A stretch of 64,000 bases of DNA, from contig NZ_AUFT01000018.1 of assembly GCF_000426645.1 (NCBI RefSeq), positions 1-64,000 of the forward strand. Direction: 5' to 3'. The DNA is from Nakamurella lactea DSM 19367. GTDB taxonomy: Bacteria > Actinomycetota > Actinomycetes > Mycobacteriales > Nakamurellaceae. This document shows, piece after piece, positions 1-64,000 of the stretch (the stretch's first letter is position 1; the number at the start of each line of letters is the position of its first letter). A program made the translations under genes and the position numbers. The notes beneath the pieces were generated by a model that saw nothing but the letters and a program-made list of their open reading frames with translations, was not told the DNA's origin and made no database searches.

Positions 1-172
1 AGGCACCGAAGCACGCACCTGGGAACCGAAACGGCTGCGGCTACGCCTGTTTTCGATCGCCGGCCGCATCGCCAGACGATCCCGCCGAGTACACCTGCGG
101 CTGTCGGCGCACACACCCTGGGTCCGCCTGATCACCACTGCCATCAGACAGCTGAACCCAGCACCGACCTGA
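1..172 (+). CDS. IS1380-family transposase, C-terminal end (cut by window start)
   Basis: The reading frame is open from base 2 to a TGA at 170-172 and gives the last 56 residues of a protein that begins upstream of the window. The pattern W-x-P-K-R-L-R-x-R-L, then A-G-R-I-A-R, LRL-x-A and P-W near the end resembles the C-terminus of IS1380-type (DDE) transposases as I know them. The catalytic core is outside the window, so the family call rests on the tail alone. It marks the left part of the accessory region next to tRNA-Ser. Confidence 0.65.
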   Translation, partial: GTEARTWEPKRLRLRLFSIAGRIARRSRRVHLRLSAHTPWVRLITTAIRQLNPAPT

Positions 173-350
173 CCATCAGAACCCGACCTATCCCGACCTG
201 GCAGCACCACCCCTCGGGCAGTGGAACCCGACGCACCAACCGCGGCGACACGCGGACCACCAGCCACCACCAACCGCAAACGGAAGGAGAAAAGGATCAA
301 GACCCGGCGCCATCAGACCAACCCGGCCGACTCGCGAAAGATCGAGGCTA
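173..350 (+). mobile_element. Non-coding right flank and possible right end of the IS element
   Basis: There is no convincing gene between the transposase stop and the next gene. The stretch GACTCGCGAAAGATCGAGGC at 329-348 resembles the ends I associate with IS1380-like elements. The matching left end is outside the window. A perfect 12-bp palindrome TGTCCCGGGACA follows directly at 352-363, between this end and the ribosome binding site of the protease gene. The terminus is inferred, not demonstrated. Confidence 0.35.
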
Positions 351-386
351 GTGTCCCGGGACAACTATTCGGGAAGGGGAGGGACC

Positions 387-1673
387 ATGAGGCGGATTGC
401 TCGCACACGACGGATCCGGATTGAAGGGGTGGCGGCTCTGGTCGCCGCTCTCTTCGTGGGTTCGATGGCCGTCACTGTGACCGCGACCGCAGAAACGGAC
501 GAGGACCCCGTCGTCTTGCACATCGCTGCGGCAGACCACGTGAGCCTGCAAGAGGCGACGATTCGAGCCGACGTCGAGAGCAAAGCGTCGCTGATCGGAG
601 TCTTAGCGAAGGAAGCCTTCCTGGACTCCTACGCCGGCCTCTACTACGACCCCGAGGGTCCGCGGGTGCGCATTAAGGGGAGCATCGGCGAGGATCAGTT
701 GAAGGAGCTAGACACTAAGCTCTCCACAATCGGCGTACCTGCCGAAAGGGTGAAGGTCGTGTCAGCCCGCTTTACAGAATCGGAAATGGTTGCCCTGGCT
801 GACCAGATCGGAAACCTGATCCACACGGACCTCCCTTACACCCAGTACGTCGTCAAGCCCGACATTAGAACGGAATCTATCAGCGTTTCAGTCCCTCGCG
901 AACAGGTGAAAGCCGTCGACCTCATCATCGTCGGCGTTCAAGAACAATCCATCATACCGATCGAGGTTAGTGGTGCCGATAGTATGCCTGTCACCCAAAC
1001 CTGCAATACCACGAATCAGTGCACCGACTACCTGAGGGGCGGCATCAGTCTGGAATTCGTATCGCGACAGAATCACTATTACTGCACCTCCGGCGTCATG
1101 GTACGTGGGCGCGGCACGGGCAACACCTATATGATGACGGCTGGACACTGCGGCTTCGACATCGGCGATCCCTTTTATGCCGTATATCCGAACAGCAGCC
1201 TGCATAGCATCGGCCCCAAGCACTCTAGTACCTATCGCAGCGGCGGTGACGCCGGACTCGTGAAGGTCACCAACCCCAACTGGACGATCAAGCCGTGGAT
1301 CTACAGCAACTACAGCGGAGTTAACGGGCAGTACCTGGTTCAGGGTACTAGCCTGAACACTGTAGGAGTAAGGGTTTGCAAGTCCGGAAGAACCACCGGA
1401 ACGACTTGCGGTGAGATTACCGACGTGACGCTAACTGTATCGTATTGCGAGGCTAACTCTTCATACGGGAACTGCGCTCTGCCCGTAGTTCCGGTTAACC
1501 ATCTGGTGGAATCGGACATGTGCGCCCAAGGCGGAGATAGCGGCGCGCCAATCTTTTCATATCACCTGGTGTACGGCATCCTGTCTGGGATCATATTGAA
1601 TAGTTGCACAGTGTTCTATACAGGAATTACCACCGACGCCAACGCACTCAATGTGGACGTGATTCTCGGATAA
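387..1673 (+). CDS. Secreted trypsin/streptogrisin-like serine protease
   Basis: This 428-residue protein has an Arg-rich start and a hydrophobic segment near residues 14-34, consistent with a Sec signal peptide. An N-terminal pro-region of about 175 residues follows, then a chymotrypsin-fold domain. The likely catalytic triad is His254 in TAGHCG, Asp288 in GGDAGL and Ser385 in GGDSGAP. Paired cysteines suit an extracellular S1 protease of the streptogrisin/alpha-lytic type. I chose ATG 387 because the purine-rich GGGAAGGGGAGGG lies just upstream; an in-frame GTG at 351 would place extra hydrophilic residues before the signal. Base composition is visibly lower in GC than the housekeeping genes to the right, which suggests horizontal transfer. 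The substrate is unknown. Confidence 0.85.
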   Translation: MRRIARTRRIRIEGVAALVAALFVGSMAVTVTATAETDEDPVVLHIAAADHVSLQEATIRADVESKASLIGVLAKEAFLDSYAGLYYDPEGPRVRIKGSIGEDQLKELDTKLSTIGVPAERVKVVSARFTESEMVALADQIGNLIHTDLPYTQYVVKPDIRTESISVSVPREQVKAVDLIIVGVQEQSIIPIEVSGADSMPVTQTCNTTNQCTDYLRGGISLEFVSRQNHYYCTSGVMVRGRGTGNTYMMTAGHCGFDIGDPFYAVYPNSSLHSIGPKHSSTYRSGGDAGLVKVTNPNWTIKPWIYSNYSGVNGQYLVQGTSLNTVGVRVCKSGRTTGTTCGEITDVTLTVSYCEANSSYGNCALPVVPVNHLVESDMCAQGGDSGAPIFSYHLVYGILSGIILNSCTVFYTGITTDANALNVDVILG

Positions 1674-1692
1674 CTACGCCCCGGATTCGCGC

Positions 1693-2472
1693 CTATTCGA
1701 TGACCAGGGCGATCGATGCGAGTATCGATCGGAGCTGGCTCGGTTCAGCTTCGATGCGTATGGCAACGCCCTGCGTAGGAAATACGACGATGGTGTAGGC
1801 TGTATAGTGGGGGTGTTCGTCGTCACCGGTGCGACCCGTAAGCCCGTTCACGTGAATCGGCTCAGTGGCAACATCCGTGTTCATCCAGGTGTCTGCGACC
1901 TCAAGTGGCGTCACTAACACGCCCGAAGCATTCGTGCGCTGCGAGGATTCCTCCTGCTGTGCCAGGCAGATGGTCTGTTGGTCTATTTGGGTCTCGATCA
2001 GCGCGTAGTTCGTGGGAGCTGCCTTGCACAGTGGGTAATTGTCCATATGCACCCACGTCGTGGGCACCGTGAGCTGAACGCCACGGAAGGTTAGAACACC
2101 ACCTGGTGTGATCGATCCGCCGTCCGGGTTACTCAAGGTGCTCGCGTTGCGATCGCGCTCAGTGGCCGACGGCGCCCATGTCGTCGGCACCGGTGTCTGT
2201 TGAGCTGCCACGTGTGTGGACGTCGCCGGCGCCACGGTGTCTGGCTGCGTCACCGTAGATGGATGGTCCCTATCGGTGAGCGCAACTGTGGTGACGATCC
2301 CGCCAATCAAGACCGCGGTCACGATGCCGGCCGTCACGATAGGCGGCCAGCGTCGCGTTGGAGGCCTGACCGGCTCGACACACAGGTGGTGTTCAGCGAT
2401 GTCGTCATCGCGGGCGGTCATCGCGTCGCGGAGGGCGGTGACGCCCGCGTCTGACTCGTTGGGTCGCTTCAT
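1693..2472 (-). CDS. Single-pass membrane protein paired with an ECF sigma factor
   Basis: This 259-residue protein has a cytoplasmic N-terminus of about 42 residues, one hydrophobic segment at about 43-66, a Thr/Pro-rich linker and an extracytoplasmic domain with two cysteines. It begins 33 bases after the sigma-factor stop on the same strand, so the two are probably co-transcribed. I see no zinc anti-sigma HxxxCxxC motif. The gene pair suggests a sensing or anti-sigma role for the N-terminal tail, but that is inference. I do not recognise the family. Its end faces the serine protease gene convergently, 19 bases away. Confidence 0.7.
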   Translation of the reverse strand: MKRPNESDAGVTALRDAMTARDDDIAEHHLCVEPVRPPTRRWPPIVTAGIVTAVLIGGIVTTVALTDRDHPSTVTQPDTVAPATSTHVAAQQTPVPTTWAPSATERDRNASTLSNPDGGSITPGGVLTFRGVQLTVPTTWVHMDNYPLCKAAPTNYALIETQIDQQTICLAQQEESSQRTNASGVLVTPLEVADTWMNTDVATEPIHVNGLTGRTGDDEHPHYTAYTIVVFPTQGVAIRIEAEPSQLRSILASIALVIE

Positions 2473-2505
2473 GGGATCGCTCTCCGGGTTAGTTGTTCGT
2501 CAGGG

Positions 2506-3012
2506 TCACTGTCGCGGAGCAGGGCGCGCAGTTCGAGAGAGTCCGCGGTAACACAGTGATCGGGCGGTCGACTCTCGGCAGCCGAGGTGCTCGCCGATTT
2601 CCGCATACGGGTAGCCGAGGTAGTGGTGCATCACCACCGCAGCTCGTTCGTTCGCTGGCAACGTCGCCAATGCAGACCACACCCCGGTCCAAACTGCGGT
2701 CCGGCCGGAGATGTCCTCGGCGTCGGCAACGTGGTGCCCGAGTTCAGCATCGGCGTGCCGGCGCCAGGCGAGACTGTGTCTTGCCCGAAGATACCTGCGG
2801 GTGATTGATCGGACAACGTATGCCTTTCTGGCCGGCTCCGGAGGCGTCCCCGTGCGTGCCCAGCCGCGCTGGCACGACAACAAGGACTCCTGGACCAGGT
2901 CTTCGGCAGTGTGATGCCCATGGGTCAGCTGATAGGCGTACCGCACTAGAGCAAGGCCATCTCGCTCGACCAGGAGTGCGACTGCCTGAAACGCTTCCAT
3001 ACCGTCGGACAC
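2506..3012 (-). CDS. SigE-family ECF RNA polymerase sigma factor
   Basis: This 168-residue protein carries sigma region 2 (LVRYAYQLTHG, then AEDLVQESLL) and region 4 (LPANERAAVVMHHYLGYPYAEIGEHLGC, a helix-turn-helix with ESTARSL). The wording matches the short actinobacterial SigE-type ECF group, usually about 170 residues. I chose GTG 3012 because GAGAGGAG lies 7 bases upstream on the minus strand and because the length then fits the family. A longer frame to 3165 would add a Cys-rich, non-homologous extension. The membrane protein follows in the same direction and may control it. Confidence 0.85.
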   Translation of the reverse strand: MSDGMEAFQAVALLVERDGLALVRYAYQLTHGHHTAEDLVQESLLSCQRGWARTGTPPEPARKAYVVRSITRRYLRARHSLAWRRHADAELGHHVADAEDISGRTAVWTGVWSALATLPANERAAVVMHHYLGYPYAEIGEHLGCRESTARSLCYRGLSRTARPAPRQ

Positions 3013-3202
3013 CAGCAAACTCCTCTCGCCCCCCGGACCGAACATGACCTCGCTACACCTTAAGAGGCAACCGGAGCATGAAACGTTGCACGTTCCGCCG
3101 GATTCGGTCCGACGGTGACGGCGCTTGACCCATTCCAAAAGCGCGCACACGCACTGCAAAGCCATCGTCGACAGCCGCCGGTCCTACGCCCTACTGTCTG
3201 CG

Positions 3203-3612
3203 TCAGCGAGCCTTGGACAACGACGACATGTGGAACCCGTCGACCCTGACCGGCGGCATCGCGCTGCGGGTGAACCAGTCGCTCCACTCCCGGGACAGAC
3301 ACCGCTCGGTCGCCCCGACGTCGGATGCCCGGCGCAACACGTCCAGCGGCCACATATTGAACCGGAAGTTGTTCACCGCACCGGTCACCTCGCTCGACCA
3401 GGTAGACCCCGTCCCTGGTGAGTCCGGTGAGCAGCCGCGTCATCGGGTCGACCTCGCGGATGTACCACTGCGAGGTGACCAGCAGCCCGCGCTCCAGGTC
3501 GCCCACCAGCTGATCCAGCCCGCGGGTCTGGTCACCACCGCGCAGCACCAGGTTCTCGGCGGCCGGGGTGAACGCCTCTCCGTACTCGGCGGCGGACGCC
3601 CTGGTCTGCAGG
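3203..3612 (-). pseudogene. TldD/PmbA-family metallopeptidase, C-terminal fragment with frameshift
   Basis: On the minus strand two frames together spell the C-terminus of a TldD/PmbA-type protein. The upstream part (about 3612-3395) contains NLVLRGGDQ, GLLVTSQWYIREVDP and LLTGLTRDGVYLV. The downstream part (3388-3203) contains TGAVNNFRFN, LDVLRRASDVGATER, then RSAMPPVRV and FHMSSLS before a stop. The frame changes near 3385-3395, so the fragment is broken even within what remains. It has no N-terminal half: homology stops at the CTGCAGG at 3606-3612, where an unrelated gene fragment starts on the other strand. The intact family contains metalloproteases that process peptides and toxin-antitoxin proteins. 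Confidence 0.8.
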
Positions 3613-4227
3613 GTGCCAAGTTCCAGGTCAAGAAGGGCTCGACCGTCCTGGCCACCGGAACCACCGACACCTCCGGCAACTGGACGTCCGGCTATCTGGG
3701 AAGCAACGTGAAGGTCGGCGACAAGGTCTCGATCGTCAAGACCGACGCCGCCACCGGTAACGGCCTGGCTGGCGCGACTTTCGCCATCCACAAGACCAGT
3801 GCGACCGGCGCGACCGTTGGCACCATCACCTCGGTTGCCTCAGGCGCAGCCACCAGTGCCTACCTGACCGGCGATGTGAAGGTCGGCGACACGGTGTGGA
3901 TCGTCGAGACGTCGGCTCCCGCGGGCTTCACGAAGGCCGCCACCGTCACCGCGACGGTGACCCGCACCGGAACAGGAACGGGCAGCGTGTCCGTCAGCGA
4001 CGCCCGCGTCTTCGGTAGTGCGGCGGTCGCCAAGGTTGACACCGTCACCGGCAAGCCGATCCCGGGCGTGACCTTCATGGCCGAGGCGCAGAAGGCCGGC
4101 ACCACAACTTGGGTCACCGTCACCGGTGGAGCAATCAACGGCACCACCACTAGCCCCGAGGGCTACATCACCGGCGCCAGCGGGCGCGCACAGATCGACG
4201 GCACCCAGTCCACTCCCGGGCTGCAGG
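3606..4227 (+). pseudogene. SpaA/Cna-B-type surface protein, internal fragment
   Basis: The plus-strand frame from about 3606 reads as prealbumin-like repeats typical of SpaA or Cna-B pilin and adhesin domains: LQGAKFQVKKG, then GLAGATFAIHKTSATG, VWIVETSAPAGF and PIPGVTFMAEAQ. At least two to three such units are visible. There is no start, signal peptide, LPxTG sorting signal or stop belonging to such a protein, so both ends are missing. The frame runs in by chance from antisense TldD sequence on the left and out into antisense excisionase sequence on the right. Both limits coincide with CTGCAGG (3606-3612 and 4221-4227). Confidence 0.75.
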
Positions 4228-4364
4228 ACCGTCAAGGGGATGCGGCGGCGAGACGCGATCTTCACCGATTGCAGTTCACCAGAGCGGATCATCGCGAACA
4301 CCGCGGTGCGACTGAGCCCGAGCGCTTCGGCCGCCTCCTCGGCGGTCAGCATCAACTTGGGCAC
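4221..4364 (-). pseudogene. Excisionase (Xis) family DNA-binding protein, truncated
   Basis: On the minus strand, GTG 4364 opens a helix-turn-helix protein with LMLTAEEAAEALGLSR, then TAVFAMIRSGELQSVKI and RRIPLTVL, the usual layout of small MerR-like excisionases. Family members are about 60-70 residues. Here homology stops after about 48 residues at a CTGCAGG, beyond which the frame is only antisense to the SpaA fragment. ATG 4352 is an alternative start. It follows a small gene (4352-4501) with a 13-base overlap, an arrangement common in integrated elements. The expected integrase is absent. Confidence 0.75.
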
Positions 4365-4501
4365 GACCGGCTCGGGGTGGGCGCCTCGTCCTCTACCGGC
4401 CGGGGCGCCAGTGCTTCACCCAACACGGCCAGGTCCGCCACAATCCGGGCGATCAGATCCGACGGTCGAGGTGCTGAACCCTCCTGCTGCTGCTTCTCCA
4501 T
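4352..4501 (-). CDS. Small protein of an integrated element, upstream of xis
   Basis: ATG 4501 opens a 49-residue frame beginning MEKQQQEG with a helical middle (SDLIARIVADLAVLGEALAP) and a Pro/Ser-rich tail. It overlaps the excisionase start by 13 bases. I see no good ribosome binding site, and the frame stays open upstream to 4681, inside the tRNA gene. It could be a small accessory gene of the lost element or a chance frame. No function can be assigned. Confidence 0.35.
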   Translation of the reverse strand: MEKQQQEGSAPRPSDLIARIVADLAVLGEALAPRPVEDEAPTPSRSCPS

Positions 4502-4567
4502 GCAGAGCACATGCGCGGGGAGCCTCTCGCACCCCCAGTCCTGACCGGTTCCGAGGGGGTCAAAAAA

Positions 4568-4587
4568 TGCACCTACGAGTGCACCTA
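4568..4587. repeat. Paired TGCACCTA repeats, possible integrase arm sites
   Basis: The word TGCACCTA occurs at 4568-4575 and again at 4580-4587, that is, twice within 20 bases. It lies about 70 bases from the 3' end of tRNA-Ser, on the side of the excisionase remnant. Closely spaced direct repeats near a tRNA att core are typical of tyrosine-integrase arm-type sites. The assignment is inference because the integrase is missing. Confidence 0.35.
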
Positions 4588-4653
4588 TTTGTCCATCAAG
4601 ATCCAACCCTTGGTCGGGCATGATCGACTCGACATGCCCTGACCAGGGGTTTT

Positions 4654-4743
4654 TGGCGGTAGCGGTGGGATTTGAACCCACGGAACGCTTTCACGCTCAC
4701 ACGCTTTCGAGGCGTGCTCCTTAGGCCGCTCGGACACGCTACC
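4654..4743 (-). tRNA. tRNA-Ser (anticodon CGA)
   Basis: On the minus strand the acceptor GGTAGCG pairs with CGCTACC, followed by discriminator G and an encoded CCA. The anticodon loop is CTCGAAA, giving anticodon CGA, which reads UCG. A long variable arm (GAGCGTGAAAGCGTTC) and a TGGGTTCAAATCCCA T-arm complete a class II tRNA-Ser. The gene is intact despite the element remnants at its 3' side. It is followed on the same strand side by tadA, its partner gene and, further on, tyrA. Confidence 0.95.
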
Positions 4744-4766
4744 GGGAAGAACCTTACCGGAGGGAC

Positions 4767-4785
4767 GGCGGTGGTTTCGACCGCC
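4767..4785. terminator. Short hairpin between tadA and tRNA-Ser
   Basis: GGCGGT at 4767-4772 pairs with ACCGCC at 4780-4785 around a seven-base loop. It sits 24 bases after the tadA stop, so it could end the tadA transcript. There is no T-tract, so this is a weak call. Confidence 0.35.
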
Positions 4786-4808
4786 TGCGGCCAGGTAGCG
4801 CGGTTCGG

Positions 4809-5276
4809 TCAGCGCCGCCGGGCGAAGAAGTCCCGCATCAGGGCTGCCGCTTCGTCGGCCAGCACGTCTCCGCGGACCTCCACCCGGTGCGGCAGACGTG
4901 GATCCCGCAGCACGTCCCAGAGCGACCCGGCGGCACCGGTCTTGGGCTCCCAGCAGCCGAAGATCAGCCGGGACACCCTGGCCGCGACCAGGGCGCCGGC
5001 GCACATGGTGCAGGGTTCGACGGTCACCGCCATGGTGGCGCCGGACAGGTTCCAGGTCCCGGCATGGGTGGCCGCGATGCGCAGCGCGACGATCTCGGCA
5101 TGGGCGGTCGGGTCAACGGTGGCTTCGCGTTGGTTGCGGCCGGCGACCACGTACGAATCGTCCAGCGCGAGCACCGCGCCGATCGGGACCTCGTCGGCCG
5201 CAGCGGCGATTCTTGCCTGCTGCAGCGCCAACCGCATCAGCAGCAGGTCGTCCTCGGGGACGAACGAGGTCGTCAC
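4809..5276 (-). CDS. tadA: tRNA-specific adenosine deaminase TadA
   Basis: This 155-residue cytoplasmic enzyme deaminates adenosine 34 to inosine in tRNA-Arg(ACG). The zinc-binding cytidine-deaminase motifs are present: HAE in PTAHAEIVAL (catalytic Glu) and PCTMCAGA (two Cys ligands). VPIGAVL and GRNQRE upstream are typical of TadA. The length is normal. It follows its partner gene (5285-5764) with an 8-base gap on the same strand and precedes tRNA-Ser. This order is well known in actinobacteria. Confidence 0.93.
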   Translation of the reverse strand: MTTSFVPEDDLLLMRLALQQARIAAAADEVPIGAVLALDDSYVVAGRNQREATVDPTAHAEIVALRIAATHAGTWNLSGATMAVTVEPCTMCAGALVAARVSRLIFGCWEPKTGAAGSLWDVLRDPRLPHRVEVRGDVLADEAAALMRDFFARRR

Positions 5277-5284
5277 CGTCGGGG

Positions 5285-5764
5285 TCAGTCGGCGTCGACG
5301 ACGGCCGCGTACTGATCGGCGAACCCGCAGCTCTCGGCGATCATCTGCAGTTGCTCGTCCGGGAACAGGTCGTCCTCGGCGACGATCAGCGACATCTGCT
5401 CCTCCGGCACCCCGAGGTCGGCCAGCAACCCGAGTTCACCCTCCGGCCACGGTTCGTCGTCGTCCTCGTCGTCCTCTTCGGGGATGGGCACCTGAAGCAG
5501 GTCGAGCACATCGGCCGCGATGTCGTAGTCCAGACCTGCGGTGGCGTCCGAGAGCAGCAGTGAGGCCCCGCCCGGGATCGGCCGGACGATCACGAAGAAC
5601 TCGTCGTCGACGGCGATCATCGCGAACACCGCGCCGGTCGCCGACACCCTCCGCAGGGCGGTGATCACCCCGTCCAGGTCGTCGATCAGCTCTTCGGCGA
5701 GCAGCGAGCATCGCCATTTCCCGTCCTCGTGGACGACTGCTACCGCTGAACCGTCGGTGCTCAC
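5285..5764 (-). CDS. tRNA adenosine deaminase-associated protein
   Basis: This 159-residue acidic protein starts at GTG 5764. It has an N-terminal alpha/beta part (VVHEDGKWRCSLL, then ATGAVFAMIAVDDEFFVIVRP) and an Asp/Glu-rich segment (IPEEDDEDDDEPW) before a C-terminal helix region. Its content and its place directly before tadA match the actinobacterial family named tRNA adenosine deaminase-associated protein. Its biochemical role is not established; co-expression with TadA suggests support of tRNA editing. It is divergent from the GntR regulator. Confidence 0.85.
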   Translation of the reverse strand: MSTDGSAVAVVHEDGKWRCSLLAEELIDDLDGVITALRRVSATGAVFAMIAVDDEFFVIVRPIPGGASLLLSDATAGLDYDIAADVLDLLQVPIPEEDDEDDDEPWPEGELGLLADLGVPEEQMSLIVAEDDLFPDEQLQMIAESCGFADQYAAVVDAD

Positions 5765-5938
5765 GTGACAAACGTACGACCTCCCCGCAACTCCGGCTAT
5801 CCATTGGTCCGTTCGGCCGGGCATTTGCTCGGTCGTCACCCGGCCATCGCCGGCCCGGGCGTCCCGATGCCGTCTGCTCTGCCTGACCTCCGCGGGGCCG
5901 GTCGTGGGCCCGATTCGACCGCCGACGAAGATGACCCG

Positions 5939-6682
5939 ATGGCCCCCACCCGCTACCTGGAGATCGCCGACGAGCTCGCCGACGAACTCGCCGACAGCCC
6001 GACCGGCAGCCGGGTGCCCAGCGAGAACGAACTGACCGTGCGCTTCGGCGTCGGCCGCTCCGCCGCTAGGGCCGCGATCGAGGAGCTCGAACGGCGCAAC
6101 ATGGTCCGCCGGGTCAAGGGCGCGGGCACGTTCGTCCAGCGGCCGATGCAGTTCTCGGTGAAGGCCGGCGGCCCGACCGCCTGGGAGCAGCTGATCCGCT
6201 CCGGAGTCGGGCACACCACCGTGCCGCTGGTGCGTGGGGGCACGCTGCCTCGAACCGCGGCGCAGGCCATGGGCGTGCCCACCGGCACCCCTGGATTACG
6301 GCTGTCGGTGCGGATGACGGCGTACGAGCAGCCGATCGGCCGTTCGGCGCTGTGGGCGGTCGGCACGGACCGTACCGAGGTGACTGAAGGGCTGCGGGAA
6401 CACCAGGCGCTGCTGACGGCGATCGACGCCCGGCAGGTGCGTTTGCGTTATCGCACGGCAGAAGTCACGCTGGCGAACGCGACCGCGGATTTGGCGGCGG
6501 AACTCGGCATCGGCGTTGACCGCCCGTACTGGAAGATCGAAGGTGTGCTGGTGGACGATTCGCGAGCAATATCCGTGTGGGTGCGAACCGACTTCCGGGC
6601 GGACCGGATCAGTCTGGTCATGCAGATCGGTTCCGGCCGTGAGGCCGGCACCGACTCCCCGACCGCCCGGGAATCGCTGTGA
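5939..6682 (+). CDS. GntR/HutC-type transcriptional regulator with UTRA domain
   Basis: The protein of 247 residues from ATG 5939 has an N-terminal winged helix (YLEIADELADELADSP, RVPSENELTVRFGVGRSAARAAIEEL, KGAGTFVQ) and a C-terminal UTRA-like ligand-binding domain (about residues 85-240) with LRLSVRMTAYEQPIGRS and PYWKIEGVLVD. An earlier in-frame ATG at 5765 would add a Pro-rich, poorly conserved extension, so 5939 is preferred. It overlaps tyrA by four bases (GTGA), so the two are coupled. The effector is unknown. Confidence 0.83.
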   Translation: MAPTRYLEIADELADELADSPTGSRVPSENELTVRFGVGRSAARAAIEELERRNMVRRVKGAGTFVQRPMQFSVKAGGPTAWEQLIRSGVGHTTVPLVRGGTLPRTAAQAMGVPTGTPGLRLSVRMTAYEQPIGRSALWAVGTDRTEVTEGLREHQALLTAIDARQVRLRYRTAEVTLANATADLAAELGIGVDRPYWKIEGVLVDDSRAISVWVRTDFRADRISLVMQIGSGREAGTDSPTARESL

Positions 6683-7665
6683 CCCCGCCGCTGCCGCCGG
6701 CGATCTGCGTGCTGGGGATGGGCCTGATCGGCGGCTCGTTGCTGCGCGCCACCGGCGAACGGCTTTCGGTGTCCGGTTGGTCGCCGAGCGAAGGCACCAG
6801 AGCGGCCGCGACAGCCGGCGGCTTCCTCGCCCATGCCGAGTTGGAAGAAGCGTTGGCCTGGGCTGTCCGCTACGACGCCCTGGTCGTCCTGGCCGCACCG
6901 CTGACGGCCTTCGACACTCTGCTGCGGAAGATCACCCGGTATGCCCCCGAGGTACTGCTGACCGATGTCGGCAGCGTCAAATCCGGTGTCGCCCAGCAGG
7001 TCTCGGCGATCGTGCCGCGGGCACGCTACATCGGTGGGCATCCGATGGCCGGCACCGCCGAATCCGGCTTCGCGGCTGCCGACGCGAGGCTGTTCGCCGA
7101 TGCGGCCTGGGTCACCTGCCTGGACGACGGTAGCCGGATGGAGACCTGGGACCTGGTGGCCGGCCTGGCGTTGGCCGTCGGCAGCCGGGTGGTGCCCTGC
7201 ACCGCCATCGATCACGACCTGGCCGTGGCCAGGGTCTCGCACCTACCGCACCTGCTCGCGCTGGCCCTGGCCCAGGTGGCCGAACTCGGTGGCCCACTGG
7301 CGTTGTCGCTGGCCGCCGGTTCGTTCACCGACGGCACCCGGGTGGCCGGCACCCGGCCCGAGCTACTGCGGGCGATGCTGGAATCCAACCGCGAGCCGTT
7401 GGTGGACGCCGCCGACGACGCGCTCGGAATCCTCGGTGTGGCACGGGCTTCGCTGGCGTCCACCGGCTCGCTGGAGCGGATCAGCACCGGCGGTCATGCC
7501 GCTCGCGAAGGGTACAACCACCGCAACGACGGGCTGACGGAGTTCGAACTCGTCGACCCGACGGCCGCCGACCTGATCGCGATCGGTGCCGCCGGTGGCC
7601 ATCTCACCGAGCTGACCAGGACCGACACCGGCCGCACGGTCCGCGGCCTGAGCCATCCTGCGTAG
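6679..7665 (+). CDS. tyrA: Prephenate dehydrogenase
   Basis: This 328-residue cytoplasmic enzyme converts prephenate to 4-hydroxyphenylpyruvate in tyrosine synthesis, using NAD(P). The Rossmann motif GMGLIGGS is at the N-terminus. TDVGSVKSG and GGHPMAGTAESG are signature substrate-binding segments, and DHDLAVARVSHLPHL marks the helical C-terminal dimerisation domain. GTG 6679 overlaps the upstream stop. There is no ACT domain. The tadA, tadA-partner, tyrA order is conserved in many actinobacteria; the GntR gene is an insertion in that order. Confidence 0.93.
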   Translation: MTPPLPPAICVLGMGLIGGSLLRATGERLSVSGWSPSEGTRAAATAGGFLAHAELEEALAWAVRYDALVVLAAPLTAFDTLLRKITRYAPEVLLTDVGSVKSGVAQQVSAIVPRARYIGGHPMAGTAESGFAAADARLFADAAWVTCLDDGSRMETWDLVAGLALAVGSRVVPCTAIDHDLAVARVSHLPHLLALALAQVAELGGPLALSLAAGSFTDGTRVAGTRPELLRAMLESNREPLVDAADDALGILGVARASLASTGSLERISTGGHAAREGYNHRNDGLTEFELVDPTAADLIAIGAAGGHLTELTRTDTGRTVRGLSHPA

Positions 7666-7776
7666 TGATCCCGCCCGTGCACACTCGCCAGTTCTCCCTG
7701 CAGAGTTGCCCGTCATCTCCTCCACAGTCGTCCCTGCCCCCCAACAAGGGGTAGGGAGCTGGAGCCGGAACCGGCC

Positions 7777-9045
7777 TCAGCCGATCGTCAGCGGGCCGGA
7801 GTCGCCGTCCGCCGCCGGGCCGTCCGCCGCGGTGTCGGCCGGGCCCCGGCCGGCCCAGCTCCAGGCGTACTTGCCGTCGTCCACCGCGACGCCACCCTCG
7901 CCGAGCTCGAGTGGCCGGAAGGTATCGACCATCACCGCCAGCTCGTCGAAGTAGTCCTTGCCGATGGCACCCTCGACCGCGCCGGTCTGCGGGCCGTGCG
8001 AGTGCCCACCGGGGTGCACGCTGATCGACCCCTTGCCGATGCCGGATCCCCTGCGCGCCTCGTAATCTCCGTCGACATAGAACATGATCTCGTCGGAGTC
8101 GACGTTCGAGTGGTAGTAGGGCACCGGGATCGACAGCGGGTGGTAGTCGACCTTGCGCGGAACAAAGTTGCAGATCACGAAATTGATCCCCTCGAACACC
8201 TGGTGCACCGGCGGCGGCTGATGCACCCGGCCGGTGATCGGCTCGAAGTCGCTGACGTTGAACGTGTACGGGTACAGGCAGCCGTCCCAGCCGACCACGT
8301 CGAACGGATGGTGCGGACTCACCACGATGCTGCCGACGATGCCGCTCGGGCCGTTGCCGCGATGCTTGGTGTAGATCTCGGTGTCGGTGCCGGCGGCCGC
8401 ATCGGGAGCCAGCAGCGGGCCGACCGGGCCGTGCAGATCCCTTTCACAGTACGGCGAATGCTCCAGTAACTGGCCGAACCTGGACAGGTAGCGCTTGGGC
8501 GGACCGATGTGGCAGTTGCCCTCGATGCAGTAGAGCCGCGACAGCTCGGCCGGCACCCATCGGTGCACGGTGGCCCGGGGCAGGATCACATAGTCACCCG
8601 ACCGGTAGGCCAGCGATCCGAAGACCGTCTCCACCACCCCGGAACCCGCTTCCACGAAGACGCACTCGTCACCGATCGCGTTGCGGTACAACGGGCTCGG
8701 CGCGGCGGCGACCACGTAGGAGATCCGGACGTCACCGTTGCCCAGGACCAGCCGGCGGCCGGTCACCGCATCGATCGCCGCGGTGTCGGCGGCGGCGCCG
8801 AACAGGTCGTGCAGCGTGAGGTGGCGCGGTGCCAGCGGATGGTTCGGCGTCGTGGTCAGGTCCGGCAGTTGCCAGTTCCTGGCGTCGACCATCGCCGACG
8901 GGACGCTGCGGTGGTACAGCAGGGACGAGTCCGACGAGAACCCCTCCTCCCCCATCAGCTCCTCGGAGTACAGCGCGCCGTCGGGCGCGCGGAACTGGGT
9001 ATGACGCTTCGGCGGGATCTCGCCGACGCTGCGGTAATGGGCCAT
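7777..9045 (-). CDS. hmgA: Homogentisate 1,2-dioxygenase
   Basis: This 422-residue cytoplasmic enzyme opens the ring of homogentisate to maleylacetoacetate in tyrosine and phenylalanine breakdown. Start ATG 9045 (MAHYRSVGEIPPKRH) has AAGGAG 7 bases upstream; a longer frame to 9093 lacks such a site. Cupin features include GDYVILPRATVHRW, the iron-ligand region with PPVHQVFEG and YYHSNVDSDEIMFYVDGDY, and HPGGHSHGPQ. The C-terminus is extended by an Asp/Ala-rich tail. It diverges from the gene pair ending in fahA, the later pathway step. 4-Hydroxyphenylpyruvate dioxygenase is not in the window. Confidence 0.92.
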   Translation of the reverse strand: MAHYRSVGEIPPKRHTQFRAPDGALYSEELMGEEGFSSDSSLLYHRSVPSAMVDARNWQLPDLTTTPNHPLAPRHLTLHDLFGAAADTAAIDAVTGRRLVLGNGDVRISYVVAAAPSPLYRNAIGDECVFVEAGSGVVETVFGSLAYRSGDYVILPRATVHRWVPAELSRLYCIEGNCHIGPPKRYLSRFGQLLEHSPYCERDLHGPVGPLLAPDAAAGTDTEIYTKHRGNGPSGIVGSIVVSPHHPFDVVGWDGCLYPYTFNVSDFEPITGRVHQPPPVHQVFEGINFVICNFVPRKVDYHPLSIPVPYYHSNVDSDEIMFYVDGDYEARRGSGIGKGSISVHPGGHSHGPQTGAVEGAIGKDYFDELAVMVDTFRPLELGEGGVAVDDGKYAWSWAGRGPADTAADGPAADGDSGPLTIG

Positions 9046-9106
9046 CGGAAACTCCTTCGCCGCGCCGCGGCTGTGCTGAATCCTCTTCGACAACTTTCAC
9101 CGGCGA

Positions 9107-9195
9107 CGTCCGCTCAGCGGACGAATCTGTCGCTCTACAGAGACATTCCGCTAGCATCGGCGCTGTGTCAAGAGACAGCGCCGGGTCAAGAGACC
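9107..9195. promoter_or_regulatory. Divergent control region of the homogentisate genes
   Basis: Several symmetric words lie between hmgA and the plus-strand gene. CGTCCGC-TCA-GCGGACG is a palindrome at 9107-9123. TGTCGCTCTACAGAGACA is an imperfect one at 9128-9145. TGTCAAGAGACA is at 9166-9177, and a near copy, GGTCAAGAGACC, lies 18 bp later at 9184-9195. A TAGCAT box at 9152-9157 ends 8 bases before GTG 9165, so the plus-strand transcript is probably leaderless and the last two sites would cover its first codons. Which regulator binds is unknown. Confidence 0.5.
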
Positions 9196-10100
9196 GCACC
9201 TCAGCCGCGACCGGGTCGTCGCCGAGCGTGGTGCACGGCGGCCTGTTCGCCACGCTGATCGACGACGCTGCGGTCTTCCCACCCGGTTCGGCCGCTCTGC
9301 CCGACGCACTCGACGCCCACCGCCGGCTCCGACAATCCCCCGCCTGCACCTCGATCGGGCCGCTGCTGGTGCAGGCGTCCGCGCTGCCGGCACTGTTGGA
9401 ACTGCTGGAGGATCCGGCCGAACCGATCGCCATCGGCATCATCGGGGCCCCCGGGGACGCGGCCGCCCTGGTCGCTGCCACCCAGCTGGCGATCGGTCGC
9501 GACGGGCTGAGCGTGGTCGGGGTCGAGATCGCCGCCGCCGGACGACCGTTGGACGATCTGCTGACGGACCTCGCGCCGCTGAGTGGAACCACCGGGGAAC
9601 AGCTCGGGGTCGCTCTGGAGATCGAACGCGGGCGTCCCGAGCAACTGGAAGTCGTTGCCACGCTGCGGGATCGGTTACCGCCCGGCCGGCTCCGCGGCAA
9701 GTACCGGACCGGCGGCGTCGAACCCGGGTCGGTGCCGTCCGCCGCCGAACTGGCATCGGTCCTGGTCCATGCGGTCCGACTGAACCTGCCGATCAAACTG
9801 ACCGCCGGCCTGCACCACGCGGTGCGCACGACAACCCAGCACGGCGTGCTGAACGTCCTGCTCGCGGTCGACGCGGCGTTCGACCAGCCGAGCCGCGTGC
9901 CGGACTGGCTCGAACAGGACGACCCCGGGCAGCTCGTCGGTGCCCTCAACGACTGGGACGACATCCAGGTGGCGCGGGCCAGGTCGATCTTCACCTCCTT
10001 CGGCTGCTGCGGTGTGCTCGAGCCGTTGACCGAAGCGGCCCGGCTCGGTGTGATCGGTCGGGTGGCGCATGACCTCACCCTCCCGAAGGAGTGCCGATGA
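9165..10100 (+). CDS. Conserved protein of unknown function coupled to fahA
   Basis: This protein of 311 residues starts at GTG 9165, which follows a TAGCAT box by 8 bases (probable leaderless start); a start in the GTG pair near 9229 is also possible. Conserved-looking motifs are DDAAVFPPG near the start, LRGKYRTGG in the middle, LPIKLTAGLHHAVR and HGVLNVL. The alternation of strands and helices suggests a TIM-barrel-like fold. Its stop overlaps the fahA start (ATGA), and it diverges from hmgA, so a role in homogentisate breakdown is likely. I do not know its reaction. No glutathione-type maleylacetoacetate isomerase is seen nearby, so that gap in the pathway is one candidate role. Confidence 0.75.
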   Translation: MSRDSAGSRDRTSAATGSSPSVVHGGLFATLIDDAAVFPPGSAALPDALDAHRRLRQSPACTSIGPLLVQASALPALLELLEDPAEPIAIGIIGAPGDAAALVAATQLAIGRDGLSVVGVEIAAAGRPLDDLLTDLAPLSGTTGEQLGVALEIERGRPEQLEVVATLRDRLPPGRLRGKYRTGGVEPGSVPSAAELASVLVHAVRLNLPIKLTAGLHHAVRTTTQHGVLNVLLAVDAAFDQPSRVPDWLEQDDPGQLVGALNDWDDIQVARARSIFTSFGCCGVLEPLTEAARLGVIGRVAHDLTLPKECR

Positions 10101-11347
10101 CCGCCCCTCGGCAGCTGGCCGAACCGTCAGACCCGTTGCAGGGCTTCGGCATCGACCATCTTCCCTACGGCATCTTCGCCGATTCCGGCCCCGGTTCCGC
10201 CGACGGCGCCGACGTTCCGCGAGTCGGGGTGCGTTACGGCGACCGGGTTCTGGACACCCCGGCGGCCCTGCCCCGGTGGCGGGAGTTGCTGCTGCAGCCG
10301 ACGCTGAACGCCCTGCTGGCGGCCGGCCCGGACACCTGGGCCGCGGTGCGTGCCGACGTCACCGAGGTGCTGGCGAGCACCGCCCGCACCGAACCGGCGG
10401 GCGCGCAGCCGGATTCGCCACTGCTGCTGCCGCTGTCCCAGGTCACCCTGCGGATGCCGTTCGAGGTCGCCGACTACGTCGACTTCTACGCCAGCGAACA
10501 TCATGCGACCAACCTCGGCCGGCTGTTCCGACCGGATTCGGCGCCGCTGCTGCCGAACTGGAAGCATCTGCCGATCGGCTACCACGGCCGGGCCGGCACC
10601 GTGGTGCCCAGCGGCACGCCGATCCGCCGGCCGCGCGGGCAGTCGAAGGCGCCGGACGCCGATGCGCCGTCGTTCGGACCGTCGCGGCGGCTGGACATCG
10701 AGGCCGAGATCGGCTTCGTGGTGGGCGTCGGATCCGAGCAGGGAACGTCGGTTCCGGCAACGGATCTCGCCGAGCACGTCTTCGGCGTCTGCCTGGTGAA
10801 CGACTGGAGCGCGCGCGACCTGCAGCCCTGGGAACAGCCGCCGCTCGGGCCGTTCCTGGCGAAGTCGTTCGCCACCAGTATCTCTGCCTGGATCACTCCA
10901 CTGGCGGCGCTGGCCGCGGCCCGGGTGCCGGCACCGGCCCGGACCGTCCCGGTGTTGGAGTATCTCGCCGACGGGGGCGACTGGGGGTTGGACATCGCGA
11001 TCGAGGTGGACCTCAACGGCACCGTGGTGTCCCGGCCGCCGTTCGCCGGCATGTACTGGACCGCGGCCCAGATGATGGCGCACCTGACGATCAACGGGGC
11101 GTCGCTGCGCACCGGCGACCTGTTCGCCTCCGGCACGGTGTCGGGGCCGACCCCGGACACCGTCGGCAGCTTCATCGAGTTGAGCCAGGGCGGCCGACAC
11201 CCGATCACCCTGGCCGACGGTGCCACCCGCACCTTTCTGCAGGACGGCGACACGGTGACGCTGACCGCGACCGCCCCGTCGACCGGCGGCGGCACCCTCC
11301 GGCTGGGCGAGGTGACCGGCACCGTACTGCCGAGCGCGTCCCGATAG
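10097..11347 (+). CDS. fahA: Fumarylacetoacetase
   Basis: This 416-residue cytoplasmic hydrolase splits fumarylacetoacetate into fumarate and acetoacetate, the last step of tyrosine breakdown. ATG 10097 overlaps the previous stop and has GAAGGAG 6 bases upstream. The N-terminal SH3-like part is followed by the catalytic FAH domain with DYVDFYASEHHATN (metal and catalytic His), PIGYHGRAGTVVPSG, DIEAEIGFVVG and VCLVNDWSARDLQPWE. QMMAHLTINGASLRTGDLFASGTVSG is also typical. Length is normal. Two-gene operon with 9165-10100. Confidence 0.93.
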   Translation: MTAPRQLAEPSDPLQGFGIDHLPYGIFADSGPGSADGADVPRVGVRYGDRVLDTPAALPRWRELLLQPTLNALLAAGPDTWAAVRADVTEVLASTARTEPAGAQPDSPLLLPLSQVTLRMPFEVADYVDFYASEHHATNLGRLFRPDSAPLLPNWKHLPIGYHGRAGTVVPSGTPIRRPRGQSKAPDADAPSFGPSRRLDIEAEIGFVVGVGSEQGTSVPATDLAEHVFGVCLVNDWSARDLQPWEQPPLGPFLAKSFATSISAWITPLAALAAARVPAPARTVPVLEYLADGGDWGLDIAIEVDLNGTVVSRPPFAGMYWTAAQMMAHLTINGASLRTGDLFASGTVSGPTPDTVGSFIELSQGGRHPITLADGATRTFLQDGDTVTLTATAPSTGGGTLRLGEVTGTVLPSASR

Positions 11348-11399
11348 CGATCGGGCCGGCTCCGCGGCGGCTGCCGACCGGACGGCGTAGATTCGCCCG

Positions 11400-12356
11400 G
11401 TGACCGTTCTCGGATACCAGATTCCCAACTTCAGCTACCCCGACACCGCACCCGCCGACCTGTTCGCCAACATCACCCGACAGGCCGTCGAGGCCGAGAA
11501 CAGCGGCTTCGACACGGTTCTGGTGATGGACCACTTCTACCAACTGCCCGGCATCGGCGAGCCGGACAACGAGATGTTCGAGTGCTACACCCTGCTGTCC
11601 GCCCTGTCCCAGCACACCTCGACGGTCCGACTGTCGTCGCTGGTCACCGGTAACACGTACCGCAACCCGACCTTCCTGGCCAAGACCGTCACCGCGCTGG
11701 ACGTGGTGTCCGGCGGCCGGGCCCAGCTGGGCATCGGCGCCGGCTGGTACGAGTTCGAGCATCAGGCACTCGGCTTCGAGTTCGGCACGTTCACCGACCG
11801 GTTCGAGCGGCTCGAGGAAGCGCTGCAGATCATCCTGCCGATGCTGCGCGGCGAGCGCCCGTCGTTGGACGGCAAGTGGTACCACGTGCACGAGGCGATC
11901 AACTCTCCGGCCCCGCTCGGGAGGATTCCGGTGATGATCGGCGGTGGCGGCGAGAAGAAGACGCTGCGGATGGTCGCGCAGTACGCGGACGAATCGAACA
12001 TCATCTGCGCTGTCGAGGATCTGCCCCGCAAGTTCGACGCATTGGCCGCCCACTGCGACAGGCTCGGCCGGGACCGCTCCGAGATCACCGTTTCGTACCA
12101 GACCAGCGCCTGCATCGCGCCGACCCACGAGCAGGCGGTCAAGGAGTTCGAGGAGTTCGTGGCCCGCAACCCGCGGGCCGCCGGACAGCGGGAGCGGGCG
12201 GTGATCGGCTCGCCGGAGGAGGTCGCCGCGCGGTATGCGGAGCTGCTCGCCACCGGCATCGACGGCGTGACCGTGAACGCCGCCGCCAACTGCCACGTCG
12301 AGGGTCGGGTCGAGTTGCTCGGCCGGACCCTGGCGCCCTTGATCAGCGGCCGCTGA
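11400..12356 (+). CDS. LLM-class F420-dependent oxidoreductase
   Basis: This 318-residue protein has the luciferase-like TIM barrel of F420-dependent oxidoreductases: LGYQIPNFSYP at the start, FDTVLVMDHFYQLP, the typical cofactor-site strand RAQLGIGAGWYEFEH, and IPVMIGGGGEKKTLRMVAQYAD. The substrate cannot be told from sequence. GTG 11400 lies 7 bases after a TAGATT box (11388-11393), so the mRNA is probably leaderless and the gene is transcribed apart from fahA, 52 bases upstream. The tandem repeat follows it directly. Confidence 0.87.
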   Translation: MTVLGYQIPNFSYPDTAPADLFANITRQAVEAENSGFDTVLVMDHFYQLPGIGEPDNEMFECYTLLSALSQHTSTVRLSSLVTGNTYRNPTFLAKTVTALDVVSGGRAQLGIGAGWYEFEHQALGFEFGTFTDRFERLEEALQIILPMLRGERPSLDGKWYHVHEAINSPAPLGRIPVMIGGGGEKKTLRMVAQYADESNIICAVEDLPRKFDALAAHCDRLGRDRSEITVSYQTSACIAPTHEQAVKEFEEFVARNPRAAGQRERAVIGSPEEVAARYAELLATGIDGVTVNAAANCHVEGRVELLGRTLAPLISGR

Positions 12357-12364
12357 ACGGACAC

Positions 12365-12572
12365 AACCCACCGAGTCGGAGCGCTTCTCCCCGCCCCGGC
12401 CCCACCGCCGTCACCGAACCCACCGAGTCGGAGCACTTCTCCCCGCCCCGGCCCCATCGTCGTCACCGAACCCGCCGAGTCGGAGCGCTTCTCCCCGCCC
12501 GGACCCCGCCAGCGCAACCCAACCCGACGAGTCGGAGCGCTTCTCCCCGCCCGGACCCCGCCGACGCAGCCG
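12365..12572. repeat. Four tandem copies of a 52-bp repeat
   Basis: Units start at 12365, 12417, 12469 and 12521, exactly 52 bp apart. Each contains CGAGTCGGAG, then CGCTTCTCCCCGCCC (one unit has CACTTC), followed by a CCCC-rich segment. Units 1-2 and units 3-4 are most alike in their second half, which suggests stepwise duplication. The array fills the gap between two convergent genes. It has no spacers, so it is not CRISPR. The short symmetry GGAG...CTCC in each unit could form a weak hairpin. Confidence 0.9.
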
Positions 12573-12591
12573 AGCGCCGGAGGCACACCGA

Positions 12592-14022
12592 TCAATCCAG
12601 TCCGGGGTGACGGAGCGCGTGCCCGGTGACCGCCTCGAACCCCTTCGCCATGCCCAGCAGCTCCCGCTCGGCGCGGTGCCGGCCGACGAACTGCACGCCG
12701 ACGGGGGTGCCGGCCGCGGTGAAGCCGGCCGGCATCGAGATGGCCGGGTGTCCGGTGACGGTCACCGCACAGACCGCACGCATCCAGCCCAGGTAATCCT
12801 CCTGCCGCTCCCCCGCCACCTGCTCCGGGTACTGGATCTCGGCGTCGAAGGCAGGCAGTGGCGCCACCGGCAGGATCAGTGTGTCGTAGCGATCCAGGAA
12901 CTCGCGCATCCGGTGGAACAGCTCGGTGCGCAGCACCGCGGCCCGACCGACCTGCGGTCCGGTCAGCTCCCGGCCGGCCAGCATGTTCTGATACAGGCTG
13001 GGCCGCACCAGGTCCCGGTGAGAGTCCAGGGTCGCGCCCATCGTCGCTTCGAACTGCCAGGCGCGCAGGGTGCGGAAACACTCGTCGGCGCCGGTGAAAT
13101 CCGGTGACGCCTCCTCGACGATCGCCCCCGCCCGCTCCGCATCCGCAGCGGCCGCCCGCACCAGCGATGCGATCTCCGGATCCACGGTGATCGCGCCGCC
13201 CAGGTCGGTCGAGAACGCGACCCGCTTGCCCGTCAGCCCACCGGCGGGCACCGAGGCGAAGTCAGAGCCCGGCGCCTCCAGCGAGATCGGCGACCGGCCG
13301 TCCGGGCCGGCCATCACGCTCAGCAGCAGGGCGACGTCATCCACGGTCCGGCCCATCGGGCCCTGCACGCTGAAGCCGGCGAACCCGTCGGCGGCCGGGT
13401 ACACCGGCACCCGGCCGGCGCTCGGGCGCAGCCCGATCACGTTGCAGTAGCCGGCCGGCAGCCGCAGCGACCCGCCGAAGTCGTTGCCGTCGGCCAGTGG
13501 ATGCATGCCGGCGGCCAGCGCAGCGGCGGCGCCGCCGGAGGAGCCGCCGGCCGTCACCGACAGGTCGTAGGGGTTGCGGGTGATGCCGAAGACCTCGTTG
13601 AAGGTGTGCCCGCCGGCGACGAACTCGGGCACGTTGGTCTTGCCGAGGGTGATCACCCCGGCCGCCTTCATCCGCTGGATCACCAGGTCGTCGGTGTCCG
13701 GCACGAAGTCCGCTCGCAGCCGCGATCCGAAGGTGGTGCGGATGCCGGCGGTGAGGTGATTGTCCTTGTGCGCCACCGGAAGCCCGTGCAGCGGGCCGGT
13801 GAACTCGCCGCGGGCGGCCGCGTCGTCGGCGGCCGCCGCCTGGGCGATCGCCGCGTCGGCGACCAGGGTGACGACGGCGTTGACCCGCGGGTTGGTCTGC
13901 TCGATCCGCTCCAGGTGCGCGGCCAGCACCGCCCGCGCCGAGATCTCCTTGGCGCGCAGCGCGCGGGCCAGTTCGGTGGCGCTGCGGTAGTACAGCGGCT
14001 CGTCGGACGAAGTTTCGCTCAT
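12592..14022 (-). CDS. Amidase signature family hydrolase
   Basis: This 476-residue enzyme belongs to the Ser-Ser-Lys amidases. The catalytic lysine lies in LPVAHKDNH, the Gly/Ser-rich stretch is TAGGSSGGAAAALAAG, and the nucleophile is in DFGGSLRLPAGYCNVIGLRPS. GMHPLADGNDFG and QGPMGRTVDDVALLL are typical of the family. ATG 14022 is chosen; a start at 14058 would add 12 unlikely residues. No gatB or gatC is nearby, so it is not a clear GatA, and the substrate is unknown. It faces the oxidoreductase gene across the tandem repeat. Confidence 0.87.
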   Translation of the reverse strand: MSETSSDEPLYYRSATELARALRAKEISARAVLAAHLERIEQTNPRVNAVVTLVADAAIAQAAAADDAAARGEFTGPLHGLPVAHKDNHLTAGIRTTFGSRLRADFVPDTDDLVIQRMKAAGVITLGKTNVPEFVAGGHTFNEVFGITRNPYDLSVTAGGSSGGAAAALAAGMHPLADGNDFGGSLRLPAGYCNVIGLRPSAGRVPVYPAADGFAGFSVQGPMGRTVDDVALLLSVMAGPDGRSPISLEAPGSDFASVPAGGLTGKRVAFSTDLGGAITVDPEIASLVRAAAADAERAGAIVEEASPDFTGADECFRTLRAWQFEATMGATLDSHRDLVRPSLYQNMLAGRELTGPQVGRAAVLRTELFHRMREFLDRYDTLILPVAPLPAFDAEIQYPEQVAGERQEDYLGWMRAVCAVTVTGHPAISMPAGFTAAGTPVGVQFVGRHRAERELLGMAKGFEAVTGHALRHPGLD

Positions 14023-14146
14023 CGACCCAGCATTCCTCGTCAGTCCCCGGCGGCCCACGGCAACTGTTCACGAACGCGAGGTCGACGGGCGTCGGGCCGT
14101 GCCGAACCTCCCCGCCACCTGCGCCGGAATGTGCCACGCTGAGCGG

Positions 14147-15400
14147 ATGCGCATGCAATTCACGGCCGGGCCGGATCCGACGGATCTGCTGACCCTGCCG
14201 TGGTCGACGGCGCTGGAGGACTGGCCGCGGGAGAAGCTGGTGAGTCTGCCCCGCGGCATCTCCCGGCACGTGGTCAGGTTCGCCAGAATCGGCGGGCTCG
14301 TCTACGCGATCAAGGAGATCAGCGCCGACCTGGCCGACCGCGAGTTCGAACTGCTGCGGACGTTGGCCCGCACCGGCATCCCGGTGGTCGAGGCGGTGGG
14401 CGTGGTGGCCGGCCGAACCACCCCGGACGGCGAACCGTTGGACGCCGCCCTGGTCACCAAGCACCTGCGGTTCTCGCTGCCCTACCGGGCCCTGTTCTCC
14501 CGGCGACTCGATCCGAACCTGGAGCCGAAACTGCTGGACGCGCTGGCCGAACTGCTGGTCCGGCTACACCTGATCGGGTTCGCCTGGGGCGACTGCTCGC
14601 TGTCCAACACCTTGTTCCGGCGCGACGCCGGCGCGCTGGCCGCCTACCTGGTCGACGCGGAGACCGGCGAGATGCGCGACCAGCTGTCCAAGGGTCAACG
14701 GATGAACGACCTGGACATCGCCGAGACAAACCTTGCCGGTGAACTGCTGGACCTACAGATGTCCGGGCTGCTGCCGGAGTCCGTCGACCCGCTGGAGACC
14801 GCCGTCTCGGTGCTCGACCGCTACGACTCGCTGTGGCGCGAGCTCACCGAGCCGCAGCCGATGCACACCGACGAGTGGTGGCAGATCGAACGAAAGATGC
14901 GGCGGCTCAACAACTTGGGCTACGACGTCGGGCAGATCCAGATCAACGAGGACAACGGCGAGATGGTGCTGGAGACCCAGGTGGTCGAGGCCGGCCATCA
15001 TCGGCGCAAGTTGCTGGAGCTGACCGGGCTCGATGTGCAGGAGAATCAGGCCCGCCGGATCCTCAACGACCTGGAGGCCTACCGCACCCAGGCGGTGATG
15101 CCGGAGACCGACGTCGACGAGTTCACCGTCGCCCGGCACTGGCTGACCGACGTCTTCGAGCCGGTGATCGAGGCGGTGCCGGCCGAGTTGAGCGAACGCC
15201 TGGAACCCGCCGAGATCTTCCACGAGGTGCTCGAGCACCGGTGGTTCCTGTCCGAGGCGGCCGGGCACGAGGTCTCGATGGACTTCGCGACCAAGTCGTA
15301 CATCGAGTCGGTGCTGCCGTTCCGGCCCGAAGAGGCCGCGCTGCTGGACCCGACCCTGATGGGTGTCGGGTCCCTTGACGACGACTCGATCGAGGAATAG
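14147..15400 (+). CDS. DUF4032 protein with kinase-like N-terminal half
   Basis: This 417-residue protein starts at ATG 14147 or 14153. The first half resembles an atypical lipopolysaccharide-kinase-like fold: IGGLVYAIKEI (strand with a lysine), EFELLRTLARTGIPVVEAVGVV, LLVRLHLIGFAWGDCSLSNTLF in place of the catalytic loop, and AYLVDAETGEM in place of the DFG region. The second half (about residues 225-400), with DEWWQIERKMRRLNNLGYDV and HHRRKLLELTGLDVQENQARRILNDL, is the DUF4032 part. Proteins of this layout are common in actinobacteria, but their role is not established. It is monocistronic, divergent from the amidase. Confidence 0.82.
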   Translation: MRMQFTAGPDPTDLLTLPWSTALEDWPREKLVSLPRGISRHVVRFARIGGLVYAIKEISADLADREFELLRTLARTGIPVVEAVGVVAGRTTPDGEPLDAALVTKHLRFSLPYRALFSRRLDPNLEPKLLDALAELLVRLHLIGFAWGDCSLSNTLFRRDAGALAAYLVDAETGEMRDQLSKGQRMNDLDIAETNLAGELLDLQMSGLLPESVDPLETAVSVLDRYDSLWRELTEPQPMHTDEWWQIERKMRRLNNLGYDVGQIQINEDNGEMVLETQVVEAGHHRRKLLELTGLDVQENQARRILNDLEAYRTQAVMPETDVDEFTVARHWLTDVFEPVIEAVPAELSERLEPAEIFHEVLEHRWFLSEAAGHEVSMDFATKSYIESVLPFRPEEAALLDPTLMGVGSLDDDSIEE

Positions 15401-15407
15401 ACCCGCG

Positions 15408-16439
15408 TCAGTGGGTGAGCTCAGCGGCCGGTAACCCGACCGATTCGCGGGCGGCCTGCACCGCCGCCGGCTCCGGTGCATTGCGGTCCCGCTTCGCCCA
15501 GGTCACGCCGATGCCGATCACCAGCCAGCCCAGCAGCACCAGCAGCGGGAAGGCGACCGAGGCGTCCGGGAAGAAGGCCACCCGGCGGAGCAGTTCGCCA
15601 CCGGCACCGGCCGGCAGCAACCGACCAACGGAACCCCAGAAGTCCGGCAGCGCCTGCCACGGTGCGGCGATGCCGGCCAACGGGACCCCGAGCAGCACGA
15701 ACAGCGCCGCACCGATGCCGACCCCGCCCGCGCCGACCAGCGCCGTCAACCCGGACACCACCGAGGCGACGGCGGCGACGGCCAGCGCGATCACCCCGGC
15801 CTCGGCGAGGAAGTGGCCGCCGAGCAACCCCAGCCAGCTGTCCAGCACGAGCGTGAAGAAGATCCCCATCAGCACGGCGGCACCGAGCACCCCGACCAAC
15901 CGCTGCATGCGCCGCCGCACCAGCAGCCCGAAGGCCGCGCCGACCAGCAGCGCCGACAGGGTCAACGGCAGCACGGCGGTGACGAACGCCGAGCCGTGCG
16001 GGTCCCCGGCCGGCGGGGCCACGACGTCCTGTGCGGTGGCCGGCGGCCGACCGGCCGCCAGCGTGGCTGCCAATTGGTCCATCACCTGGGCGGCCAGGGG
16101 TGACGCGGCGCCGGCCTTGAGCACGACGGGACCCTGTGGCCCGATCACGATGGCGCCGAACGCATCCCGGTCGGCCAGCGCGGCCCTGGCCGCCGCCTCG
16201 TCGGCGACCGGGCTGAGGTCCAGCAGGTCCCCGGCGCCGGCCGCCGCCAGTTGTTGGCTCAGCTGCGGCACCGCCGCGGCCGGGGCCACCACCACCGGCA
16301 GGTTCCGCGGCGCGCTACTGCTGGTCGGCCAGGCGAAGGCCACCACGATGACGACGGTGACGGCGCTGAGCAGCACGGACAGCAGGCCGGCCTTGGCCCA
16401 GACGCCGTGCCGGTCGAGTCGGGCAGGTAGGTAGCTCAT
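15408..16439 (-). CDS. Multi-spanning membrane protein, likely ABC-2/YhgE-like exporter
   Basis: This 343-residue protein has one N-terminal membrane helix (about 17-37), an external domain rich in Ala (about 45-150) and five or so helices between 155 and 315 (FVTAVLPLTLSALLVGAAFGLL, FLAEAGVIALAVAAVASVV, IGAALFVLLGVPLAGIAA, FPLLVLLGWLVIGIG). This is the layout of ABC-2/YhgE-type export membrane proteins that work without a fused ATPase. AGGAGG lies 5 bases before ATG 16439. It diverges from a TetR gene across two operator copies, so it is most likely the regulator's target and a stress or drug efflux function is probable. Confidence 0.7.
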   Translation of the reverse strand: MSYLPARLDRHGVWAKAGLLSVLLSAVTVVIVVAFAWPTSSSAPRNLPVVVAPAAAVPQLSQQLAAAGAGDLLDLSPVADEAAARAALADRDAFGAIVIGPQGPVVLKAGAASPLAAQVMDQLAATLAAGRPPATAQDVVAPPAGDPHGSAFVTAVLPLTLSALLVGAAFGLLVRRRMQRLVGVLGAAVLMGIFFTLVLDSWLGLLGGHFLAEAGVIALAVAAVASVVSGLTALVGAGGVGIGAALFVLLGVPLAGIAAPWQALPDFWGSVGRLLPAGAGGELLRRVAFFPDASVAFPLLVLLGWLVIGIGVTWAKRDRNAPEPAAVQAARESVGLPAAELTH

Positions 16440-16454
16440 CGTCGCCTCCTAAAA

Positions 16455-16515
16455 CGAATGATCGTTCGGTTGAGTGTGCCCGCGGCCCTCACCGTTGTCA
16501 AGAACGATCATTCGC
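16455..16515. promoter_or_regulatory. TetR operator pair between divergent genes
   Basis: The 14-bp palindrome CGAATGATCGTTCG at 16455-16468 recurs in inverted orientation at 16501-16514 as AGAACGATCATTCG, with 13 of 14 bases matching. The two centres are 46 bp apart. One copy lies just upstream of the export gene's ribosome site, the other about 14 bp upstream of the TACAGT box (16528-16533) of the regulator. Binding there would repress both genes. Confidence 0.8.
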
Positions 16516-16539
16516 TTTTTCGTCGGCTACAGTCGGGTC

Positions 16540-17145
16540 GTGCCGAAGGTCACCGACGAACACCGCGAACAACGCCGCGAGCAGATCCTGTCCGCCGCCT
16601 GGGACCTGTTCGCCGGGAACGGCTTCCACAACACCTCGATGGCGCAGATCATCGCCGCCAGCGATCTGTCCGCCGGCGCGGTCTATCTGTACTTCCGGTC
16701 CAAGGAGGACCTGATCGTGGCGACCGCCGAGAAGGCGCTCGGCGCCGCCCATGGCGCCGCTGGTGAACTGCTGGCCGCCAACCGGCCGGTCTCCCCCGGC
16801 GAGGCGATGCGGCTGATGCTCGGCCGGATCGAGCAACTGCACCGGAGCGCCGGTGGCGCCTTCTTCCCGGTGGCGATCCAGGCCTGGGCCGAGGCCGTGC
16901 GTAGCCCGGTGATCTCCGCGACGGCGCGGCGGTTCTTCGCAGCCCTGCTGGGTGATTGGGGCGAGCTGCTGCGGCGCTGGCAGGACAGCGGACACCCACT
17001 GGCCGGTCGTCCCGACGACCTGGCCCGGATGGTGATCGCCACCATCCAGGGCTACCTGATCCAGCGGGTCTCGTTCGGTGCGGAGCACGACGAGCGGTTC
17101 CTGGAGGTGCTGGCCGACCGGATCACCGGCATGGTCACGGCCTGA
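16540..17145 (+). CDS. TetR-family transcriptional regulator
   Basis: This 201-residue regulator starts at GTG 16540, 7 bases after a TACAGT box, so it is probably leaderless. The N-terminal helix-turn-helix reads REQILSAAWDLFAGNGFHNTSMAQIIAASDLSAGAVYLYFRSKEDLI, a textbook TetR pattern. The C-terminal ligand domain has no recognisable specificity. The flanking 14-bp palindromes and the divergent membrane exporter suggest that it represses itself and that gene. Its 3' end overlaps the P450 gene by 11 bases on the opposite strand. Confidence 0.88.
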   Translation: MPKVTDEHREQRREQILSAAWDLFAGNGFHNTSMAQIIAASDLSAGAVYLYFRSKEDLIVATAEKALGAAHGAAGELLAANRPVSPGEAMRLMLGRIEQLHRSAGGAFFPVAIQAWAEAVRSPVISATARRFFAALLGDWGELLRRWQDSGHPLAGRPDDLARMVIATIQGYLIQRVSFGAEHDERFLEVLADRITGMVTA

Positions 17146-18352
17146 CGACAGGCGCCAACAACAGTGAGTGGAAGCCCCTGAGCACGAACGTCTCTCGCTG
17201 GTCCGCCCGGTCGACCTGCAGACGACCGAAGCGCTTGAGCAGCGCCCGCACGCTGATCTGCATCTCCAGCCTTGCCAACGGAGCCCCGATGCAGAAATGA
17301 ATGCCGGCGCCGAAAGCGATGTGCCGGTTGGGATCTCGAGTCGGGTCGAAGGTATCGGCGGCATCGAAAACCGCGGGATCCCGGTTCGCGGCGCCGAGCA
17401 GCGCGGCGATCTTCGCGCCCTCGGGCACCGTCATCCCGGCAATCTCGACATCCGCGGACGCCGTCCTTTCGAACAGGTGCAGTGGTGAGTCGAACCGCAG
17501 CATCTCCTCCACCAGCGACTCGATCAGCGCGTCGTCATCCACGTTGTCGAGCACCCGGTCCAGCGCCGGCGAGTGATCGAGCAGAGCGGCCAGCCCGTTG
17601 CCGAACCCGTTGACGCTGGCCTCGTGTCCGGCGTTGAGCAACAGCACGGCGGTGGCGATCAGCTCGGTCGGTGACAGCCGGTCGGAGCCGTCCCGCGCCT
17701 GCACCAGCGCGGTGAGCAGGTCCTCGCCCGGGTGCGCTGCCCGATGGCCGGCCAGCTCCTCGACGTAGCCGGCGAAGTCCCGGGCGGCGATCTGCGCGGC
17801 GAGCAGCTGCTCGGCGCTCGGTCCCGGTTCGTACATCTTCACGATCGCCTGCGACCAGTCGCGCAGCAGCACCCGGTCGGCGGTCGGTGCGCCGAGCAAC
17901 TCAGCGATCACCAGCACCGGCAGCGGCTCGGCATAGTCGGCGATCGCGTCGAAGGTTCCGCCGTCCGCCAGTTTCGCCGCACACTCGTCCAGCAGCCCAG
18001 CGGTGAGCTCGACGATCCGCGGCGCCATCCGCTGGATGTGCCCGCGGGTGAACGCGCTGGAGACCAACCGGCGCAGCCGGGTGTGCTTGGGCGGCTCGGA
18101 GTCGAGGATCGAGTCGGCATGCAACCAGTTGAAGACGTCCCACTCGGCTCCGGGCTTCGGGGTGAAGATCCGGCCCAGCTTCCGGTCACGCAGCACCGCG
18201 AAGGCGGCGGCGTGCGTACTGGTGACGTAGGTGCCCAGCCCGCTGTGCCAGGCGACCGGCGCCACCGCACGCAGCGCGGCGTAGTGCGGGTACGGGTCGG
18301 CGACCACAGCTGGGTCGAACAGATCGAGGAATTCGGCGGCGTCTACGGTCAC
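17135..18352 (-). CDS. Cytochrome P450
   Basis: This 405-residue soluble class I P450 has all key motifs: the I-helix LLNAGHEASVNG (acid present, threonine replaced by serine), the K-helix ExxR in EEMLRFDSP, the NRDPAVFDAADTFDPTRDPNRHIAFGAGIHFCIG region with the heme-ligating cysteine, and the LARLEMQI L-helix. GTG 18352 is 6 bases after a TACGGT box, so it is probably leaderless. Substrate and redox partners are not encoded nearby. The 3' end overlaps the tetR end by 11 bases convergently. Confidence 0.92.
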   Translation of the reverse strand: MTVDAAEFLDLFDPAVVADPYPHYAALRAVAPVAWHSGLGTYVTSTHAAAFAVLRDRKLGRIFTPKPGAEWDVFNWLHADSILDSEPPKHTRLRRLVSSAFTRGHIQRMAPRIVELTAGLLDECAAKLADGGTFDAIADYAEPLPVLVIAELLGAPTADRVLLRDWSQAIVKMYEPGPSAEQLLAAQIAARDFAGYVEELAGHRAAHPGEDLLTALVQARDGSDRLSPTELIATAVLLLNAGHEASVNGFGNGLAALLDHSPALDRVLDNVDDDALIESLVEEMLRFDSPLHLFERTASADVEIAGMTVPEGAKIAALLGAANRDPAVFDAADTFDPTRDPNRHIAFGAGIHFCIGAPLARLEMQISVRALLKRFGRLQVDRADQRETFVLRGFHSLLLAPVVRP

Positions 18353-18392
18353 GCCTGCACCGTATCCCGCGTTGCCGGGCGCCCTCAGGGAG

Positions 18393-18465
18393 AGCCACCA
18401 CGGGGACTCGAACCCCGAACCTTTGCTTTACAAGAGCACTGCGCTACCGATTGCGCCATGGTGGC
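18393..18465 (-). tRNA. tRNA-Thr (anticodon TGT)
   Basis: On the minus strand acceptor GCCACCA pairs with TGGTGGC followed by discriminator T; no CCA is encoded. The D-arm is GCGC...GCGC, the anticodon loop CTTGTAA gives TGT (reads ACA), and the T-arm is CGGGGTTCGAGTCCCCG. Length is 73 bases. It lies between the P450 and VanW genes on their strand. Confidence 0.95.
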
Positions 18466-18513
18466 CTGGCCGGCGAGCCGGCCCGAACAAGAATAACCGC
18501 CGGGATGACGCCG

Positions 18514-20466
18514 TCAGTTCTGCGGCGGCGGCGCCGGCAGGGACGGACCCGGGACCTTCGTCACCGGCGGGGGCGTCTGGCCGGGTGGCTGGGTCTGCGC
18601 CGGCGGCTTCGTCGCCGGCGGTGCCGTAGCCGGAGGCGTCGTGGCAGGCGGCGCGGTGGTGGGCGGCGGAGCCGGCGCCGGCTCGCAGATCACCTGGTAC
18701 TGCCCGTTGTAGACGGTCGTCTTGGTCTCCCGCTTGATCTCCTTGCCGGCCAGGTCGCGGATGATCCTGGTGACATCGACGGAGAATCCGGAGCTGCCGT
18801 CCGACGGGTTGCAGCTCTGGCCGTACGGAACCGTGGTCTGCGGCGGGTTGGTGAAGTTGTACCGCTCGCCGGTCTGCGACTCGACCTCGACCTGCTTGGT
18901 CCCCCACAACCGCACGGTGATGTCGTTCTCCGTCCAGATCGTCTGGACCAGCACGCCGGTCGGATAGTCGTTGGCCCACACCATGTCGATCACGTCGTCG
19001 AAGATGGTGGCCTCCCGACCCTCCGGGTAGCGGGAGATGTAGTACGAGTGCGCCTTGTGCTCGACGTCGCGCATGCCGGCGAAGAACGCCGCGTTGTACA
19101 GGGTGGTGGACAGCTGGCTCACTCCACCACCCAACGCCTTGTCGGCCTTTCCGTTTTGGATGATGCCGGACTCGATGTAGCCGTGCGCGGCGTCCCGCGG
19201 CTTGGTCGCGTCGTTGAGGGAGAAGGTGCCGCCGGGCTGGACGACCACACCGTTGATCTTCGCCGCGGCGGTCTTGATGTTCTGCCCGGAGGCCCAGACG
19301 AAGTTGCCGGTGGTGAACTCGCCGATCACCTCCTTGATCCCGAGCGCCTTCGCCCGTGCGGTGGTGAAGTCCGGATCGCTGGTGGTGTAGGCGATCTGCC
19401 AGGTCCGGCCGTCCTTCTGGGCCAGCACTGCCGTCAGCGCCCGCTCGCTGGCCGGCCAGTCGACCTTCCGGCCGGTGATCGCCTCGGTGAGCTGCGGCTT
19501 CCCGTCGACCAGCGCGATCACCGCATCCTTCGGCTCGGTCTGGGTGGCCTCGACGGCATCGGTCACCGGTACCCGCAGCCGAGCGACGTCGACCGTCACC
19601 GAGAATCCGTCCTCGGCATCCGGCTTGATCGACATGGCGGCGGCGATCTGCGCGACGGACAGCTTCGCGTCGGTGCCGGCGGCGTCGACGGCCACGGGTG
19701 CGGACAGCATCGTCCCGGCCTTCTGCTTCGCCGCGGCGACGCCGGCCGCGGACGCCCGCACCGGTTGCTCGGTGACCGGTAGCGCCAGCTCGGTCACCGC
19801 GTCCGGCCCGCCATCGGCCCAGGCCACCGCGACCGCGGTGGCCGCGGCGTCCACCTCGAGATGCAGGCCGGTGACCGGAGCGACCACCGCGATCTTTGTC
19901 CCCTTCTTGCTGACCGATCCCTCGACCGCAGCAATATCGGTAGAGGTGGCGACCGACGACAGCCACTGCGTCAGCGCGGAGCGATCGACCGCGGTGGCCA
20001 ACGGGATCTGCTCGGACCGGAAGAACGACGTCAGCCGGGCGATCGGCGACGCCGAGCTGGTGCCGGCCGCCGCCACCGCCGCATCGAGGTCGGCGGTCAG
20101 TCCGGCCTCGGCGGGCGAGACCGTCACCGCCGTGCCGTGCACCGTCATCGCCACCGGTGCCGCGAACCGCGACCCGAGCTGCTCATCGAGCTTCTTCCGG
20201 GCCTGCTCCGGCGTCAGCCCGCCGACGTCGACCCCGGCGATCTCGGTGCCTCGCTCGATCTCCCCCCTGGTCACGCCGAGGTCGATCAGATAGCCGATCA
20301 GCAGCACCGCGAAGACCCCGGCCGCCGCCAGGGCGGAGATCAGTCCCTTCCGGCGACCGGACCGGCCCCCGTCGGCACCGGGCCGGTCGGCGGCACCCGA
20401 TGCGGGCGCGGTTTCACCCGGCGGTACGGCAGCGGGGTCGGAGAAATAGCGGTCGTCGGAAGCCAC
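18514..20466 (-). CDS. VanW-family protein with peptidoglycan-binding-like domains
   Basis: This 650-residue protein has a cytoplasmic N-terminus of about 40 residues, one membrane helix (LISALAAAGVFAVLLIGYLIDLGV), then a putative peptidoglycan-binding repeat region (IAGVDVGGLTPEQARKKLDEQL and a later copy) and a VanW domain at about 385-540 with IGEFTTGN, INGVVVQPGGTFSLND, GYIESGIIQNGK and GGGVSQLSTTLYNAAFFAG. The last 70 residues are Pro/Thr-rich, suggesting a wall-spanning tail. Such proteins are common in actinobacteria and are thought to act at the cell wall; despite the name, vancomycin resistance is not shown. Confidence 0.87.
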   Translation of the reverse strand: MASDDRYFSDPAAVPPGETAPASGAADRPGADGGRSGRRKGLISALAAAGVFAVLLIGYLIDLGVTRGEIERGTEIAGVDVGGLTPEQARKKLDEQLGSRFAAPVAMTVHGTAVTVSPAEAGLTADLDAAVAAAGTSSASPIARLTSFFRSEQIPLATAVDRSALTQWLSSVATSTDIAAVEGSVSKKGTKIAVVAPVTGLHLEVDAAATAVAVAWADGGPDAVTELALPVTEQPVRASAAGVAAAKQKAGTMLSAPVAVDAAGTDAKLSVAQIAAAMSIKPDAEDGFSVTVDVARLRVPVTDAVEATQTEPKDAVIALVDGKPQLTEAITGRKVDWPASERALTAVLAQKDGRTWQIAYTTSDPDFTTARAKALGIKEVIGEFTTGNFVWASGQNIKTAAAKINGVVVQPGGTFSLNDATKPRDAAHGYIESGIIQNGKADKALGGGVSQLSTTLYNAAFFAGMRDVEHKAHSYYISRYPEGREATIFDDVIDMVWANDYPTGVLVQTIWTENDITVRLWGTKQVEVESQTGERYNFTNPPQTTVPYGQSCNPSDGSSGFSVDVTRIIRDLAGKEIKRETKTTVYNGQYQVICEPAPAPPPTTAPPATTPPATAPPATKPPAQTQPPGQTPPPVTKVPGPSLPAPPPQN

Positions 20467-20614
20467 GCATCATCCTTCGTCGGTCGGTTCGGCAGCGGGT
20501 GTCCTGCCCGGATCGGCTGGCGAACAACCATGATCCCAGATCAACGCCGTCGACGAGGGCCACTTGCGGCGACCGGCCGGTGTACGGCCGGTCACCGGCG
20601 CCCGAAACGTGCGG

Positions 20615-21178
20615 TCAGGCCGTGGTAGCCCGGTAGATGACGCCGTCCGGCGCCGGGGCCTGGTGCGGCAGTCCCACCGGCGCCGGCTCGCCCGCGCCGG
20701 CCAGATCGATGAGCCGGTCACGGCATTCCGCCACGGTCATCCCCATCAGGTTGGCCAGGGCCTTCAAGGCGCCCTCGCCCAGGGTCTCGGTGAGACCCGC
20801 ACCGCCGTCCGGGTGACGGATGGAGAACCACCGTCGCACCGGGGCGAGCGCGCTGTCCGAGGTGGCGAGCACATCGGCCACCCGCACCGAGATCGTGCTC
20901 CGGCCGCGCAACGCGGCCGCCGGCACGATCGTTCGCTCGGCTCCGGCGATCAGTTTGCCGCAGTCCTCACCGAGTGCCCGGGCGAGCACCCAGAACACGT
21001 CGACCCGGAGCGATCGATGCCCCGTTTCGTAGTTCGCCAGTGCGGCTTTGGACACCAGCCCGCCGGTGCGTGCGGCGACCTGGGCCTGCGTCAGACCCTG
21101 ACGGCGGCGCGATTCGCGGAGTTGACTGCACAGCGCGGCGGCGAATCCCGCCTGCTGATCTACGTCCAGAGGCTGCAT
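20615..21178 (-). CDS. XRE-family helix-turn-helix regulator
   Basis: This 187-residue protein starts at ATG 21178 with GAAGG upstream; a start at 21202 is also open. The N-terminal domain has LRESRRRQGLTQAQVAARTGGLVSKAALANYETGHRSL, a Cro/CI-type helix-turn-helix, followed by VDVFWVLARALG. The rest (about residues 95-187) has no fold I recognise. The symmetric words upstream (21199-21280) may be its operator. Role unknown. Confidence 0.8.
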   Translation of the reverse strand: MQPLDVDQQAGFAAALCSQLRESRRRQGLTQAQVAARTGGLVSKAALANYETGHRSLRVDVFWVLARALGEDCGKLIAGAERTIVPAAALRGRSTISVRVADVLATSDSALAPVRRWFSIRHPDGGAGLTETLGEGALKALANLMGMTVAECRDRLIDLAGAGEPAPVGLPHQAPAPDGVIYRATTA

Positions 21179-21198
21179 GAGGTGACCTTCGAGTCCGG

Positions 21199-21280
21199 AC
21201 ATACTGTTCGTTTCGGTGTTGCGGTAGCCATGACGCTACACCATACAGGTGACAGGACGGAATCCCCGACTACAGTATGT
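21199..21280. promoter_or_regulatory. Inverted 9-bp words upstream of the XRE gene
   Basis: ACATACTGT at 21199-21207 has its exact reverse complement ACAGTATGT at 21272-21280, and the second copy sits in the small palindrome TACAGTATGTA (21271-21281). GTAGC and GCTAC also pair between the two. The region is less GC-rich than its surroundings and lies between divergent genes, so it probably carries promoters and an operator of the XRE protein. Confidence 0.45.
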
Positions 21281-21368
21281 AACGAGAATGATGTCCCGTT
21301 GAGATCCACCGGCGCCCGGCAGGATCCCGCACGCACCGCCGCCGGGGGCGCGACCTACCCTTTCCCGC

Positions 21369-21941
21369 ATGACCATCCGACCCATCGTCATCTGCGGCGA
21401 GCCGGTGCTGCACCGACCGACCGAGCCGGTCACCGTGTTCGACGAGGAACTCCGGCAGTTCGTCGACGACCTTTTCGAGACCAATACCGCGGCCCACGGG
21501 GCCGGATTGGCCGCCAACCAGGTTGGCGACGGCCGGCGGGTATTCATCTACGACTGCCCGGATGACGAGGGCGTCCGACAGGTCGGGTACGTCGTCAACC
21601 CCGTGCTGGAGACCTCGGAAATCCCCGAGACCATGCCGGATCCGGACGACGACTTCGAGGGTTGCCTGTCCGTTCCGGGCGAGAACTTCCCGACCGGACG
21701 GGCCCACTGGGCGAAGGTGACCGGCGTCGATGTCGACAACAACAAGGTCGAGGTCGAAGGCACCGGGTTCTTCGCCAGGTGCCTGCAACACGAGACGGAC
21801 CATCTCGACGGTTTCCTGTACCTGGACCGGCTGGTCGGCCGGAATGCCAGGGCCGCCAAGAAGATGGTGAAGGAGAACGGCTGGGGAGTACCCGGCAACA
21901 GTTGGATGCCGGGTAGGGATCCCGATCCGTTCGGGCACTGA
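21369..21941 (+). CDS. def: Peptide deformylase
   Basis: This 190-residue metalloenzyme removes the formyl group from the N-terminal methionine of new proteins. The three family motifs are present: [18 protein letters not shown] (Cys metal ligand) and QHETDHLDG (two His ligands and the catalytic Glu). [10 protein letters not shown]-like sequence in between and the C-terminal [10 protein letters not shown] are as in other actinobacterial enzymes. It is followed by otsAB, which has its own TAGGGT box. Confidence 0.93.
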
Positions 21942-21973
21942 TCGCCGGTGCCGCGGGTGGCTAGGGTTGGGGC

Positions 21974-24283
21974 GTGAAGCCCCATGATGCAGCTGCAGGC
22001 ACGGAGACCGAGCACCATCGGCCGCGGATCCACCCCATCGATTCCACCGCGTCGCCGTCCAGCGGTGACCGCGCCGACATGGTGGTGGTGGCCAACCGGC
22101 TGCCGTTCGACCTGAAGAAGCAGCCGGACGGCAGCACCATCGCCCGGCAGGCACCCGGCGGTCTGGTGACCGCGCTGGCTCCGATCCTGTCCCGGCGCGA
22201 GGGCGCCTGGATCGGCTGGGCCGGCGACGCCGACGTCGAGCTCGACCCGACCACCACCGACGGTCTCACCCTGCACCCGCTGCCGCTGTCCGCGGACGAG
22301 ATCAGCGCCTACTACGAGGGTTTCTCCAACGGCACGCTGTGGCCGCTGTACCACGACGCGATCGCCGATCCGGAATACCATCGGCACTGGTGGGACGCCT
22401 ACCGGCGGGTGAACCGCCGGTTCGCCGAGAAGTCCGCCGAAGTGGCCGCCGACGGTGCCGTGGTGTGGATCCACGACTACCAGTTGCTGCTGGTCCCGGC
22501 CATGCTCCGCGAACTGCGGCCCGATGTGCGAATCGGGTTCTTCCAACACATCCCGTTCCCGCCGGTCGAGCTGTACATGCGACTGCCGTGGCGCAAGGAG
22601 ATCATCGCCGGCATGCTCGGCGCCGACCTGATCGGCTTCCAGGTCTCGGGTGCGGTCCGGAACTTCGCCCGGCTGGCCAGAACACTGGTCGGCGCCGACG
22701 TCTCGGGCTCGTCGCTCAGTTACGCCGACCGCAACATCCGCGTCGGCGCCTTCCCGATCTCGATCGACGCCAAGGCCCAGTCCGAACTCGCCGTGCGGCC
22801 CGAGGTCACCGAGGCAGCCGCGAAGCTGCGGTCGGATCTCGGGAACCCGCGAAAGCTCATCCTGGGCGTCGACCGGCTCGATTACACCAAGGGCATCAAC
22901 GTCCGGCTGCGGGCCTTCGGCGAATTGCTGGCCGAGCGCGACCCGGCGGTGGACGGCGCGACGATGATCCAGATCGCCACCCCGTCCCGGGAGCGGCTGG
23001 GTTCCTACGTCCGGACCAGGGAGAACATCGAACGGCAGGTCGGCGCGATCAACGGCGACTACGGGCGGATCGGCCACCCGGCCGTTTCCTACCTGCACCA
23101 GTCGTTCCCCCGGGACGAGCTGGCGGCGTTCTACGTCGCTGCCGACGTGATGGCGGTGACCCCACTGCGGGACGGGATGAACCTGGTCGCCAAGGAGTAC
23201 ATCGCCTGCCGCACGGACGGCGACGGCGTCCTGCTGCTCAGCGAGTTCACCGGCGCCGCCGGCGAACTGCGCCAGTCGCTGCTGGTGAACCCCTACGACA
23301 CCAACGGCGTCAAGGAGACCCTGCGCACCGCACTGCAGATGCCCCACCAGGAGCAGAAGAAGCGGATGCGCTTTCTGCGCCGACAGGTGCGCACGCACGA
23401 TGTCGACGCCTGGGCCAAGACCTTCCTTTCCACCCTTGAGGACACCAAGGATCCGGTCGCGGCTGCGCTCAAGCGGCTGCCGGCCGAGGTGAAGTCGGCG
23501 GTCCGCAGCCTGGCCGACGAGCAATATCTGTTGGTGGGCACGGACTTCGACGGGGTGCTCTCCCCGCTGGTCGAGGATCCGGCCGCGGCCAGACCGCTGC
23601 CGGCCGCGATCGACGCGCTGCGCACCCTCGCGGTGCTGCCCAACACCTCGGTGGCGGTGATCTCCGGCCGATCGCTGGATCAGTTGCGGCTGCTGGTCGG
23701 TGACGCCGGCCCGGTGCACCTGGTCGGCTCGCACGGCGCCGAGGACGCCGGGATCTCCGGACTGGTGCACCACGCCGCGCACACCGGACCGACCCCGACG
23801 ACGCTGACGGACGACGAACAGCACCTCAAGGACCGGCTCGACCGGGCGGTCGCCGACCTGGCCGAGAAATACCCGACGATCCGGCTCGAGCACAAGCCCA
23901 CCGGCATCGCCGTGCACCTGCGGGGTACCACGCCCGAGGTGGAAACCGCTGTCGCCCAGGAGATCACCCGCGGCATGGCCGAATGGGACGGGGTTCGCGT
24001 GCTCCCCGGCAAGAAGGTGCTCGAGCTGTCGGTGGTGACGGCCGACAAGGGGCGGGCACTGGCCGGGCTGCGCAGCGCGCTGGGCGGTCCACGGACCATC
24101 TTCCTGGGCGACGACGTCACCGACGAGCACGCCTTCGGGGTACTGCAGCCCGGTGATGTCGGGGTCAAGGTCGGCCCCGGCGAGACCGCGGCGAAACTGC
24201 GGATCAGCGATCCGCGGCAGGTGGCGGACCTGCTGACGGCATTGGCCGCCGCCCGGCAGACGCACAAGTTCCCACTGCAGTAA
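21974..24283 (+). CDS. otsAB: Fused trehalose-6-phosphate synthase/phosphatase
   Basis: This 769-residue cytoplasmic protein joins both steps of trehalose synthesis. Residues about 35-500 form a GT20 synthase with [67 protein letters not shown] and [12 protein letters not shown]. Residues about 515-769 form the HAD phosphatase with [33 protein letters not shown] and [10 protein letters not shown]. Typical actinobacterial OtsA and OtsB are separate genes, so the fusion is notable, though known elsewhere. GTG 21974 lies 7 bases after TAGGGT (21962-21967), suggesting a leaderless start. Confidence 0.92.
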
Positions 24284-24290
24284 CTCTTGG

Positions 24291-24373
24291 TTCGCCGGGC
24301 CGCGCTCGACTGCGGTCACCGCCCCCGCTCCTTCGTCGCCGGGTCGGTGTCCTCGCTTCGCTGTGCCGGCGAA
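24291..24373. repeat. Long-range inverted repeat between otsAB and proS
   Basis: GTTCGCCGG at 24291-24299 pairs with CCGGCGAAC at 24365-24373. The 65 bases between are GC-rich with CTTCG-type words. It may be a terminator of otsAB or a dispersed palindromic repeat; copies elsewhere cannot be judged here. Confidence 0.4.
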
Positions 24374-24425
24374 CGGGTGGGGTAGCGCGGTTGTCTCGGC
24401 CTGGTGGCGTCATACCATGGCGCGC

Positions 24426-25862
24426 ATGCCGAAGACCTCAGTCCTGACGCCGCGCGTAGACGATTTCCCCCGCTGGTACGCCGATCTGATCAACAAGGCC
24501 GAACTCGCCGACAACGGTCCGGTCCGCGGAACCATGGTGATCAGACCGTACGGATACGCGATCTGGGAGCGGATGCAGGCGGCGATGGACCGGCGGATCA
24601 AGGCTGCCGGCGGCCAGAACGCCTATTTTCCACTGTTCATCCCGGAGTCGTACCTGCGCCGGGAGGCCGAGCACGTCGAGGGCTTCTCCCCCGAACTCGC
24701 GGTGGTGACCCACGCCGGCGGCAAACAGTTGGAGGAACCGGTCGTCGTCCGGCCGACCAGCGAGACGGTGATCGGCGAGTACCTGGCCAAGTGGATCTCC
24801 TCCTACCGGGACCTGCCGTTGCTGCTGAACCAGTGGGCGAATGTGGTCCGCTGGGAGCTGCGGCCGCGGATCTTCCTGCGCACCAGCGAGTTCCTCTGGC
24901 AGGAGGGTCACACCGCGCACGCCTCGGCCACCGACGCCGCCGGGTACGCCCGGCGCATCCTGCACGAGGTCTACGCCGACTTCATGCGCACCGAACTCGC
25001 CATGCCGGTGGTGGCGGGCCGCAAGACCCGCCGGGAACGGTTCGCCGGCGCCGTCAACACCATGACCCTCGAGGCGATGATGGGCGACGGCAAGGCGCTG
25101 CAGATGGGCACCAGCCACGAGCTCGGGCAGAACTTCGCCAAGGCGTTCGACATCGGCTTCGCCGATGCGACCCAGCAGCGGCAGCTCGCCTGGACCACCT
25201 CCTGGGGTACCTCGACCCGAATGCTCGGCGGGCTGATCATGTGCCACGGCGACGACGCCGGCCTACGGGTGCCCCCGAAACTTGCGGCCGTGCAGGCCGT
25301 GGTGACGGTGGTCAAGGCCGGTGGACCCGGCGACCCGGTGAACGTGGAAGCCGTTGCTGCGCAGCTGGTCTCCGATCTCACCAACGCCGGCATCCGGACC
25401 AGGCTGGACGACCGGGTGGACACCCCGTTCGGTCGCCGGGCCGTCGACCACGAGCTCAAGGGAGTACCGATCCGGGTCGACGTCGGCCCGCGGGACCTGG
25501 CCGCCGGGACGGTCATGCTGGTCCGCCGGGTGCCGTCGACCAAGGAGTCGCTGCCGGTGGAATCCGTTGTCGGGGCGGCAGTCTCGGCGATCGAGCAGGA
25601 CCATCAGGCGCTCTACGACCAGGCACTGCAGCACCGGGACGGCCGCACCGTCGACGTGCGGACGGTCGACGAGGCCGCGCAGGCGGCCGGCAGCGGCTGG
25701 GCCAGGATCCCGTGGCGGCTGCTCGGCGACGAGGGCGAGGCGGCGATCGCCGGGCAGGGCGTGACCGTGCGGTGTCTGGTGCGGCCGGACGGTTCGCTGC
25801 CGGAGACCGACGATGTCGCGGTGGAGCCGGAGCTGCTGGCGATCCTCGCCCGCGCCTACTGA
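24426..25862 (+). CDS. proS: Prolyl-tRNA synthetase, type 3 (archaeal/eukaryotic-like)
   Basis: This 478-residue class II enzyme charges tRNA-Pro. Motif 2 and the catalytic core read VVRPTSETVIGEYLAKWI, NQWANVVRWELRPRIFLRTSEFLWQEGHTAHA and QMGTSHELGQNFAKAF, then AWTTSWGTSTRMLGGLIMCHGDD. The editing insertion of the bacterial form is absent, and the anticodon-binding domain plus a zinc-type C-terminal part place it in the short type 3 group. ATG 24426 is 8 bases after TACCAT (24413-24418); ATG 24417 is an alternative start. Whether a bacterial-type copy also exists elsewhere cannot be seen. Confidence 0.9.
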   Translation: MPKTSVLTPRVDDFPRWYADLINKAELADNGPVRGTMVIRPYGYAIWERMQAAMDRRIKAAGGQNAYFPLFIPESYLRREAEHVEGFSPELAVVTHAGGKQLEEPVVVRPTSETVIGEYLAKWISSYRDLPLLLNQWANVVRWELRPRIFLRTSEFLWQEGHTAHASATDAAGYARRILHEVYADFMRTELAMPVVAGRKTRRERFAGAVNTMTLEAMMGDGKALQMGTSHELGQNFAKAFDIGFADATQQRQLAWTTSWGTSTRMLGGLIMCHGDDAGLRVPPKLAAVQAVVTVVKAGGPGDPVNVEAVAAQLVSDLTNAGIRTRLDDRVDTPFGRRAVDHELKGVPIRVDVGPRDLAAGTVMLVRRVPSTKESLPVESVVGAAVSAIEQDHQALYDQALQHRDGRTVDVRTVDEAAQAAGSGWARIPWRLLGDEGEAAIAGQGVTVRCLVRPDGSLPETDDVAVEPELLAILARAY

Positions 25863-25948
25863 TCAAGATGACCATTGCCCGCACGGAACTGCCGGTCGTG
25901 GACGTGGTCGTGCACCAGGACCGCCGGTCACAGCACGGTCATCGGTGA

Positions 25949-27025
25949 TCAGACCCGGGGCGGGCCGGCGGTCGAGCCCGGGACGAACGTGGTCGGCAGC
26001 ATCACCCGGCGCGGCTGCTCGTGCTGGGCCGGGTTCAGCAGCAGCTTCGCGGCCTGCCGCCCCTTCTCGACCACCGGCTGGGCGACGGTGGTCAGCCCCG
26101 CGTCGACGGCCGTCTTGACCCCGTCGAATCCGGTCACCGACACGTCCTCAGGCACCCGCTGCCGCCGCCGGTGCAGTTCCTGCACGGCCCCGAGCGCGAG
26201 CACGTCCGAGGTGGCGACCACCGCGGTGACCCCCGGATCCAGCGCCAGCACCTCCGCCGTCGCCGAGGCGCCGGCCTCGACGGTGTGGTCGAACCGTTCC
26301 ACCACCGGAATCCGGTCCCAGGCCACGCCGGCCGCCTCGAACCCGTCACGCAGGCCGGCCAACCGGTTCCGCTGCACGTGGTAGAGCGCGCCGGCCTGCT
26401 GTGCCAGGTCGACCGGGCCGTCGCGGCGGGTACGGCCGAGGCGCATGCAGATCACCCCGATCCTGCGGTGGCCCAACTCGACCAGGTGCCCGGCCAACTC
26501 GCGGATCGCTCCGCGGTCGTCGATCCCGACCAGGTCCACCGTGTCCAGTGCCGGCTGGTCGCAGATCACGGTCGGTACCGGCCGGCCGAGCATCGCCGTC
26601 AGGTGTGGGTCGTCCTCGGCGGTGGAGTAGGCGACGAATCCGTCGACCGCGGCGCTCGACACGCTCATCACGTCCTCGACCCCGGGGCTGCCCGGGATCA
26701 GCAGCAGCCCGATCCTGGCCTGGTCACACTCCAGGGTGAGGCCTTCGAGAAAGGCGATCGCCGCCGGGTCCCGGAACGCGTACGACAGTTGTTCGGTGAG
26801 CAGCAGCCCGACGGCACCGGCCTTGCGGGTGCGCAGCGAACGGGCCATCGGGTCCGGCCCGGCATAGCCGAGCCTGGCTGCGGCGTCCATCACCCGCTGC
26901 CGCAGCGCCGGGGACAACTGGTCGGGCCGGTTGTAGGCGTTGGAGACCGTGGTCCGCGACACGCCGAGCTCTTTCGCCAGCGACGCCAGCGTTGCTCCGT
27001 GGCCCCTCCCGAAACGACCTTCCAT
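25949..27025 (-). CDS. LacI-family transcriptional regulator
   Basis: This 358-residue protein has the LacI DNA-binding head ATLASLAKELGVSRTTVSNAYNRPDQLSPALRQRVMDAAARLGYAG and a periplasmic-binding-like sensor domain (AVGLLLTEQLSYAF, VDGFVAYSTAEDD, PTVICDQPALDTVDLVGIDDRGA, GHRRIGVICMRLG, VAATSDVLALGAVQEL, VSVTGFDGVKTA, TVAQPVVEKGRQAAKLL). It probably answers a sugar. A LacI-type operator lies upstream of the MsiK-like ATPase gene at 28957, with one gene in between. That the two are linked is inference. Confidence 0.87.
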   Translation of the reverse strand: MEGRFGRGHGATLASLAKELGVSRTTVSNAYNRPDQLSPALRQRVMDAAARLGYAGPDPMARSLRTRKAGAVGLLLTEQLSYAFRDPAAIAFLEGLTLECDQARIGLLLIPGSPGVEDVMSVSSAAVDGFVAYSTAEDDPHLTAMLGRPVPTVICDQPALDTVDLVGIDDRGAIRELAGHLVELGHRRIGVICMRLGRTRRDGPVDLAQQAGALYHVQRNRLAGLRDGFEAAGVAWDRIPVVERFDHTVEAGASATAEVLALDPGVTAVVATSDVLALGAVQELHRRRQRVPEDVSVTGFDGVKTAVDAGLTTVAQPVVEKGRQAAKLLLNPAQHEQPRRVMLPTTFVPGSTAGPPRV

Positions 27026-27103
27026 CCGAGCACCGTATCGGAGCAGGTTCCAGCGATCGGACTGGACCGGCCGGGACAGCGGCGCTGACCGGCGTCGGCG
27101 CCC

Positions 27104-28669
27104 TCAGGAACGGCGGAATGCCCGGTTCAGCAGGCCGAGGACGTCGCTCGGCAGGTCCTGTTCGGCCAGCGTGACGGACGCCGGTGCGGTAGTGCTCTCG
27201 GCACCGGACAGTTCCACCTGGTAGACGAACCGGTCGGGTTGCGGGCGGCCGGCGGGCAGCTGCTGCAACCGGCCCGACAACAGCGCCTGCCACTGGGTCG
27301 CGTCCTCGCGCGGCAGATCGGCGAGCCGCACGGTGTGCTCGACCGTGCGTCCGGCGAACCCGCCGGACCGGCGCACGGTGAGCCGGGCGTCGGCGGCGGG
27401 CGGGTGATGCCCGGTCGGTGACGGACCGGCCGCCGGGGTCGCCGCGGACCCGGTCGCCCGCCGCGTACCGCCGGGGGGCAGCACCCCGACCTGCTCCCAG
27501 CCGCTGCGCACCGCGGACTGCTGTTCGGAACCGGCACCGAACTGCGCGCCGGCCGCGTCGATCGTCAGCCCGGCGAAGGTGACGAAATCGCAGTCGGCCC
27601 TGATCGGGCCGCCGGTGAGCACCGCGTACCAGACCGCGCCGGCGCCGGACCACGCCTGGCCGCCGATGCCGGTGGCCGCCAGGTAGAACGCCCGGTTCGG
27701 GATGCCCGAGTTGATGTGTACGCCGCCGTTGTCGGCGGTGGTGTTCACATAGCCGGACATGGAGTCCGGCTGCGGATCCTTGCCGAGGACCGGATCGTCG
27801 TAGGCGGTGCCCGGCGCCTTCATCGAGCGCAGGGCGACGCCGTCGACGCCCGGCATCAGCAGGTCGGCGCCGATCAGCCAGTCGGCCTGATCGGCGCTCT
27901 GGCCGAGCAGCCGCTGCTTGACCAGCACGCCGAACACGTCGGAAATGCTCTCGTTCAGCGCACCCGACTGGCCCTGGTACCGCAGGCCGGCGGTGTAGTC
28001 GGTGACGCCGTGGGTGAGTTCGTGACCGATCACATCGACGCTGGCGGTGAAGGCGCCGAACACCTTCCCGTCGCCGTCGCCGAACACCATCTGCGTGCCG
28101 TCCCAGTAGGCGTTGTCGTAGTCGTGCGAGTAGTGCACCGAGGCCAGCAGCGGCAATCCCTTGCCGTCCAACGAGTTCCGTCGGTACTCCTGGTAGTACA
28201 GGTCCCAGGTGGCACCGAGCCCGTCGAACGCCTGGTTCACCGCGGCGTCGGCGACCGCCGGGTCGCCCTCGCTGCGAACCGTCCGGCCGGGCAGCGTCTC
28301 GCCGTTATCCGCGTCGGCGATCGTCCGGTGCGGTACCGGGTCGCCGGACTCGGTGGCCGGCCCGGTGCCGGACGCGGTCCTTAACCCGGTGCCGGACTCG
28401 GAGCTGATGGACGCCTGACCCGCAGCAGCAGCCGGCCCGGCCGCGACCCCGGCCTGCGGGTTGAGCCGGTCCTGCCGGACCGCCGCGTCGCGCTCGAGCG
28501 TCCGCACCGCCCTGGCGGCCAGTGTCGGATCGTCACACATCGCCAGCGCGGCAAGGAGGTACGGCGGCACGATGCCGCAATGGGCGGGCCGGCTGCCGAC
28601 CGACGCGTCCCCCCGGCCCCGACCGCCGCCGGCACGGGGACCGGGTAGCCCGCTGGAATACTCGATCAT
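27104..28669 (-). CDS. Protealysin-like M4 metallopeptidase with C-terminal emfourin-like domain
   Basis: This 521-residue thermolysin-family protease has no signal peptide, as in protealysin-type enzymes. The short propeptide contains HCGIVPPYLLAALA. After an Ala/Ser/Gly linker (about residues 75-110) comes the catalytic domain with YYQEYRRNSLDGKGLPLLASVHY, the zinc site VDVIGHELTHGVTDYTAGL, the third ligand Glu in GALNESISDVFG and GGVHINSGIPNRAFYLAA (catalytic His region). From about residue 425, RLTVRRSGGFAGRT, TVRLADLP and VYQVELSG resemble emfourin, the M4 inhibitor usually encoded as a separate protein. The fusion suggests built-in control. Confidence 0.85.
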   Translation of the reverse strand: MIEYSSGLPGPRAGGGRGRGDASVGSRPAHCGIVPPYLLAALAMCDDPTLAARAVRTLERDAAVRQDRLNPQAGVAAGPAAAAGQASISSESGTGLRTASGTGPATESGDPVPHRTIADADNGETLPGRTVRSEGDPAVADAAVNQAFDGLGATWDLYYQEYRRNSLDGKGLPLLASVHYSHDYDNAYWDGTQMVFGDGDGKVFGAFTASVDVIGHELTHGVTDYTAGLRYQGQSGALNESISDVFGVLVKQRLLGQSADQADWLIGADLLMPGVDGVALRSMKAPGTAYDDPVLGKDPQPDSMSGYVNTTADNGGVHINSGIPNRAFYLAATGIGGQAWSGAGAVWYAVLTGGPIRADCDFVTFAGLTIDAAGAQFGAGSEQQSAVRSGWEQVGVLPPGGTRRATGSAATPAAGPSPTGHHPPAADARLTVRRSGGFAGRTVEHTVRLADLPREDATQWQALLSGRLQQLPAGRPQPDRFVYQVELSGAESTTAPASVTLAEQDLPSDVLGLLNRAFRRS

Positions 28670-28814
28670 GATCCCAGTGTGCGCCGCGACACCGACGGTC
28701 CGGTCCGCGGCAGATCACGATCTGACCACATCCGCCCGAGCCGGGCAGCTACAGCCACCGCCCATCGACCCCGCGCCCATCGTTCCCCCGAACGGGTGAA
28801 ACGTGGGCGCGCTT

Positions 28815-28828
28815 GGAAAGCGTTTTCC
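28815..28828. promoter_or_regulatory. LacI-type operator upstream of the ABC ATPase gene
   Basis: GGAAAGCGTTTTCC is a palindrome with a central CG and 12 of 14 symmetric positions, the form bound by LacI/GalR-family regulators. It lies 129 bases before the ATPase start. The LacI gene at 25949-27025 is the nearest candidate. Confidence 0.65.
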
Positions 28829-28956
28829 CGACGGTGCTTCCCAACCGGCACGTCGGTCGCTAGCCTCGCCAGGACAGGCATCGCCGAGCGTGCGGTGCGC
28901 CAGCTAGCAGTGTCGCCACCGTGCTGTGGCCGCCACCAGAACAGGAAGGACCCCAG

Positions 28957-30111
28957 ATGGCAGAGGTCGTCTACGACGAGGCATCCCGCGTCTACCCGGG
29001 CAACCCGCCGGTACGCGCGGTCGACAAGCTCAGCCTGAACATCGTCGACGGCGAGTTCCTGGTGCTGGTCGGCCCGTCCGGCTCCGGCAAGTCCACCGCG
29101 CTGCGGATGCTGGCCGGCCTTGAGGACGTCAACGAAGGCCGCATCCTGATCGGCGGCCGGGACGTCACCAACGTGCCGCCGAAGAACCGCGACATCGCGA
29201 TGGTGTTCCAGAGCTATGCGTTGTACCCGCACATGACCGTCGCCGAGAACATGGGCTTCGCGCTCAAGCTGCGCGGCGTCAACAAGTCCGAGATCGCCGC
29301 CAAGGTCAAGGAGGCCGCCGGCCTGCTGGACCTGGAGAAGTACCTGGACCGCAAGCCGAAGGCGCTCTCCGGCGGCCAGCGGCAGCGCGTCGCCATGGGC
29401 CGGGCCATCGTCCGCGAGCCCTCGGTGTTCCTGATGGACGAGCCGCTGTCCAACCTGGACGCCAAGCTGCGCGTCGAGACCCGGGCGAACATCGCCGAGC
29501 TGCAGGCCCGGCTCGGCACCACCACCGTCTACGTCACCCACGACCAGGTCGAGGCGATGACCATGGGTCACCGGGTCGCCGTGCTCAAGGACGGCATCCT
29601 GCAGCAGTGCGACACCCCGCGGACGCTGTACGACAAGCCGGCGAACGTCTTCGTCGCCGGCTTCATGGGCTCCCCCGCGATGAACCTGATGCAGCTGCCG
29701 CTGGCCGACGGTGGCGTGCAGCTCGGCGAGACCGTCGTCCCGCTGCCCCGCGACGTGCAGTCCGAGGCCGGCTCCGAGGGCCTGAAGGAGGTCACCTTCG
29801 GCGTCCGCCCGGAGAACCTGCTGCTGGGCAGCCAAGGCATCCCGGTGACCGTCGACCTGGTCGAGGAGCTCGGCGCCGACTCGTTCATCCACGGGCACGG
29901 CCCGAACGGCGAGCGCCTGGTGATCCGCACCGACGCCAGGGTGCAGCTGACCCAGGGCACCACCGTGCGGGCCACCGTTCAGGACGGCGACCACGTGCAC
30001 GTGTTCAACCCGAACACCGGCGAGCGGCTGAAGTCGTCCGGCGCGGTGGCGGCTGACGCCGGACTGGCCGCAACGGACGTCGCCGGAGTCGCGTCACTCA
30101 CCAAGGAGTAA
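28957..30111 (+). CDS. MsiK/UgpC-type sugar ABC transporter ATP-binding protein
   Basis: This 384-residue protein powers carbohydrate importers of the CUT1 type. It has Walker A GPSGSGKST, Q-loop FQSYALYPHMTV, signature LSGGQRQRVAMGRAIV, Walker B VFLMDEPLSNLDAKLR and H-loop VYVTHDQVEAMT. The C-terminal TOBE-type domain (about 240-370) includes FGVRPENLLL. ATG 28957 has AGGAAGGA upstream. No permeases accompany it, whereas two sugar permease sets in this window (45027-46889 and 60849-62698) lack an ATPase, so it probably serves several transporters, as MsiK does in Streptomyces. A LacI-type operator is upstream. Confidence 0.9.
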   Translation: MAEVVYDEASRVYPGNPPVRAVDKLSLNIVDGEFLVLVGPSGSGKSTALRMLAGLEDVNEGRILIGGRDVTNVPPKNRDIAMVFQSYALYPHMTVAENMGFALKLRGVNKSEIAAKVKEAAGLLDLEKYLDRKPKALSGGQRQRVAMGRAIVREPSVFLMDEPLSNLDAKLRVETRANIAELQARLGTTTVYVTHDQVEAMTMGHRVAVLKDGILQQCDTPRTLYDKPANVFVAGFMGSPAMNLMQLPLADGGVQLGETVVPLPRDVQSEAGSEGLKEVTFGVRPENLLLGSQGIPVTVDLVEELGADSFIHGHGPNGERLVIRTDARVQLTQGTTVRATVQDGDHVHVFNPNTGERLKSSGAVAADAGLAATDVAGVASLTKE

Positions 30112-30128
30112 GAGGTTCGCGGCCTGTA

Positions 30129-30208
30129 CTGCGGTGATGACCGTGGAAATCAGACCGATCACCGCAGAAGGACCCGCGAACCTTGGGGTTCGCGGGTCCT
30201 TCTGCGGT
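30129..30208. terminator. Strong bidirectional terminator with a competing upstream hairpin
   Basis: A perfect 22-bp inverted repeat (30161-30182 with 30187-30208, loop TTGG) lies between two convergent genes. CTGCGGTGAT at 30129-30138 is also complementary to ATCACCGCAG at 30158-30167, which overlaps the terminator's left arm, so the two hairpins exclude each other. There is no T-tract. Termination in both directions is the simple reading. Confidence 0.85.
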
Positions 30209-30216
30209 TGATGCCG

Positions 30217-31626
30217 TCAGCCCAATCGCACGGTGAGCGTCTGCACCAGCGGGGGCGACTGCGGCGTCAGCTGGATCTCGCAACGCAGCGAGCCGCTGCT
30301 GCCGGGACTGGTCCAGACCAGATGCGCCGGTGAGTTGCAGAACGGTGAAGCCGACAGCAACGGCACCGGGTCCGTTGCTGCGATCCCAGCGGCCCGCACC
30401 AACTCTCCGATCGAGGCGGCCCGCCGCGACAGCGGCTCGTCCAGCTCGACATTGTCGGCGAACAGCGCGCCGGCCAGTTCCGGATCCCAGTGGCGCAGCA
30501 GGCGTTCAACGGTATCCCTGGCCGCGATCGTCTCCGGCCACAGCTCCGGCGCCCGCTCCGGCATCGCGGTTTCGTCGAGCATCAGCGTCAGTGCCGCACG
30601 GGCAGCGAGTTTGGTGCCGCAGTAGGTGGCATTCTCCATCGCCACGATCCCGATGCCGGACTCGGAGTGCCAGCGCAGGTGGGCGCCGAAGCCGGGGTAT
30701 CCACCCGAGTGCGCCAGGACCGTGCCGTGCCGCGGCGATTCCTCCACCACCAGGCCGTACCCGTAACCATTGCCGTCGTCGTCGTCCTCCCCGATCGGGG
30801 TGTGCACGGTGCCCATTTCGCGGCGGGACGCCGCCGACAGCACCCGCTCGTCGGCCGGATCACCGAGCCAGCGGACCCAGTCGACCAGCGCCCGCGGGGT
30901 GGCGAACAGGCCGCCGATCGGCGAGAAGGCACCGGGCCCGGAGAACGGCTGCGCGACCCACTCGGCCGGCTCGGGGCCACCGCCGGTCCGGTGGTAGCCG
31001 ACGGCGACCCCGTCGGCGGCAGGAACCCCTGCGTGGTACGCGATCTGATCCAGGCCGAGCGGTCGCAACAACTCGTCGGTGACGAAATCGACATAGGGAC
31101 GGCCGGCCGCCACCGCGATCGCCCGGCCGACAAGCGCGAACCCCAGGTTCGAATACTCGTACCCGGTTCCCGGCCGACGGACGAACCGAAACCCGTTGCC
31201 CGCCAGCCGGTCGAAGTCGGCAATGCTCATCGACTCCTGCCGGTCCGCCCACGGGTCGTCGGTCGGCAATCCGCCGTTCATCGACAGCAACTGGCCAACG
31301 GTCGGTAGCCGGCCACCGGCCCCCTCGGGGCCGCCCAGCCGGACGAACTTGTCGATCGGATCGTCCAGCGAGAGCCGGCCCGCATCGCGCAGCAGCAAGG
31401 CCGCCGCGGCGGTGAAACTCTTGGTGCAGGAAGCGATCCGGAACGCGGTGTCCACCGAAGGTCGGCCGTCGGCGGGCACGCCCGTCAGCCCGTTGCCGAA
31501 GATCAGTCCCGACCGGTCGAAGACGGCGTAGGTGGACCAGGGCGAGCGCAGCTGATCGATCCGGGCGGAGAAGATCGCCTCGACACCGTCCTGGGTGCTG
31601 CCCAGTCGTTCCAGATGATGCCTCAC
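30217..31626 (-). CDS. Class C beta-lactamase-like serine hydrolase
   Basis: This 469-residue protein from GTG 31626 has the penicillin-binding/beta-lactamase fold of family S12: SxxK in RIASCTKSFTAAAALLL, YSN in YEYSNLGFALVGRAIA and HSGG in TVLAHSGGYPGFGAHL in place of KTG. There is no signal peptide, so it acts in the cytoplasm; such proteins are often esterases or D-aminopeptidases rather than antibiotic-destroying enzymes. The last 110 residues form an extra domain. The frame stays open far upstream, but homology begins near this start. Confidence 0.83.
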   Translation of the reverse strand: MRHHLERLGSTQDGVEAIFSARIDQLRSPWSTYAVFDRSGLIFGNGLTGVPADGRPSVDTAFRIASCTKSFTAAAALLLRDAGRLSLDDPIDKFVRLGGPEGAGGRLPTVGQLLSMNGGLPTDDPWADRQESMSIADFDRLAGNGFRFVRRPGTGYEYSNLGFALVGRAIAVAAGRPYVDFVTDELLRPLGLDQIAYHAGVPAADGVAVGYHRTGGGPEPAEWVAQPFSGPGAFSPIGGLFATPRALVDWVRWLGDPADERVLSAASRREMGTVHTPIGEDDDDGNGYGYGLVVEESPRHGTVLAHSGGYPGFGAHLRWHSESGIGIVAMENATYCGTKLAARAALTLMLDETAMPERAPELWPETIAARDTVERLLRHWDPELAGALFADNVELDEPLSRRAASIGELVRAAGIAATDPVPLLSASPFCNSPAHLVWTSPGSSGSLRCEIQLTPQSPPLVQTLTVRLG

Positions 31627-31747
31627 CGTGCTCCTCGCCGCTGCCTCGCCGTGCCGGATTGCCCCGTCGTGCCGGGATCCACAGATCGCAGATCCTACGG
31701 GTGGGTGGCGATCCGGCTTTCGGCGACCGCTGGACGCTGCTACTGTG

Positions 31748-31766
31748 AATGGGAATGATTCCCATT
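31748..31766. promoter_or_regulatory. Zur-like operator of the zinc ABC operon
   Basis: AATGGGAATGATTCCCATT is a 19-base palindrome, perfect except for its centre base, of the Fur/Zur type. It starts 2 bases after a TACTGT box (31741-31746), so it would cover the transcription start, and lies 20 bases before the GTG of the binding-protein gene. Repression by Zur when zinc is plentiful is the likely function. Confidence 0.8.
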
Positions 31767-31786
31767 TAGCCGTCAGGAGCCCCCCA

Positions 31787-32731
31787 GTGCGATTTGCGCC
31801 CCGTGCCGTCCCCGCCCTCGCCGCGACCGCTGCCGCCGCCGTGCTGGTCGCCGGCTGCGGTTCGTCCGGTGCCGCGGACCCGACCGCGAACGGAGCCGCT
31901 GCCGATCCGACGGGCGGGCCGGCCTCGATCTCGGTGGTCACCTCGACGAATGTGTACGCCTCGATCGCCACGACCATCGGCGGCGACGCGGTCCAGGTGT
32001 CGGCCATCCTGTCGGACCCGGCCGCCGACCCGCACTCGTTCGAGGTCTCGGCGCAGGACCAGGTGAAGATCGCCAAGGCCCAACTGGTGATTGCCAACGG
32101 CGGCGGATACGACGATTTCGCCCAGCAGATGGTCGATGCCGCCGATCCGCGGCCGCAGCTGCTCGACGCCGTCCAGATCTCCGGGTTGGACACCGGCGAC
32201 TCCGACCATTTCAACGAGCACGTCTTCTACGACCTGGACGCGATGACGAAGCTGGGCAACGCCATTGCCGGCAAACTCGCCGAACTGGATCCGGCCGGCA
32301 AGGCCACCTTCGACAAGAACGCCGCCGACTTCACAAAGGTGCTGGCGGCCCTCAAGGACCGGGCCGCCGGCATCGGCGCGGCGCACCCGGGGGTCAAGGC
32401 CGTTGTCACCGAGCCGGTGGCCGACTACCTGCTGGCCTCGGCCGGCATCAGCGATGTCACGCCCGGGGACTTTGCCGAGGCGATCGAGCAGGAGAACGAC
32501 CCGGCGCCCGGCGACATCGCCCAGGTCGACGCGCTGCTGGCCGGCGGGACGGTGAGCCTGGTGGTGTTCAACTCACAGACCGCCGGACCGGTCACCGAAC
32601 GGCTGGAGACGAAAGCGCAGCAGACCGGCATCCCGGTACTGAAGGTGACCGAGACCCTGCCGGCCGGCGTCACCGATTACGCCGATTGGATCGGCGGCAC
32701 CCTCGACGCGCTCAGCAAGGCCTTGGGATGA
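31787..32731 (+). CDS. Zinc/manganese ABC transporter substrate-binding lipoprotein
   Basis: This 314-residue protein begins at GTG 31787 with AGGAG 8 bases upstream. The signal ends in a lipobox LVAGC, so the protein is lipid-anchored outside the membrane. The cluster A-I fold is seen in VVTSTNVYASIATTIGGDAV, ILSDPAADPHSFE (His ligand), ADLVIANGGGYDDF-like sequence, NEHVFYDLDAM (His ligand) and AVVTEPVADYLLASAGI, where the third ligand is Glu rather than the usual His. The His-rich loop of many ZnuA proteins is absent. It is the first gene of a three-gene operon under a Zur-like box. Confidence 0.88.
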   Translation: MRFAPRAVPALAATAAAAVLVAGCGSSGAADPTANGAAADPTGGPASISVVTSTNVYASIATTIGGDAVQVSAILSDPAADPHSFEVSAQDQVKIAKAQLVIANGGGYDDFAQQMVDAADPRPQLLDAVQISGLDTGDSDHFNEHVFYDLDAMTKLGNAIAGKLAELDPAGKATFDKNAADFTKVLAALKDRAAGIGAAHPGVKAVVTEPVADYLLASAGISDVTPGDFAEAIEQENDPAPGDIAQVDALLAGGTVSLVVFNSQTAGPVTERLETKAQQTGIPVLKVTETLPAGVTDYADWIGGTLDALSKALG

Positions 32732-33618
32732 CGACGCGACTCGCGCCCGGCACCGCCGGTCCGGCGAGTGGCCGGCGGGAAGCGATAATGACTCCCGTGC
32801 CAGCAGCCGGAGCCACCACCCCCGCCGTGCGGCTGCGCGACGCAGAACTCGCCTTCGGCCCCAGGGTGTTGTGGTCCGGGCTGGACCTGGACATCGCCCC
32901 CGGCGAGTTCGTCGCGGTGCTCGGCCCGAACGGTGCCGGCAAGACCAGCATGCTCAAGATGCTGCTCGGGCAGCTGCCGCTGACCGCCGGCACGGTGCAG
33001 ATCGCCGGCCGGCAGGCCAGCCGCGGCTCCAGTGCGATCGGCTACGTACCACAGCAGCGCTCCTTCGACCCCGGCCTACCGGTGCGCGCCCGCGACCTGG
33101 TCGGGTTCGGCATCGACGGCCACCGATGGGGACTGCCCTGGCCGGGCCGGGATCGACGGCAACGAATCGACGCGGCGCTCGCCGCGGTCGGGGCCGGCGG
33201 CTACGCGGACTCGCCGGTCGGGATGCTCTCCGGCGGTGAGCAGCAACGGCTGCGGATCGCCCAGGCACTGATCACCGATCCGGCTGTGCTGCTGTGCGAC
33301 GAGCCGCTGCTCAGCCTGGATCTGGCGCACCAGCAGGCGGTGTCGAACCTGATCGACCGCCGCCGCCGGGAAGCGCACACGGCGGTGGTCTTCGTGACCC
33401 ACGAGATCAACCCGATCCTGTCGATGGTCGACCGGGTGCTGTACCTGGTCGGCGGCGAGTTCCGGATCGGTCCGCCGGACGAGGTGATGACCTCCGCGGT
33501 GCTGTCCGAGCTGTACGGCACCCCGATCGACGTGTTGCGGGCCGGCGACCGGATCGTCGTGCTCGGCACCGATCACCATGTGCACCACGGGGATCACGAC
33601 GACATCGAGGTCCTCTAG
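32728..33618 (+). CDS. Zinc/manganese ABC transporter ATP-binding protein
   Basis: This 296-residue ATPase overlaps the previous stop (ATGA). It has Walker A LGPNGAGKTS, Q-loop YVPQQRSFD, signature MLSGGEQQRLRIAQALI, Walker B AVLLCDEPLLSLDLAHQQ and the H-loop VFVTHEIN. The C-terminal tail contains TDHHVHHGDHDD, a histidine-rich segment that could sense or hold metal. It forms the importer with the binding protein and the permease. Confidence 0.9.
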   Translation: MTTRLAPGTAGPASGRREAIMTPVPAAGATTPAVRLRDAELAFGPRVLWSGLDLDIAPGEFVAVLGPNGAGKTSMLKMLLGQLPLTAGTVQIAGRQASRGSSAIGYVPQQRSFDPGLPVRARDLVGFGIDGHRWGLPWPGRDRRQRIDAALAAVGAGGYADSPVGMLSGGEQQRLRIAQALITDPAVLLCDEPLLSLDLAHQQAVSNLIDRRRREAHTAVVFVTHEINPILSMVDRVLYLVGGEFRIGPPDEVMTSAVLSELYGTPIDVLRAGDRIVVLGTDHHVHHGDHDDIEVL

Positions 33619-34524
33619 GTGTCGGACGTCTTCTCGCTCTCGACGATCGCCGAGCTGCTGCCCTACGTGTACGGCTCGCTGATCGCCGGCGCGATCCTCG
33701 GCCTGCTCGGCGGGGTGATCGGCCCGATGATCCAGGCCCGGGATCTGGCATTCGCGGTGCACGGGGCCTCGGAGTTGTCCTTCGCCGGCGGCGCCGCCGC
33801 CCTGTTGTTCTTCGGCACCGGCGCCGCTGCCACCGGCACGCTGGTGGCCACCGGCTCGATCGTCGGTTCGGTGATCGCGGCGATCCTGTTCGGGTTACTG
33901 GGTTTTCGGGCTCGCGACCGCAATTCGGCGATCGGCGTGATCCTGCCGTTCGGGTTGGGCCTCGGGGTGTTGTTCCTGGCCCTGTATCCGGGCCGGTCGG
34001 CGAACAAGTTCGGGCTGCTGGTCGGGCAGATCGTCGCGGTGGACCAGACCCAGCTGTGGTTGCTGGTGGCCGTCGCGGTGGTGGTGCTCGGTTCACTCGC
34101 GGTGATCTGGCGGCCGCTGTTCTTCGCCTCGGTCGACCCGGAAGTTGCTGCGGCCCGCGGAGTTCCGGTCCGGTTCCTGGCCCCGTTGTTCATGCTGTTG
34201 CTCGGGTTGACGGTAGCCATGGCGGTGCAGATCGTCGGCGCGCTGCTGGTGCTCTCGCTGCTCATCACGCCGACCGCGGCCGCAGTCAGGGTGACGGCCT
34301 CACCGGCCAAGGTGACGCTGTTGTCGGTCGCCTTCGCGATGTTCTCCGCGGTCGTCGGGATCATCCTCTCGCTGACGCCGAAGCTGCCGGTGAGCCCGTG
34401 CGTCACCACCGTCTCGTTCCTGATCTACCTGGTCTGTCGGCTGATCGGCAGCCTCCGGGCCCGGCGCGGCTGGGGCCGGCGGACGGTCACCTCGGCGGCC
34501 GTCACCGCCGAACCGGTCGGCTGA
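33619..34524 (+). CDS. Zinc/manganese ABC transporter permease
   Basis: This 301-residue ABC-3 family permease has about eight membrane helices. GTG 33619 follows the ATPase stop without a gap. Typical segments are LLGGVIGPMIQARDLAFAVHGASELSFAGGAAALLFFG, LGFRARDRNSAIGVILPFGLGLGVLFLALYPG and VAMAVQIVGALLVLSLLITPTAAAVRVT. It completes the Zur-controlled operon. Confidence 0.9.
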   Translation: MSDVFSLSTIAELLPYVYGSLIAGAILGLLGGVIGPMIQARDLAFAVHGASELSFAGGAAALLFFGTGAAATGTLVATGSIVGSVIAAILFGLLGFRARDRNSAIGVILPFGLGLGVLFLALYPGRSANKFGLLVGQIVAVDQTQLWLLVAVAVVVLGSLAVIWRPLFFASVDPEVAAARGVPVRFLAPLFMLLLGLTVAMAVQIVGALLVLSLLITPTAAAVRVTASPAKVTLLSVAFAMFSAVVGIILSLTPKLPVSPCVTTVSFLIYLVCRLIGSLRARRGWGRRTVTSAAVTAEPVG

Positions 34525-34532
34525 GCCGTTCC

Positions 34533-34551
34533 GGCGGCGGCACCGGCCGCC
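34533..34551. terminator. GC-rich hairpin after the zinc operon
   Basis: GGCGG at the left end pairs with CCGCC at the right end with further G-C pairs inward. It lies between convergent genes, so a terminator is likely, but there is no T-tract. Confidence 0.35.
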
Positions 34552-34557
34552 CTGGGA

Positions 34558-35805
34558 TCACTCGTCCGGGATCGGCCGGGGCGAGCGGCCGGTGTCACCG
34601 TTCCGCAGCTGATCGGTCAGCCGGTCCCAGGCCCGGCTCCGCGCCATCGACAGCGCGCCGTCGAGCACGGCCCGGTCGGCGTCCGGCCGAACCTGCAACT
34701 CGGGCGGCACCAGGGTGTACCGCGGAAGCTCCCGCCGGAGTTGATCGACCAGGAACGCCCCGGCCCTGGCCACCCCGCCGGACAACACCAGCGCGTCCGG
34801 ATCCACGGTGAGGATCACCGGTGCCAGCCGCTGGATCATCACCCTGGCAACCCTGGCCGTCACCCGAACCGCGGCCGGGTCGCCGCGCTCGGCGGCCGCG
34901 AAAACGTCCTGCGCCGTCAGCTGATCGACGCCGGCCAGCGAGCTGTCCGGAAACCCCTCCGCCGTTGCCCGGGCATTGGCGACGATGCCGGCCGCGCCGA
35001 GCAGATGTTCCAGCGGACCCCGTCCCTCGTCGTCGAACCGGACCCCGGCGGCGGACACCGGGATCATGCCGATCTCGCCGGCGGCGCGGTGCGCGCCCCG
35101 GTGCAAGGCACCATCGATGACGATGCCCGCCCCGAGCCGCTCGCCCCAGTGGATCACCACCAGGGTCCGGCCGGGGTGCTCCGCCGCGGCCGCGACGGCG
35201 GCCAGATTGGCATCGTTCTCCACCATGGCCCGGCCGGCGAACCGCCGGCTGAGCGCACTGAACACGCCCGACGCCGCCCAGCCCGGTACGGACGGGGCCA
35301 TCCGCACATCGGCCTCGTCCACCTCGATCACCCCTGGCGAGCCGGCGACCACCGACGCGATCTGTTCCTGCTCCAGCCCGGTCGCCCGCAGCACCCGATC
35401 GATCAAGGCGGTCAACTGTTTCGAGACCGAGGCCGCATTCCGGGGCGGGCGGACCGCACGGTCGGCGGCCGCCAGCCGGACACCTTGCAGGTCGCTGACA
35501 GCCGCACTGAGCCGATGCGGCCCGATGTCCAACCCGAGCACCGGGAGCAGGCCGGGACGAAGCCGGTACCGCATCGCCGGGCGGCCGACCGTCGGCCGGC
35601 CGGATCCGGCGGCGATGCCGAGGACGTAGCGCCCGGCGACCAGGTCGTCGATCGCCTGAGCCACGGTCGGCCGGGTCAATCGGGTGTCGGTCGCGAGCTC
35701 GGCGATCCTGGCGCCGGCATCGCCTGCCGACCGGACGGCGGTGAGCACGGCCACCGTGTTCAGCCGCCGCAAAACCCCCGTGCCGCTGGGCTCCTTGACC
35801 GTCAT
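34558..35805 (-). CDS. ROK-family transcriptional regulator
   Basis: This 415-residue protein from ATG 35805 has an N-terminal winged helix (RRLNTVAVLTAVRSAGDAGARIAELATDTRLTRPTVAQAIDDLV) and a ROK sugar-kinase-like domain (VLGLDIGPHRLSAAVSDLQG, MVENDANLAAVAAAAEHPG, GERLGAGIVIDGALHRGAHRAAGEIGMIP). The CxCGxxGC zinc motif of many ROK proteins is missing (the segment reads VRFDDEGRGPLE). It diverges from the GH89 gene, so control of that enzyme is plausible. Confidence 0.87.
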   Translation of the reverse strand: MTVKEPSGTGVLRRLNTVAVLTAVRSAGDAGARIAELATDTRLTRPTVAQAIDDLVAGRYVLGIAAGSGRPTVGRPAMRYRLRPGLLPVLGLDIGPHRLSAAVSDLQGVRLAAADRAVRPPRNAASVSKQLTALIDRVLRATGLEQEQIASVVAGSPGVIEVDEADVRMAPSVPGWAASGVFSALSRRFAGRAMVENDANLAAVAAAAEHPGRTLVVIHWGERLGAGIVIDGALHRGAHRAAGEIGMIPVSAAGVRFDDEGRGPLEHLLGAAGIVANARATAEGFPDSSLAGVDQLTAQDVFAAAERGDPAAVRVTARVARVMIQRLAPVILTVDPDALVLSGGVARAGAFLVDQLRRELPRYTLVPPELQVRPDADRAVLDGALSMARSRAWDRLTDQLRNGDTGRSPRPIPDE

Positions 35806-36041
35806 CTGCGCTGCCGGCCCGGATCGCCAGGACTGCCGGCGACGGGGCGGCCCCGGCCATCGCAACTGTTCATCCGCAGAAACGTACCCGGCGAACGGCG
35901 GAACATCGCTGCTGGGACATCGTTTCGGCAGGTCCGTCTCGCGGAACTGCCGGTCGGGACGACCGGGTCTTGACCGGAAGTGATCCGGCTGTCAGGATTC
36001 GCGAGTTCGGAAAGATTGCTTCTTAATTACCGGAGATCCCC

Positions 36042-39000
36042 ATGGCGCTTGACCGAGTACCCACCGCGAGATCGGGTCGGCGACCCCGACTGCGGGCGAT
36101 TGCCACCGCAGTGGCGACCGGCCTGGTGGCCGCGCTGCTGTCGGCCACGCCGGCCGCCGGTGCCCCGGACCCGACTCCGGCGTCGGCGGCGTCCCGACCG
36201 GCCGACGGCGCCGCCGCCTCCCTGGCTGCCGGAACCGCCCTCCCGCGCGGGACTTTCGACCTCCGCCCGGCCCGCGACGCGTTGCGGCGACTGGTCGGGA
36301 AGGAGCATGCCAACCAGGTCTCGCTGGTCGGAGTCACCGCACTGCAAGGTCAGGATCGATTCCGGATCAGCGCCCGCGGTGGGCGGCTGTTCGTCGAGGG
36401 CAGCAGCACCTCGGCACTGCTGATGGGGTTCAACTGGTATCTCAAACACGTGGCGCTGGCGGATATCTCGTGGACCGGCGAGCAGCTCGACCTGCCGAAG
36501 CGGCTGCCGCTGCCCGATGCCCCGATCGAACACACCTCGCTGGTCTCGCACCGGTTCGCCGGCAACGACACCGAGGAGGGGTACTCCGGGCCGTTCCGGA
36601 CCTTCGCCGACTGGGAAAGACTGATCGACATCAACGCGCTGCACGGCATCAACGAGATGTTCATGCCGGTCGGCGCCGACGCCGTCTACTACCAGACGCT
36701 GCAACACTTCGGCTACCAGCCGAACGAGCTCCGCGCCTGGATCCCGTCGCCGGCCTACCAGCCGTGGTGGCTCCTGCAGAACCTGTCCAACTTCACCGCG
36801 CCGGTCAGCCCACAGCTGCTGACCGAACGCGCCGCCCTCGGCCGGCGCATCGCGGATCGGATGCGCAGCATGGGCATCACCCCGGTCCTGCCCGGGTACT
36901 TCGGCACCGTGCCCACCGACTTCGCCGACCGGAACGCCGGAGCCGTCACGGTCCCGCAGGGGAACTGGGAGGGAACCACCCGGCCGGACTGGCTGGCGCC
37001 GACCCAGCCCCTCTTCGATCAGGTCGCCGCCCGCTTCTACCGCGTCCAGGACCAGCTCCTCGGCCGTTCGACCATGTACAAGATGGACCTGCTGCACGAG
37101 GGCGGGCGCCCGGGCCCGATCTCGGTCGGCGATGCCTCGGTCGCCGTCCAGAAGGCTTTGGACACCGCACATCCGGGAGCCATCTGGGTCGCACTGGGCT
37201 GGCAGAGCAACCCGCGACCGGAGACGGTACAGGCGATCGACCGCAGCCGGATGCTGATCGTCGACGGCCTGTCCGACCGGGCCCTCGATCCGCAACGCGA
37301 CACCGATTGGCTCGGCACGCCGTACGCGTTCGGCTCGATCTGGAACTTCGGCGGCAATTCGACGGTCGGCGCGCCGATCGCCAGCTGGAACGAGCGCTTC
37401 TGGGACTTCCGGGCCAGGCCCGGGAGCGCGCTGGACGGCATCGCGGTGATGCCCGAGGCCAGCTACAACAACGCCGTAGCGATGGACTTCCTCACCGAGC
37501 TGCCCTGGCAGAGCGGCCCGGTCGATCTCGACCAGTGGTTCGCCGACTACGCCGACGCCCGCTACGGCGGCGCCGACGATGCGGCCCGCGCAGCCTGGAA
37601 GGTGTTGCAGGACACCGCCTATTCGATCCCACCGAACAACGGCCGGTCGTCCGGGCACGGCGGCCTGTTCGCCTCCGTGCCCAGTCTGACGACGGATCGC
37701 CCGCACCAGTTCTCACAGAGCACCGTCCGTGACGACCCGCAGGCGTTCGCCGCCGCGCTGCCGGATCTGCTGGCCGTCGGCACGAAGCTGCGCGGCAGTT
37801 CCGCCTACCGCGACGACCTGGTGGAGATCGCCCGGCAGTCCGTCGCCGACCGCACCCGGACGCTGCTGCCGCAGATCCGGGATGCCTACCTGGCGAAGGA
37901 CCAGGCGAGTTTCTCCCGGCTCGCCGATTCCTGGATCGGCTACCTCCGCCTCACCGACAGCCTGGTCGCCACCGACCCGCAGGATCTGCTCGGCCGCTGG
38001 CTGCAACAGGCCAGGTCGGCGGCAACGACCTCGGCGGAGCGGGCGAACCTGGAGTACGACGCCCGCAAACTGATCACCTCGTGGAGCACCACCGACGACC
38101 TGTCCGACTATGCCTACCGCGAGTGGTCCGGGTTGCTCGACGGCTACTACGCCCCGCGGTGGCAGCGATACTTCGATTCACTTCGGGAGTCGCTGCACAC
38201 CGGGACCGCACCGGTCGCGATCGACTGGGCAGCTGTGGCAGAGGACTGGGCCCGCGGGACCGAGCGGTATCCGACCAGGCCGAGCGGCGACAGCTACACC
38301 GAGGCAACGAAGGTCCTGCAGCGGCTGGCCGACGACGAGTACGACTTCGATCTCGCGCTGCTGCCCACCGGTGTCGTCTCGTCCTCGACCCAGCCATCGA
38401 CGCAGCCCGCGACAGTGACCGCCACGCTGCCGAACGCCAACTTCTTCGCGCCGCTGACCGGTGTCGACTTCACCGTCACCGCACCGGCAGGAATCACCGT
38501 GACGCCCACCGGTCCCGCCCCGGACCATGCGCCGCCGGGCGGCCAGGTGGCCCGGTCCTGGACGGTGACCGCAGCCGACGGCCGGCCGGCCGACCTCGAC
38601 GAGGTCTCCCTGACGGTTGCGGTGACGTTCGACCAGCCGACCGGGCCGGCCACCCTGGAACGGGTGGCCGTGCTGCCGGTGGCGGCCGCCGGCCGGCACC
38701 TGCTCAGCGACCTGCCGTTCGCGTCCTCCCGCAACCACGACGGCCTGCATCCGGTCGCCAGAGACGCGGTGACCGCGGCCACCCCGTCCGGTGACGCACC
38801 CATCAGGCTCGACCAGGTGACGTACGCAAAGGGATTGGGCACCAACGCCAACGCCGACATCCGGTTCGAGCTCGGCGGGCAGTGCCACCGCTTCGGGTCG
38901 ACGATCGGCATCGACGACGCGATGAACCACACGGCCGACGGCGACGCGGTGGTCCGGATCTACGGCGACGGAAAGCTGATCTACACCTCACCGGTGCTGC

Positions 39001-39575
39001 GCAGCGGACTGGCGACCACCGGCGCCACTGCGATCCCGCTCGACCTGGACATCAGTGGGGTGCACCAGCTGCGGCTGGCGGTCGACCAGTCCGACGCGAA
39101 CCGGTACTTCGACGCGGTCTCGTTCGGCGGCGCCGTCGTCGAGTGCACCGGCGAGCTGCCGACGCCGCTCAGCCAGGGCAAGCCGGCCACCGCCTCCAGC
39201 GTCGACGGCAGCCACCGCGCCGGCCTTGCCAACGACGGTGACCTGAGCAGCAACTGGCTGTGCGATCCGAAGCAGTGCGGCGGCGTGCCCGCCTGGCTGC
39301 AGATCGATCTCGGTGCGGTGCAGGCCCTTTCGAGTATTCGGGTCACGCCCTACTACGCCGATGGCCGGTCGTACCGCTACACGGTCGATGGCAGTGTCGA
39401 CGGCCAGGCCTGGACGGAGCTGGCGACCAGGACGAGCACGGCGGCGCAGACCGACGTCGGCGATGAATTCGCGGTGTCCGGCGACTTCCGGTACGTCCGG
39501 GTCACCGGATTCGGCAACACCAAGAACGCCTACACCCTGCACCTGCAGGAACTGGCGGTCTACGGCTCATCCTGA
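36042..39575 (+). CDS. Secreted GH89 alpha-N-acetylglucosaminidase, multidomain
   Basis: This 1177-residue protein starts with an Arg-rich signal peptide (cleavage near residue 41). The GH89/NAGLU N-terminal domain (about 70-160) is followed by the barrel, with VSHRFAGNDTEEGYSGPF, INALHGINEMFMPVGADAVYYQTL and two glutamates at sites expected for catalysis: Glu353 in MYKMDLLHEGG and Glu472 in VMPEASYNNAVAMDFLTELPW. A helical domain runs to about 770. Then come a NEW3-like domain (about 785-885), an NPCBM-like domain (about 890-1035) and an F5/8 discoidin-type domain to the end. It removes terminal alpha-linked GlcNAc from glycans outside the cell. Confidence 0.88.
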   Translation: MALDRVPTARSGRRPRLRAIATAVATGLVAALLSATPAAGAPDPTPASAASRPADGAAASLAAGTALPRGTFDLRPARDALRRLVGKEHANQVSLVGVTALQGQDRFRISARGGRLFVEGSSTSALLMGFNWYLKHVALADISWTGEQLDLPKRLPLPDAPIEHTSLVSHRFAGNDTEEGYSGPFRTFADWERLIDINALHGINEMFMPVGADAVYYQTLQHFGYQPNELRAWIPSPAYQPWWLLQNLSNFTAPVSPQLLTERAALGRRIADRMRSMGITPVLPGYFGTVPTDFADRNAGAVTVPQGNWEGTTRPDWLAPTQPLFDQVAARFYRVQDQLLGRSTMYKMDLLHEGGRPGPISVGDASVAVQKALDTAHPGAIWVALGWQSNPRPETVQAIDRSRMLIVDGLSDRALDPQRDTDWLGTPYAFGSIWNFGGNSTVGAPIASWNERFWDFRARPGSALDGIAVMPEASYNNAVAMDFLTELPWQSGPVDLDQWFADYADARYGGADDAARAAWKVLQDTAYSIPPNNGRSSGHGGLFASVPSLTTDRPHQFSQSTVRDDPQAFAAALPDLLAVGTKLRGSSAYRDDLVEIARQSVADRTRTLLPQIRDAYLAKDQASFSRLADSWIGYLRLTDSLVATDPQDLLGRWLQQARSAATTSAERANLEYDARKLITSWSTTDDLSDYAYREWSGLLDGYYAPRWQRYFDSLRESLHTGTAPVAIDWAAVAEDWARGTERYPTRPSGDSYTEATKVLQRLADDEYDFDLALLPTGVVSSSTQPSTQPATVTATLPNANFFAPLTGVDFTVTAPAGITVTPTGPAPDHAPPGGQVARSWTVTAADGRPADLDEVSLTVAVTFDQPTGPATLERVAVLPVAAAGRHLLSDLPFASSRNHDGLHPVARDAVTAATPSGDAPIRLDQVTYAKGLGTNANADIRFELGGQCHRFGSTIGIDDAMNHTADGDAVVRIYGDGKLIYTSPVLRSGLATTGATAIPLDLDISGVHQLRLAVDQSDANRYFDAVSFGGAVVECTGELPTPLSQGKPATASSVDGSHRAGLANDGDLSSNWLCDPKQCGGVPAWLQIDLGAVQALSSIRVTPYYADGRSYRYTVDGSVDGQAWTELATRTSTAAQTDVGDEFAVSGDFRYVRVTGFGNTKNAYTLHLQELAVYGSS

Positions 39576-39593
39576 GCGGCTCATCGTCCCGAC

Positions 39594-40550
39594 TCAGCGG
39601 ATCCGGCGTCGGCGGGCCACCTCGGCCAGCACCACGCCGGTGGCCACCGACGCATTCAACGACTCGACGGTGCGCGCCATCGGGATGGAAATCGTTGCGT
39701 CGCAGACGGTCCGGGTCAGCCGGGCCAGACCACGCCCCTCCGAGCCGACCACCAGCACCAGCGGCCCGGTGGCCAGCTCGAAGCTGTCGATGTCGACGGT
39801 GCCGTCGGCGTCCAGCCCGACGATCATCAGGCCCTCGGCCGCCCACTCCTTCAGGGTGCGCACCAGGTTGGTGCACCTGGCCACCCGGAGCCGGGCCGCG
39901 GTACCGGCCGAGGTGCGCCAGGCGGACGCCGTCATCCCGGCCGAGCGCCGCTCGGGGACCAGCACACCGTGGGCGCCGAACGCCGCAGCCGACCGGACGA
40001 TGGCGCCAAGGTTCCGCGGATCGGTGACGCCGTCGACGGCCACCAGTAACGGCGGCACCCCGGAGTCCCTGGCGATCGCCAGCAGGTCTTCCGGGTGCGC
40101 GTAGTCGTAGGGCGGCACCTGCAGGGCCAGCCCCTGATGGATCGCGTTGCCGGTGAGCCGGTCCATCTCCCCGCGGGAGATCTCCATCAGGGCGATTCCG
40201 CGGTTACCGGCGGCCTGTACCGCCTCGGCGATCCGTTCGTCGACCGAGACCCCTTGCGCCACATACAACGCGGTTGCGGGTACTCCCGCCCGTAGAGCTT
40301 CGACCACCGGGTTGCGACCGACCACGGTCTCCGGCAGCTCCTTGCGGCCTCGGGGCCCGCGGACCTGCGGCGCTTGGGCCCGTTTCGCGGCGGCGGCAGC
40401 CTTCTTCGCCGCCGGGTGCTTGGTCCGGATCTCGGCGGCTGGGGTCGGCCCCCGCCCCTTGAGGGCTCGACGGGCTTGCCCGCCGGAGCCGACGGTTGCA
40501 CCCTTCTTGCCCTTACGGACGGCGCCTCGACGCTGTGAATTTCCGGCCAT
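39594..40550 (-). CDS. rlmB: 23S rRNA 2'-O-methyltransferase RlmB (TrmH/SpoU family)
   Basis: This 318-residue enzyme methylates a guanosine of 23S rRNA using S-adenosylmethionine. A basic, Ala/Lys-rich N-terminal tail of about 70 residues precedes the substrate-binding domain ([14 protein letters not shown]) and the knotted SPOUT domain with [44 protein letters not shown] and [28 protein letters not shown] 40550 begins 5 bases after the cysS stop. The cysS-rlmB pair is conserved in actinobacteria. Confidence 0.92.
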
Positions 40551-40555
40551 GGGAG

Positions 40556-41965
40556 CTACCTTTCGATCAACCAGGTGGAGCCGGAGCTTGCGTCCTCGAC
40601 CTGAATCCCGGCGGTGGACAGTCGATCGCGAATGCGATCGGCTGCGGCAAAGTCCTTGGCGGCACGCGCTTGCTGGCGTTCCTCGAGCATCCCGGAGATC
40701 AGCGAGTCCAACGCCTCGGCGAGCGCGGTGGTTCCCTGACTCGGCGTCGAGCCGGTCGCCCACATCGCGTCCAGCGGATCCAGCCCGAGAACGGCCAGCA
40801 TGCCCCGGACCGCGGCGGCGGCCGAGACGGCAACCTCCTGCTGGTCGGCGTCGGCCGCCGAGTTGCCGCTACGGACATGGTCGTGGACGACGGCCAACGC
40901 CCGCGGCACCCCCAGGTCGTCGTCCATCGCCGCGACGAAATCGGCCGGCAGCTCGCCGATCTCGACCTTCCCGTACCGCGCCGCCGTGCGCTGCAGGAAC
41001 GATTCGATGCGCCGCAACGCTTTCGCCGCGTCCTCCAGGGCGCCGGCGGAGTACTCGATCGACGACCGGTAGTGCACGCTCACCAAGTAGTAGCGCAGCT
41101 CGATCGCGCGCACCTGCTCCAGCAGCACCGGTACCGCCAGCGTGTTGCCCAACGACTTCGACATCTTCTCGCCGGACGTGGTCACCCAGTACGAGTGCAT
41201 CCAGTACCGGGCGAAGCCCATCCCGACGCCGTGCGACTGGGCGGCCTCGTTCTCGTGATGCGGGAACACCAGATCCAGGCCGCCGCCGTGGATGTCGAAC
41301 TCATCGCCGAGATAGGTCCTGGCCATCGCCGAGCACTCGATGTGCCAACCGGGCCGCCCTGGACCCCACGGCGAGTCCCAGAACGGCTCTCCCGGCTTGG
41401 CACCCTTCCACAGGGTGAAGTCGGCGGGGTCGCGCTTTCCCTTACCCGCAGACGGATCCGCCTCGCCCTGCTCCATCTCGTCGATCCGTTGACCGGACAG
41501 CGAACCGTAGTCGGGCTGTTCACGCACGGCGAAGTAGACGTCGCCGGCGGCGGCGTACGCCTTGCCGACCCCGATGAGCTCGGTGATCAATTGGTGGATC
41601 TGCGGGATGTGCCCGGTCGCCCTCGGCTCGATCGTCGGCGGCAGGCAGCCGAGCGCGGCGTAGGCATCCGCGAAGGCCCGCTCGTTCACCGCTGCCCAGG
41701 CCCACCACGGCCGGTCCGCGGCGGCGGCCTTGGCCAGGATCTTGTCGTCGATGTCGGTGACGTTGCGGACCTGGGTGACCCGGTAGCCGGAATGCTCCAG
41801 CCAGCGCCGCAGCACGTCGTAGACGATCCCGGCCCCGCGCAGGTGCCCGATGTGCGGTTCCGCCTGCACCGTGGCGCCGCAGTGGTACAGCGAGACCTCG
41901 CCGGGTACGAGGGGAACGAAGGGGCGGACCGAACGGGTCGCGGTGTCGTAGAGGTGCAGAGCCAC
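40556..41965 (-). CDS. cysS: Cysteinyl-tRNA synthetase
   Basis: This 469-residue class I synthetase charges tRNA-Cys. Motifs are the zinc-ligand region [19 protein letters not shown] with [43 protein letters not shown] and KMSKS in [14 protein letters not shown] 41965 lies 7 bases after a TACGAT box on the minus strand, so the mRNA is probably leaderless; a start further upstream would add an unrelated segment. Mycothiol ligase MshC is a relative, but the full length and C-terminal domain support CysS. Confidence 0.93.
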
Positions 41966-42165
41966 AGCAGGGATCGTACGTGGTCCGACGGAACACCCTT
42001 GTTTCACCGCATCACGCACGAAGTAGGCAGATATCTGCTCGAAACTGCGCTTCCCGTGTCAAAAAGTCTCGTCCAGCCTGATCGGGGCGCATCGTCAGGT
42101 ATCAATTTGACGTTTGTTTACGCAGGTTATTGACGAACTGTTGGTCGGTGGTCGATGCTCTCCGG

Positions 42166-43344
42166 GTGACCGCGACCAGCTCCCGAGGGCTCACCTCGTT
42201 GCGCGCGGCGAATCGACGACTGATCGTCGACCGGCTGCAGCGCCAGGGCGAGATCAGCAGGGCCGCGCTGGCCAGGCACACCGGCCTGTCCGGCACCACG
42301 GTGTCCAGCCTGATCGCCGAACTGGAGGCGGAGGGTCTGGTCGCCGAGACCGGCGCCGACGATCGCGGGACCGGCCGGACCGGCCGGCCGGCGAGGTTGC
42401 TCAGGTTCGTCCCGCCGCGCACCCTGGTCGCCGGCCTGGAGCTGGGCCACGCATCGATCAGGGTCGCGGTGTCCGACCTGGCCGGCCAGGTCAAGGTCGA
42501 GCAGGCGATCGACTTCGACGTGGACGACGCCGGCCCCGGCGCGCTGGACCGCGCGGCCGAGTTGCTGGGCGACGCCATCGACGCCGGCGGGATCGGTTGG
42601 CAGGACATCGGCCGGCTGGTGCTCGGCATTCCCGGGTATGTCGACCCGCAATCCGGCACCGTGGTGTCCGGCCGGATGCGTAACTGGGCCCATCTGGTGC
42701 CGGCCGAGATCCTCACGGCCAAGACCGGGCTGCCGACCACTACCGAGAACGACGCCGACCTGTCGGCGGTCGGCGAGCAGATGTTCGGCGCGGCCAAGGG
42801 TCTGCAGGACGTCGTGTACGTGAAGGTGTCTTCCGGCATCGGCGCCGGCCTGGTACTCGGCGGACGCCTGCACCGGGCCGCCGAGGGCGGCACCGGCGAG
42901 ATCGGGCACGTGCAGGTCTCCGAATCCGGCAGCATCTGCACCTGCGGCAACCGGGGTTGCCTGGAGACGATTGCGTCGGTGCCGCAGGCGATCGAGGTGT
43001 TGCGCGAGGTCCACGCCGATGCCCTCTCGGCGGCCGACCTCGACCGGCTGACCCGGGCCGGTGATCGGGCAACGGTGCGGGTGCTGACCGACATGGGGCG
43101 GGAGATCGGTCGGGCCGTTGCCGACCTGTGCAACCTGTTGGCCCCGCAGGCGGTGGTCTTCGGCGGCGACATCGACGAGGCCCTGGAACCGCTGGTGGAC
43201 GCCGTCCGCCGGTCGGTCGAGCGGTACACCCAGCCGCGGACCGCGGCCAGGGTGCGGATCGTGCGGACCTCGCTCGGTCATCGCGCCGGCGTACTCGGCG
43301 CCGTTGCCACGGCCATCGACTCGCATCCACTGCTGGTCGGATGA
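42166..43344 (+). CDS. ROK-family transcriptional regulator of the amino-sugar locus
   Basis: This 392-residue protein probably starts at GTG 42166 (VTATSSRGLTSLRAANRRLIVD); starts at 42130 or 42148 are open. The winged helix is RQGEISRAALARHTGLSGTTVSSLIAELEAEGLV. The sugar-binding half has AGLELGHASIRVAVSDLAG, TENDADLSAVGEQMFGAAKG and the intact zinc motif CTCGNRGCLE. It precedes a binding protein, two permeases, a SIS protein and an aldolase in the same direction and is likely their regulator. The AT-rich stretch 42100-42135 upstream may hold its operator. Confidence 0.88.
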   Translation: MTATSSRGLTSLRAANRRLIVDRLQRQGEISRAALARHTGLSGTTVSSLIAELEAEGLVAETGADDRGTGRTGRPARLLRFVPPRTLVAGLELGHASIRVAVSDLAGQVKVEQAIDFDVDDAGPGALDRAAELLGDAIDAGGIGWQDIGRLVLGIPGYVDPQSGTVVSGRMRNWAHLVPAEILTAKTGLPTTTENDADLSAVGEQMFGAAKGLQDVVYVKVSSGIGAGLVLGGRLHRAAEGGTGEIGHVQVSESGSICTCGNRGCLETIASVPQAIEVLREVHADALSAADLDRLTRAGDRATVRVLTDMGREIGRAVADLCNLLAPQAVVFGGDIDEALEPLVDAVRRSVERYTQPRTAARVRIVRTSLGHRAGVLGAVATAIDSHPLLVG

Positions 43345-43524
43345 CGACGACCATCATGCCGGGATCCAGGAAAGGAGGCCGCCGACGGACAGCGCACTCG
43401 TCAGCGCGATCCTGCTGAGCTGCACAGCGCCGGAGGACATCACTTCGGCGAGCACCACACCGTCACTACCAACTCCGCTACCCGCCTCGGGCAGCGATCT
43501 TCAACCCAACGCATGGAGGCGTTC

Positions 43525-44913
43525 GTGAAGAAATCCATCCCCCTCATCGCACTAGCCGTGGCCGGAGGCCTGGTGCTGTCGGCGTGCGGCTCGAGCGACA
43601 ATGCCGGCGGCACCTCCGCCGGCACCACGGCGCCGGCCTCGGACACCTCGGCCGCCGGCGGCGAATCCTCGGCTCCGGCCGAATCGTCCGCCGCCGGAGA
43701 GTCGTCGGCCGCCGGCGAGTCCTCGGCTCCCGCCGAGTCGTCGGCCGCCGGCGGCGAACAGCTGCCGGCCGCCACCATCAGCATCCTCGCGCCGTCGTAC
43801 GCCGATTCGTCGGAGGCCGACTGGCAGAAGATCATCGACGCGTTCAAGAAGATCCAGCCGAACGTGACGGTCAAGCTGCAGATCGAACCGTGGACCGACT
43901 TCACCTCAAAGGTGCAGGCCCGGATCCAGGCCAACGACATGCCGGACATCCTCAACGACAACAACTTCGGCGAGGCGGCGGACGGCCTGCTGTACCCGAT
44001 CACCGACGTGCTCAGCGAGGACACCCTCAAGTCCATCGAACCGGCGCTGATGAAGAACGGCGTCGGCACCGACGGGACGCAGTGGGCGGCGCCGGACATC
44101 GCCACCTCGCGGCTGCTGGTCTACAACACGGAGCTGTTCTCCAAGGCCGGCATCACGGCAGCCCCGAAGACCTGGGACGAGATGTACTCCGACGCCGAGA
44201 AGATCACCAAGCTCGGCGGCGGCGTCACCGGCTACGGCATGCCGTTGGGGCCGGAGGAAGCTCAAGCAGAGAGCACCGTCTGGCTCTGGGGCGCCGGTGG
44301 CACCTGGGTGGACGGCGACAAGCTGAACGCGGACACGCCGCAGGCCACCGAGGCGTTCACCGAGATGAAGAAGTTCATCGACGCCAAGGTCACCCAGCCC
44401 AACGTCGGTGCCTCGAACCGGCAGGACGTTGCCGACCTGTTCAACCAGGGCAAGGTCGGGATGTACGTGGCCCACTCCGGACTGACCGGGGTCACCCGGG
44501 AGAAGTTCAAGGACATCAAGTTCGACGTCGCCCCGATCCCGTCGAAGTCGGGTGAGGGCATCTCCTACGGCGTCACCGACTACATCTTGGCGTTCAACAA
44601 CAAGGACGAGGCCCGCAAGGCCGCCACCAAGGCGTTCCTGGACTTCTTCTACACGCCGGAGCAGTACACCCCGTGGTACCAGGGCACCGGCCTGTTGCCG
44701 GCCACCACCGCGGCGATCGAGGCCGCGACCAAGAGCGACGCCGACAACGCACCGTTCTACGACGCGCTGAAGACGGTGAAGTTCACCCCGAGCGGCAACC
44801 CGCAGTGGGCGGCGCTGCAATCCGCGCTGCAGTCCACCGCCGGCAAGCTGGCTTCCGAGGCACCGGCCGATGTGCTGAAGGAGATCCAGGCGCAGATGAC
44901 GGCGGGCGGCTGA
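43525..44913 (+). CDS. Sugar ABC transporter substrate-binding lipoprotein
   Basis: GTG 43525 is chosen because GGAGG lies 5 bases upstream; ATG 43513 would start before that site. The 462-residue protein has a signal with lipobox LSAC and a Ser/Ala/Gly/Glu linker of about 45 residues made of near-repeats. The bilobed binding domain contains ADWQKIIDAFKKIQPNVTVKLQ, RIQANDMPDIL, WAAPDIATSRLLVYNTELFSKAG, TWDEMY and a typical C-terminal QYTPWYQGTGLLPAT. This is the CUT1 type. Amino sugar derivatives are the likely ligand from gene context. A strong hairpin separates it from the permeases. Confidence 0.9.
   Translation: MKKSIPLIALAVAGGLVLSACGSSDNAGGTSAGTTAPASDTSAAGGESSAPAESSAAGESSAAGESSAPAESSAAGGEQLPAATISILAPSYADSSEADWQKIIDAFKKIQPNVTVKLQIEPWTDFTSKVQARIQANDMPDILNDNNFGEAADGLLYPITDVLSEDTLKSIEPALMKNGVGTDGTQWAAPDIATSRLLVYNTELFSKAGITAAPKTWDEMYSDAEKITKLGGGVTGYGMPLGPEEAQAESTVWLWGAGGTWVDGDKLNADTPQATEAFTEMKKFIDAKVTQPNVGASNRQDVADLFNQGKVGMYVAHSGLTGVTREKFKDIKFDVAPIPSKSGEGISYGVTDYILAFNNKDEARKAATKAFLDFFYTPEQYTPWYQGTGLLPATTAAIEAATKSDADNAPFYDALKTVKFTPSGNPQWAALQSALQSTAGKLASEAPADVLKEIQAQMTAGG
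43651..43758. repeat. Low-complexity tandem repeat coding for the lipoprotein linker
   Basis: Near-identical units spelling (G/A)ESSA(A/P) follow each other just after the lipobox. They are built from GAGTCGTCGGCCGCCGGC-like words. This gives a flexible spacer between the lipid anchor and the binding domain, and a place where length may vary by slippage. Confidence 0.7.
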
Positions 44914-44924
44914 CCCACCCGAGC

Positions 44925-44962
44925 GACGGCGCTGCCGCGGGATTCTCCGCGGCGGCGCCGTC
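44925..44962 (+). terminator. Stem-loop between binding-protein and permease genes
   Basis: Bases 44925-44940 pair with 44947-44962 around the loop GATTCT, 15 of 16 positions matching. Such hairpins after binding-protein genes usually protect the upstream mRNA or end part of the transcripts, so that binding protein is made in excess of permease. Confidence 0.75.
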
Positions 44963-45026
44963 CGGGGCCGCCCGAGCCCGTCCTCGCCGGCCCGTACCGA
45001 TCCCGTGACCCGACGAAAGGGATGAC

Positions 45027-45971
45027 GTGACTACGCTTTCCACCTCCCCGATCGAGCCGCTGCCGAAAACCGGCCGACGCCGAACGTCGTCGGGGGCGCT
45101 CGGCCGCTTCGCCATGGCGGTGCCGTGGCTGCTGCCGGCGGTGGTGCTGATCGCCGCTGTGGTGCTCTATCCCGCGGGGCTGATGATCTACAACGCCTTC
45201 CGCAAGTTCAGCAAGTACGGCTTCGAACAGGGCGCGGCCGGCTGGAGCAACTTCCACCTGGCGCTGACCTTCCCCGGCGTGCCGATGGGCCGGATCATCG
45301 TCAACACCATCGTCTGGGTGGTGGTGGTGGTCGCCGTCACCCTGCTGATCTCGCTCGGGCTGGCCCAGTTCCTGAACAAGACCTTCCGCGGACGCAAGAT
45401 CGTCCGGCTGGCCATCGTCATCCCCTGGGCCGCATCCGTGGTGATGACCAGCTCCATCTTCCTGAACGGGCTGGACCCGAACTACGGGCTGATCGCCCGG
45501 ATGATGCGCGCGCTCGGGCTGCTGGGCCCGACGACCGCGCTCACCGACAACCCGGACACCGCGTTCTGGGTGGCCGTCGTGGTGGCGATCTTCGTTTCGC
45601 TGCCGTTCACCACGTACACGCTGCTGGCCGGCCTGCAGACGGTGCCCAAGGACGTGCTGGAAGCCGCGCACGTGGACGGCGCCAGTCGCGGCCAGACCTA
45701 TCGGCAGATCGTGCTGCCGATCCTGCGGCCGGCGGTCGCGGTGGCCGCGTTGATCAACATCATCAACGTGTTCAACTCGCTCCCGATCCTGCAGATCCTC
45801 AACCCCACGGCCGGTTACAACACCGGTCTGACCACCACGCCACTGGTGTTCCTGTACAAGACCACGCTGGGACCAGGGGTTTCGTCAGCCCTGTCGGTGC
45901 TGAACTTCGCGTTCTGCCTGGTGATCATCGTGATCTACCTACTCCTCGTCCGACCCACCAAGGAGGTCTGA
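45027..45971 (+). CDS. Sugar ABC transporter permease (MalF type)
   Basis: This 314-residue permease starts at GTG 45027 with GAAAGGG upstream. Six membrane helices are visible (from AVPWLLPAVVLIAAVVLYPAGLMI to LVIIVIYLLLV). The EAA loop that contacts the ATPase reads DVLEAAHVDGASRGQTYRQIVLPILRPA. It pairs with the next gene, whose ribosome site AAGGAGG lies within its own last codons. No ATPase gene is in the operon. Confidence 0.9.
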   Translation: MTTLSTSPIEPLPKTGRRRTSSGALGRFAMAVPWLLPAVVLIAAVVLYPAGLMIYNAFRKFSKYGFEQGAAGWSNFHLALTFPGVPMGRIIVNTIVWVVVVVAVTLLISLGLAQFLNKTFRGRKIVRLAIVIPWAASVVMTSSIFLNGLDPNYGLIARMMRALGLLGPTTALTDNPDTAFWVAVVVAIFVSLPFTTYTLLAGLQTVPKDVLEAAHVDGASRGQTYRQIVLPILRPAVAVAALINIINVFNSLPILQILNPTAGYNTGLTTTPLVFLYKTTLGPGVSSALSVLNFAFCLVIIVIYLLLVRPTKEV

Positions 45972-45974
45972 CGA

Positions 45975-46889
45975 ATGACCACCGACATTTCCGACACCCC
46001 CGCCGCCGGGCCGCTCACGCTGACCGAGCCCGCGCCCGGCGGGTCCCGGTCCACCGGACCGGACCGGGCGCCGAACCGGATCGGCATCGTGATCGGCTCG
46101 ATCGTGATCGTCGCGGTGTTCGTCGCGCCGTACCTGCTGATGCTGCTCGGATCGTTGAAGACGCAGCAGGAGATCACCAGCATCCCGCCGCCGTTCGGCC
46201 TGCCGAGCGGCCCGCACTTCGAGAACTACGTGAACGTCTGGTCGTCCCAGGTCGCGCCGTTCAACGGGCTGGTGGCCACCGTGGTGATCTCGGTCGGCGC
46301 CACCGTGCTGGTGCTGCTGGTCGCGACGCCGGCCGCCTACTACCTGGCGCGGTTCCGCTTCCCCGGCCGGCTGGCGTTCCTGTTCCTGGTGCTGATCACC
46401 CAGATGCTGCAGCCCACCGTGCTGGCCATCGGCCTGTTCAAGGAGTTCCTGACCTGGACCGGGCACATGTCCTGGGTCGCCCTGATCCTGGTGAACGGCG
46501 CGTTCAACCTGGCGTTCGCCATCTGGATCATGCAGGCGTTCTTCGCCTCGGTGCCCAAGGAGGTGGACGAGGCGGCGGTGGTCGACGGCGCCGGCCGCTT
46601 CCAGGTGCTGTTCAAGATCTCGCTGCCGCTGGTCTGGCCCGGCGTGGTGACGGCGATGGTGTTCGTCTTCGTCAACTCCTGGAACGAGTACGCCGCAGCC
46701 TCGGTGATGGTGCAGGACAACAAGTTGCAGCCGCTGACCGTCTCGCTGCCGAAGTTCTTCGGCTTCTACAGCCAGGACTGGCAGTACGTGTTCACCGTCG
46801 CCACCGTCGCCATCGTTCCGGTGGTGGTGCTGTTCTCGTTCGTCGAGAAGCGGCTGATCGGCGGACTGACCGCGGGGGCCGTCAAGTAG
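45975..46889 (+). CDS. Sugar ABC transporter permease (MalG type)
   Basis: This 304-residue permease has six helices (from IVIGSIVIVAVFVAPYLLMLLGSL to VATVAIVPVVVLFSFVEKRL) and the EAA loop KEVDEAAVVDGAGRFQVLFKISLPLVWPG. It starts three bases after the partner's stop. With the upstream genes it forms a CUT1 importer, presumably energised by an MsiK-type protein such as that at 28957. Confidence 0.9.
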   Translation: MTTDISDTPAAGPLTLTEPAPGGSRSTGPDRAPNRIGIVIGSIVIVAVFVAPYLLMLLGSLKTQQEITSIPPPFGLPSGPHFENYVNVWSSQVAPFNGLVATVVISVGATVLVLLVATPAAYYLARFRFPGRLAFLFLVLITQMLQPTVLAIGLFKEFLTWTGHMSWVALILVNGAFNLAFAIWIMQAFFASVPKEVDEAAVVDGAGRFQVLFKISLPLVWPGVVTAMVFVFVNSWNEYAAASVMVQDNKLQPLTVSLPKFFGFYSQDWQYVFTVATVAIVPVVVLFSFVEKRLIGGLTAGAVK

Positions 46890-46941
46890 CTCCGCACGTC
46901 TCCTCCCCGGCGGGCAGCCGTCGGCCCGATCTGCTAAATTA

Positions 46942-46954
46942 TGTCCGTTAGACA
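46942..46954. promoter_or_regulatory. Inverted repeat upstream of the SIS-aldolase genes
   Basis: TGTCCGTTAGACA is a symmetric word (TGTC-N5-GACA) in an AT-rich gap between the permease and SIS genes. It lies 64 bases before the SIS start. It could be an operator for the ROK protein or a second promoter's control site. Confidence 0.4.
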
Positions 46955-46976
46955 GAACATTCGAGCTAATTCGATC

Positions 46977-47009
46977 ATGAGCGCCGAAACGATTGCGAGC
47001 CAGCGATGA
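46977..47009 (+). CDS. Possible 10-codon upstream reading frame overlapping the SIS start
   Basis: ATG 46977 opens MSAETIASQR and stops at TGA 47007-47009, which overlaps the SIS gene's ATG (47006-47008) in the ATGA manner. Neither start has a clear ribosome site. If transcription starts at the ATG after the CTAATT box at 46966-46971, the short frame could feed ribosomes to the SIS start. Speculative. Confidence 0.25.
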   Translation: MSAETIASQR

Positions 47010-47944
47010 CAGCCCAGCACCACGATCTCGACGCACCGGCCGCTGCTGGGGCCGGGCGGCATGTGCTGGCCGAGCTCGCCTCCCAGCCGGACGTCTGGTC
47101 CCGCGCGGTCGGCGTTGCCGCCGAACAGGTGGCCCTGCTGCCGCAGCCGGGTGAGCGGATCGCGGTGGTCGGCTGCGGCACCAGCGCCTTCATCGCGCAG
47201 TCGTACGCCGTCTATCGCGAACAGGCCGGCGGCGACGTCGGCGGCGAGACCGACGCGTTCTACGCCTCGGAGTTCCCGGCCGGCCGCAGCTACGACCTGC
47301 TGGTCGCCATCACCCGGTCCGGCACCACCACCGAGGTGCTCGAACTGCTGGCGGCGCTGCCGGAGAGCCAGCGCACGCTGATCATCGTCGGCGATGCCGA
47401 CTCCCCCGGCGCCCGCGCCGCCGATGCCGCGATCCTGCTGCCGTTCGCGGACGAGAAATCGGTGGTGCAGACCCGGTTCGCCACCACGGCACTGGCCCTC
47501 CTGCGCGCCGGACTCGGCCACGATCTCGCCCCGCTGATCGAGCAGGGCCGGGCGGCACTGCAGGCGCCGTTGCCCACCGGCTGGCAGCACAAGGTGCACT
47601 TCACCTATCTCGGCCACGGCCCGGGCGTCGGCCTGGCGAACGAGGCAGCGCTGAAGATGCGCGAGGCGGCGATCGCCTGGGCCGAGTCGTACCCGGCCTA
47701 CGACTATCGGCACGGGCCGATCGCGGTGGCCGAGGAGCATTCGCTGGTATGGATCTTCGGCGAACCGCCGGCGGGACTCATCGACCAGATCGAGGCCACC
47801 GGCGCCACGGTCGAGACGGCCGGCGGCGACCCGTTGGCGGATCTGGTGCGCGCCCAGCGACTGGCGATCGAACTGGCCCTGTATCGCGGCTACGATCCGG
47901 ACAGTCCGCGCAATCTCACCCGTTCGATCATCCTGGAGTCGTAA
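47006..47944 (+). CDS. SIS-domain sugar-phosphate isomerase, AgaS-like
   Basis: This 312-residue cytoplasmic protein has two SIS domains. Sugar-phosphate contacts are in IAVVGCGTSAFIAQSYA and AITRSGTTTEVLELL of the first and FTYLGHGPGVGLANEAALKMREAAIAWAESYPAYDYRHGPIAV of the second. It resembles the isomerase half of GlmS and the AgaS family, which deaminates galactosamine-6-phosphate to tagatose-6-phosphate. The aldolase gene follows at once (TAAATG), supporting the AgaS reading. Glucosamine- or fructoselysine-type substrates remain possible. Confidence 0.82.
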   Translation: MTAQHHDLDAPAAAGAGRHVLAELASQPDVWSRAVGVAAEQVALLPQPGERIAVVGCGTSAFIAQSYAVYREQAGGDVGGETDAFYASEFPAGRSYDLLVAITRSGTTTEVLELLAALPESQRTLIIVGDADSPGARAADAAILLPFADEKSVVQTRFATTALALLRAGLGHDLAPLIEQGRAALQAPLPTGWQHKVHFTYLGHGPGVGLANEAALKMREAAIAWAESYPAYDYRHGPIAVAEEHSLVWIFGEPPAGLIDQIEATGATVETAGGDPLADLVRAQRLAIELALYRGYDPDSPRNLTRSIILES

Positions 47945-48778
47945 ATGCCGCTGGTGGGCAGTGAACTGTTGGTCGAAGCCCGCCGTGCCGGTGTCGGGGT
48001 CGGTGCCTTCAACGTGATCGGCATCGAGCACGCCGAGGCGTTGGTCGCCGGCGCGCAGACCGCCGGCCGTCCGGTGATCCTGCAGATCTCCGAGAACGCC
48101 GCGAAGTTCCACCGCGGGCTGCCGCCGATCGGCCGGGCGACGCTGGAGATTGCCAGGGCCGCAACGGTTCCCACCGTCGTTCACCTCGATCATGCAACCG
48201 ACGAGACGCTGATCGACCAGGCGATCGATCTCGGTTTCACCTCGGTGATGTACGACGGAGCGACGCTCGACTACGCGGAGAACGTCGCCCGGACCGCTGC
48301 CGTGGTACAGCGGGCGCACGACGCCGGCGTGTGGGTGGAAGCCGAGCTCGGCGAGGTCGGCGGTAAGGACGGCGCCCACGCGCCCGGCGTGAAGACCGAC
48401 CCGAGGGAGGCCGCCGGGTTCGTCGCCGCCACCGGGGTGGACGCCTTGGCGATCGCCGTCGGGTCCTCACACGCGATGACCGAGCGCACTGCCGCTCTGG
48501 ACCTGCCGCGGATCGCCGAGATCGCCGCTGCCGTCACGGTTCCGTTGGTGCTGCACGGCTCGTCCGGGGTGCCGGACGCCGCCATCGCGGCCGGCATCGC
48601 CGCGGGGCTGACGAAGATCAATGTCTCGACCCACCTGAACAAGGTCTTCTCGGCGGCGTTGCGCGACTACCTGGCGACGAATACCGCGGTCGTCGATCCA
48701 CGGAAGTACCTGGGCGCCGCCCGGGACACGTTGGCTACCGAGATCGCCCGGCTGATCGGCGTGATCGACGGTCGGTGA
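47945..48778 (+). CDS. Class II ketose-bisphosphate aldolase, tagatose/fructose type
   Basis: This 277-residue zinc aldolase cleaves a ketose 1,6-bisphosphate to triose phosphates. Motifs are GVGAFNVIGIEHAEALVAGA, VVHLDHATDETLIDQAIDLGFTSVMYDGATLDY with zinc-ligand His, VEAELGEVGGKDGAHAPG and VLHGSSGVPD, then LTKINVSTHLN. The short length and gene context suggest the KbaY/GatY tagatose-bisphosphate type rather than glycolytic Fba. The phosphofructo/tagatose-6-phosphate kinase needed before it is not encoded here. Confidence 0.87.
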   Translation: MPLVGSELLVEARRAGVGVGAFNVIGIEHAEALVAGAQTAGRPVILQISENAAKFHRGLPPIGRATLEIARAATVPTVVHLDHATDETLIDQAIDLGFTSVMYDGATLDYAENVARTAAVVQRAHDAGVWVEAELGEVGGKDGAHAPGVKTDPREAAGFVAATGVDALAIAVGSSHAMTERTAALDLPRIAEIAAAVTVPLVLHGSSGVPDAAIAAGIAAGLTKINVSTHLNKVFSAALRDYLATNTAVVDPRKYLGAARDTLATEIARLIGVIDGR

Positions 48779-48824
48779 TCGACGGCCGGCCTTGGCCGCA
48801 CCGCGAGGACCGACCGGGCCGGGC

Positions 48825-49835
48825 TCACCCGGTAGTCGACAGCTTCGGAACCAGCTTTCGCAAGGCCCGGGTCGCGGCGCCGACCGCATCTGCGGGCGCG
48901 CGGACCGAGACGGTGGCGACCCCGACCCCTGGGACCAGCGCGACGGCATCCCAATAGCCCAAACCGCTCGGCGCGGTGTAGGCACGCTCGATGCCCGGGC
49001 CCGCGTCGCCGAGCACCCGATAGTCCGTCAGGCCCTCGGGTGGTTGGTAGCTGCCTTCCGGTCCGACCGACACCTGTAAGGCCGCCGCACCGTCGGCGGA
49101 CTGCCAGCGGCACGAGGCGCCATCCACCTGTCCGGCGCCGACCGGACCGCCCAGATACCCGGCGACCTCGGAAACGGTTGCGACAGCGCACAACCGGGCA
49201 CCGATCTCGGCGGGATCGGCCGGTGCCGGCGCCGGCTCGTACCCCGGCGCTATCCGCTGCACGATCGCCCGCAGGACCGTCACCGCGCGCGGCTCGGCGT
49301 CCTTGACGCCACCGACCGATACCACGATGGTGAACCGGTCCAGCAGCAAAGCGGCAGCCTGCTTGTCGCCCAACATGCCGGGGCCGGAGTAGGCCGCGTC
49401 GGCGATGCCGGTCAACACGGTCGAGTCGTCGCCCGGTTCGGCATAGAACTGCGGCAAGGCCGCGGTGATCATCACGGCCTGCCCGTCGCCCGCCGCATGC
49501 CAGTAGCAGGCCGAGTTCAACGGACCCGCCACTTCGGTCCGGACGATCGACTCGCCCAGCCAGCCACCGACCTCGGCAGCCGTGAACAACGCACACAGCT
49601 GCGGACCGGCGCTTCCGCCCTCATCGTCGAGCACCACGCCGCCGACCACCGACCCGGCAACGGATCCGGTTGCCGCCGAGTCGATCACGGCGGGCGCCCC
49701 GGCCGGCATCGTGCCGGCCGACGCCGCCCCGCCGCCGGCGACCCTCGGCGCATCGGATGCACCGGGCGACGACGCCCCGCAGGCCTGCAGCGTGAGAACC
49801 AGCGCCGCGGCAGAGATCCAGTACCTACTTCGCAC
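48825..49835 (-). CDS. Lipoprotein with two DUF3558-like repeats
   Basis: This 336-residue protein starts at GTG 49835, 6 bases after GGGAGG; GTG 49841, which overlaps the upstream stop (GTGA), is an alternative. The signal ends in the lipobox LQAC. Two related halves follow: LCALFTAAEVGGWLGESIV with SACYWHAAGDGQAVMITAA, and LCAVATVSEVAGYLGGPV with SCRWQSADGAAALQVSV. Cys-x-Trp pairs of this kind are seen in DUF3558-like actinobacterial lipoproteins. Function unknown. It is coupled to the larger lipoprotein upstream. Confidence 0.72.
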   Translation of the reverse strand: MRSRYWISAAALVLTLQACGASSPGASDAPRVAGGGAASAGTMPAGAPAVIDSAATGSVAGSVVGGVVLDDEGGSAGPQLCALFTAAEVGGWLGESIVRTEVAGPLNSACYWHAAGDGQAVMITAALPQFYAEPGDDSTVLTGIADAAYSGPGMLGDKQAAALLLDRFTIVVSVGGVKDAEPRAVTVLRAIVQRIAPGYEPAPAPADPAEIGARLCAVATVSEVAGYLGGPVGAGQVDGASCRWQSADGAAALQVSVGPEGSYQPPEGLTDYRVLGDAGPGIERAYTAPSGLGYWDAVALVPGVGVATVSVRAPADAVGAATRALRKLVPKLSTTG

Positions 49836-49837
49836 GC

Positions 49838-51733
49838 TCACCCTCCCGGCCCGAACGCGGCGAACGGCACATGGCAGGTGGTACCGAGTAGTTCGGCCGC
49901 CGCCGGGAATCCCGTCCGCTCCATCAGTTCGCCCAGCTGTCCACCATTGGCGCCGGCCGCGACGCCCGCGTAGACGTCGGTCATCACCTGAGTGGCCCGC
50001 GCCAGATTTGCCGGCGCTATCGGCTGCAAGACCTTGAGCTGACGAACGATCTCGGCGGCCCACGCCGGCGCCGGGTTCGCCGGGTTCGCCTTCGACCAGG
50101 CCGCGGTGGCCCGGTATCCGGCGCAGAAATCCGCCTTCGGCGTCCCGGACCTCGCCGACCGCGATGCGGTCGTCGACTTCTCGGCCGGACCATGGAAAAG
50201 GATCCTGAAGTCGGTGACAGCGGTGATGGTGAAGAGCTTCTCCACGTTGTCAAGGAGCGGTTGAACGCTCGTCATCACGAACGACGATGCCAGGCCGGAC
50301 AGCGCCGCCGGCAGCGTTCCGAACAGTCGACCGAGCGCGCCGCGGACCGCGCCCGAGAGCAGCTTCGCGTTGCGGGTGATCGTCGCCGTGACCCGTACGT
50401 CACCGAACCGCGGCTGCCCCTTGACCGCATTCTCCGCCGATTCCTGACCGGTGCCGAACTCCAGCCGACCGACGCCGGTCCCGGCGGCGCCGGCGGTCAG
50501 GGTGACCGACTTCGTCCGGACCGCGGCCTCGGCGACCGGCGAGCTGAACTGCCATTCGACGCCGTTGGTGTCCAACGCCAGATTCGGCAGGGTGACACCC
50601 GCCAGAGCCGCGCAGGAACGGACCTCGACCGGCCAGTCCGTCGGACCGGTCGGCGATGCCGTGAGAGTCAGCGTGAACGGCCCGCCGGGCTGATCGATCC
50701 CGTAGAGGGGCGGGCGGTCCAGGGTCCACGCCGTGGTGACCGGCCGAATCAGTTGCGCGGCAGAGACGATCACCGCCGCCACCGATGCCACCTGAGCGAG
50801 CACCCCGAGGATCGGGGCGATCAGCGTCTTCGCCCCGTTCACGATCACGAACTCGACGCCGTCGATCGCCGCGTTCCACACCGCGACGCCGCCGTCAACG
50901 ATCACCTTGAAAACCGAGAACCAGCCGGTGGTGTCGGGTCCGGAGGTCTTCAACGCGCCGAGTACGGCCTTCAGCGTATTGCTCAGAAAATCCTGGGCCA
51001 GGGCGCACGGATCGAGCGCCGTGGTTGCGCGCTGCCCGGCGACAGGCATCACCACGGGGCCCCGGCCACCGTGCAGGCCCGGCGGCGAGCTCCCCGCGGT
51101 CAGATCCCTGACCAGCGCCACCAGCACGACCAGTGGAAAGACCGTGGTCTTCGGGTGGGCCAGGTCGACGGTGGTGAGCGAGCCCCGAAGCGCGGTCGCG
51201 GCAACGCCTTTGCTGCCGAGGTAGCCGGCCAGCATCGCCGAGAACGGCACCTCGGTACCGGCGGCGTGCGAGACGATGTCGTCCAGGACCGCGCCGGTGA
51301 GCCCGTCGCCGGTCGCCGCACCGGCGGCCAGCCCGCGCACCTGACTGTGCAGCAGTCGCAGCGGCGAGGCCGGCTGCGTCACGCCGACCATCGGCTCCGC
51401 GTCGCCCGCAGAAAGGTAGGTTCCGACCCCCCACGATGCGAGCACCCTGATGTCGGCGTCCAGCACCGACGCCGAGAACCCACCGGGCGCGAACGCCCGC
51501 ACCGTCGGGGCGGCGCCGGCGGCAGTGGGCACAACCGTGGCCGATGCCGCCGCCGGAGCGTGCGTTCGGGTCCCCGCCACCGGTGGCACGACCGTGGTGA
51601 CGGCCGTCGATCTGGCACTCGCCGGTGGACCGTCAGCGGGCACCTGGCTACACCCCGCCGCGAGCGTCAGCGCCGTGACGATCGCCAGCGTCACGCCCAC
51701 GCGGGCGGTCCGCGACCGGATCAGCGCCCTCAC
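49838..51733 (-). CDS. Large lipoprotein of unknown function
   Basis: This 631-residue protein starts at GTG 51733 and has a signal with lipobox LAAGC, then a Thr/Ala/Pro-rich linker to about residue 75. Residues about 255-330 contain hydrophobic segments (NGAKTLIAPILGVLAQVASVAAVIVSAAQLI) that could be membrane-associated. Residues about 345-480 look like beta-rich domains (FTLTLTASPTGPTDWPVEVRSCAAL, VTLTAGAAGTGVGRLEFGTG). I do not recognise a family. Coupling to the next lipoprotein suggests that they work together at the cell surface. Confidence 0.65.
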   Translation of the reverse strand: MRALIRSRTARVGVTLAIVTALTLAAGCSQVPADGPPASARSTAVTTVVPPVAGTRTHAPAAASATVVPTAAGAAPTVRAFAPGGFSASVLDADIRVLASWGVGTYLSAGDAEPMVGVTQPASPLRLLHSQVRGLAAGAATGDGLTGAVLDDIVSHAAGTEVPFSAMLAGYLGSKGVAATALRGSLTTVDLAHPKTTVFPLVVLVALVRDLTAGSSPPGLHGGRGPVVMPVAGQRATTALDPCALAQDFLSNTLKAVLGALKTSGPDTTGWFSVFKVIVDGGVAVWNAAIDGVEFVIVNGAKTLIAPILGVLAQVASVAAVIVSAAQLIRPVTTAWTLDRPPLYGIDQPGGPFTLTLTASPTGPTDWPVEVRSCAALAGVTLPNLALDTNGVEWQFSSPVAEAAVRTKSVTLTAGAAGTGVGRLEFGTGQESAENAVKGQPRFGDVRVTATITRNAKLLSGAVRGALGRLFGTLPAALSGLASSFVMTSVQPLLDNVEKLFTITAVTDFRILFHGPAEKSTTASRSARSGTPKADFCAGYRATAAWSKANPANPAPAWAAEIVRQLKVLQPIAPANLARATQVMTDVYAGVAAGANGGQLGELMERTGFPAAAELLGTTCHVPFAAFGPGG

Positions 51734-51849
51734 GGCGACTTCAACCGGTCCGCAGCCGTCACAGTTTGTCCAGTGCCATGCCGATCAGAGAATGCGGATG
51801 ATCGGACAGATACCTCATACCGGATGCGCAGATCTCCGGCGACCGCGGC

Positions 51850-52713
51850 TCAGGTCGGCGTCAGCGCCAGTCTGGCGAACACCAGCGACTGGGCGATGTC
51901 GTCCTCGCGCCGCCGCCGCGACAGCCCACGGGTGCTGATCTCGGCACACACCGCACCACGGAAATCATTGCGCACCAGGCCCTCCAGCAACTCGGTGCAC
52001 GGTTGGGTGCCGCGTCCGGGGACCAGGTGCTCGTCCTTTCCTGACCCCGAGCCGTCGGCCAGGTGAATGTGCGCGAGGCCGGATCCCATCTGTTCGGCCA
52101 GCTGCAACGCGTCGGTACCCGAGGTGGCGGTGTGCGACAGATCCAATGTGTAGTACCGATGCCCGGACGGCACCGGATTCCAGTGCGGCCGATAGCTGTT
52201 CACCCGAACGCCAGGGGTGAACCGGCTGCTGCCGACGGTCAGCGGAAACATGTTCTCCACCGCGATCTTCACCTGTGTCCGGGCCTGCAACTCGGCCACC
52301 GAGGCGGCGAAGTCGGTCGACGCCGCCCGCTGCCAGACGAACGGCGGATGTACCACCACCACCGAAGCGCCGACCCGCTCGGCCAGCTCCAGCGAGCGGG
52401 CCAGCTTGACCAGCGGATCGGTCGACCACACCCTGGCCGTCACCAACAGGCACGGCGAGTGGATCGAGACGATCGGTAGCTCGTACCTGTCCATCAAGCG
52501 CCGCAACGCGTCCGCATCCTGGGTGAGCGGATCCGCCAGCACCATCAGCTCCAGCCCGTCGAAGCCGATCTCGGCAGCCATCGCGAAGGTGGTGCCGGTC
52601 GACTCCGGAAATGCCGAGGCGGTGGACAGGGTCACCGGGATCGAGGGCCGTAGCGGGGGGCGTTCGGGATAGCCGCCGACATCGGGGCCGCGATCGGGGC
52701 CGGTAGCGGTCAC
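51850..52713 (-). CDS. Sugar phosphate isomerase/epimerase-like TIM-barrel protein
   Basis: This 287-residue protein from GTG 52713 overlaps the ppx stop (GTGA). The xylose-isomerase-like barrel shows AAEIGFDGLELMVL, LPIVSIHSPCLL, ERVGASVVVVHPPF, VKIAVENMFP, YYTLDLSHTATSG, LAHIHLADGSGSGKDEHLVPG and AVCAEISTRG, with metal-site residues His, Glu, Asp and His. The neighbourhood ppx - TIM-barrel gene - regX3/senX3 is also seen in mycobacteria. The substrate is unknown. Confidence 0.82.
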   Translation of the reverse strand: MTATGPDRGPDVGGYPERPPLRPSIPVTLSTASAFPESTGTTFAMAAEIGFDGLELMVLADPLTQDADALRRLMDRYELPIVSIHSPCLLVTARVWSTDPLVKLARSLELAERVGASVVVVHPPFVWQRAASTDFAASVAELQARTQVKIAVENMFPLTVGSSRFTPGVRVNSYRPHWNPVPSGHRYYTLDLSHTATSGTDALQLAEQMGSGLAHIHLADGSGSGKDEHLVPGRGTQPCTELLEGLVRNDFRGAVCAEISTRGLSRRRREDDIAQSLVFARLALTPT

Positions 52714-53645
52714 GGTCCGAACGCCAACTGGTCGAGACGTCGCAGGATGACGCCCTCCCGCAGTGCCCACGGGCAGATCTCCACCTCGGAAAGTCCCAGG
52801 GCCGTCACCGCCGCCTCCGCGATCAGCGCGCCGGCCGGGATCTGCGGCGCCCGATTCGGCGAAACCCCTTCCAGACAAGCGATATCCGCCGCGGTCATCC
52901 GCTGCAGGAACGCCGACACCTGGCGCAGGCCGGCCGCCGTCAGCACCCGCTGTACCCGGGGTCCGGCGCTGGACGGTGCGGCGCCGGTCAGCCTGGCCAA
53001 CGTCCGGAACGTCTTGGAGGTGGCCACCACCCGATCGAACGGACCGGCCGCCTTGATCTGCAGCCGGGCCGCGGCCAGCCGCTCCGTCAACCATTCCTTG
53101 AGCTCGCCGACCTGGGTCGGGCTCGGCGGATCGGCCAACTGTCGGTCGCGGTGCAGCCGACCGGCTCCCAACGGCAACGACAACGCCACCTCGGGCTCTT
53201 CGTCCTTGCCGGCCGCGATCTCCAGCGAGCCGCCACCGATATCCAGTACCAGCAAGTTTCCCGCACTCCAGCCGTACCACCGGCGGGCGGCCAGGAACGT
53301 CAGCCGGGCTTCATCGGGACCCGGCAGCACCTGTAGATCGACCCCGGTCAGCGTTCGGACGTGGTCAAGCACATCCGAGGCGTTCGACGCGTCCCGGACC
53401 GCCGAGGTGGCGAATGCCAGTAGTTCGGCGCAGCCCAGCCGGGCGGCGGCCTGGGCGGCCTCGCCGACCGCGGCCAGCAGGGCGTCCTTTCCCTGGTCGC
53501 TCAGGATCCCGGCATCGTCCAGGTGCTCGGCCAGTCGCAGGCCGGTGCTCTGCGAGAGCTGCGGCGTCGGATGCCCACCCCGGTGGGCGTCGACCACCAG
53601 CAGATGCACGGTGTTCGACCCGACATCCAGTACGCCAAGTCGCAT
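52710..53645 (-). CDS. ppx: Exopolyphosphatase/guanosine pentaphosphatase (Ppx/GppA)
   Basis: This 311-residue protein hydrolyses polyphosphate or pppGpp. It has the ASKHA-type motifs VLDVGSNTVHLLVVD at the N-terminus, FATSAVRDASNASDVL, GPDEARLTFLAARRWYGW and VLDIGGGSLEIAAGKD. It is the short form (about 310 residues) typical of actinobacterial Ppx1. It lies 48 bases after regX3 on the same strand... its gene precedes the TIM-barrel gene and is upstream-flanked by regX3, which links phosphate sensing and polyphosphate use. Confidence 0.9.
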   Translation of the reverse strand: MRLGVLDVGSNTVHLLVVDAHRGGHPTPQLSQSTGLRLAEHLDDAGILSDQGKDALLAAVGEAAQAAARLGCAELLAFATSAVRDASNASDVLDHVRTLTGVDLQVLPGPDEARLTFLAARRWYGWSAGNLLVLDIGGGSLEIAAGKDEEPEVALSLPLGAGRLHRDRQLADPPSPTQVGELKEWLTERLAAARLQIKAAGPFDRVVATSKTFRTLARLTGAAPSSAGPRVQRVLTAAGLRQVSAFLQRMTAADIACLEGVSPNRAPQIPAGALIAEAAVTALGLSEVEICPWALREGVILRRLDQLAFGP

Positions 53646-53693
53646 CGGGTCAGCCTAACGGGGCAGGCAGCGGGACAACCGCGCTACGCCCCA

Positions 53694-54374
53694 TCACCCC
53701 TCTAGTTTGTAACCGAGGCCGCGGACGGTGATCAGGTGTCGCGGCGCTGCCGGGTCCGGCTCGATCTTCGCCCGCAGCCGTTTGACGTGGACGTCAAGGG
53801 TCTTGGTATCGCCGACGTAGTCGCTACCCCACACCCGGTCGATCAGCTGCCCCCTGGTCAGTACCCGGCCGGAATTGCGCATCAGGTACTCGAGCAGGTC
53901 GAACTCCTTGAGCGGCAAGGTGATCTCGCTGTCACCGACGCTGACCACGTGCCGCTCGACATCCATCCGCACCGGTCCGGCCGACAGCACGCTCTCGTCC
54001 AGGTCCTCGGGTTCCGTGCCGCGCCGCAGCACGGCCCGGATCCGGGCGATCAGCTCCCGTGAGCTGTACGGCTTGGTCACGTAGTCGTCGGCGCCCAGCT
54101 CCAGCCCGACCACCTTGTCGATCTCCGAGTCGCGGGCGGTCACCATGATCACCGGCACCGCCGCGCGTTGCCGCAGTTGCTTGCACACCTCGGTGCCGCT
54201 CATTCCGGGCAGCATCAGGTCCAGCAGGACGATGTCGGCGCCGGCCCGGTCGAACTCGAGCAACGCATCGGGGCCGGTGGAGGCGGTGGTGGTGGTGAAA
54301 CCCTCCCGGCGCAGCAGGAAGGCCAACGGCTCGGCCATCGACTCCTCGTCCTCGACGATCAGCACCCTGGTCAC
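53694..54374 (-). CDS. regX3: Phosphate-responsive response regulator RegX3
   Basis: This 226-residue OmpR/PhoB-type regulator has a receiver domain (VLIVEDEESMAEPLAFLLRREGF, phospho-acceptor Asp in ADIVLLDLMLPGMSG, Thr/Lys in MVTAR and DDYVTKPY) and a winged-helix domain (LPLKEFDLLEYLMRNSGRVLTRGQLIDRVWG, KTLDVHVKRLRAKIE, ITVRGLGYKLEG). GTG 54374 overlaps the senX3 stop and has GAAGGAG upstream. In mycobacteria RegX3 activates phosphate-starvation genes through PHO-type repeats; such repeats lie upstream of senX3 here. Confidence 0.93.
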   Translation of the reverse strand: MTRVLIVEDEESMAEPLAFLLRREGFTTTTASTGPDALLEFDRAGADIVLLDLMLPGMSGTEVCKQLRQRAAVPVIMVTARDSEIDKVVGLELGADDYVTKPYSSRELIARIRAVLRRGTEPEDLDESVLSAGPVRMDVERHVVSVGDSEITLPLKEFDLLEYLMRNSGRVLTRGQLIDRVWGSDYVGDTKTLDVHVKRLRAKIEPDPAAPRHLITVRGLGYKLEG

Positions 54375-55630
54375 GTTGCTCCTTCTCGTTGTCCTGCAGA
54401 TTCGATCAGCGATGCCCGACGGTCGGCACCGCCGGCGTTGGTGGCGGCGGCCGGGTCCGGCTGCGCCGGTCGTGCGGTGTCGACCGTCTCCGGCAGCTGC
54501 GGCAACCGCAGGGTGAACGTCGAGCCGGTGCCGGCCCGGCTCCACAGCAGTGCCTGCCCGCCGTGGTTGGCCGCGACATGCTTCACGATGGCCAGCCCCA
54601 GTCCGGTGCCACCGGTGGCCCGTGACCGTGCCGGGTCGACCCGGAAGAACCGCTCGAACACCCGCTGCTGATGTTCCGGCGCGATGCCGATGCCGCGGTC
54701 CGTCACCGAGATGTCGATGCTCCCGTCGCGGCTGGACCTGGTGACCGACACCGGGGTCCCGGGCGGGGAGTAGCTGATGGCGTTGTCGATCAGGTTGGTC
54801 AGCGCGGTCACCAGCAGGGTCCGGTCGCCGCGCACCAGCAACCCGGACAGCGGGTCGCTGATCACCGTGATGCCGGCGGTCTCGGCCACTGTCTCCAGCC
54901 GGCCCATCGCCTCGGCCACCACAGCGTCCACCTCGACCACCGCCAGGTCCTGCAGCGGCAGCCCTCCCTGTAATCTGGACAACGCGATCAGCTCGTTCAC
55001 CAGGGCGCCGAGCCTGGTCGACTCGGCGAGCATCTTGCCGGCGAAATGCCGCACCGACTCCTCGTCGTCCGAGCCGTCCAGCACTGCCTCGGCGAGCAGC
55101 GCGATGGCACCGACAGGCGTCTTCAGCTCGTGCGAGACGTTCGCCACGAAGTCACGCCGGATGGTCTCGACCCGGCGGGCGGCGGACTCGTCCACCGCGC
55201 TCACCAGGATCATCTCGGCGCCCAGCGGCTGGGCGACCGCATGCACCATCGACGGGTCACCGGCGTCATCGACGGGGCTGCCGCCGGCGGTGGTGTCGGC
55301 GGCGGGCTGCATCGTCCCGAGATCGACATCGATCGGCTCGCCGGACACCCCCGTCCGGGCGATCGCTTCGAGCACCCGGGTGTCGGGCATGCCCGCCCTG
55401 ACCACCCGCAGCTCGCGGGCGCGCTGGTTGGCCAGCAGCACGTTGCCGCCGCGGTCCGTCACCAGGTAGGCGCTGTCCGAACGGGCGACCACCTCGGCGG
55501 CCAGCGCCGCGTCCTGGTGCGAGGTGGCGTCGACGCGCGGCCCCTCCGCTCGCCGGATGAGAACCGCGGCGAGCAACCATCCCAGCAGCACTCCGCAGAG
55601 CGCGACAGCCAGGTATCCGACCCACGGCAC
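54371..55630 (-). CDS. senX3: Sensor histidine kinase SenX3
   Basis: This 419-residue kinase has one clear N-terminal membrane helix (VGYLAVALCGVLLGWLLAAVLI), a PAS-like domain (about 50-150), the dimerisation helix with the phospho-acceptor His in FVANVSHELKTPVGAIALLAEAVLDG, and an ATPase domain with NLIDNAISYSPPG, DRGIGIAPEHQQRVFERFFRVD and TGGTGLGLAIVKHVAANHGG. GTG 55630 lies 6 bases after a TACGAT box (probable leaderless start). It forms an operon with regX3. Confidence 0.92.
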   Translation of the reverse strand: MPWVGYLAVALCGVLLGWLLAAVLIRRAEGPRVDATSHQDAALAAEVVARSDSAYLVTDRGGNVLLANQRARELRVVRAGMPDTRVLEAIARTGVSGEPIDVDLGTMQPAADTTAGGSPVDDAGDPSMVHAVAQPLGAEMILVSAVDESAARRVETIRRDFVANVSHELKTPVGAIALLAEAVLDGSDDEESVRHFAGKMLAESTRLGALVNELIALSRLQGGLPLQDLAVVEVDAVVAEAMGRLETVAETAGITVISDPLSGLLVRGDRTLLVTALTNLIDNAISYSPPGTPVSVTRSSRDGSIDISVTDRGIGIAPEHQQRVFERFFRVDPARSRATGGTGLGLAIVKHVAANHGGQALLWSRAGTGSTFTLRLPQLPETVDTARPAQPDPAAATNAGGADRRASLIESAGQREGAT

Positions 55631-55691
55631 GTCTTCATCGTAGGGTGACGGCTCAGGTGCTCCCGACCATCCGCTCGGCCGCCGGACCCGC

Positions 55692-55740
55692 GTTCACCCG
55701 CTGTTCCGCCAGCCGTTCATCGGCCGTTCACCCGTAATGT
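55692..55740 (+). promoter_or_regulatory. PHO-box-like direct repeats and TAATGT promoter box before mraY
   Basis: Four 11-base units start at 55692 (GTTCACCCGCT), 55703 (GTTCCGCCAGC), 55715 (GTTCATCGGCC) and 55726 (GTTCACCCGTA), with one extra base between the second and third. This is the GTTCACC-type repeat array recognised by PhoP/RegX3 regulators in actinobacteria. TAATGT follows at 55735-55740 in the direction of mraY, so the last repeat would overlap the -35 region, the usual layout of an activated promoter. The senX3 start is 62 bases away on the other side and may be controlled as well. Confidence 0.75.
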
Positions 55741-55790
55741 GCGTTGACCGCGGTGGCAGCGCCCCCGAACGAGAGGCTGGAACCGACCCC

Positions 55791-56885
55791 ATGAAGAGCA
55801 TCCTGATCGCGGCCGTGGTCGGGCTGATCGTGGCGGTGACCTTGACACCGTTCCTGATCAAGCTGTTCTCCCGACCCGGCTTCGGCCAGGAGATCCGCGA
55901 GGAAGTCAAGCAGCACCAGGCCAAGCGCGGCACCCCGACCATGGGCGGCGTCGCCATCCTCATCGCCATGTGGATCGGGTACCTGGTCTCGGTGATCGTC
56001 CGGATGATCACCGAACGCGGCGGCGGCCCGACCGCCTCGGCCTGGCTGCTGCTGTTCCTGACCACCGGTTGTGGGCTGGTCGGCTTCCTGGACGACTTCA
56101 TCAAGATCCGTAACAAGCGCAACCTCGGTCTGCGGCAGCGGGCGAAACTGATCGGCCAGACCCTGATCGCGGTGACCTTCGGGATCGGCGTGCTGCTGTT
56201 CCGCAACGACTTCGGCCTCACCCCGGGATCGGTGCGGCTGTCCTACACGCACGACCTGAAGTTCATCACCTTCGGCGCCATCGGCTTCGTCATCTTCGCC
56301 GTGCTGCTGATCGCCGCCTGGACGAACGCGGTGAACTTCACCGACGGCCTGGACGGGCTGGCCGCCAGTTCATCGGTGATGGTGCTCGGCAGTTACGTGG
56401 CGATCTGCTTCTTCCAGTTCCGCAACGCCTGCTGGGTCCTGCCGGCCAACAGTGCCGCCTATCCCGGCTGCTATGCCGTGCGGGATCCGCTCGACCTGGC
56501 CGTGGTGGCCGCCGCCGCGGTCGGCGGCTGCGTCGGCTTCCTGTGGTGGAACGCGCATCCGGCCCGGATCATCATGGGCGACACCGGCTCGCTCGCGCTG
56601 GGCGGCATGATCGCCGGTCTGTCGATCCTCACCAAGACCGAACTACTGCTGGTGGTGATCGGCGGCCTCTTCGTCATCGAAATGGCCTCCGACATCATCC
56701 AGATCATCGGCTACAAGACCCGCAAGATCCGGATCTTCAAGATGGCACCGTTCCACCATCACTTCGAACTGTCCGGGTGGGCGGAGACCACGATCTTCGT
56801 GCGGTTCCTGCTATTGGCCGCGGTGTCGGCGGCGATCGGTCTCGGCCTGTTCTACGCGGACTGGCTCTCGCTGACCGGCGGTTGA
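55791..56885 (+). CDS. mraY: MraY-like phospho-N-acetylmuramoyl-pentapeptide transferase, outside a mur cluster
   Basis: This 364-residue integral membrane enzyme has about ten helices and makes lipid I. All key motifs are present: QAKRGTPTMGG, GFLDDFIKIRNKRNLGLRQRAKL, AWTNAVNFTDGLDGLAASSS, GDTGSLALGG and the His cluster APFHHHFELSGW. ATG 55791 is the natural start; the earlier frame from 55737 crosses the promoter. No mur, fts or other wall genes flank it. It is wedged between senX3 and gpmA, genes adjacent in mycobacteria, and points the other way. It may be a second copy under phosphate control. Confidence 0.9.
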   Translation: MKSILIAAVVGLIVAVTLTPFLIKLFSRPGFGQEIREEVKQHQAKRGTPTMGGVAILIAMWIGYLVSVIVRMITERGGGPTASAWLLLFLTTGCGLVGFLDDFIKIRNKRNLGLRQRAKLIGQTLIAVTFGIGVLLFRNDFGLTPGSVRLSYTHDLKFITFGAIGFVIFAVLLIAAWTNAVNFTDGLDGLAASSSVMVLGSYVAICFFQFRNACWVLPANSAAYPGCYAVRDPLDLAVVAAAAVGGCVGFLWWNAHPARIIMGDTGSLALGGMIAGLSILTKTELLLVVIGGLFVIEMASDIIQIIGYKTRKIRIFKMAPFHHHFELSGWAETTIFVRFLLLAAVSAAIGLGLFYADWLSLTGG

Positions 56886-56914
56886 CCGGGTCGGCGAGTT
56901 GCTCCCCGCCTGCG

Positions 56915-57658
56915 TCAGCGGCCCTGGTTCGCCACCGCCTGGGCGGCCTCGGCCGCCGCCGCCGGGTCCAGATACAAACCGCCTGGGGTGACGGGCTTCA
57001 GATCCGCGTCCAGTTCGTACTTGAGCGGGATGCCGGTAGGGATGTTCAGGGCCGCGATGGCGTCGTCACTGATCCCGTCCAGCAGCTTGACCGTGGCCCG
57101 CAGCGAGTTGCCGTGGGCGACCACGATCACGGTCTTGCCGGCCTTCAGGTCGTCGGCGATCGGGCCGTACAGGTACGGCTCCAGTCTGACGACGACGTCG
57201 GCCAGGCATTCGGTGGTCGGGGCGTCGGCGCCGAGGTCGGCATACCGCGGGTCGCCGGCCTGCGAATACTCGTTGTCGGCGCTGATCGGCGGCGGCGGCA
57301 CGTCGTAGCTGCGCCGCCACAGCATGAACTGCTCCTCGCCGTAGGTCTGCAGGGTCTGCTTCTTGTCCTTGCCCTGCAGGTCGCCGTAGTGACGCTCGTT
57401 CAGCCGCCAGTGCCGGCGCACCGGAATCCAGTGCCGGTCGGCGGTGTCCAGCGCCAGGTTCGCGGTCGAGATGGCCCGCCGCAGCACCGAGGTGTGCAGC
57501 ACGTCCGGCAGCAGGTTCTGCTCGGCGAGCAGCTCGCCGGCATGCCTCGCCTCCCGCTCACCGGTCTCCGACAGCGGCACGTCCACCCAGCCGGTGAACA
57601 GGTTCTTGGCGTTCCAGGTGCTCTCGCCGTGGCGCAGCAGGATGAGGGTCGAGGTCAT
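56915..57658 (-). CDS. gpmA: 2,3-Bisphosphoglycerate-dependent phosphoglycerate mutase
   Basis: This 247-residue glycolytic enzyme interconverts 3- and 2-phosphoglycerate. The catalytic His is in [12 protein letters not shown], followed by [43 protein letters not shown]-like sequence and the second His in [12 protein letters not shown]. In mycobacteria the order gpm1-senX3-regX3 is conserved; here the mraY-like gene interrupts it. Confidence 0.94.
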
Positions 57659-57695
57659 GCCCTCATCCTGCCGCAGCCGGCCATCGGCGGTTCGA

Positions 57696-59753
57696 TCAGG
57701 TGCGGGTCACCAGGGTGAAGCCTCCCGGCAGCACCGGCACCGTCATCGATTCGCCGCCGGCGGCGAATCGGGCGATCGTCCGCCCGGCGGAGTCGTAGAC
57801 CCCGACGGAGGCCGGGCCGGACCCGGCGAGGGCGACCTTCCGCAGCTCGGGGCTGCGCGACTTGGACGTCAGCAGCGCGGTGGCGGCGCCGTTGCCGTCG
57901 GCGACCAGCGTCGCGACCTCCGGCATGACCATCAGCGCATCGATCCGGCCGGTACCGCCGCCGGTGGTGGCCGTCACCGTGGTCTGCCCGGCTCGCGCCG
58001 TCCGGCTCAGCGCAACCGGCATCAGCATCCCGGCCGATTGCGCCTGGCCCTGAGCACCGACGCCGCCGAAGTCGACGGAACCGAGTGGACGGCCGCCGTC
58101 GGTGAACCGGGTCCGCGCCGTCGCGCCATGCAGCTGCTCGACGACGGGCTGCACCAACCGCGGCTGGTCGGCCGCCGGCAACTGCCAGCTCACCGTCGAA
58201 CCCGCCGTCACCTGCACGGCGTCACCGCTCCACAGCGACTCGCCGGTCCAGGCCGGATCGGGGGTGACGATGCTCGCCCCGCCCGACACCGCGCCGGTTT
58301 CGGCCTCGATCACCTGCAGCCCGTCCCGCTGCCGGATGTTCGCGGACGAGCGGGCCAGCGCAGCGAGGTCGGGATGGGCGTCGAGCACCTGCATGCTCAT
58401 CAGGCCATGAATGGTGGACTCGGCGCCGGAGTTGCGGTTCACCGTTCCGTCGGGCTGGACGCCGTCGTTGGTCACCCCGGTCTCCGGGTGATAGACGGCG
58501 ACTCCGGCGGCGTTCGCGCCGAAGAACCAGCCGGCCGCCACTGCGGCAAGCGCGGTGATGCCCGGCCGCCGGCTCGCCGCGCCGACGGTGGCCGCGGCCT
58601 GCACCCTGGCGTCGGCGCCGTAGGCGATCTGGGTGGCGTCGGTGGGCAGCGGCAGCAGCCCGTTCACCGGACCGGTCGAGGTGAGCAGCTGGGGGGTGAA
58701 GCCGGCGGCATCGGCGATCGCCGGCCGCAGCAACGCCGGATCGTGCAGCGCGGCAGCGGCCGCGGCCAGCCCGGACGGCATCTGCGCACCCCAGGCATGC
58801 CAGTCGGAGCGGGACAGCGCCCATGGCAGCAGCGCGCGGTAGGGCCACTGGGTGATGCTGCCGGCCGACATCTCGGCCACGCCGCGAGCCAGCTTCTTCA
58901 GGGCTGACGACGCGGTCCGGGTCCCGGGACCGGCGGCCTTGACGTAGGCGGCCAGGCCGAGCATCGCCTCGGACGAGGCGTCGGCCCCGTCGACGATCAG
59001 CCAGGCCGGCACCCGAACCCCGTGGATCACCTGGTACTTCCCGTAGTCGCCGAGCACGTCGCGGTTGAGGGCGGCGACCGTCAGCTGCATTCTTTCGGCC
59101 AAGAACGCCGCAAAGGAGGGATCGGCCTTCTTGAAAGCCGCATACCCCTCGCCGTAGGCCCATAGGGTCCGGGCCAGCCAGTAGCTGGCGTCAGAGTCCG
59201 CCGGGTTCGGCGAGTCCGGCGGGGTGGGTGTCGGGTTCAGCGAGCCGTCCGGCTGCATCCACAGCACGCCCTCGCCGGCGTGCGGGCCGGTGGCCGTCTG
59301 GAAGTAGGCAACGCCGCGAAGCTGTTGATAGGCCTGTTCTTTCGCGTGGGCATTGCCGGTCGCCTGCCACTCGCGCAGGTAGACGACGGCCGCCCTGGTC
59401 ATGTCGTCGCTGTCGTAGGAGCCCTGCCCCCAGTGGCCGGTCGCCGGATCGAGACCGCCGCCGCCGACCCGTTCGAAGGTGCCGCCGTCCCTGGCGTCCG
59501 CATAGACCCAGATCACGCCGATCTGCGGATCGGCGGCCAGCCGGTAGGTGGTGTGCGCCGCGGTATCCGGCACGGCCACCCGGTCGGTGAGCCAATCCAG
59601 GTGGTCGAGGTTGGTGAGCCGCTGCGTCGGGGCCGGGTGGGCTGCGGCTGCCGAATCGGTGGTGGCGGCGAGCGCGGGTGCGGCGCTCAGTGTGCTGAGC
59701 AGCAGGGTGCCGGCCACCGCAGCACTCCTCCCGCGGGTGAGAACTGACGTCAT
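57696..59753 (-). CDS. Secreted protein, probable helical-toroid glycan-active enzyme with C-terminal beta domains
   Basis: This 685-residue protein starts at ATG 59753 and overlaps the GH130 stop (ATGA). The signal peptide ends near [10 protein letters not shown] (residue 30). Residues about 45-480 look like an (alpha/alpha) barrel: [86 protein letters not shown] and [19 protein letters not shown]. Residues about 490-620 resemble a carbohydrate-binding beta-sandwich ([26 protein letters not shown]). I do not recognise the family. The operon partners GH130 and a sugar importer suggest that it cuts mannose-containing glycans outside the cell. Confidence 0.7.
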
Positions 59754-60844
59754 TGTCCGTTCCTTTCGGTGAGCAGTTCGGCCACGCCGATCTTCGAATC
59801 GGCCATTCCGTAGAAGACGAACCGGCGGCCGTCGATCTCTTCGATCGCGGTGGGAAACACCACGTTCGGCACGATTCCGCTGCGCTCGTCGTCGGTCTCC
59901 GGCGCCAGTAACGGATGTTGGGTCCGGTTGAGTACCCGGCTCGGGTCGTCGGCGTCCAGCAAGATGGCCCCGGCCGCGTAGTTCACCCGCTGCTGCTGGT
60001 CGGTATCCGCCGACAGCTCGCCGGTGACGCCGTGATGGATCAACAGCCAGCCCTCCGGAACCCGGATCGGCGGCGGCCCGCCGCCGATCTTGAGCGCCTC
60101 GAAGTCCATCTCGGCGAACGCGACCGGTCGGTGCTGCGACAGATGTGCCAACGCGCCGGGGTCGGCGCGCACCGCAGCTGCCGGTGCATAGGAGATCCAG
60201 ATACCGGGCCGGTTGTCGGTGATCCCGTGCGGCAGCGGCTCGCCGGCGCCGGCCGCGATCCACGACAGGTCCCACATCGGCCGGTGCAGCATCGCGAACG
60301 CCTCGGTGCCGTCCGGCGCCGTCACCGGTTCGGGGAAGATCAGCACGTCCTTGTTCGGGTACAGGTTCAGGTCGGTGTCCAGGTCGGCCTGGTACTCGAA
60401 GTGCAACGGCCCCAATCGATCCCACTGCCGCAGGTCCTTCGACACGGCGAGCGCCGGGCGGGGGCCGAGCGGCCCGTAGGCGACGTACGTCATCAGGTGC
60501 ACACCCAGGTCCGCGACGTAGGTGGTCCTGGGATCCTCGACCCCGGCATGGTCGGCACCCCGTTCCCAGCCGGCGTCCGGCTCCAGCACGACGCCCTCGC
60601 GTTGCACACCGACCGGGACGCCGTCTGAGACCAGCACCTTGGCCAGCCCGACTCTGGACAGGTTGCCGTCGGCCACCAGGCGGGGCAACAGGTACAGGGT
60701 GCCGTCGGCGTCGCGGCCACTGGCCGGATTCAGCACCCCCTCGGCCTCCCTGGGGTCGTCGGGATCGGGCGACATGATCACCCCGATCCGGCGCAGGGTG
60801 TACGGAAAGGGGGCCGCGGTCGGCTCGTCGACGGGGTCAGTCAT
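59750..60844 (-). CDS. GH130 family mannoside phosphorylase/hydrolase
   Basis: This 364-residue cytoplasmic enzyme shows the five-bladed propeller of GH130: EGVLNPASGRDADGTLYLLPRLV, GVEDPRTTYVADLGVHLMTYVAYGPLGPRPALAVSKDLRQW, NKDVLIFPEPV, AMLHRPMWDLSWIA and GWLLIHHGV, ending with VVFPTAIEEIDGRRFVFYGMAD. Family members phosphorolyse or hydrolyse beta-mannosides. Which subfamily this is cannot be said without an alignment of phosphate-binding residues. It follows the permease gene by 4 bases. Confidence 0.85.
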   Translation of the reverse strand: MTDPVDEPTAAPFPYTLRRIGVIMSPDPDDPREAEGVLNPASGRDADGTLYLLPRLVADGNLSRVGLAKVLVSDGVPVGVQREGVVLEPDAGWERGADHAGVEDPRTTYVADLGVHLMTYVAYGPLGPRPALAVSKDLRQWDRLGPLHFEYQADLDTDLNLYPNKDVLIFPEPVTAPDGTEAFAMLHRPMWDLSWIAAGAGEPLPHGITDNRPGIWISYAPAAAVRADPGALAHLSQHRPVAFAEMDFEALKIGGGPPPIRVPEGWLLIHHGVTGELSADTDQQQRVNYAAGAILLDADDPSRVLNRTQHPLLAPETDDERSGIVPNVVFPTAIEEIDGRRFVFYGMADSKIGVAELLTERNGQ

Positions 60845-60848
60845 GAGG

Positions 60849-61766
60849 TCATCCCTTCACGCCCGACCCGAGATCGGTCGAGACGAAGTGTCGCTGGAAC
60901 AGAATGAACAGCACCACCGCGGGTGCGGCGAGGATCACCGCGCCGGCCAGGATCGCGCCGTACGGGTTTGCCACGCTGGAGGCGACGTTGGAGATGTAGT
61001 TCGCCAGCGCCACCGCGAGTGGTTGCTTGTCGGGCTGTTTGGTGATCAGGAAGGGCCACAGGAACTCGTTCCAGGGTCCGATGAAGGTCAGCAGCACGGC
61101 GGTCAACAACGCCGGACGGACCAGTGGCAGGGCGATCGACCACAGCGTTCGCAGTTCGCCGGCACCGTCGATCCTGGCCGCGTCGAACAGTTCCTGCGGC
61201 AACTGCAGGAAGTACTGCCGGAAGATGAACACCGCCGTCGAGTTGATGGCGAACGGCAGGATCATCCCCAGGTACGAGTCGGACAGCCCGTAATCGCGGG
61301 CGATCAACACGTACAGCGGGATCATCAGCAGCTGGAACGGCACCACCTGGATCAGCACCAGGGCTGAGAACACCAGGCCGCGGCCGCGGAAGTGCAACCG
61401 GGCCAACGCGTATCCGGCGAGTACGCCGAACACCACGGTGCACAGCAGCACCCCGCCGGTGAAGATCCCCGAGCTGAGCAGGGCCTGCGGAATGTCCAGC
61501 CGGGAGTTGATCGCGGTGTAGTTCGACAGGCTCAGGTCGCCGAACCGTGGAAAGGCGCCGGCAATCGTGGTGTCCGGCGTCTTCTGGAACGAACCGACGA
61601 CCATGTAGTAGAAGGGGAACAGGAATGCCAGCGCGGCGATCAGCAGCAGGGTGATCCCGGCCCACCGCCCGATCGGTTTGGTGCGCCGCATGCTGCCGCC
61701 CGAGATGGGGCGACCGACTTCGGCCGGCTCGAGGCCGGTCCCGGCTGAAACTGCTTGCCCGGTCAT
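60849..61766 (-). CDS. Sugar ABC transporter permease (MalG type) of the GH130 operon
   Basis: This 305-residue permease starts at ATG 61766, overlapping its partner's stop (ATGA). Six helices run from WAGITLLLIAALAFLFPFYYMVVGSF to GAILAGAVILAAPAVVLFILF. The EAA loop is QELFDAARIDGAGELRTLWSIALPLVRPA. It works with the gene at 61763-62698 and the binding protein; no ATPase is encoded nearby. Confidence 0.9.
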   Translation of the reverse strand: MTGQAVSAGTGLEPAEVGRPISGGSMRRTKPIGRWAGITLLLIAALAFLFPFYYMVVGSFQKTPDTTIAGAFPRFGDLSLSNYTAINSRLDIPQALLSSGIFTGGVLLCTVVFGVLAGYALARLHFRGRGLVFSALVLIQVVPFQLLMIPLYVLIARDYGLSDSYLGMILPFAINSTAVFIFRQYFLQLPQELFDAARIDGAGELRTLWSIALPLVRPALLTAVLLTFIGPWNEFLWPFLITKQPDKQPLAVALANYISNVASSVANPYGAILAGAVILAAPAVVLFILFQRHFVSTDLGSGVKG

Positions 61767-62698
61767 CGGTTCCCCCGTTCGGTCAGGAAGCGGTTGATGC
61801 CGGCGATGATCAGCACCAGCACCATCAGGATCACGCCGATCGCGGCCGCCTGGTCCGGGTGGTTCTGCAGGATGCCCTTTTGATAGATCAGCAGCACCGG
61901 TGAGGTGGACGCGCCGTCCGGTCCACCGCCGCCGGTCAGCAGATACGGCTCGGTGAACAGGTTGGCGCCGGTGATGATCGCCAACAGCACGACCAGTCCG
62001 GTGGCCGGCCGAACGCCGGGAACGGTGACGCTCCAGAACGACTTCCAGGCGCCGGCGCCGTCGGTCGATGCCGATTCGTACAACTCCTTGGGCACGCTCT
62101 GCAAGGCCGCCAGGTACAGCAGGATGAAGAACCCCAACTGCTTCCAGGTGACGAAGAAGGCGATCATCGGCATCGCCCAGAAGCTGCTGACCAGCCAGCT
62201 CGGATCCGGCGCCAGCGGGCCGAGGATCGAGTTGACCAGGCCGTGCGAGTTGAACAGGAACAGCCACACCCCGACAACGGCGACGCTGGCCGTCACGTAT
62301 GGCACGTAGAAGGCCACCCGGAAGAAGGCCCTGGCCCTGATCGCCTTGTTCAGTGCCGTCGCGAGTACCAGCGACAGGATCACTGTCAGCGGGACGTTGA
62401 TCAGGATGAAGACGCCGACGTGGCGGAACGAGTCGAGCACGTCCGGATCCGTCAGCACCGATTTGTAGTTGTCCAGGCCGACGCCCGGGGTGGCGACCTT
62501 GACACCGGGGGCGGTGAAGCGGAACTTGTGGAAGCTCATCCACACCGCGAAGCCCAGCGGGAAGGCGAACACCACCGCGAGGAAGACCACGTACGGGGCC
62601 GACAACAGCAGCCCGATCGGCTGGCGGCCGACGACTTTCGCCATCAGGCCGCCGGCCGACCGCTGCCGCGACTGCGTCGTCGGGGCGATGGTCGACAT
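61763..62698 (-). CDS. Sugar ABC transporter permease (MalF type) of the GH130 operon
   Basis: This 311-residue permease has six helices (from IGLLLSAPYVVFLAVVFAFPLGFAVWMSF to GVILMVLVLIIAGINRFL) and the EAA loop KELYESASTDGAGAWKSFWSVTVPGVRPA. It starts 5 bases after the binding-protein stop. The glycan substrate is probably a mannose-containing oligosaccharide, judged from the GH130 enzyme downstream. Confidence 0.9.
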   Translation of the reverse strand: MSTIAPTTQSRQRSAGGLMAKVVGRQPIGLLLSAPYVVFLAVVFAFPLGFAVWMSFHKFRFTAPGVKVATPGVGLDNYKSVLTDPDVLDSFRHVGVFILINVPLTVILSLVLATALNKAIRARAFFRVAFYVPYVTASVAVVGVWLFLFNSHGLVNSILGPLAPDPSWLVSSFWAMPMIAFFVTWKQLGFFILLYLAALQSVPKELYESASTDGAGAWKSFWSVTVPGVRPATGLVVLLAIITGANLFTEPYLLTGGGGPDGASTSPVLLIYQKGILQNHPDQAAAIGVILMVLVLIIAGINRFLTERGNR

Positions 62699-62703
62699 GG
62701 TGA

Positions 62704-64000
62704 TCAGCCCGCGGCGAGCTTGTCGATCTGGGTGGCCGCGTCGGCGAAGGTGGACTGTGGGTCCGCCTTCCCGAAGATCACGGCCGTGCTCCAGGCCTTA
62801 CGGAAGTCCTGCCAGATCTCCACCGAGTTCGGCACGTTCGGCACCTCGACGGTGCGGGCGGCCTGCGAGGCGAATTCGGCGTACTCCGGGTTCTTCTTGA
62901 AGTAGTCGGCGTAGGTGGTGGGCAGGTCGGTCCGCAACGGCATCTGCCCGGTCAGCTCCAGCAGCTTGCCGTCCTGCTCCTCACTCGTGGCGAATTTCAG
63001 GAAGTCCCAGGCAGTGCCGGTGTTCTTGCACGAGGTGTACAGCCCGACGTTCTTGGCATCGGAGAAGGTGTGGATCTGATCGGCGGGCATCCCCTTGCTG
63101 GTCGGCACCGGGACCACTCCCCAGTTCACCTTGCCCTTGTAGCTGGCGATCGCCCACGGGCCGACGGTCGACATCGCGGCCTTGCCGTCGGCGAACGAAT
63201 CACCTTGGTACACCTCGGTTCCGGCCAGCTTGTCGGCGTAGATCTGCCGCCAGAAGTTGATGACGTTCATGCCCTCGGCCGAGGTGAACTGCGACTTCCC
63301 GTCGACGATCAGCTGCTTGCCGCCGGTCTCGGCGGCGAACATCGGGTAGAAGTCGAACCAGGGCTGATAGAAGTCGGCGCTGGGCGAGGGATAGATCGCG
63401 TACTGCGCCGCCTTGGAATCCACGACCTTCTTGGCCGTCGCCAGGAACTCGTCATACGTTGCAAGCGGTGGCTTGTCGGTGTCGATCCCGGCCTTGGTGA
63501 AGATGTCCTTGTTGTAAAAGATCATCACCGGATTCGACTTCCACGGCAGCTGGTAGTAGTGGCCGTCTGCGCTCTGGTACTGCTTGGCGACATCGGCGCC
63601 GGTGCGCGTCTCGATGTACGAGGCGCCGTCCGGGAACGAGCTGAGATCGACCAGGCCACCGGCGTCCTGGAACTGCGGAACCGCGGCCGGCGAGGTGTTG
63701 AAGATCAGGCACGGAGTGGTGCCCGCGGTGATCGCGGCGCCGATGGTCTCCTCGGACGACTTGCCCGCCGGGATCTCCTCGCCGGTCACTTTTTGGTCGG
63801 CGTGGGCGGCGTTCCAGGCGGCCACCACCTGTTTGCCCCAGGCGACCTCCTGCTCGTTGTTCGAGTACCAGATCTTGATCTCGCCGGTCGGCCCGACCGG
63901 GGCGGCCGCGCCGGCCGAACCGGTTGCCGCGCCGCCGGTTGCCGCGCCTGCGGTGGCGGCGCCGCCGGCCGGAGTGCTCCCGGCGTTGTCGCCGCCGCTG
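62704..64000 (-). CDS. Sugar ABC transporter substrate-binding protein (5' end beyond window)
   Basis: The minus-strand frame is open from the window edge to the stop at 62704, giving at least 432 residues. The start, signal peptide and lipobox lie outside. The visible N-terminal part is a Gly/Ala/Thr-rich linker (63900-64000) like that of lipoproteins. The binding domain has IKIWYSNNEQEVAWGKQMVAAWNAAH, LPWKSNPVMIFYNKDIFTKAG and FADGKAAMSTVGPWAIASYKG. It is the first visible gene of a five-gene operon running to 57696. Confidence 0.88.
   Translation of the reverse strand, partial: SGGDNAGSTPAGGAATAGAATGGAATGSAGAAAPVGPTGEIKIWYSNNEQEVAWGKQVVAAWNAAHADQKVTGEEIPAGKSSEETIGAAITAGTTPCLIFNTSPAAVPQFQDAGGLVDLSSFPDGASYIETRTGADVAKQYQSADGHYYQLPWKSNPVMIFYNKDIFTKAGIDTDKPPLATYDEFLATAKKVVDSKAAQYAIYPSPSADFYQPWFDFYPMFAAETGGKQLIVDGKSQFTSAEGMNVINFWRQIYADKLAGTEVYQGDSFADGKAAMSTVGPWAIASYKGKVNWGVVPVPTSKGMPADQIHTFSDAKNVGLYTSCKNTGTAWDFLKFATSEEQDGKLLELTGQMPLRTDLPTTYADYFKKNPEYAEFASQAARTVEVPNVPNSVEIWQDFRKAWSTAVIFGKADPQSTFADAATQIDKLAAG

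Follow-up and report, generated by a model that had tools for sequence, protein, structure and literature searches.

An extra mraY gene downstream of a candidate RegX3-type operator in the senX3–gpm spacer of a Nakamurella genome

MraY, an antibiotic target, catalyses the first membrane-bound step of wall synthesis, the making of lipid I. The two-component genes senX3–regX3 are autoregulated. The PHO boxes of Streptomyces are described, in passages from two papers (PMC4415409, PMC9019756), as 11-nt direct repeats with GTTCACC cores, and RegX3 sites, as quoted in a part of PMC7884335, are likewise 11-nt direct repeats with such a core. In Streptomyces, phoU is linked to phoR–phoP according to a passage in PMC7866108. 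Here we describe a locus whose parts (MraY, PHO boxes, RegX3 sites) are known and whose arrangement, gene duplication into an existing regulatory slot, is unusual. A literature search that had most subscription journals outside its reach returned no report of MraY paralogues, of a Pho-controlled mraY, or of a spare mraY combined with a phosphate operator. If true, capture of a second mraY by the phosphate regulon would tie the sensing of phosphate directly to the flux of peptidoglycan precursors. It would also clearly exemplify how a duplicated gene can capture a promoter, an old phoU-type operator slot having been refilled by an unrelated gene.

The window (the whole stretch of DNA analysed, 64,000 nt) represents contig C14 of a 5.82 Mb genome in 27 contigs, and the features considered here are:

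52710-53645, minus strand: ppx/gppA-type phosphatase gene (Pfam Ppx-GppA)
53694-54377, minus strand: regX3-type response regulator gene (Response_reg and Trans_reg_C above cut-off; PhoB/MtrA-type matches below equivalog cut-offs), its start placed by the conserved MTRVLIVEDE start
54371-55630, minus strand: senX3-type sensor kinase gene, divergent from mraY2 (HisKA and HATPase_c above cut-off; PhoR/PnpS-type matches below equivalog cut-offs)
55692-55736, plus strand: candidate PHO/RegX3-type operator of four GTTCACC-like units, pointing away from senX3 and towards mraY2
55735-55740, plus strand: TAATGT, a -10-like box of putative role, overlapping the last unit
55791-56885, plus strand: mraY2, extra MraY (lipid I synthase) of 364 aa (TIGR00445; 85% identity to the mur-cluster MraY)
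56915-57658, minus strand: gpm, phosphoglycerate mutase gene, convergent with mraY2 (NF010718 above cut-off)

On its two sides mraY2 is flanked by senX3–regX3–ppx and by gpm, minus-strand genes throughout and none of them a wall gene; family scans of the neighbours bear out the earlier note, which had seen an MraY without wall-synthesis neighbours between senX3 and gpm. The start of senX3 is 160 bp from mraY2, and phoU, with its own box, lies ~48 kb from the locus on the same contig. Elsewhere in the window, 57696-63828 holds a beta-1,2-mannobiose-phosphorylase-like gene (59750-60844, matches below curated cut-offs) and, by eye, sugar ABC transporter genes.

The units of the candidate operator are GTTCACCCGCT at 55692, the degenerate GTTCCGCCAGC at 55703, GTTCATCGGCC at 55715 and GTTCACCCGTA at 55726. 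What had been read as four GTTCACC-like 11-base units is thus four units as claimed, with actual spacings of 11/12/11 in place of a uniform 11; TAATGT does overlap unit 4 (55726-55736), as had also been said. Units 3 and 4 are exact GTTCACC-like matches 11 nt apart, the two-unit arrangement of a PHO box, and none of 100 dinucleotide shuffles of the 260 bp upstream of senX3 matched the motif as well. Scanning the genome for GTTCAYC-N4-GTTCAYC with 0–1 mismatch gave nine sites in 5.82 Mb, against two for the backward pattern used as control. Only two sites carry the exact core, the window operator and one 153 bp upstream of pstS, and a one-mismatch copy lies 43 bp upstream of phoU; both of these boxes face their own gene, in the same orientation as the operator towards mraY2. 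The PHO-type identity proposed for the repeats is upheld by this core, common to pstS (exact) and phoU (one mismatch).

The product of mraY2 scores 284.9 bits against TIGR00445, above the curated equivalog cut-off of 192.05. Its frame is open from an ATG at 55791, a start conserved with the cluster copy (an alternative in-frame ATG at 55737 lies inside TAATGT), and it contains both NFTDGLDG and HHHFE, so its first description as an intact MraY holds. Residues D101, D102, D185, D188, D264 and H322–H324 (DD, NxxDGLDG, MGD and HHH motifs) are identical to those of all 95 other MraYs compared, so that the catalytic-type Asp and His positions are kept. At 134 strongly conserved columns, each conserved in at least 95% of the 95 other sequences, MraY2 departs seven times and the cluster copy (MraY1) five times, against a median of one and a largest value of 10 among the 95; three of the MraY2 departures (G193S, V335I and W340L, the last also in MraY1) fall at columns exceptionless in the others. 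I261 aligns with F262 of Aquifex MraY, which stacks on uracil as an inhibitor contact according to a passage in PMC6606608, and D301 with V302, named as an inhibitor-contact residue in a part of PMC8954382. Isoleucine at the former position also occurs in the sole MraY detected in relatives G012 and G014, and aspartate at the latter in that of G001; because the same residues are found in the sole MraY of some relatives, I261 and D301 are compatible with MraY function. MraY2 is probably an active lipid I synthase.

Contig C17 carries a canonical mraY (mraY1), flanked by murF and murD in a murE–murF–mraY–murD–ftsW cluster. The earlier note had proposed looking for just such a second mraY in a mur–fts cluster; its presence makes the window gene an extra copy, and the idea that mraY2 is the sole mraY of the genome is rejected. 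A third match is weak (52 bits, under cut-off). MraY1 and MraY2 are 85% identical (310/365). Judged by MraY, the closest relatives with a species name are Nakamurella silvestris (75%) and N. leprariae (72%). Among 17 genus genomes searched, two copies occur in this genome and in G010 only. The extra mraY of G010 (L131:5565-6638) is lone and more diverged, 67% identical to mraY2 with NLSDGLDG and GDCGS variants, and lies near an sdhA gene, elsewhere than the senX3 slot and without a PHO box. As a separate observation on the mur cluster, a MurD match between mraY and ftsW is absent in five of the 17 genus genomes (G003 L092, G010 L093, G014 L096, G012 L099, G002 L100), the others having murD after mraY; murD may have moved in those five.

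A tree of 97 MraY sequences (MraY1, MraY2 and the 95 others, after three duplicate rows were dropped: L005 and L006, from the same contigs as G008 and G011, and L102, the same gene as MraY1) places the two copies as sisters (support 0.99), then joined by G016 (0.98), with G001 left outside at weak support (0.83 and 0.34). Trees built from SenX3, RegX3, MurF and rpoB, the last with 16 genomes and no sequence recovered from G015, group G000, G001 and G016 in one clade, its internal order conflicting or not resolved. Since the copies are sisters in the MraY tree and G016 joins them, the duplication is private to this lineage among the genomes compared. Horizontal acquisition of mraY2 is not favoured, the copies being sisters of similar GC content (0.650 and 0.659).

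Between the copies dS is 0.47 and dN 0.09 (NG86), and three-point branch estimates by the same method with eight outgroups give dN/dS of 0.17–0.32 for mraY2 and 0.10–0.22 for mraY1. Thus mraY2 is under purifying selection, mostly less tight than that on mraY1; taking G001 as outgroup gives the opposite ranking (0.17 for mraY2 vs 0.22 for mraY1). A pseudogene or decaying copy is rejected by the open frame and by dN/dS well below 1, as estimated by NG86 only. Upstream, the copies resemble each other over only 17 aligned columns by the ribosome-binding region (1–9 of 500 shuffles as good, depending on length), and downstream they show no similarity above chance. Because the upstream similarity ends at the ribosome-binding region, mraY2 would depend on local promoter sequence. 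Within the gene, window positions 56676-56714 (about codons 296–308, including the S-D-I-I-Q-I codons) match mraY of G001 while the flanks follow mraY1, a weak hint of recombination, with a permutation p of 0.016–0.11 that varies with window size; the longest residue run identical in both copies, 31, is of ordinary length (p 0.31).

The age of the operator can be read from relatives, in which it was called at no more than two mismatches with no more than two of 100 shuffles as good, and its distance measured to the approximate senX3 start. Eleven of 16 genus relatives carry it upstream of senX3, at 82–104 bp and in every case oriented away from that gene; the remaining five (G003, G004, G011, G012, G014) have no clear operator (3–6 mismatches). 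None of the 16 has mraY beside senX3, and 12 have gpm directly upstream of senX3. The repeats are therefore conserved in close relatives, a point that the earlier note had proposed to check, but they go with senX3 there and no mraY accompanies them; the note's view of them as mraY's own PHO-box promoter does not survive the count of 11 operators and no mraY. G016 keeps the four-unit 11/12/11 layout. Its gpm–senX3 spacer (L134:6732-9274) holds about three other predicted genes, so this spacer has taken in genes more than once.

Beyond the genus, 54 genomes of the order were sampled, 52 of which had a senX3 match, and loci were obtained for 23. Of these 23 loci, 22 have their best motif match on that same strand, though it is often weak (at most two mismatches in five, at most three in 16). 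No mraY occurs in any of the 23 loci, and phoU occupies the divergent slot in 10 (one locus, L184, is too short upstream to judge). As relatives have the operator without mraY and phoU fills the slot in other families, mraY came second: the operator has long belonged to the senX3/phoR locus, where it seems to be shared with a divergent phoU/phoR arrangement, and mraY2 landed beside a RegX3-type operator that was already there.

Promoter geometry bears on what this position might do. TAATGT begins 9 nt beyond the start of unit 4 and is absent from the equivalent place in the two closest relatives, G001 and G016. By eye, in four phoU promoters (L176, L177, L183 and that of this genome) a -10-like box starts about 26–38 nt after a good unit, although none at this spacing was seen for pstS, nor in every phoU locus. 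Upstream of mraY2 there is no -10 box at the phoU-type spacing by which a Pho-activated promoter was judged, and a sigma-70-type promoter scan found none. The TAATGT layout would fit repression or no effect as well as activation; RegX3 activation of mraY2 is possible, if unsupported by geometry, and RegX3 control in one direction or the other is plausible.

We favour, at a probability of roughly one half, the reading that mraY2 is a duplicate that landed at an older RegX3 operator in the phoU slot, is probably active, and is likely to have its expression influenced by RegX3. The mraY of the mur–fts cluster was duplicated as a single gene within this Nakamurella lineage, and the copy landed in the gpm–senX3 spacer, directly downstream of the older operator and in the slot held by phoU in other families. 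As it brought no detectable upstream sequence beyond the ribosome-binding region, its expression probably depends on the operator-containing spacer, where RegX3, and hence phosphate status, would be likely to act through binding, in whichever direction the response runs. Of this reading, the duplication, the open frame, the selection and the age, orientation and slot of the operator come from the computations themselves; enzymatic activity, RegX3 binding and a phosphate response of either sign are inferred. A fuller version, in which mraY2 joined the RegX3 regulon via the phoU slot as a second MraY with an altered uridine/hydrophobic pocket, used when phosphate and hence lipid-carrier/UDP-precursor turnover is limiting, we offer only tentatively.

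At the level of the order, mraY gave a match in 119 genomes, in 111 of which it was found once; second copies occur in eight of 121 genomes (E<=1e-70). Nine further lone mraY genes, including two from named genomes, all lack a good PHO box upstream: eight have five mismatches to the PHO core, and that of Nocardia uniformis has three, in a match on the other strand that 3 of 60 shuffles equalled. We thus reject the idea that spare mraY genes generally carry a PHO box, and the pairing of a spare mraY with a phosphate operator is a single-genome case. Both N. uniformis (L082:6001-7068) and Amycolatopsis anabasis (L063:6001-7077) have an mraY without mur-cluster neighbours in the DNA examined.

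It is conceivable, if on balance doubtful, that the landing was by chance and mraY2 is a spare copy that adds dosage or serves as a backup, its expression coming from read-through or a weak constitutive promoter, with no useful control by phosphate. Second copies do occur now and then in the order, the other lone ones lack a good box, the promoter geometry of mraY2 is not canonical and the same spacer took in other genes in G016; yet the site is the phoU slot, downstream of an operator that is oriented as the boxes of pstS and phoU are towards their genes. Control might instead be negative, RegX3 bound at unit 4 covering TAATGT so that cells would produce the extra lipid I synthase when phosphate is plentiful and stop when it is scarce, which reverses the sign of the earlier idea of induction by phosphate starvation. 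The overlap of unit 4 with TAATGT suggests as much, but TAATGT is a putative promoter that the sigma-70-type scan did not recover, and the pstS and phoU boxes, presumed activated, face the same way; we consider repression improbable. Least credible to us, and very unlikely, is that MraY2 serves as a less sensitive target protecting against nucleoside antibiotics. The alignment of I261 and D301 with Aquifex F262 and V302 prompts the thought, but each change recurs in the sole MraY of a relative, and there is no antibiotic-biosynthesis gene among MraY2 and its seven family-scanned neighbours.

Set against known systems, the duplicate at an older operator has several partial counterparts. A second murC in Frankia is also a peptidoglycan biosynthesis gene present in different types in an actinomycete (PMC7231273); it is another gene, and the opening of the abstract of that paper mentions no phosphate operator. 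MraY2 belongs to the same family as other MraYs (TIGR00445) and keeps their catalytic Asp/His positions, but it stands outside any mur cluster and departs at seven of 134 conserved columns. The candidate operator resembles the PHO boxes of Streptomyces PhoP and the mycobacterial RegX3 sites in its 11-nt direct repeats with GTTCACC cores and differs in one spacing of 12 and a degenerate unit 2. The divergent arrangement of phoU and phoR–phoP is a further counterpart: the position of mraY2 is the one taken by phoU in 10 of 23 other-family loci, but the gene is unrelated and its -10-like box differs in spacing.
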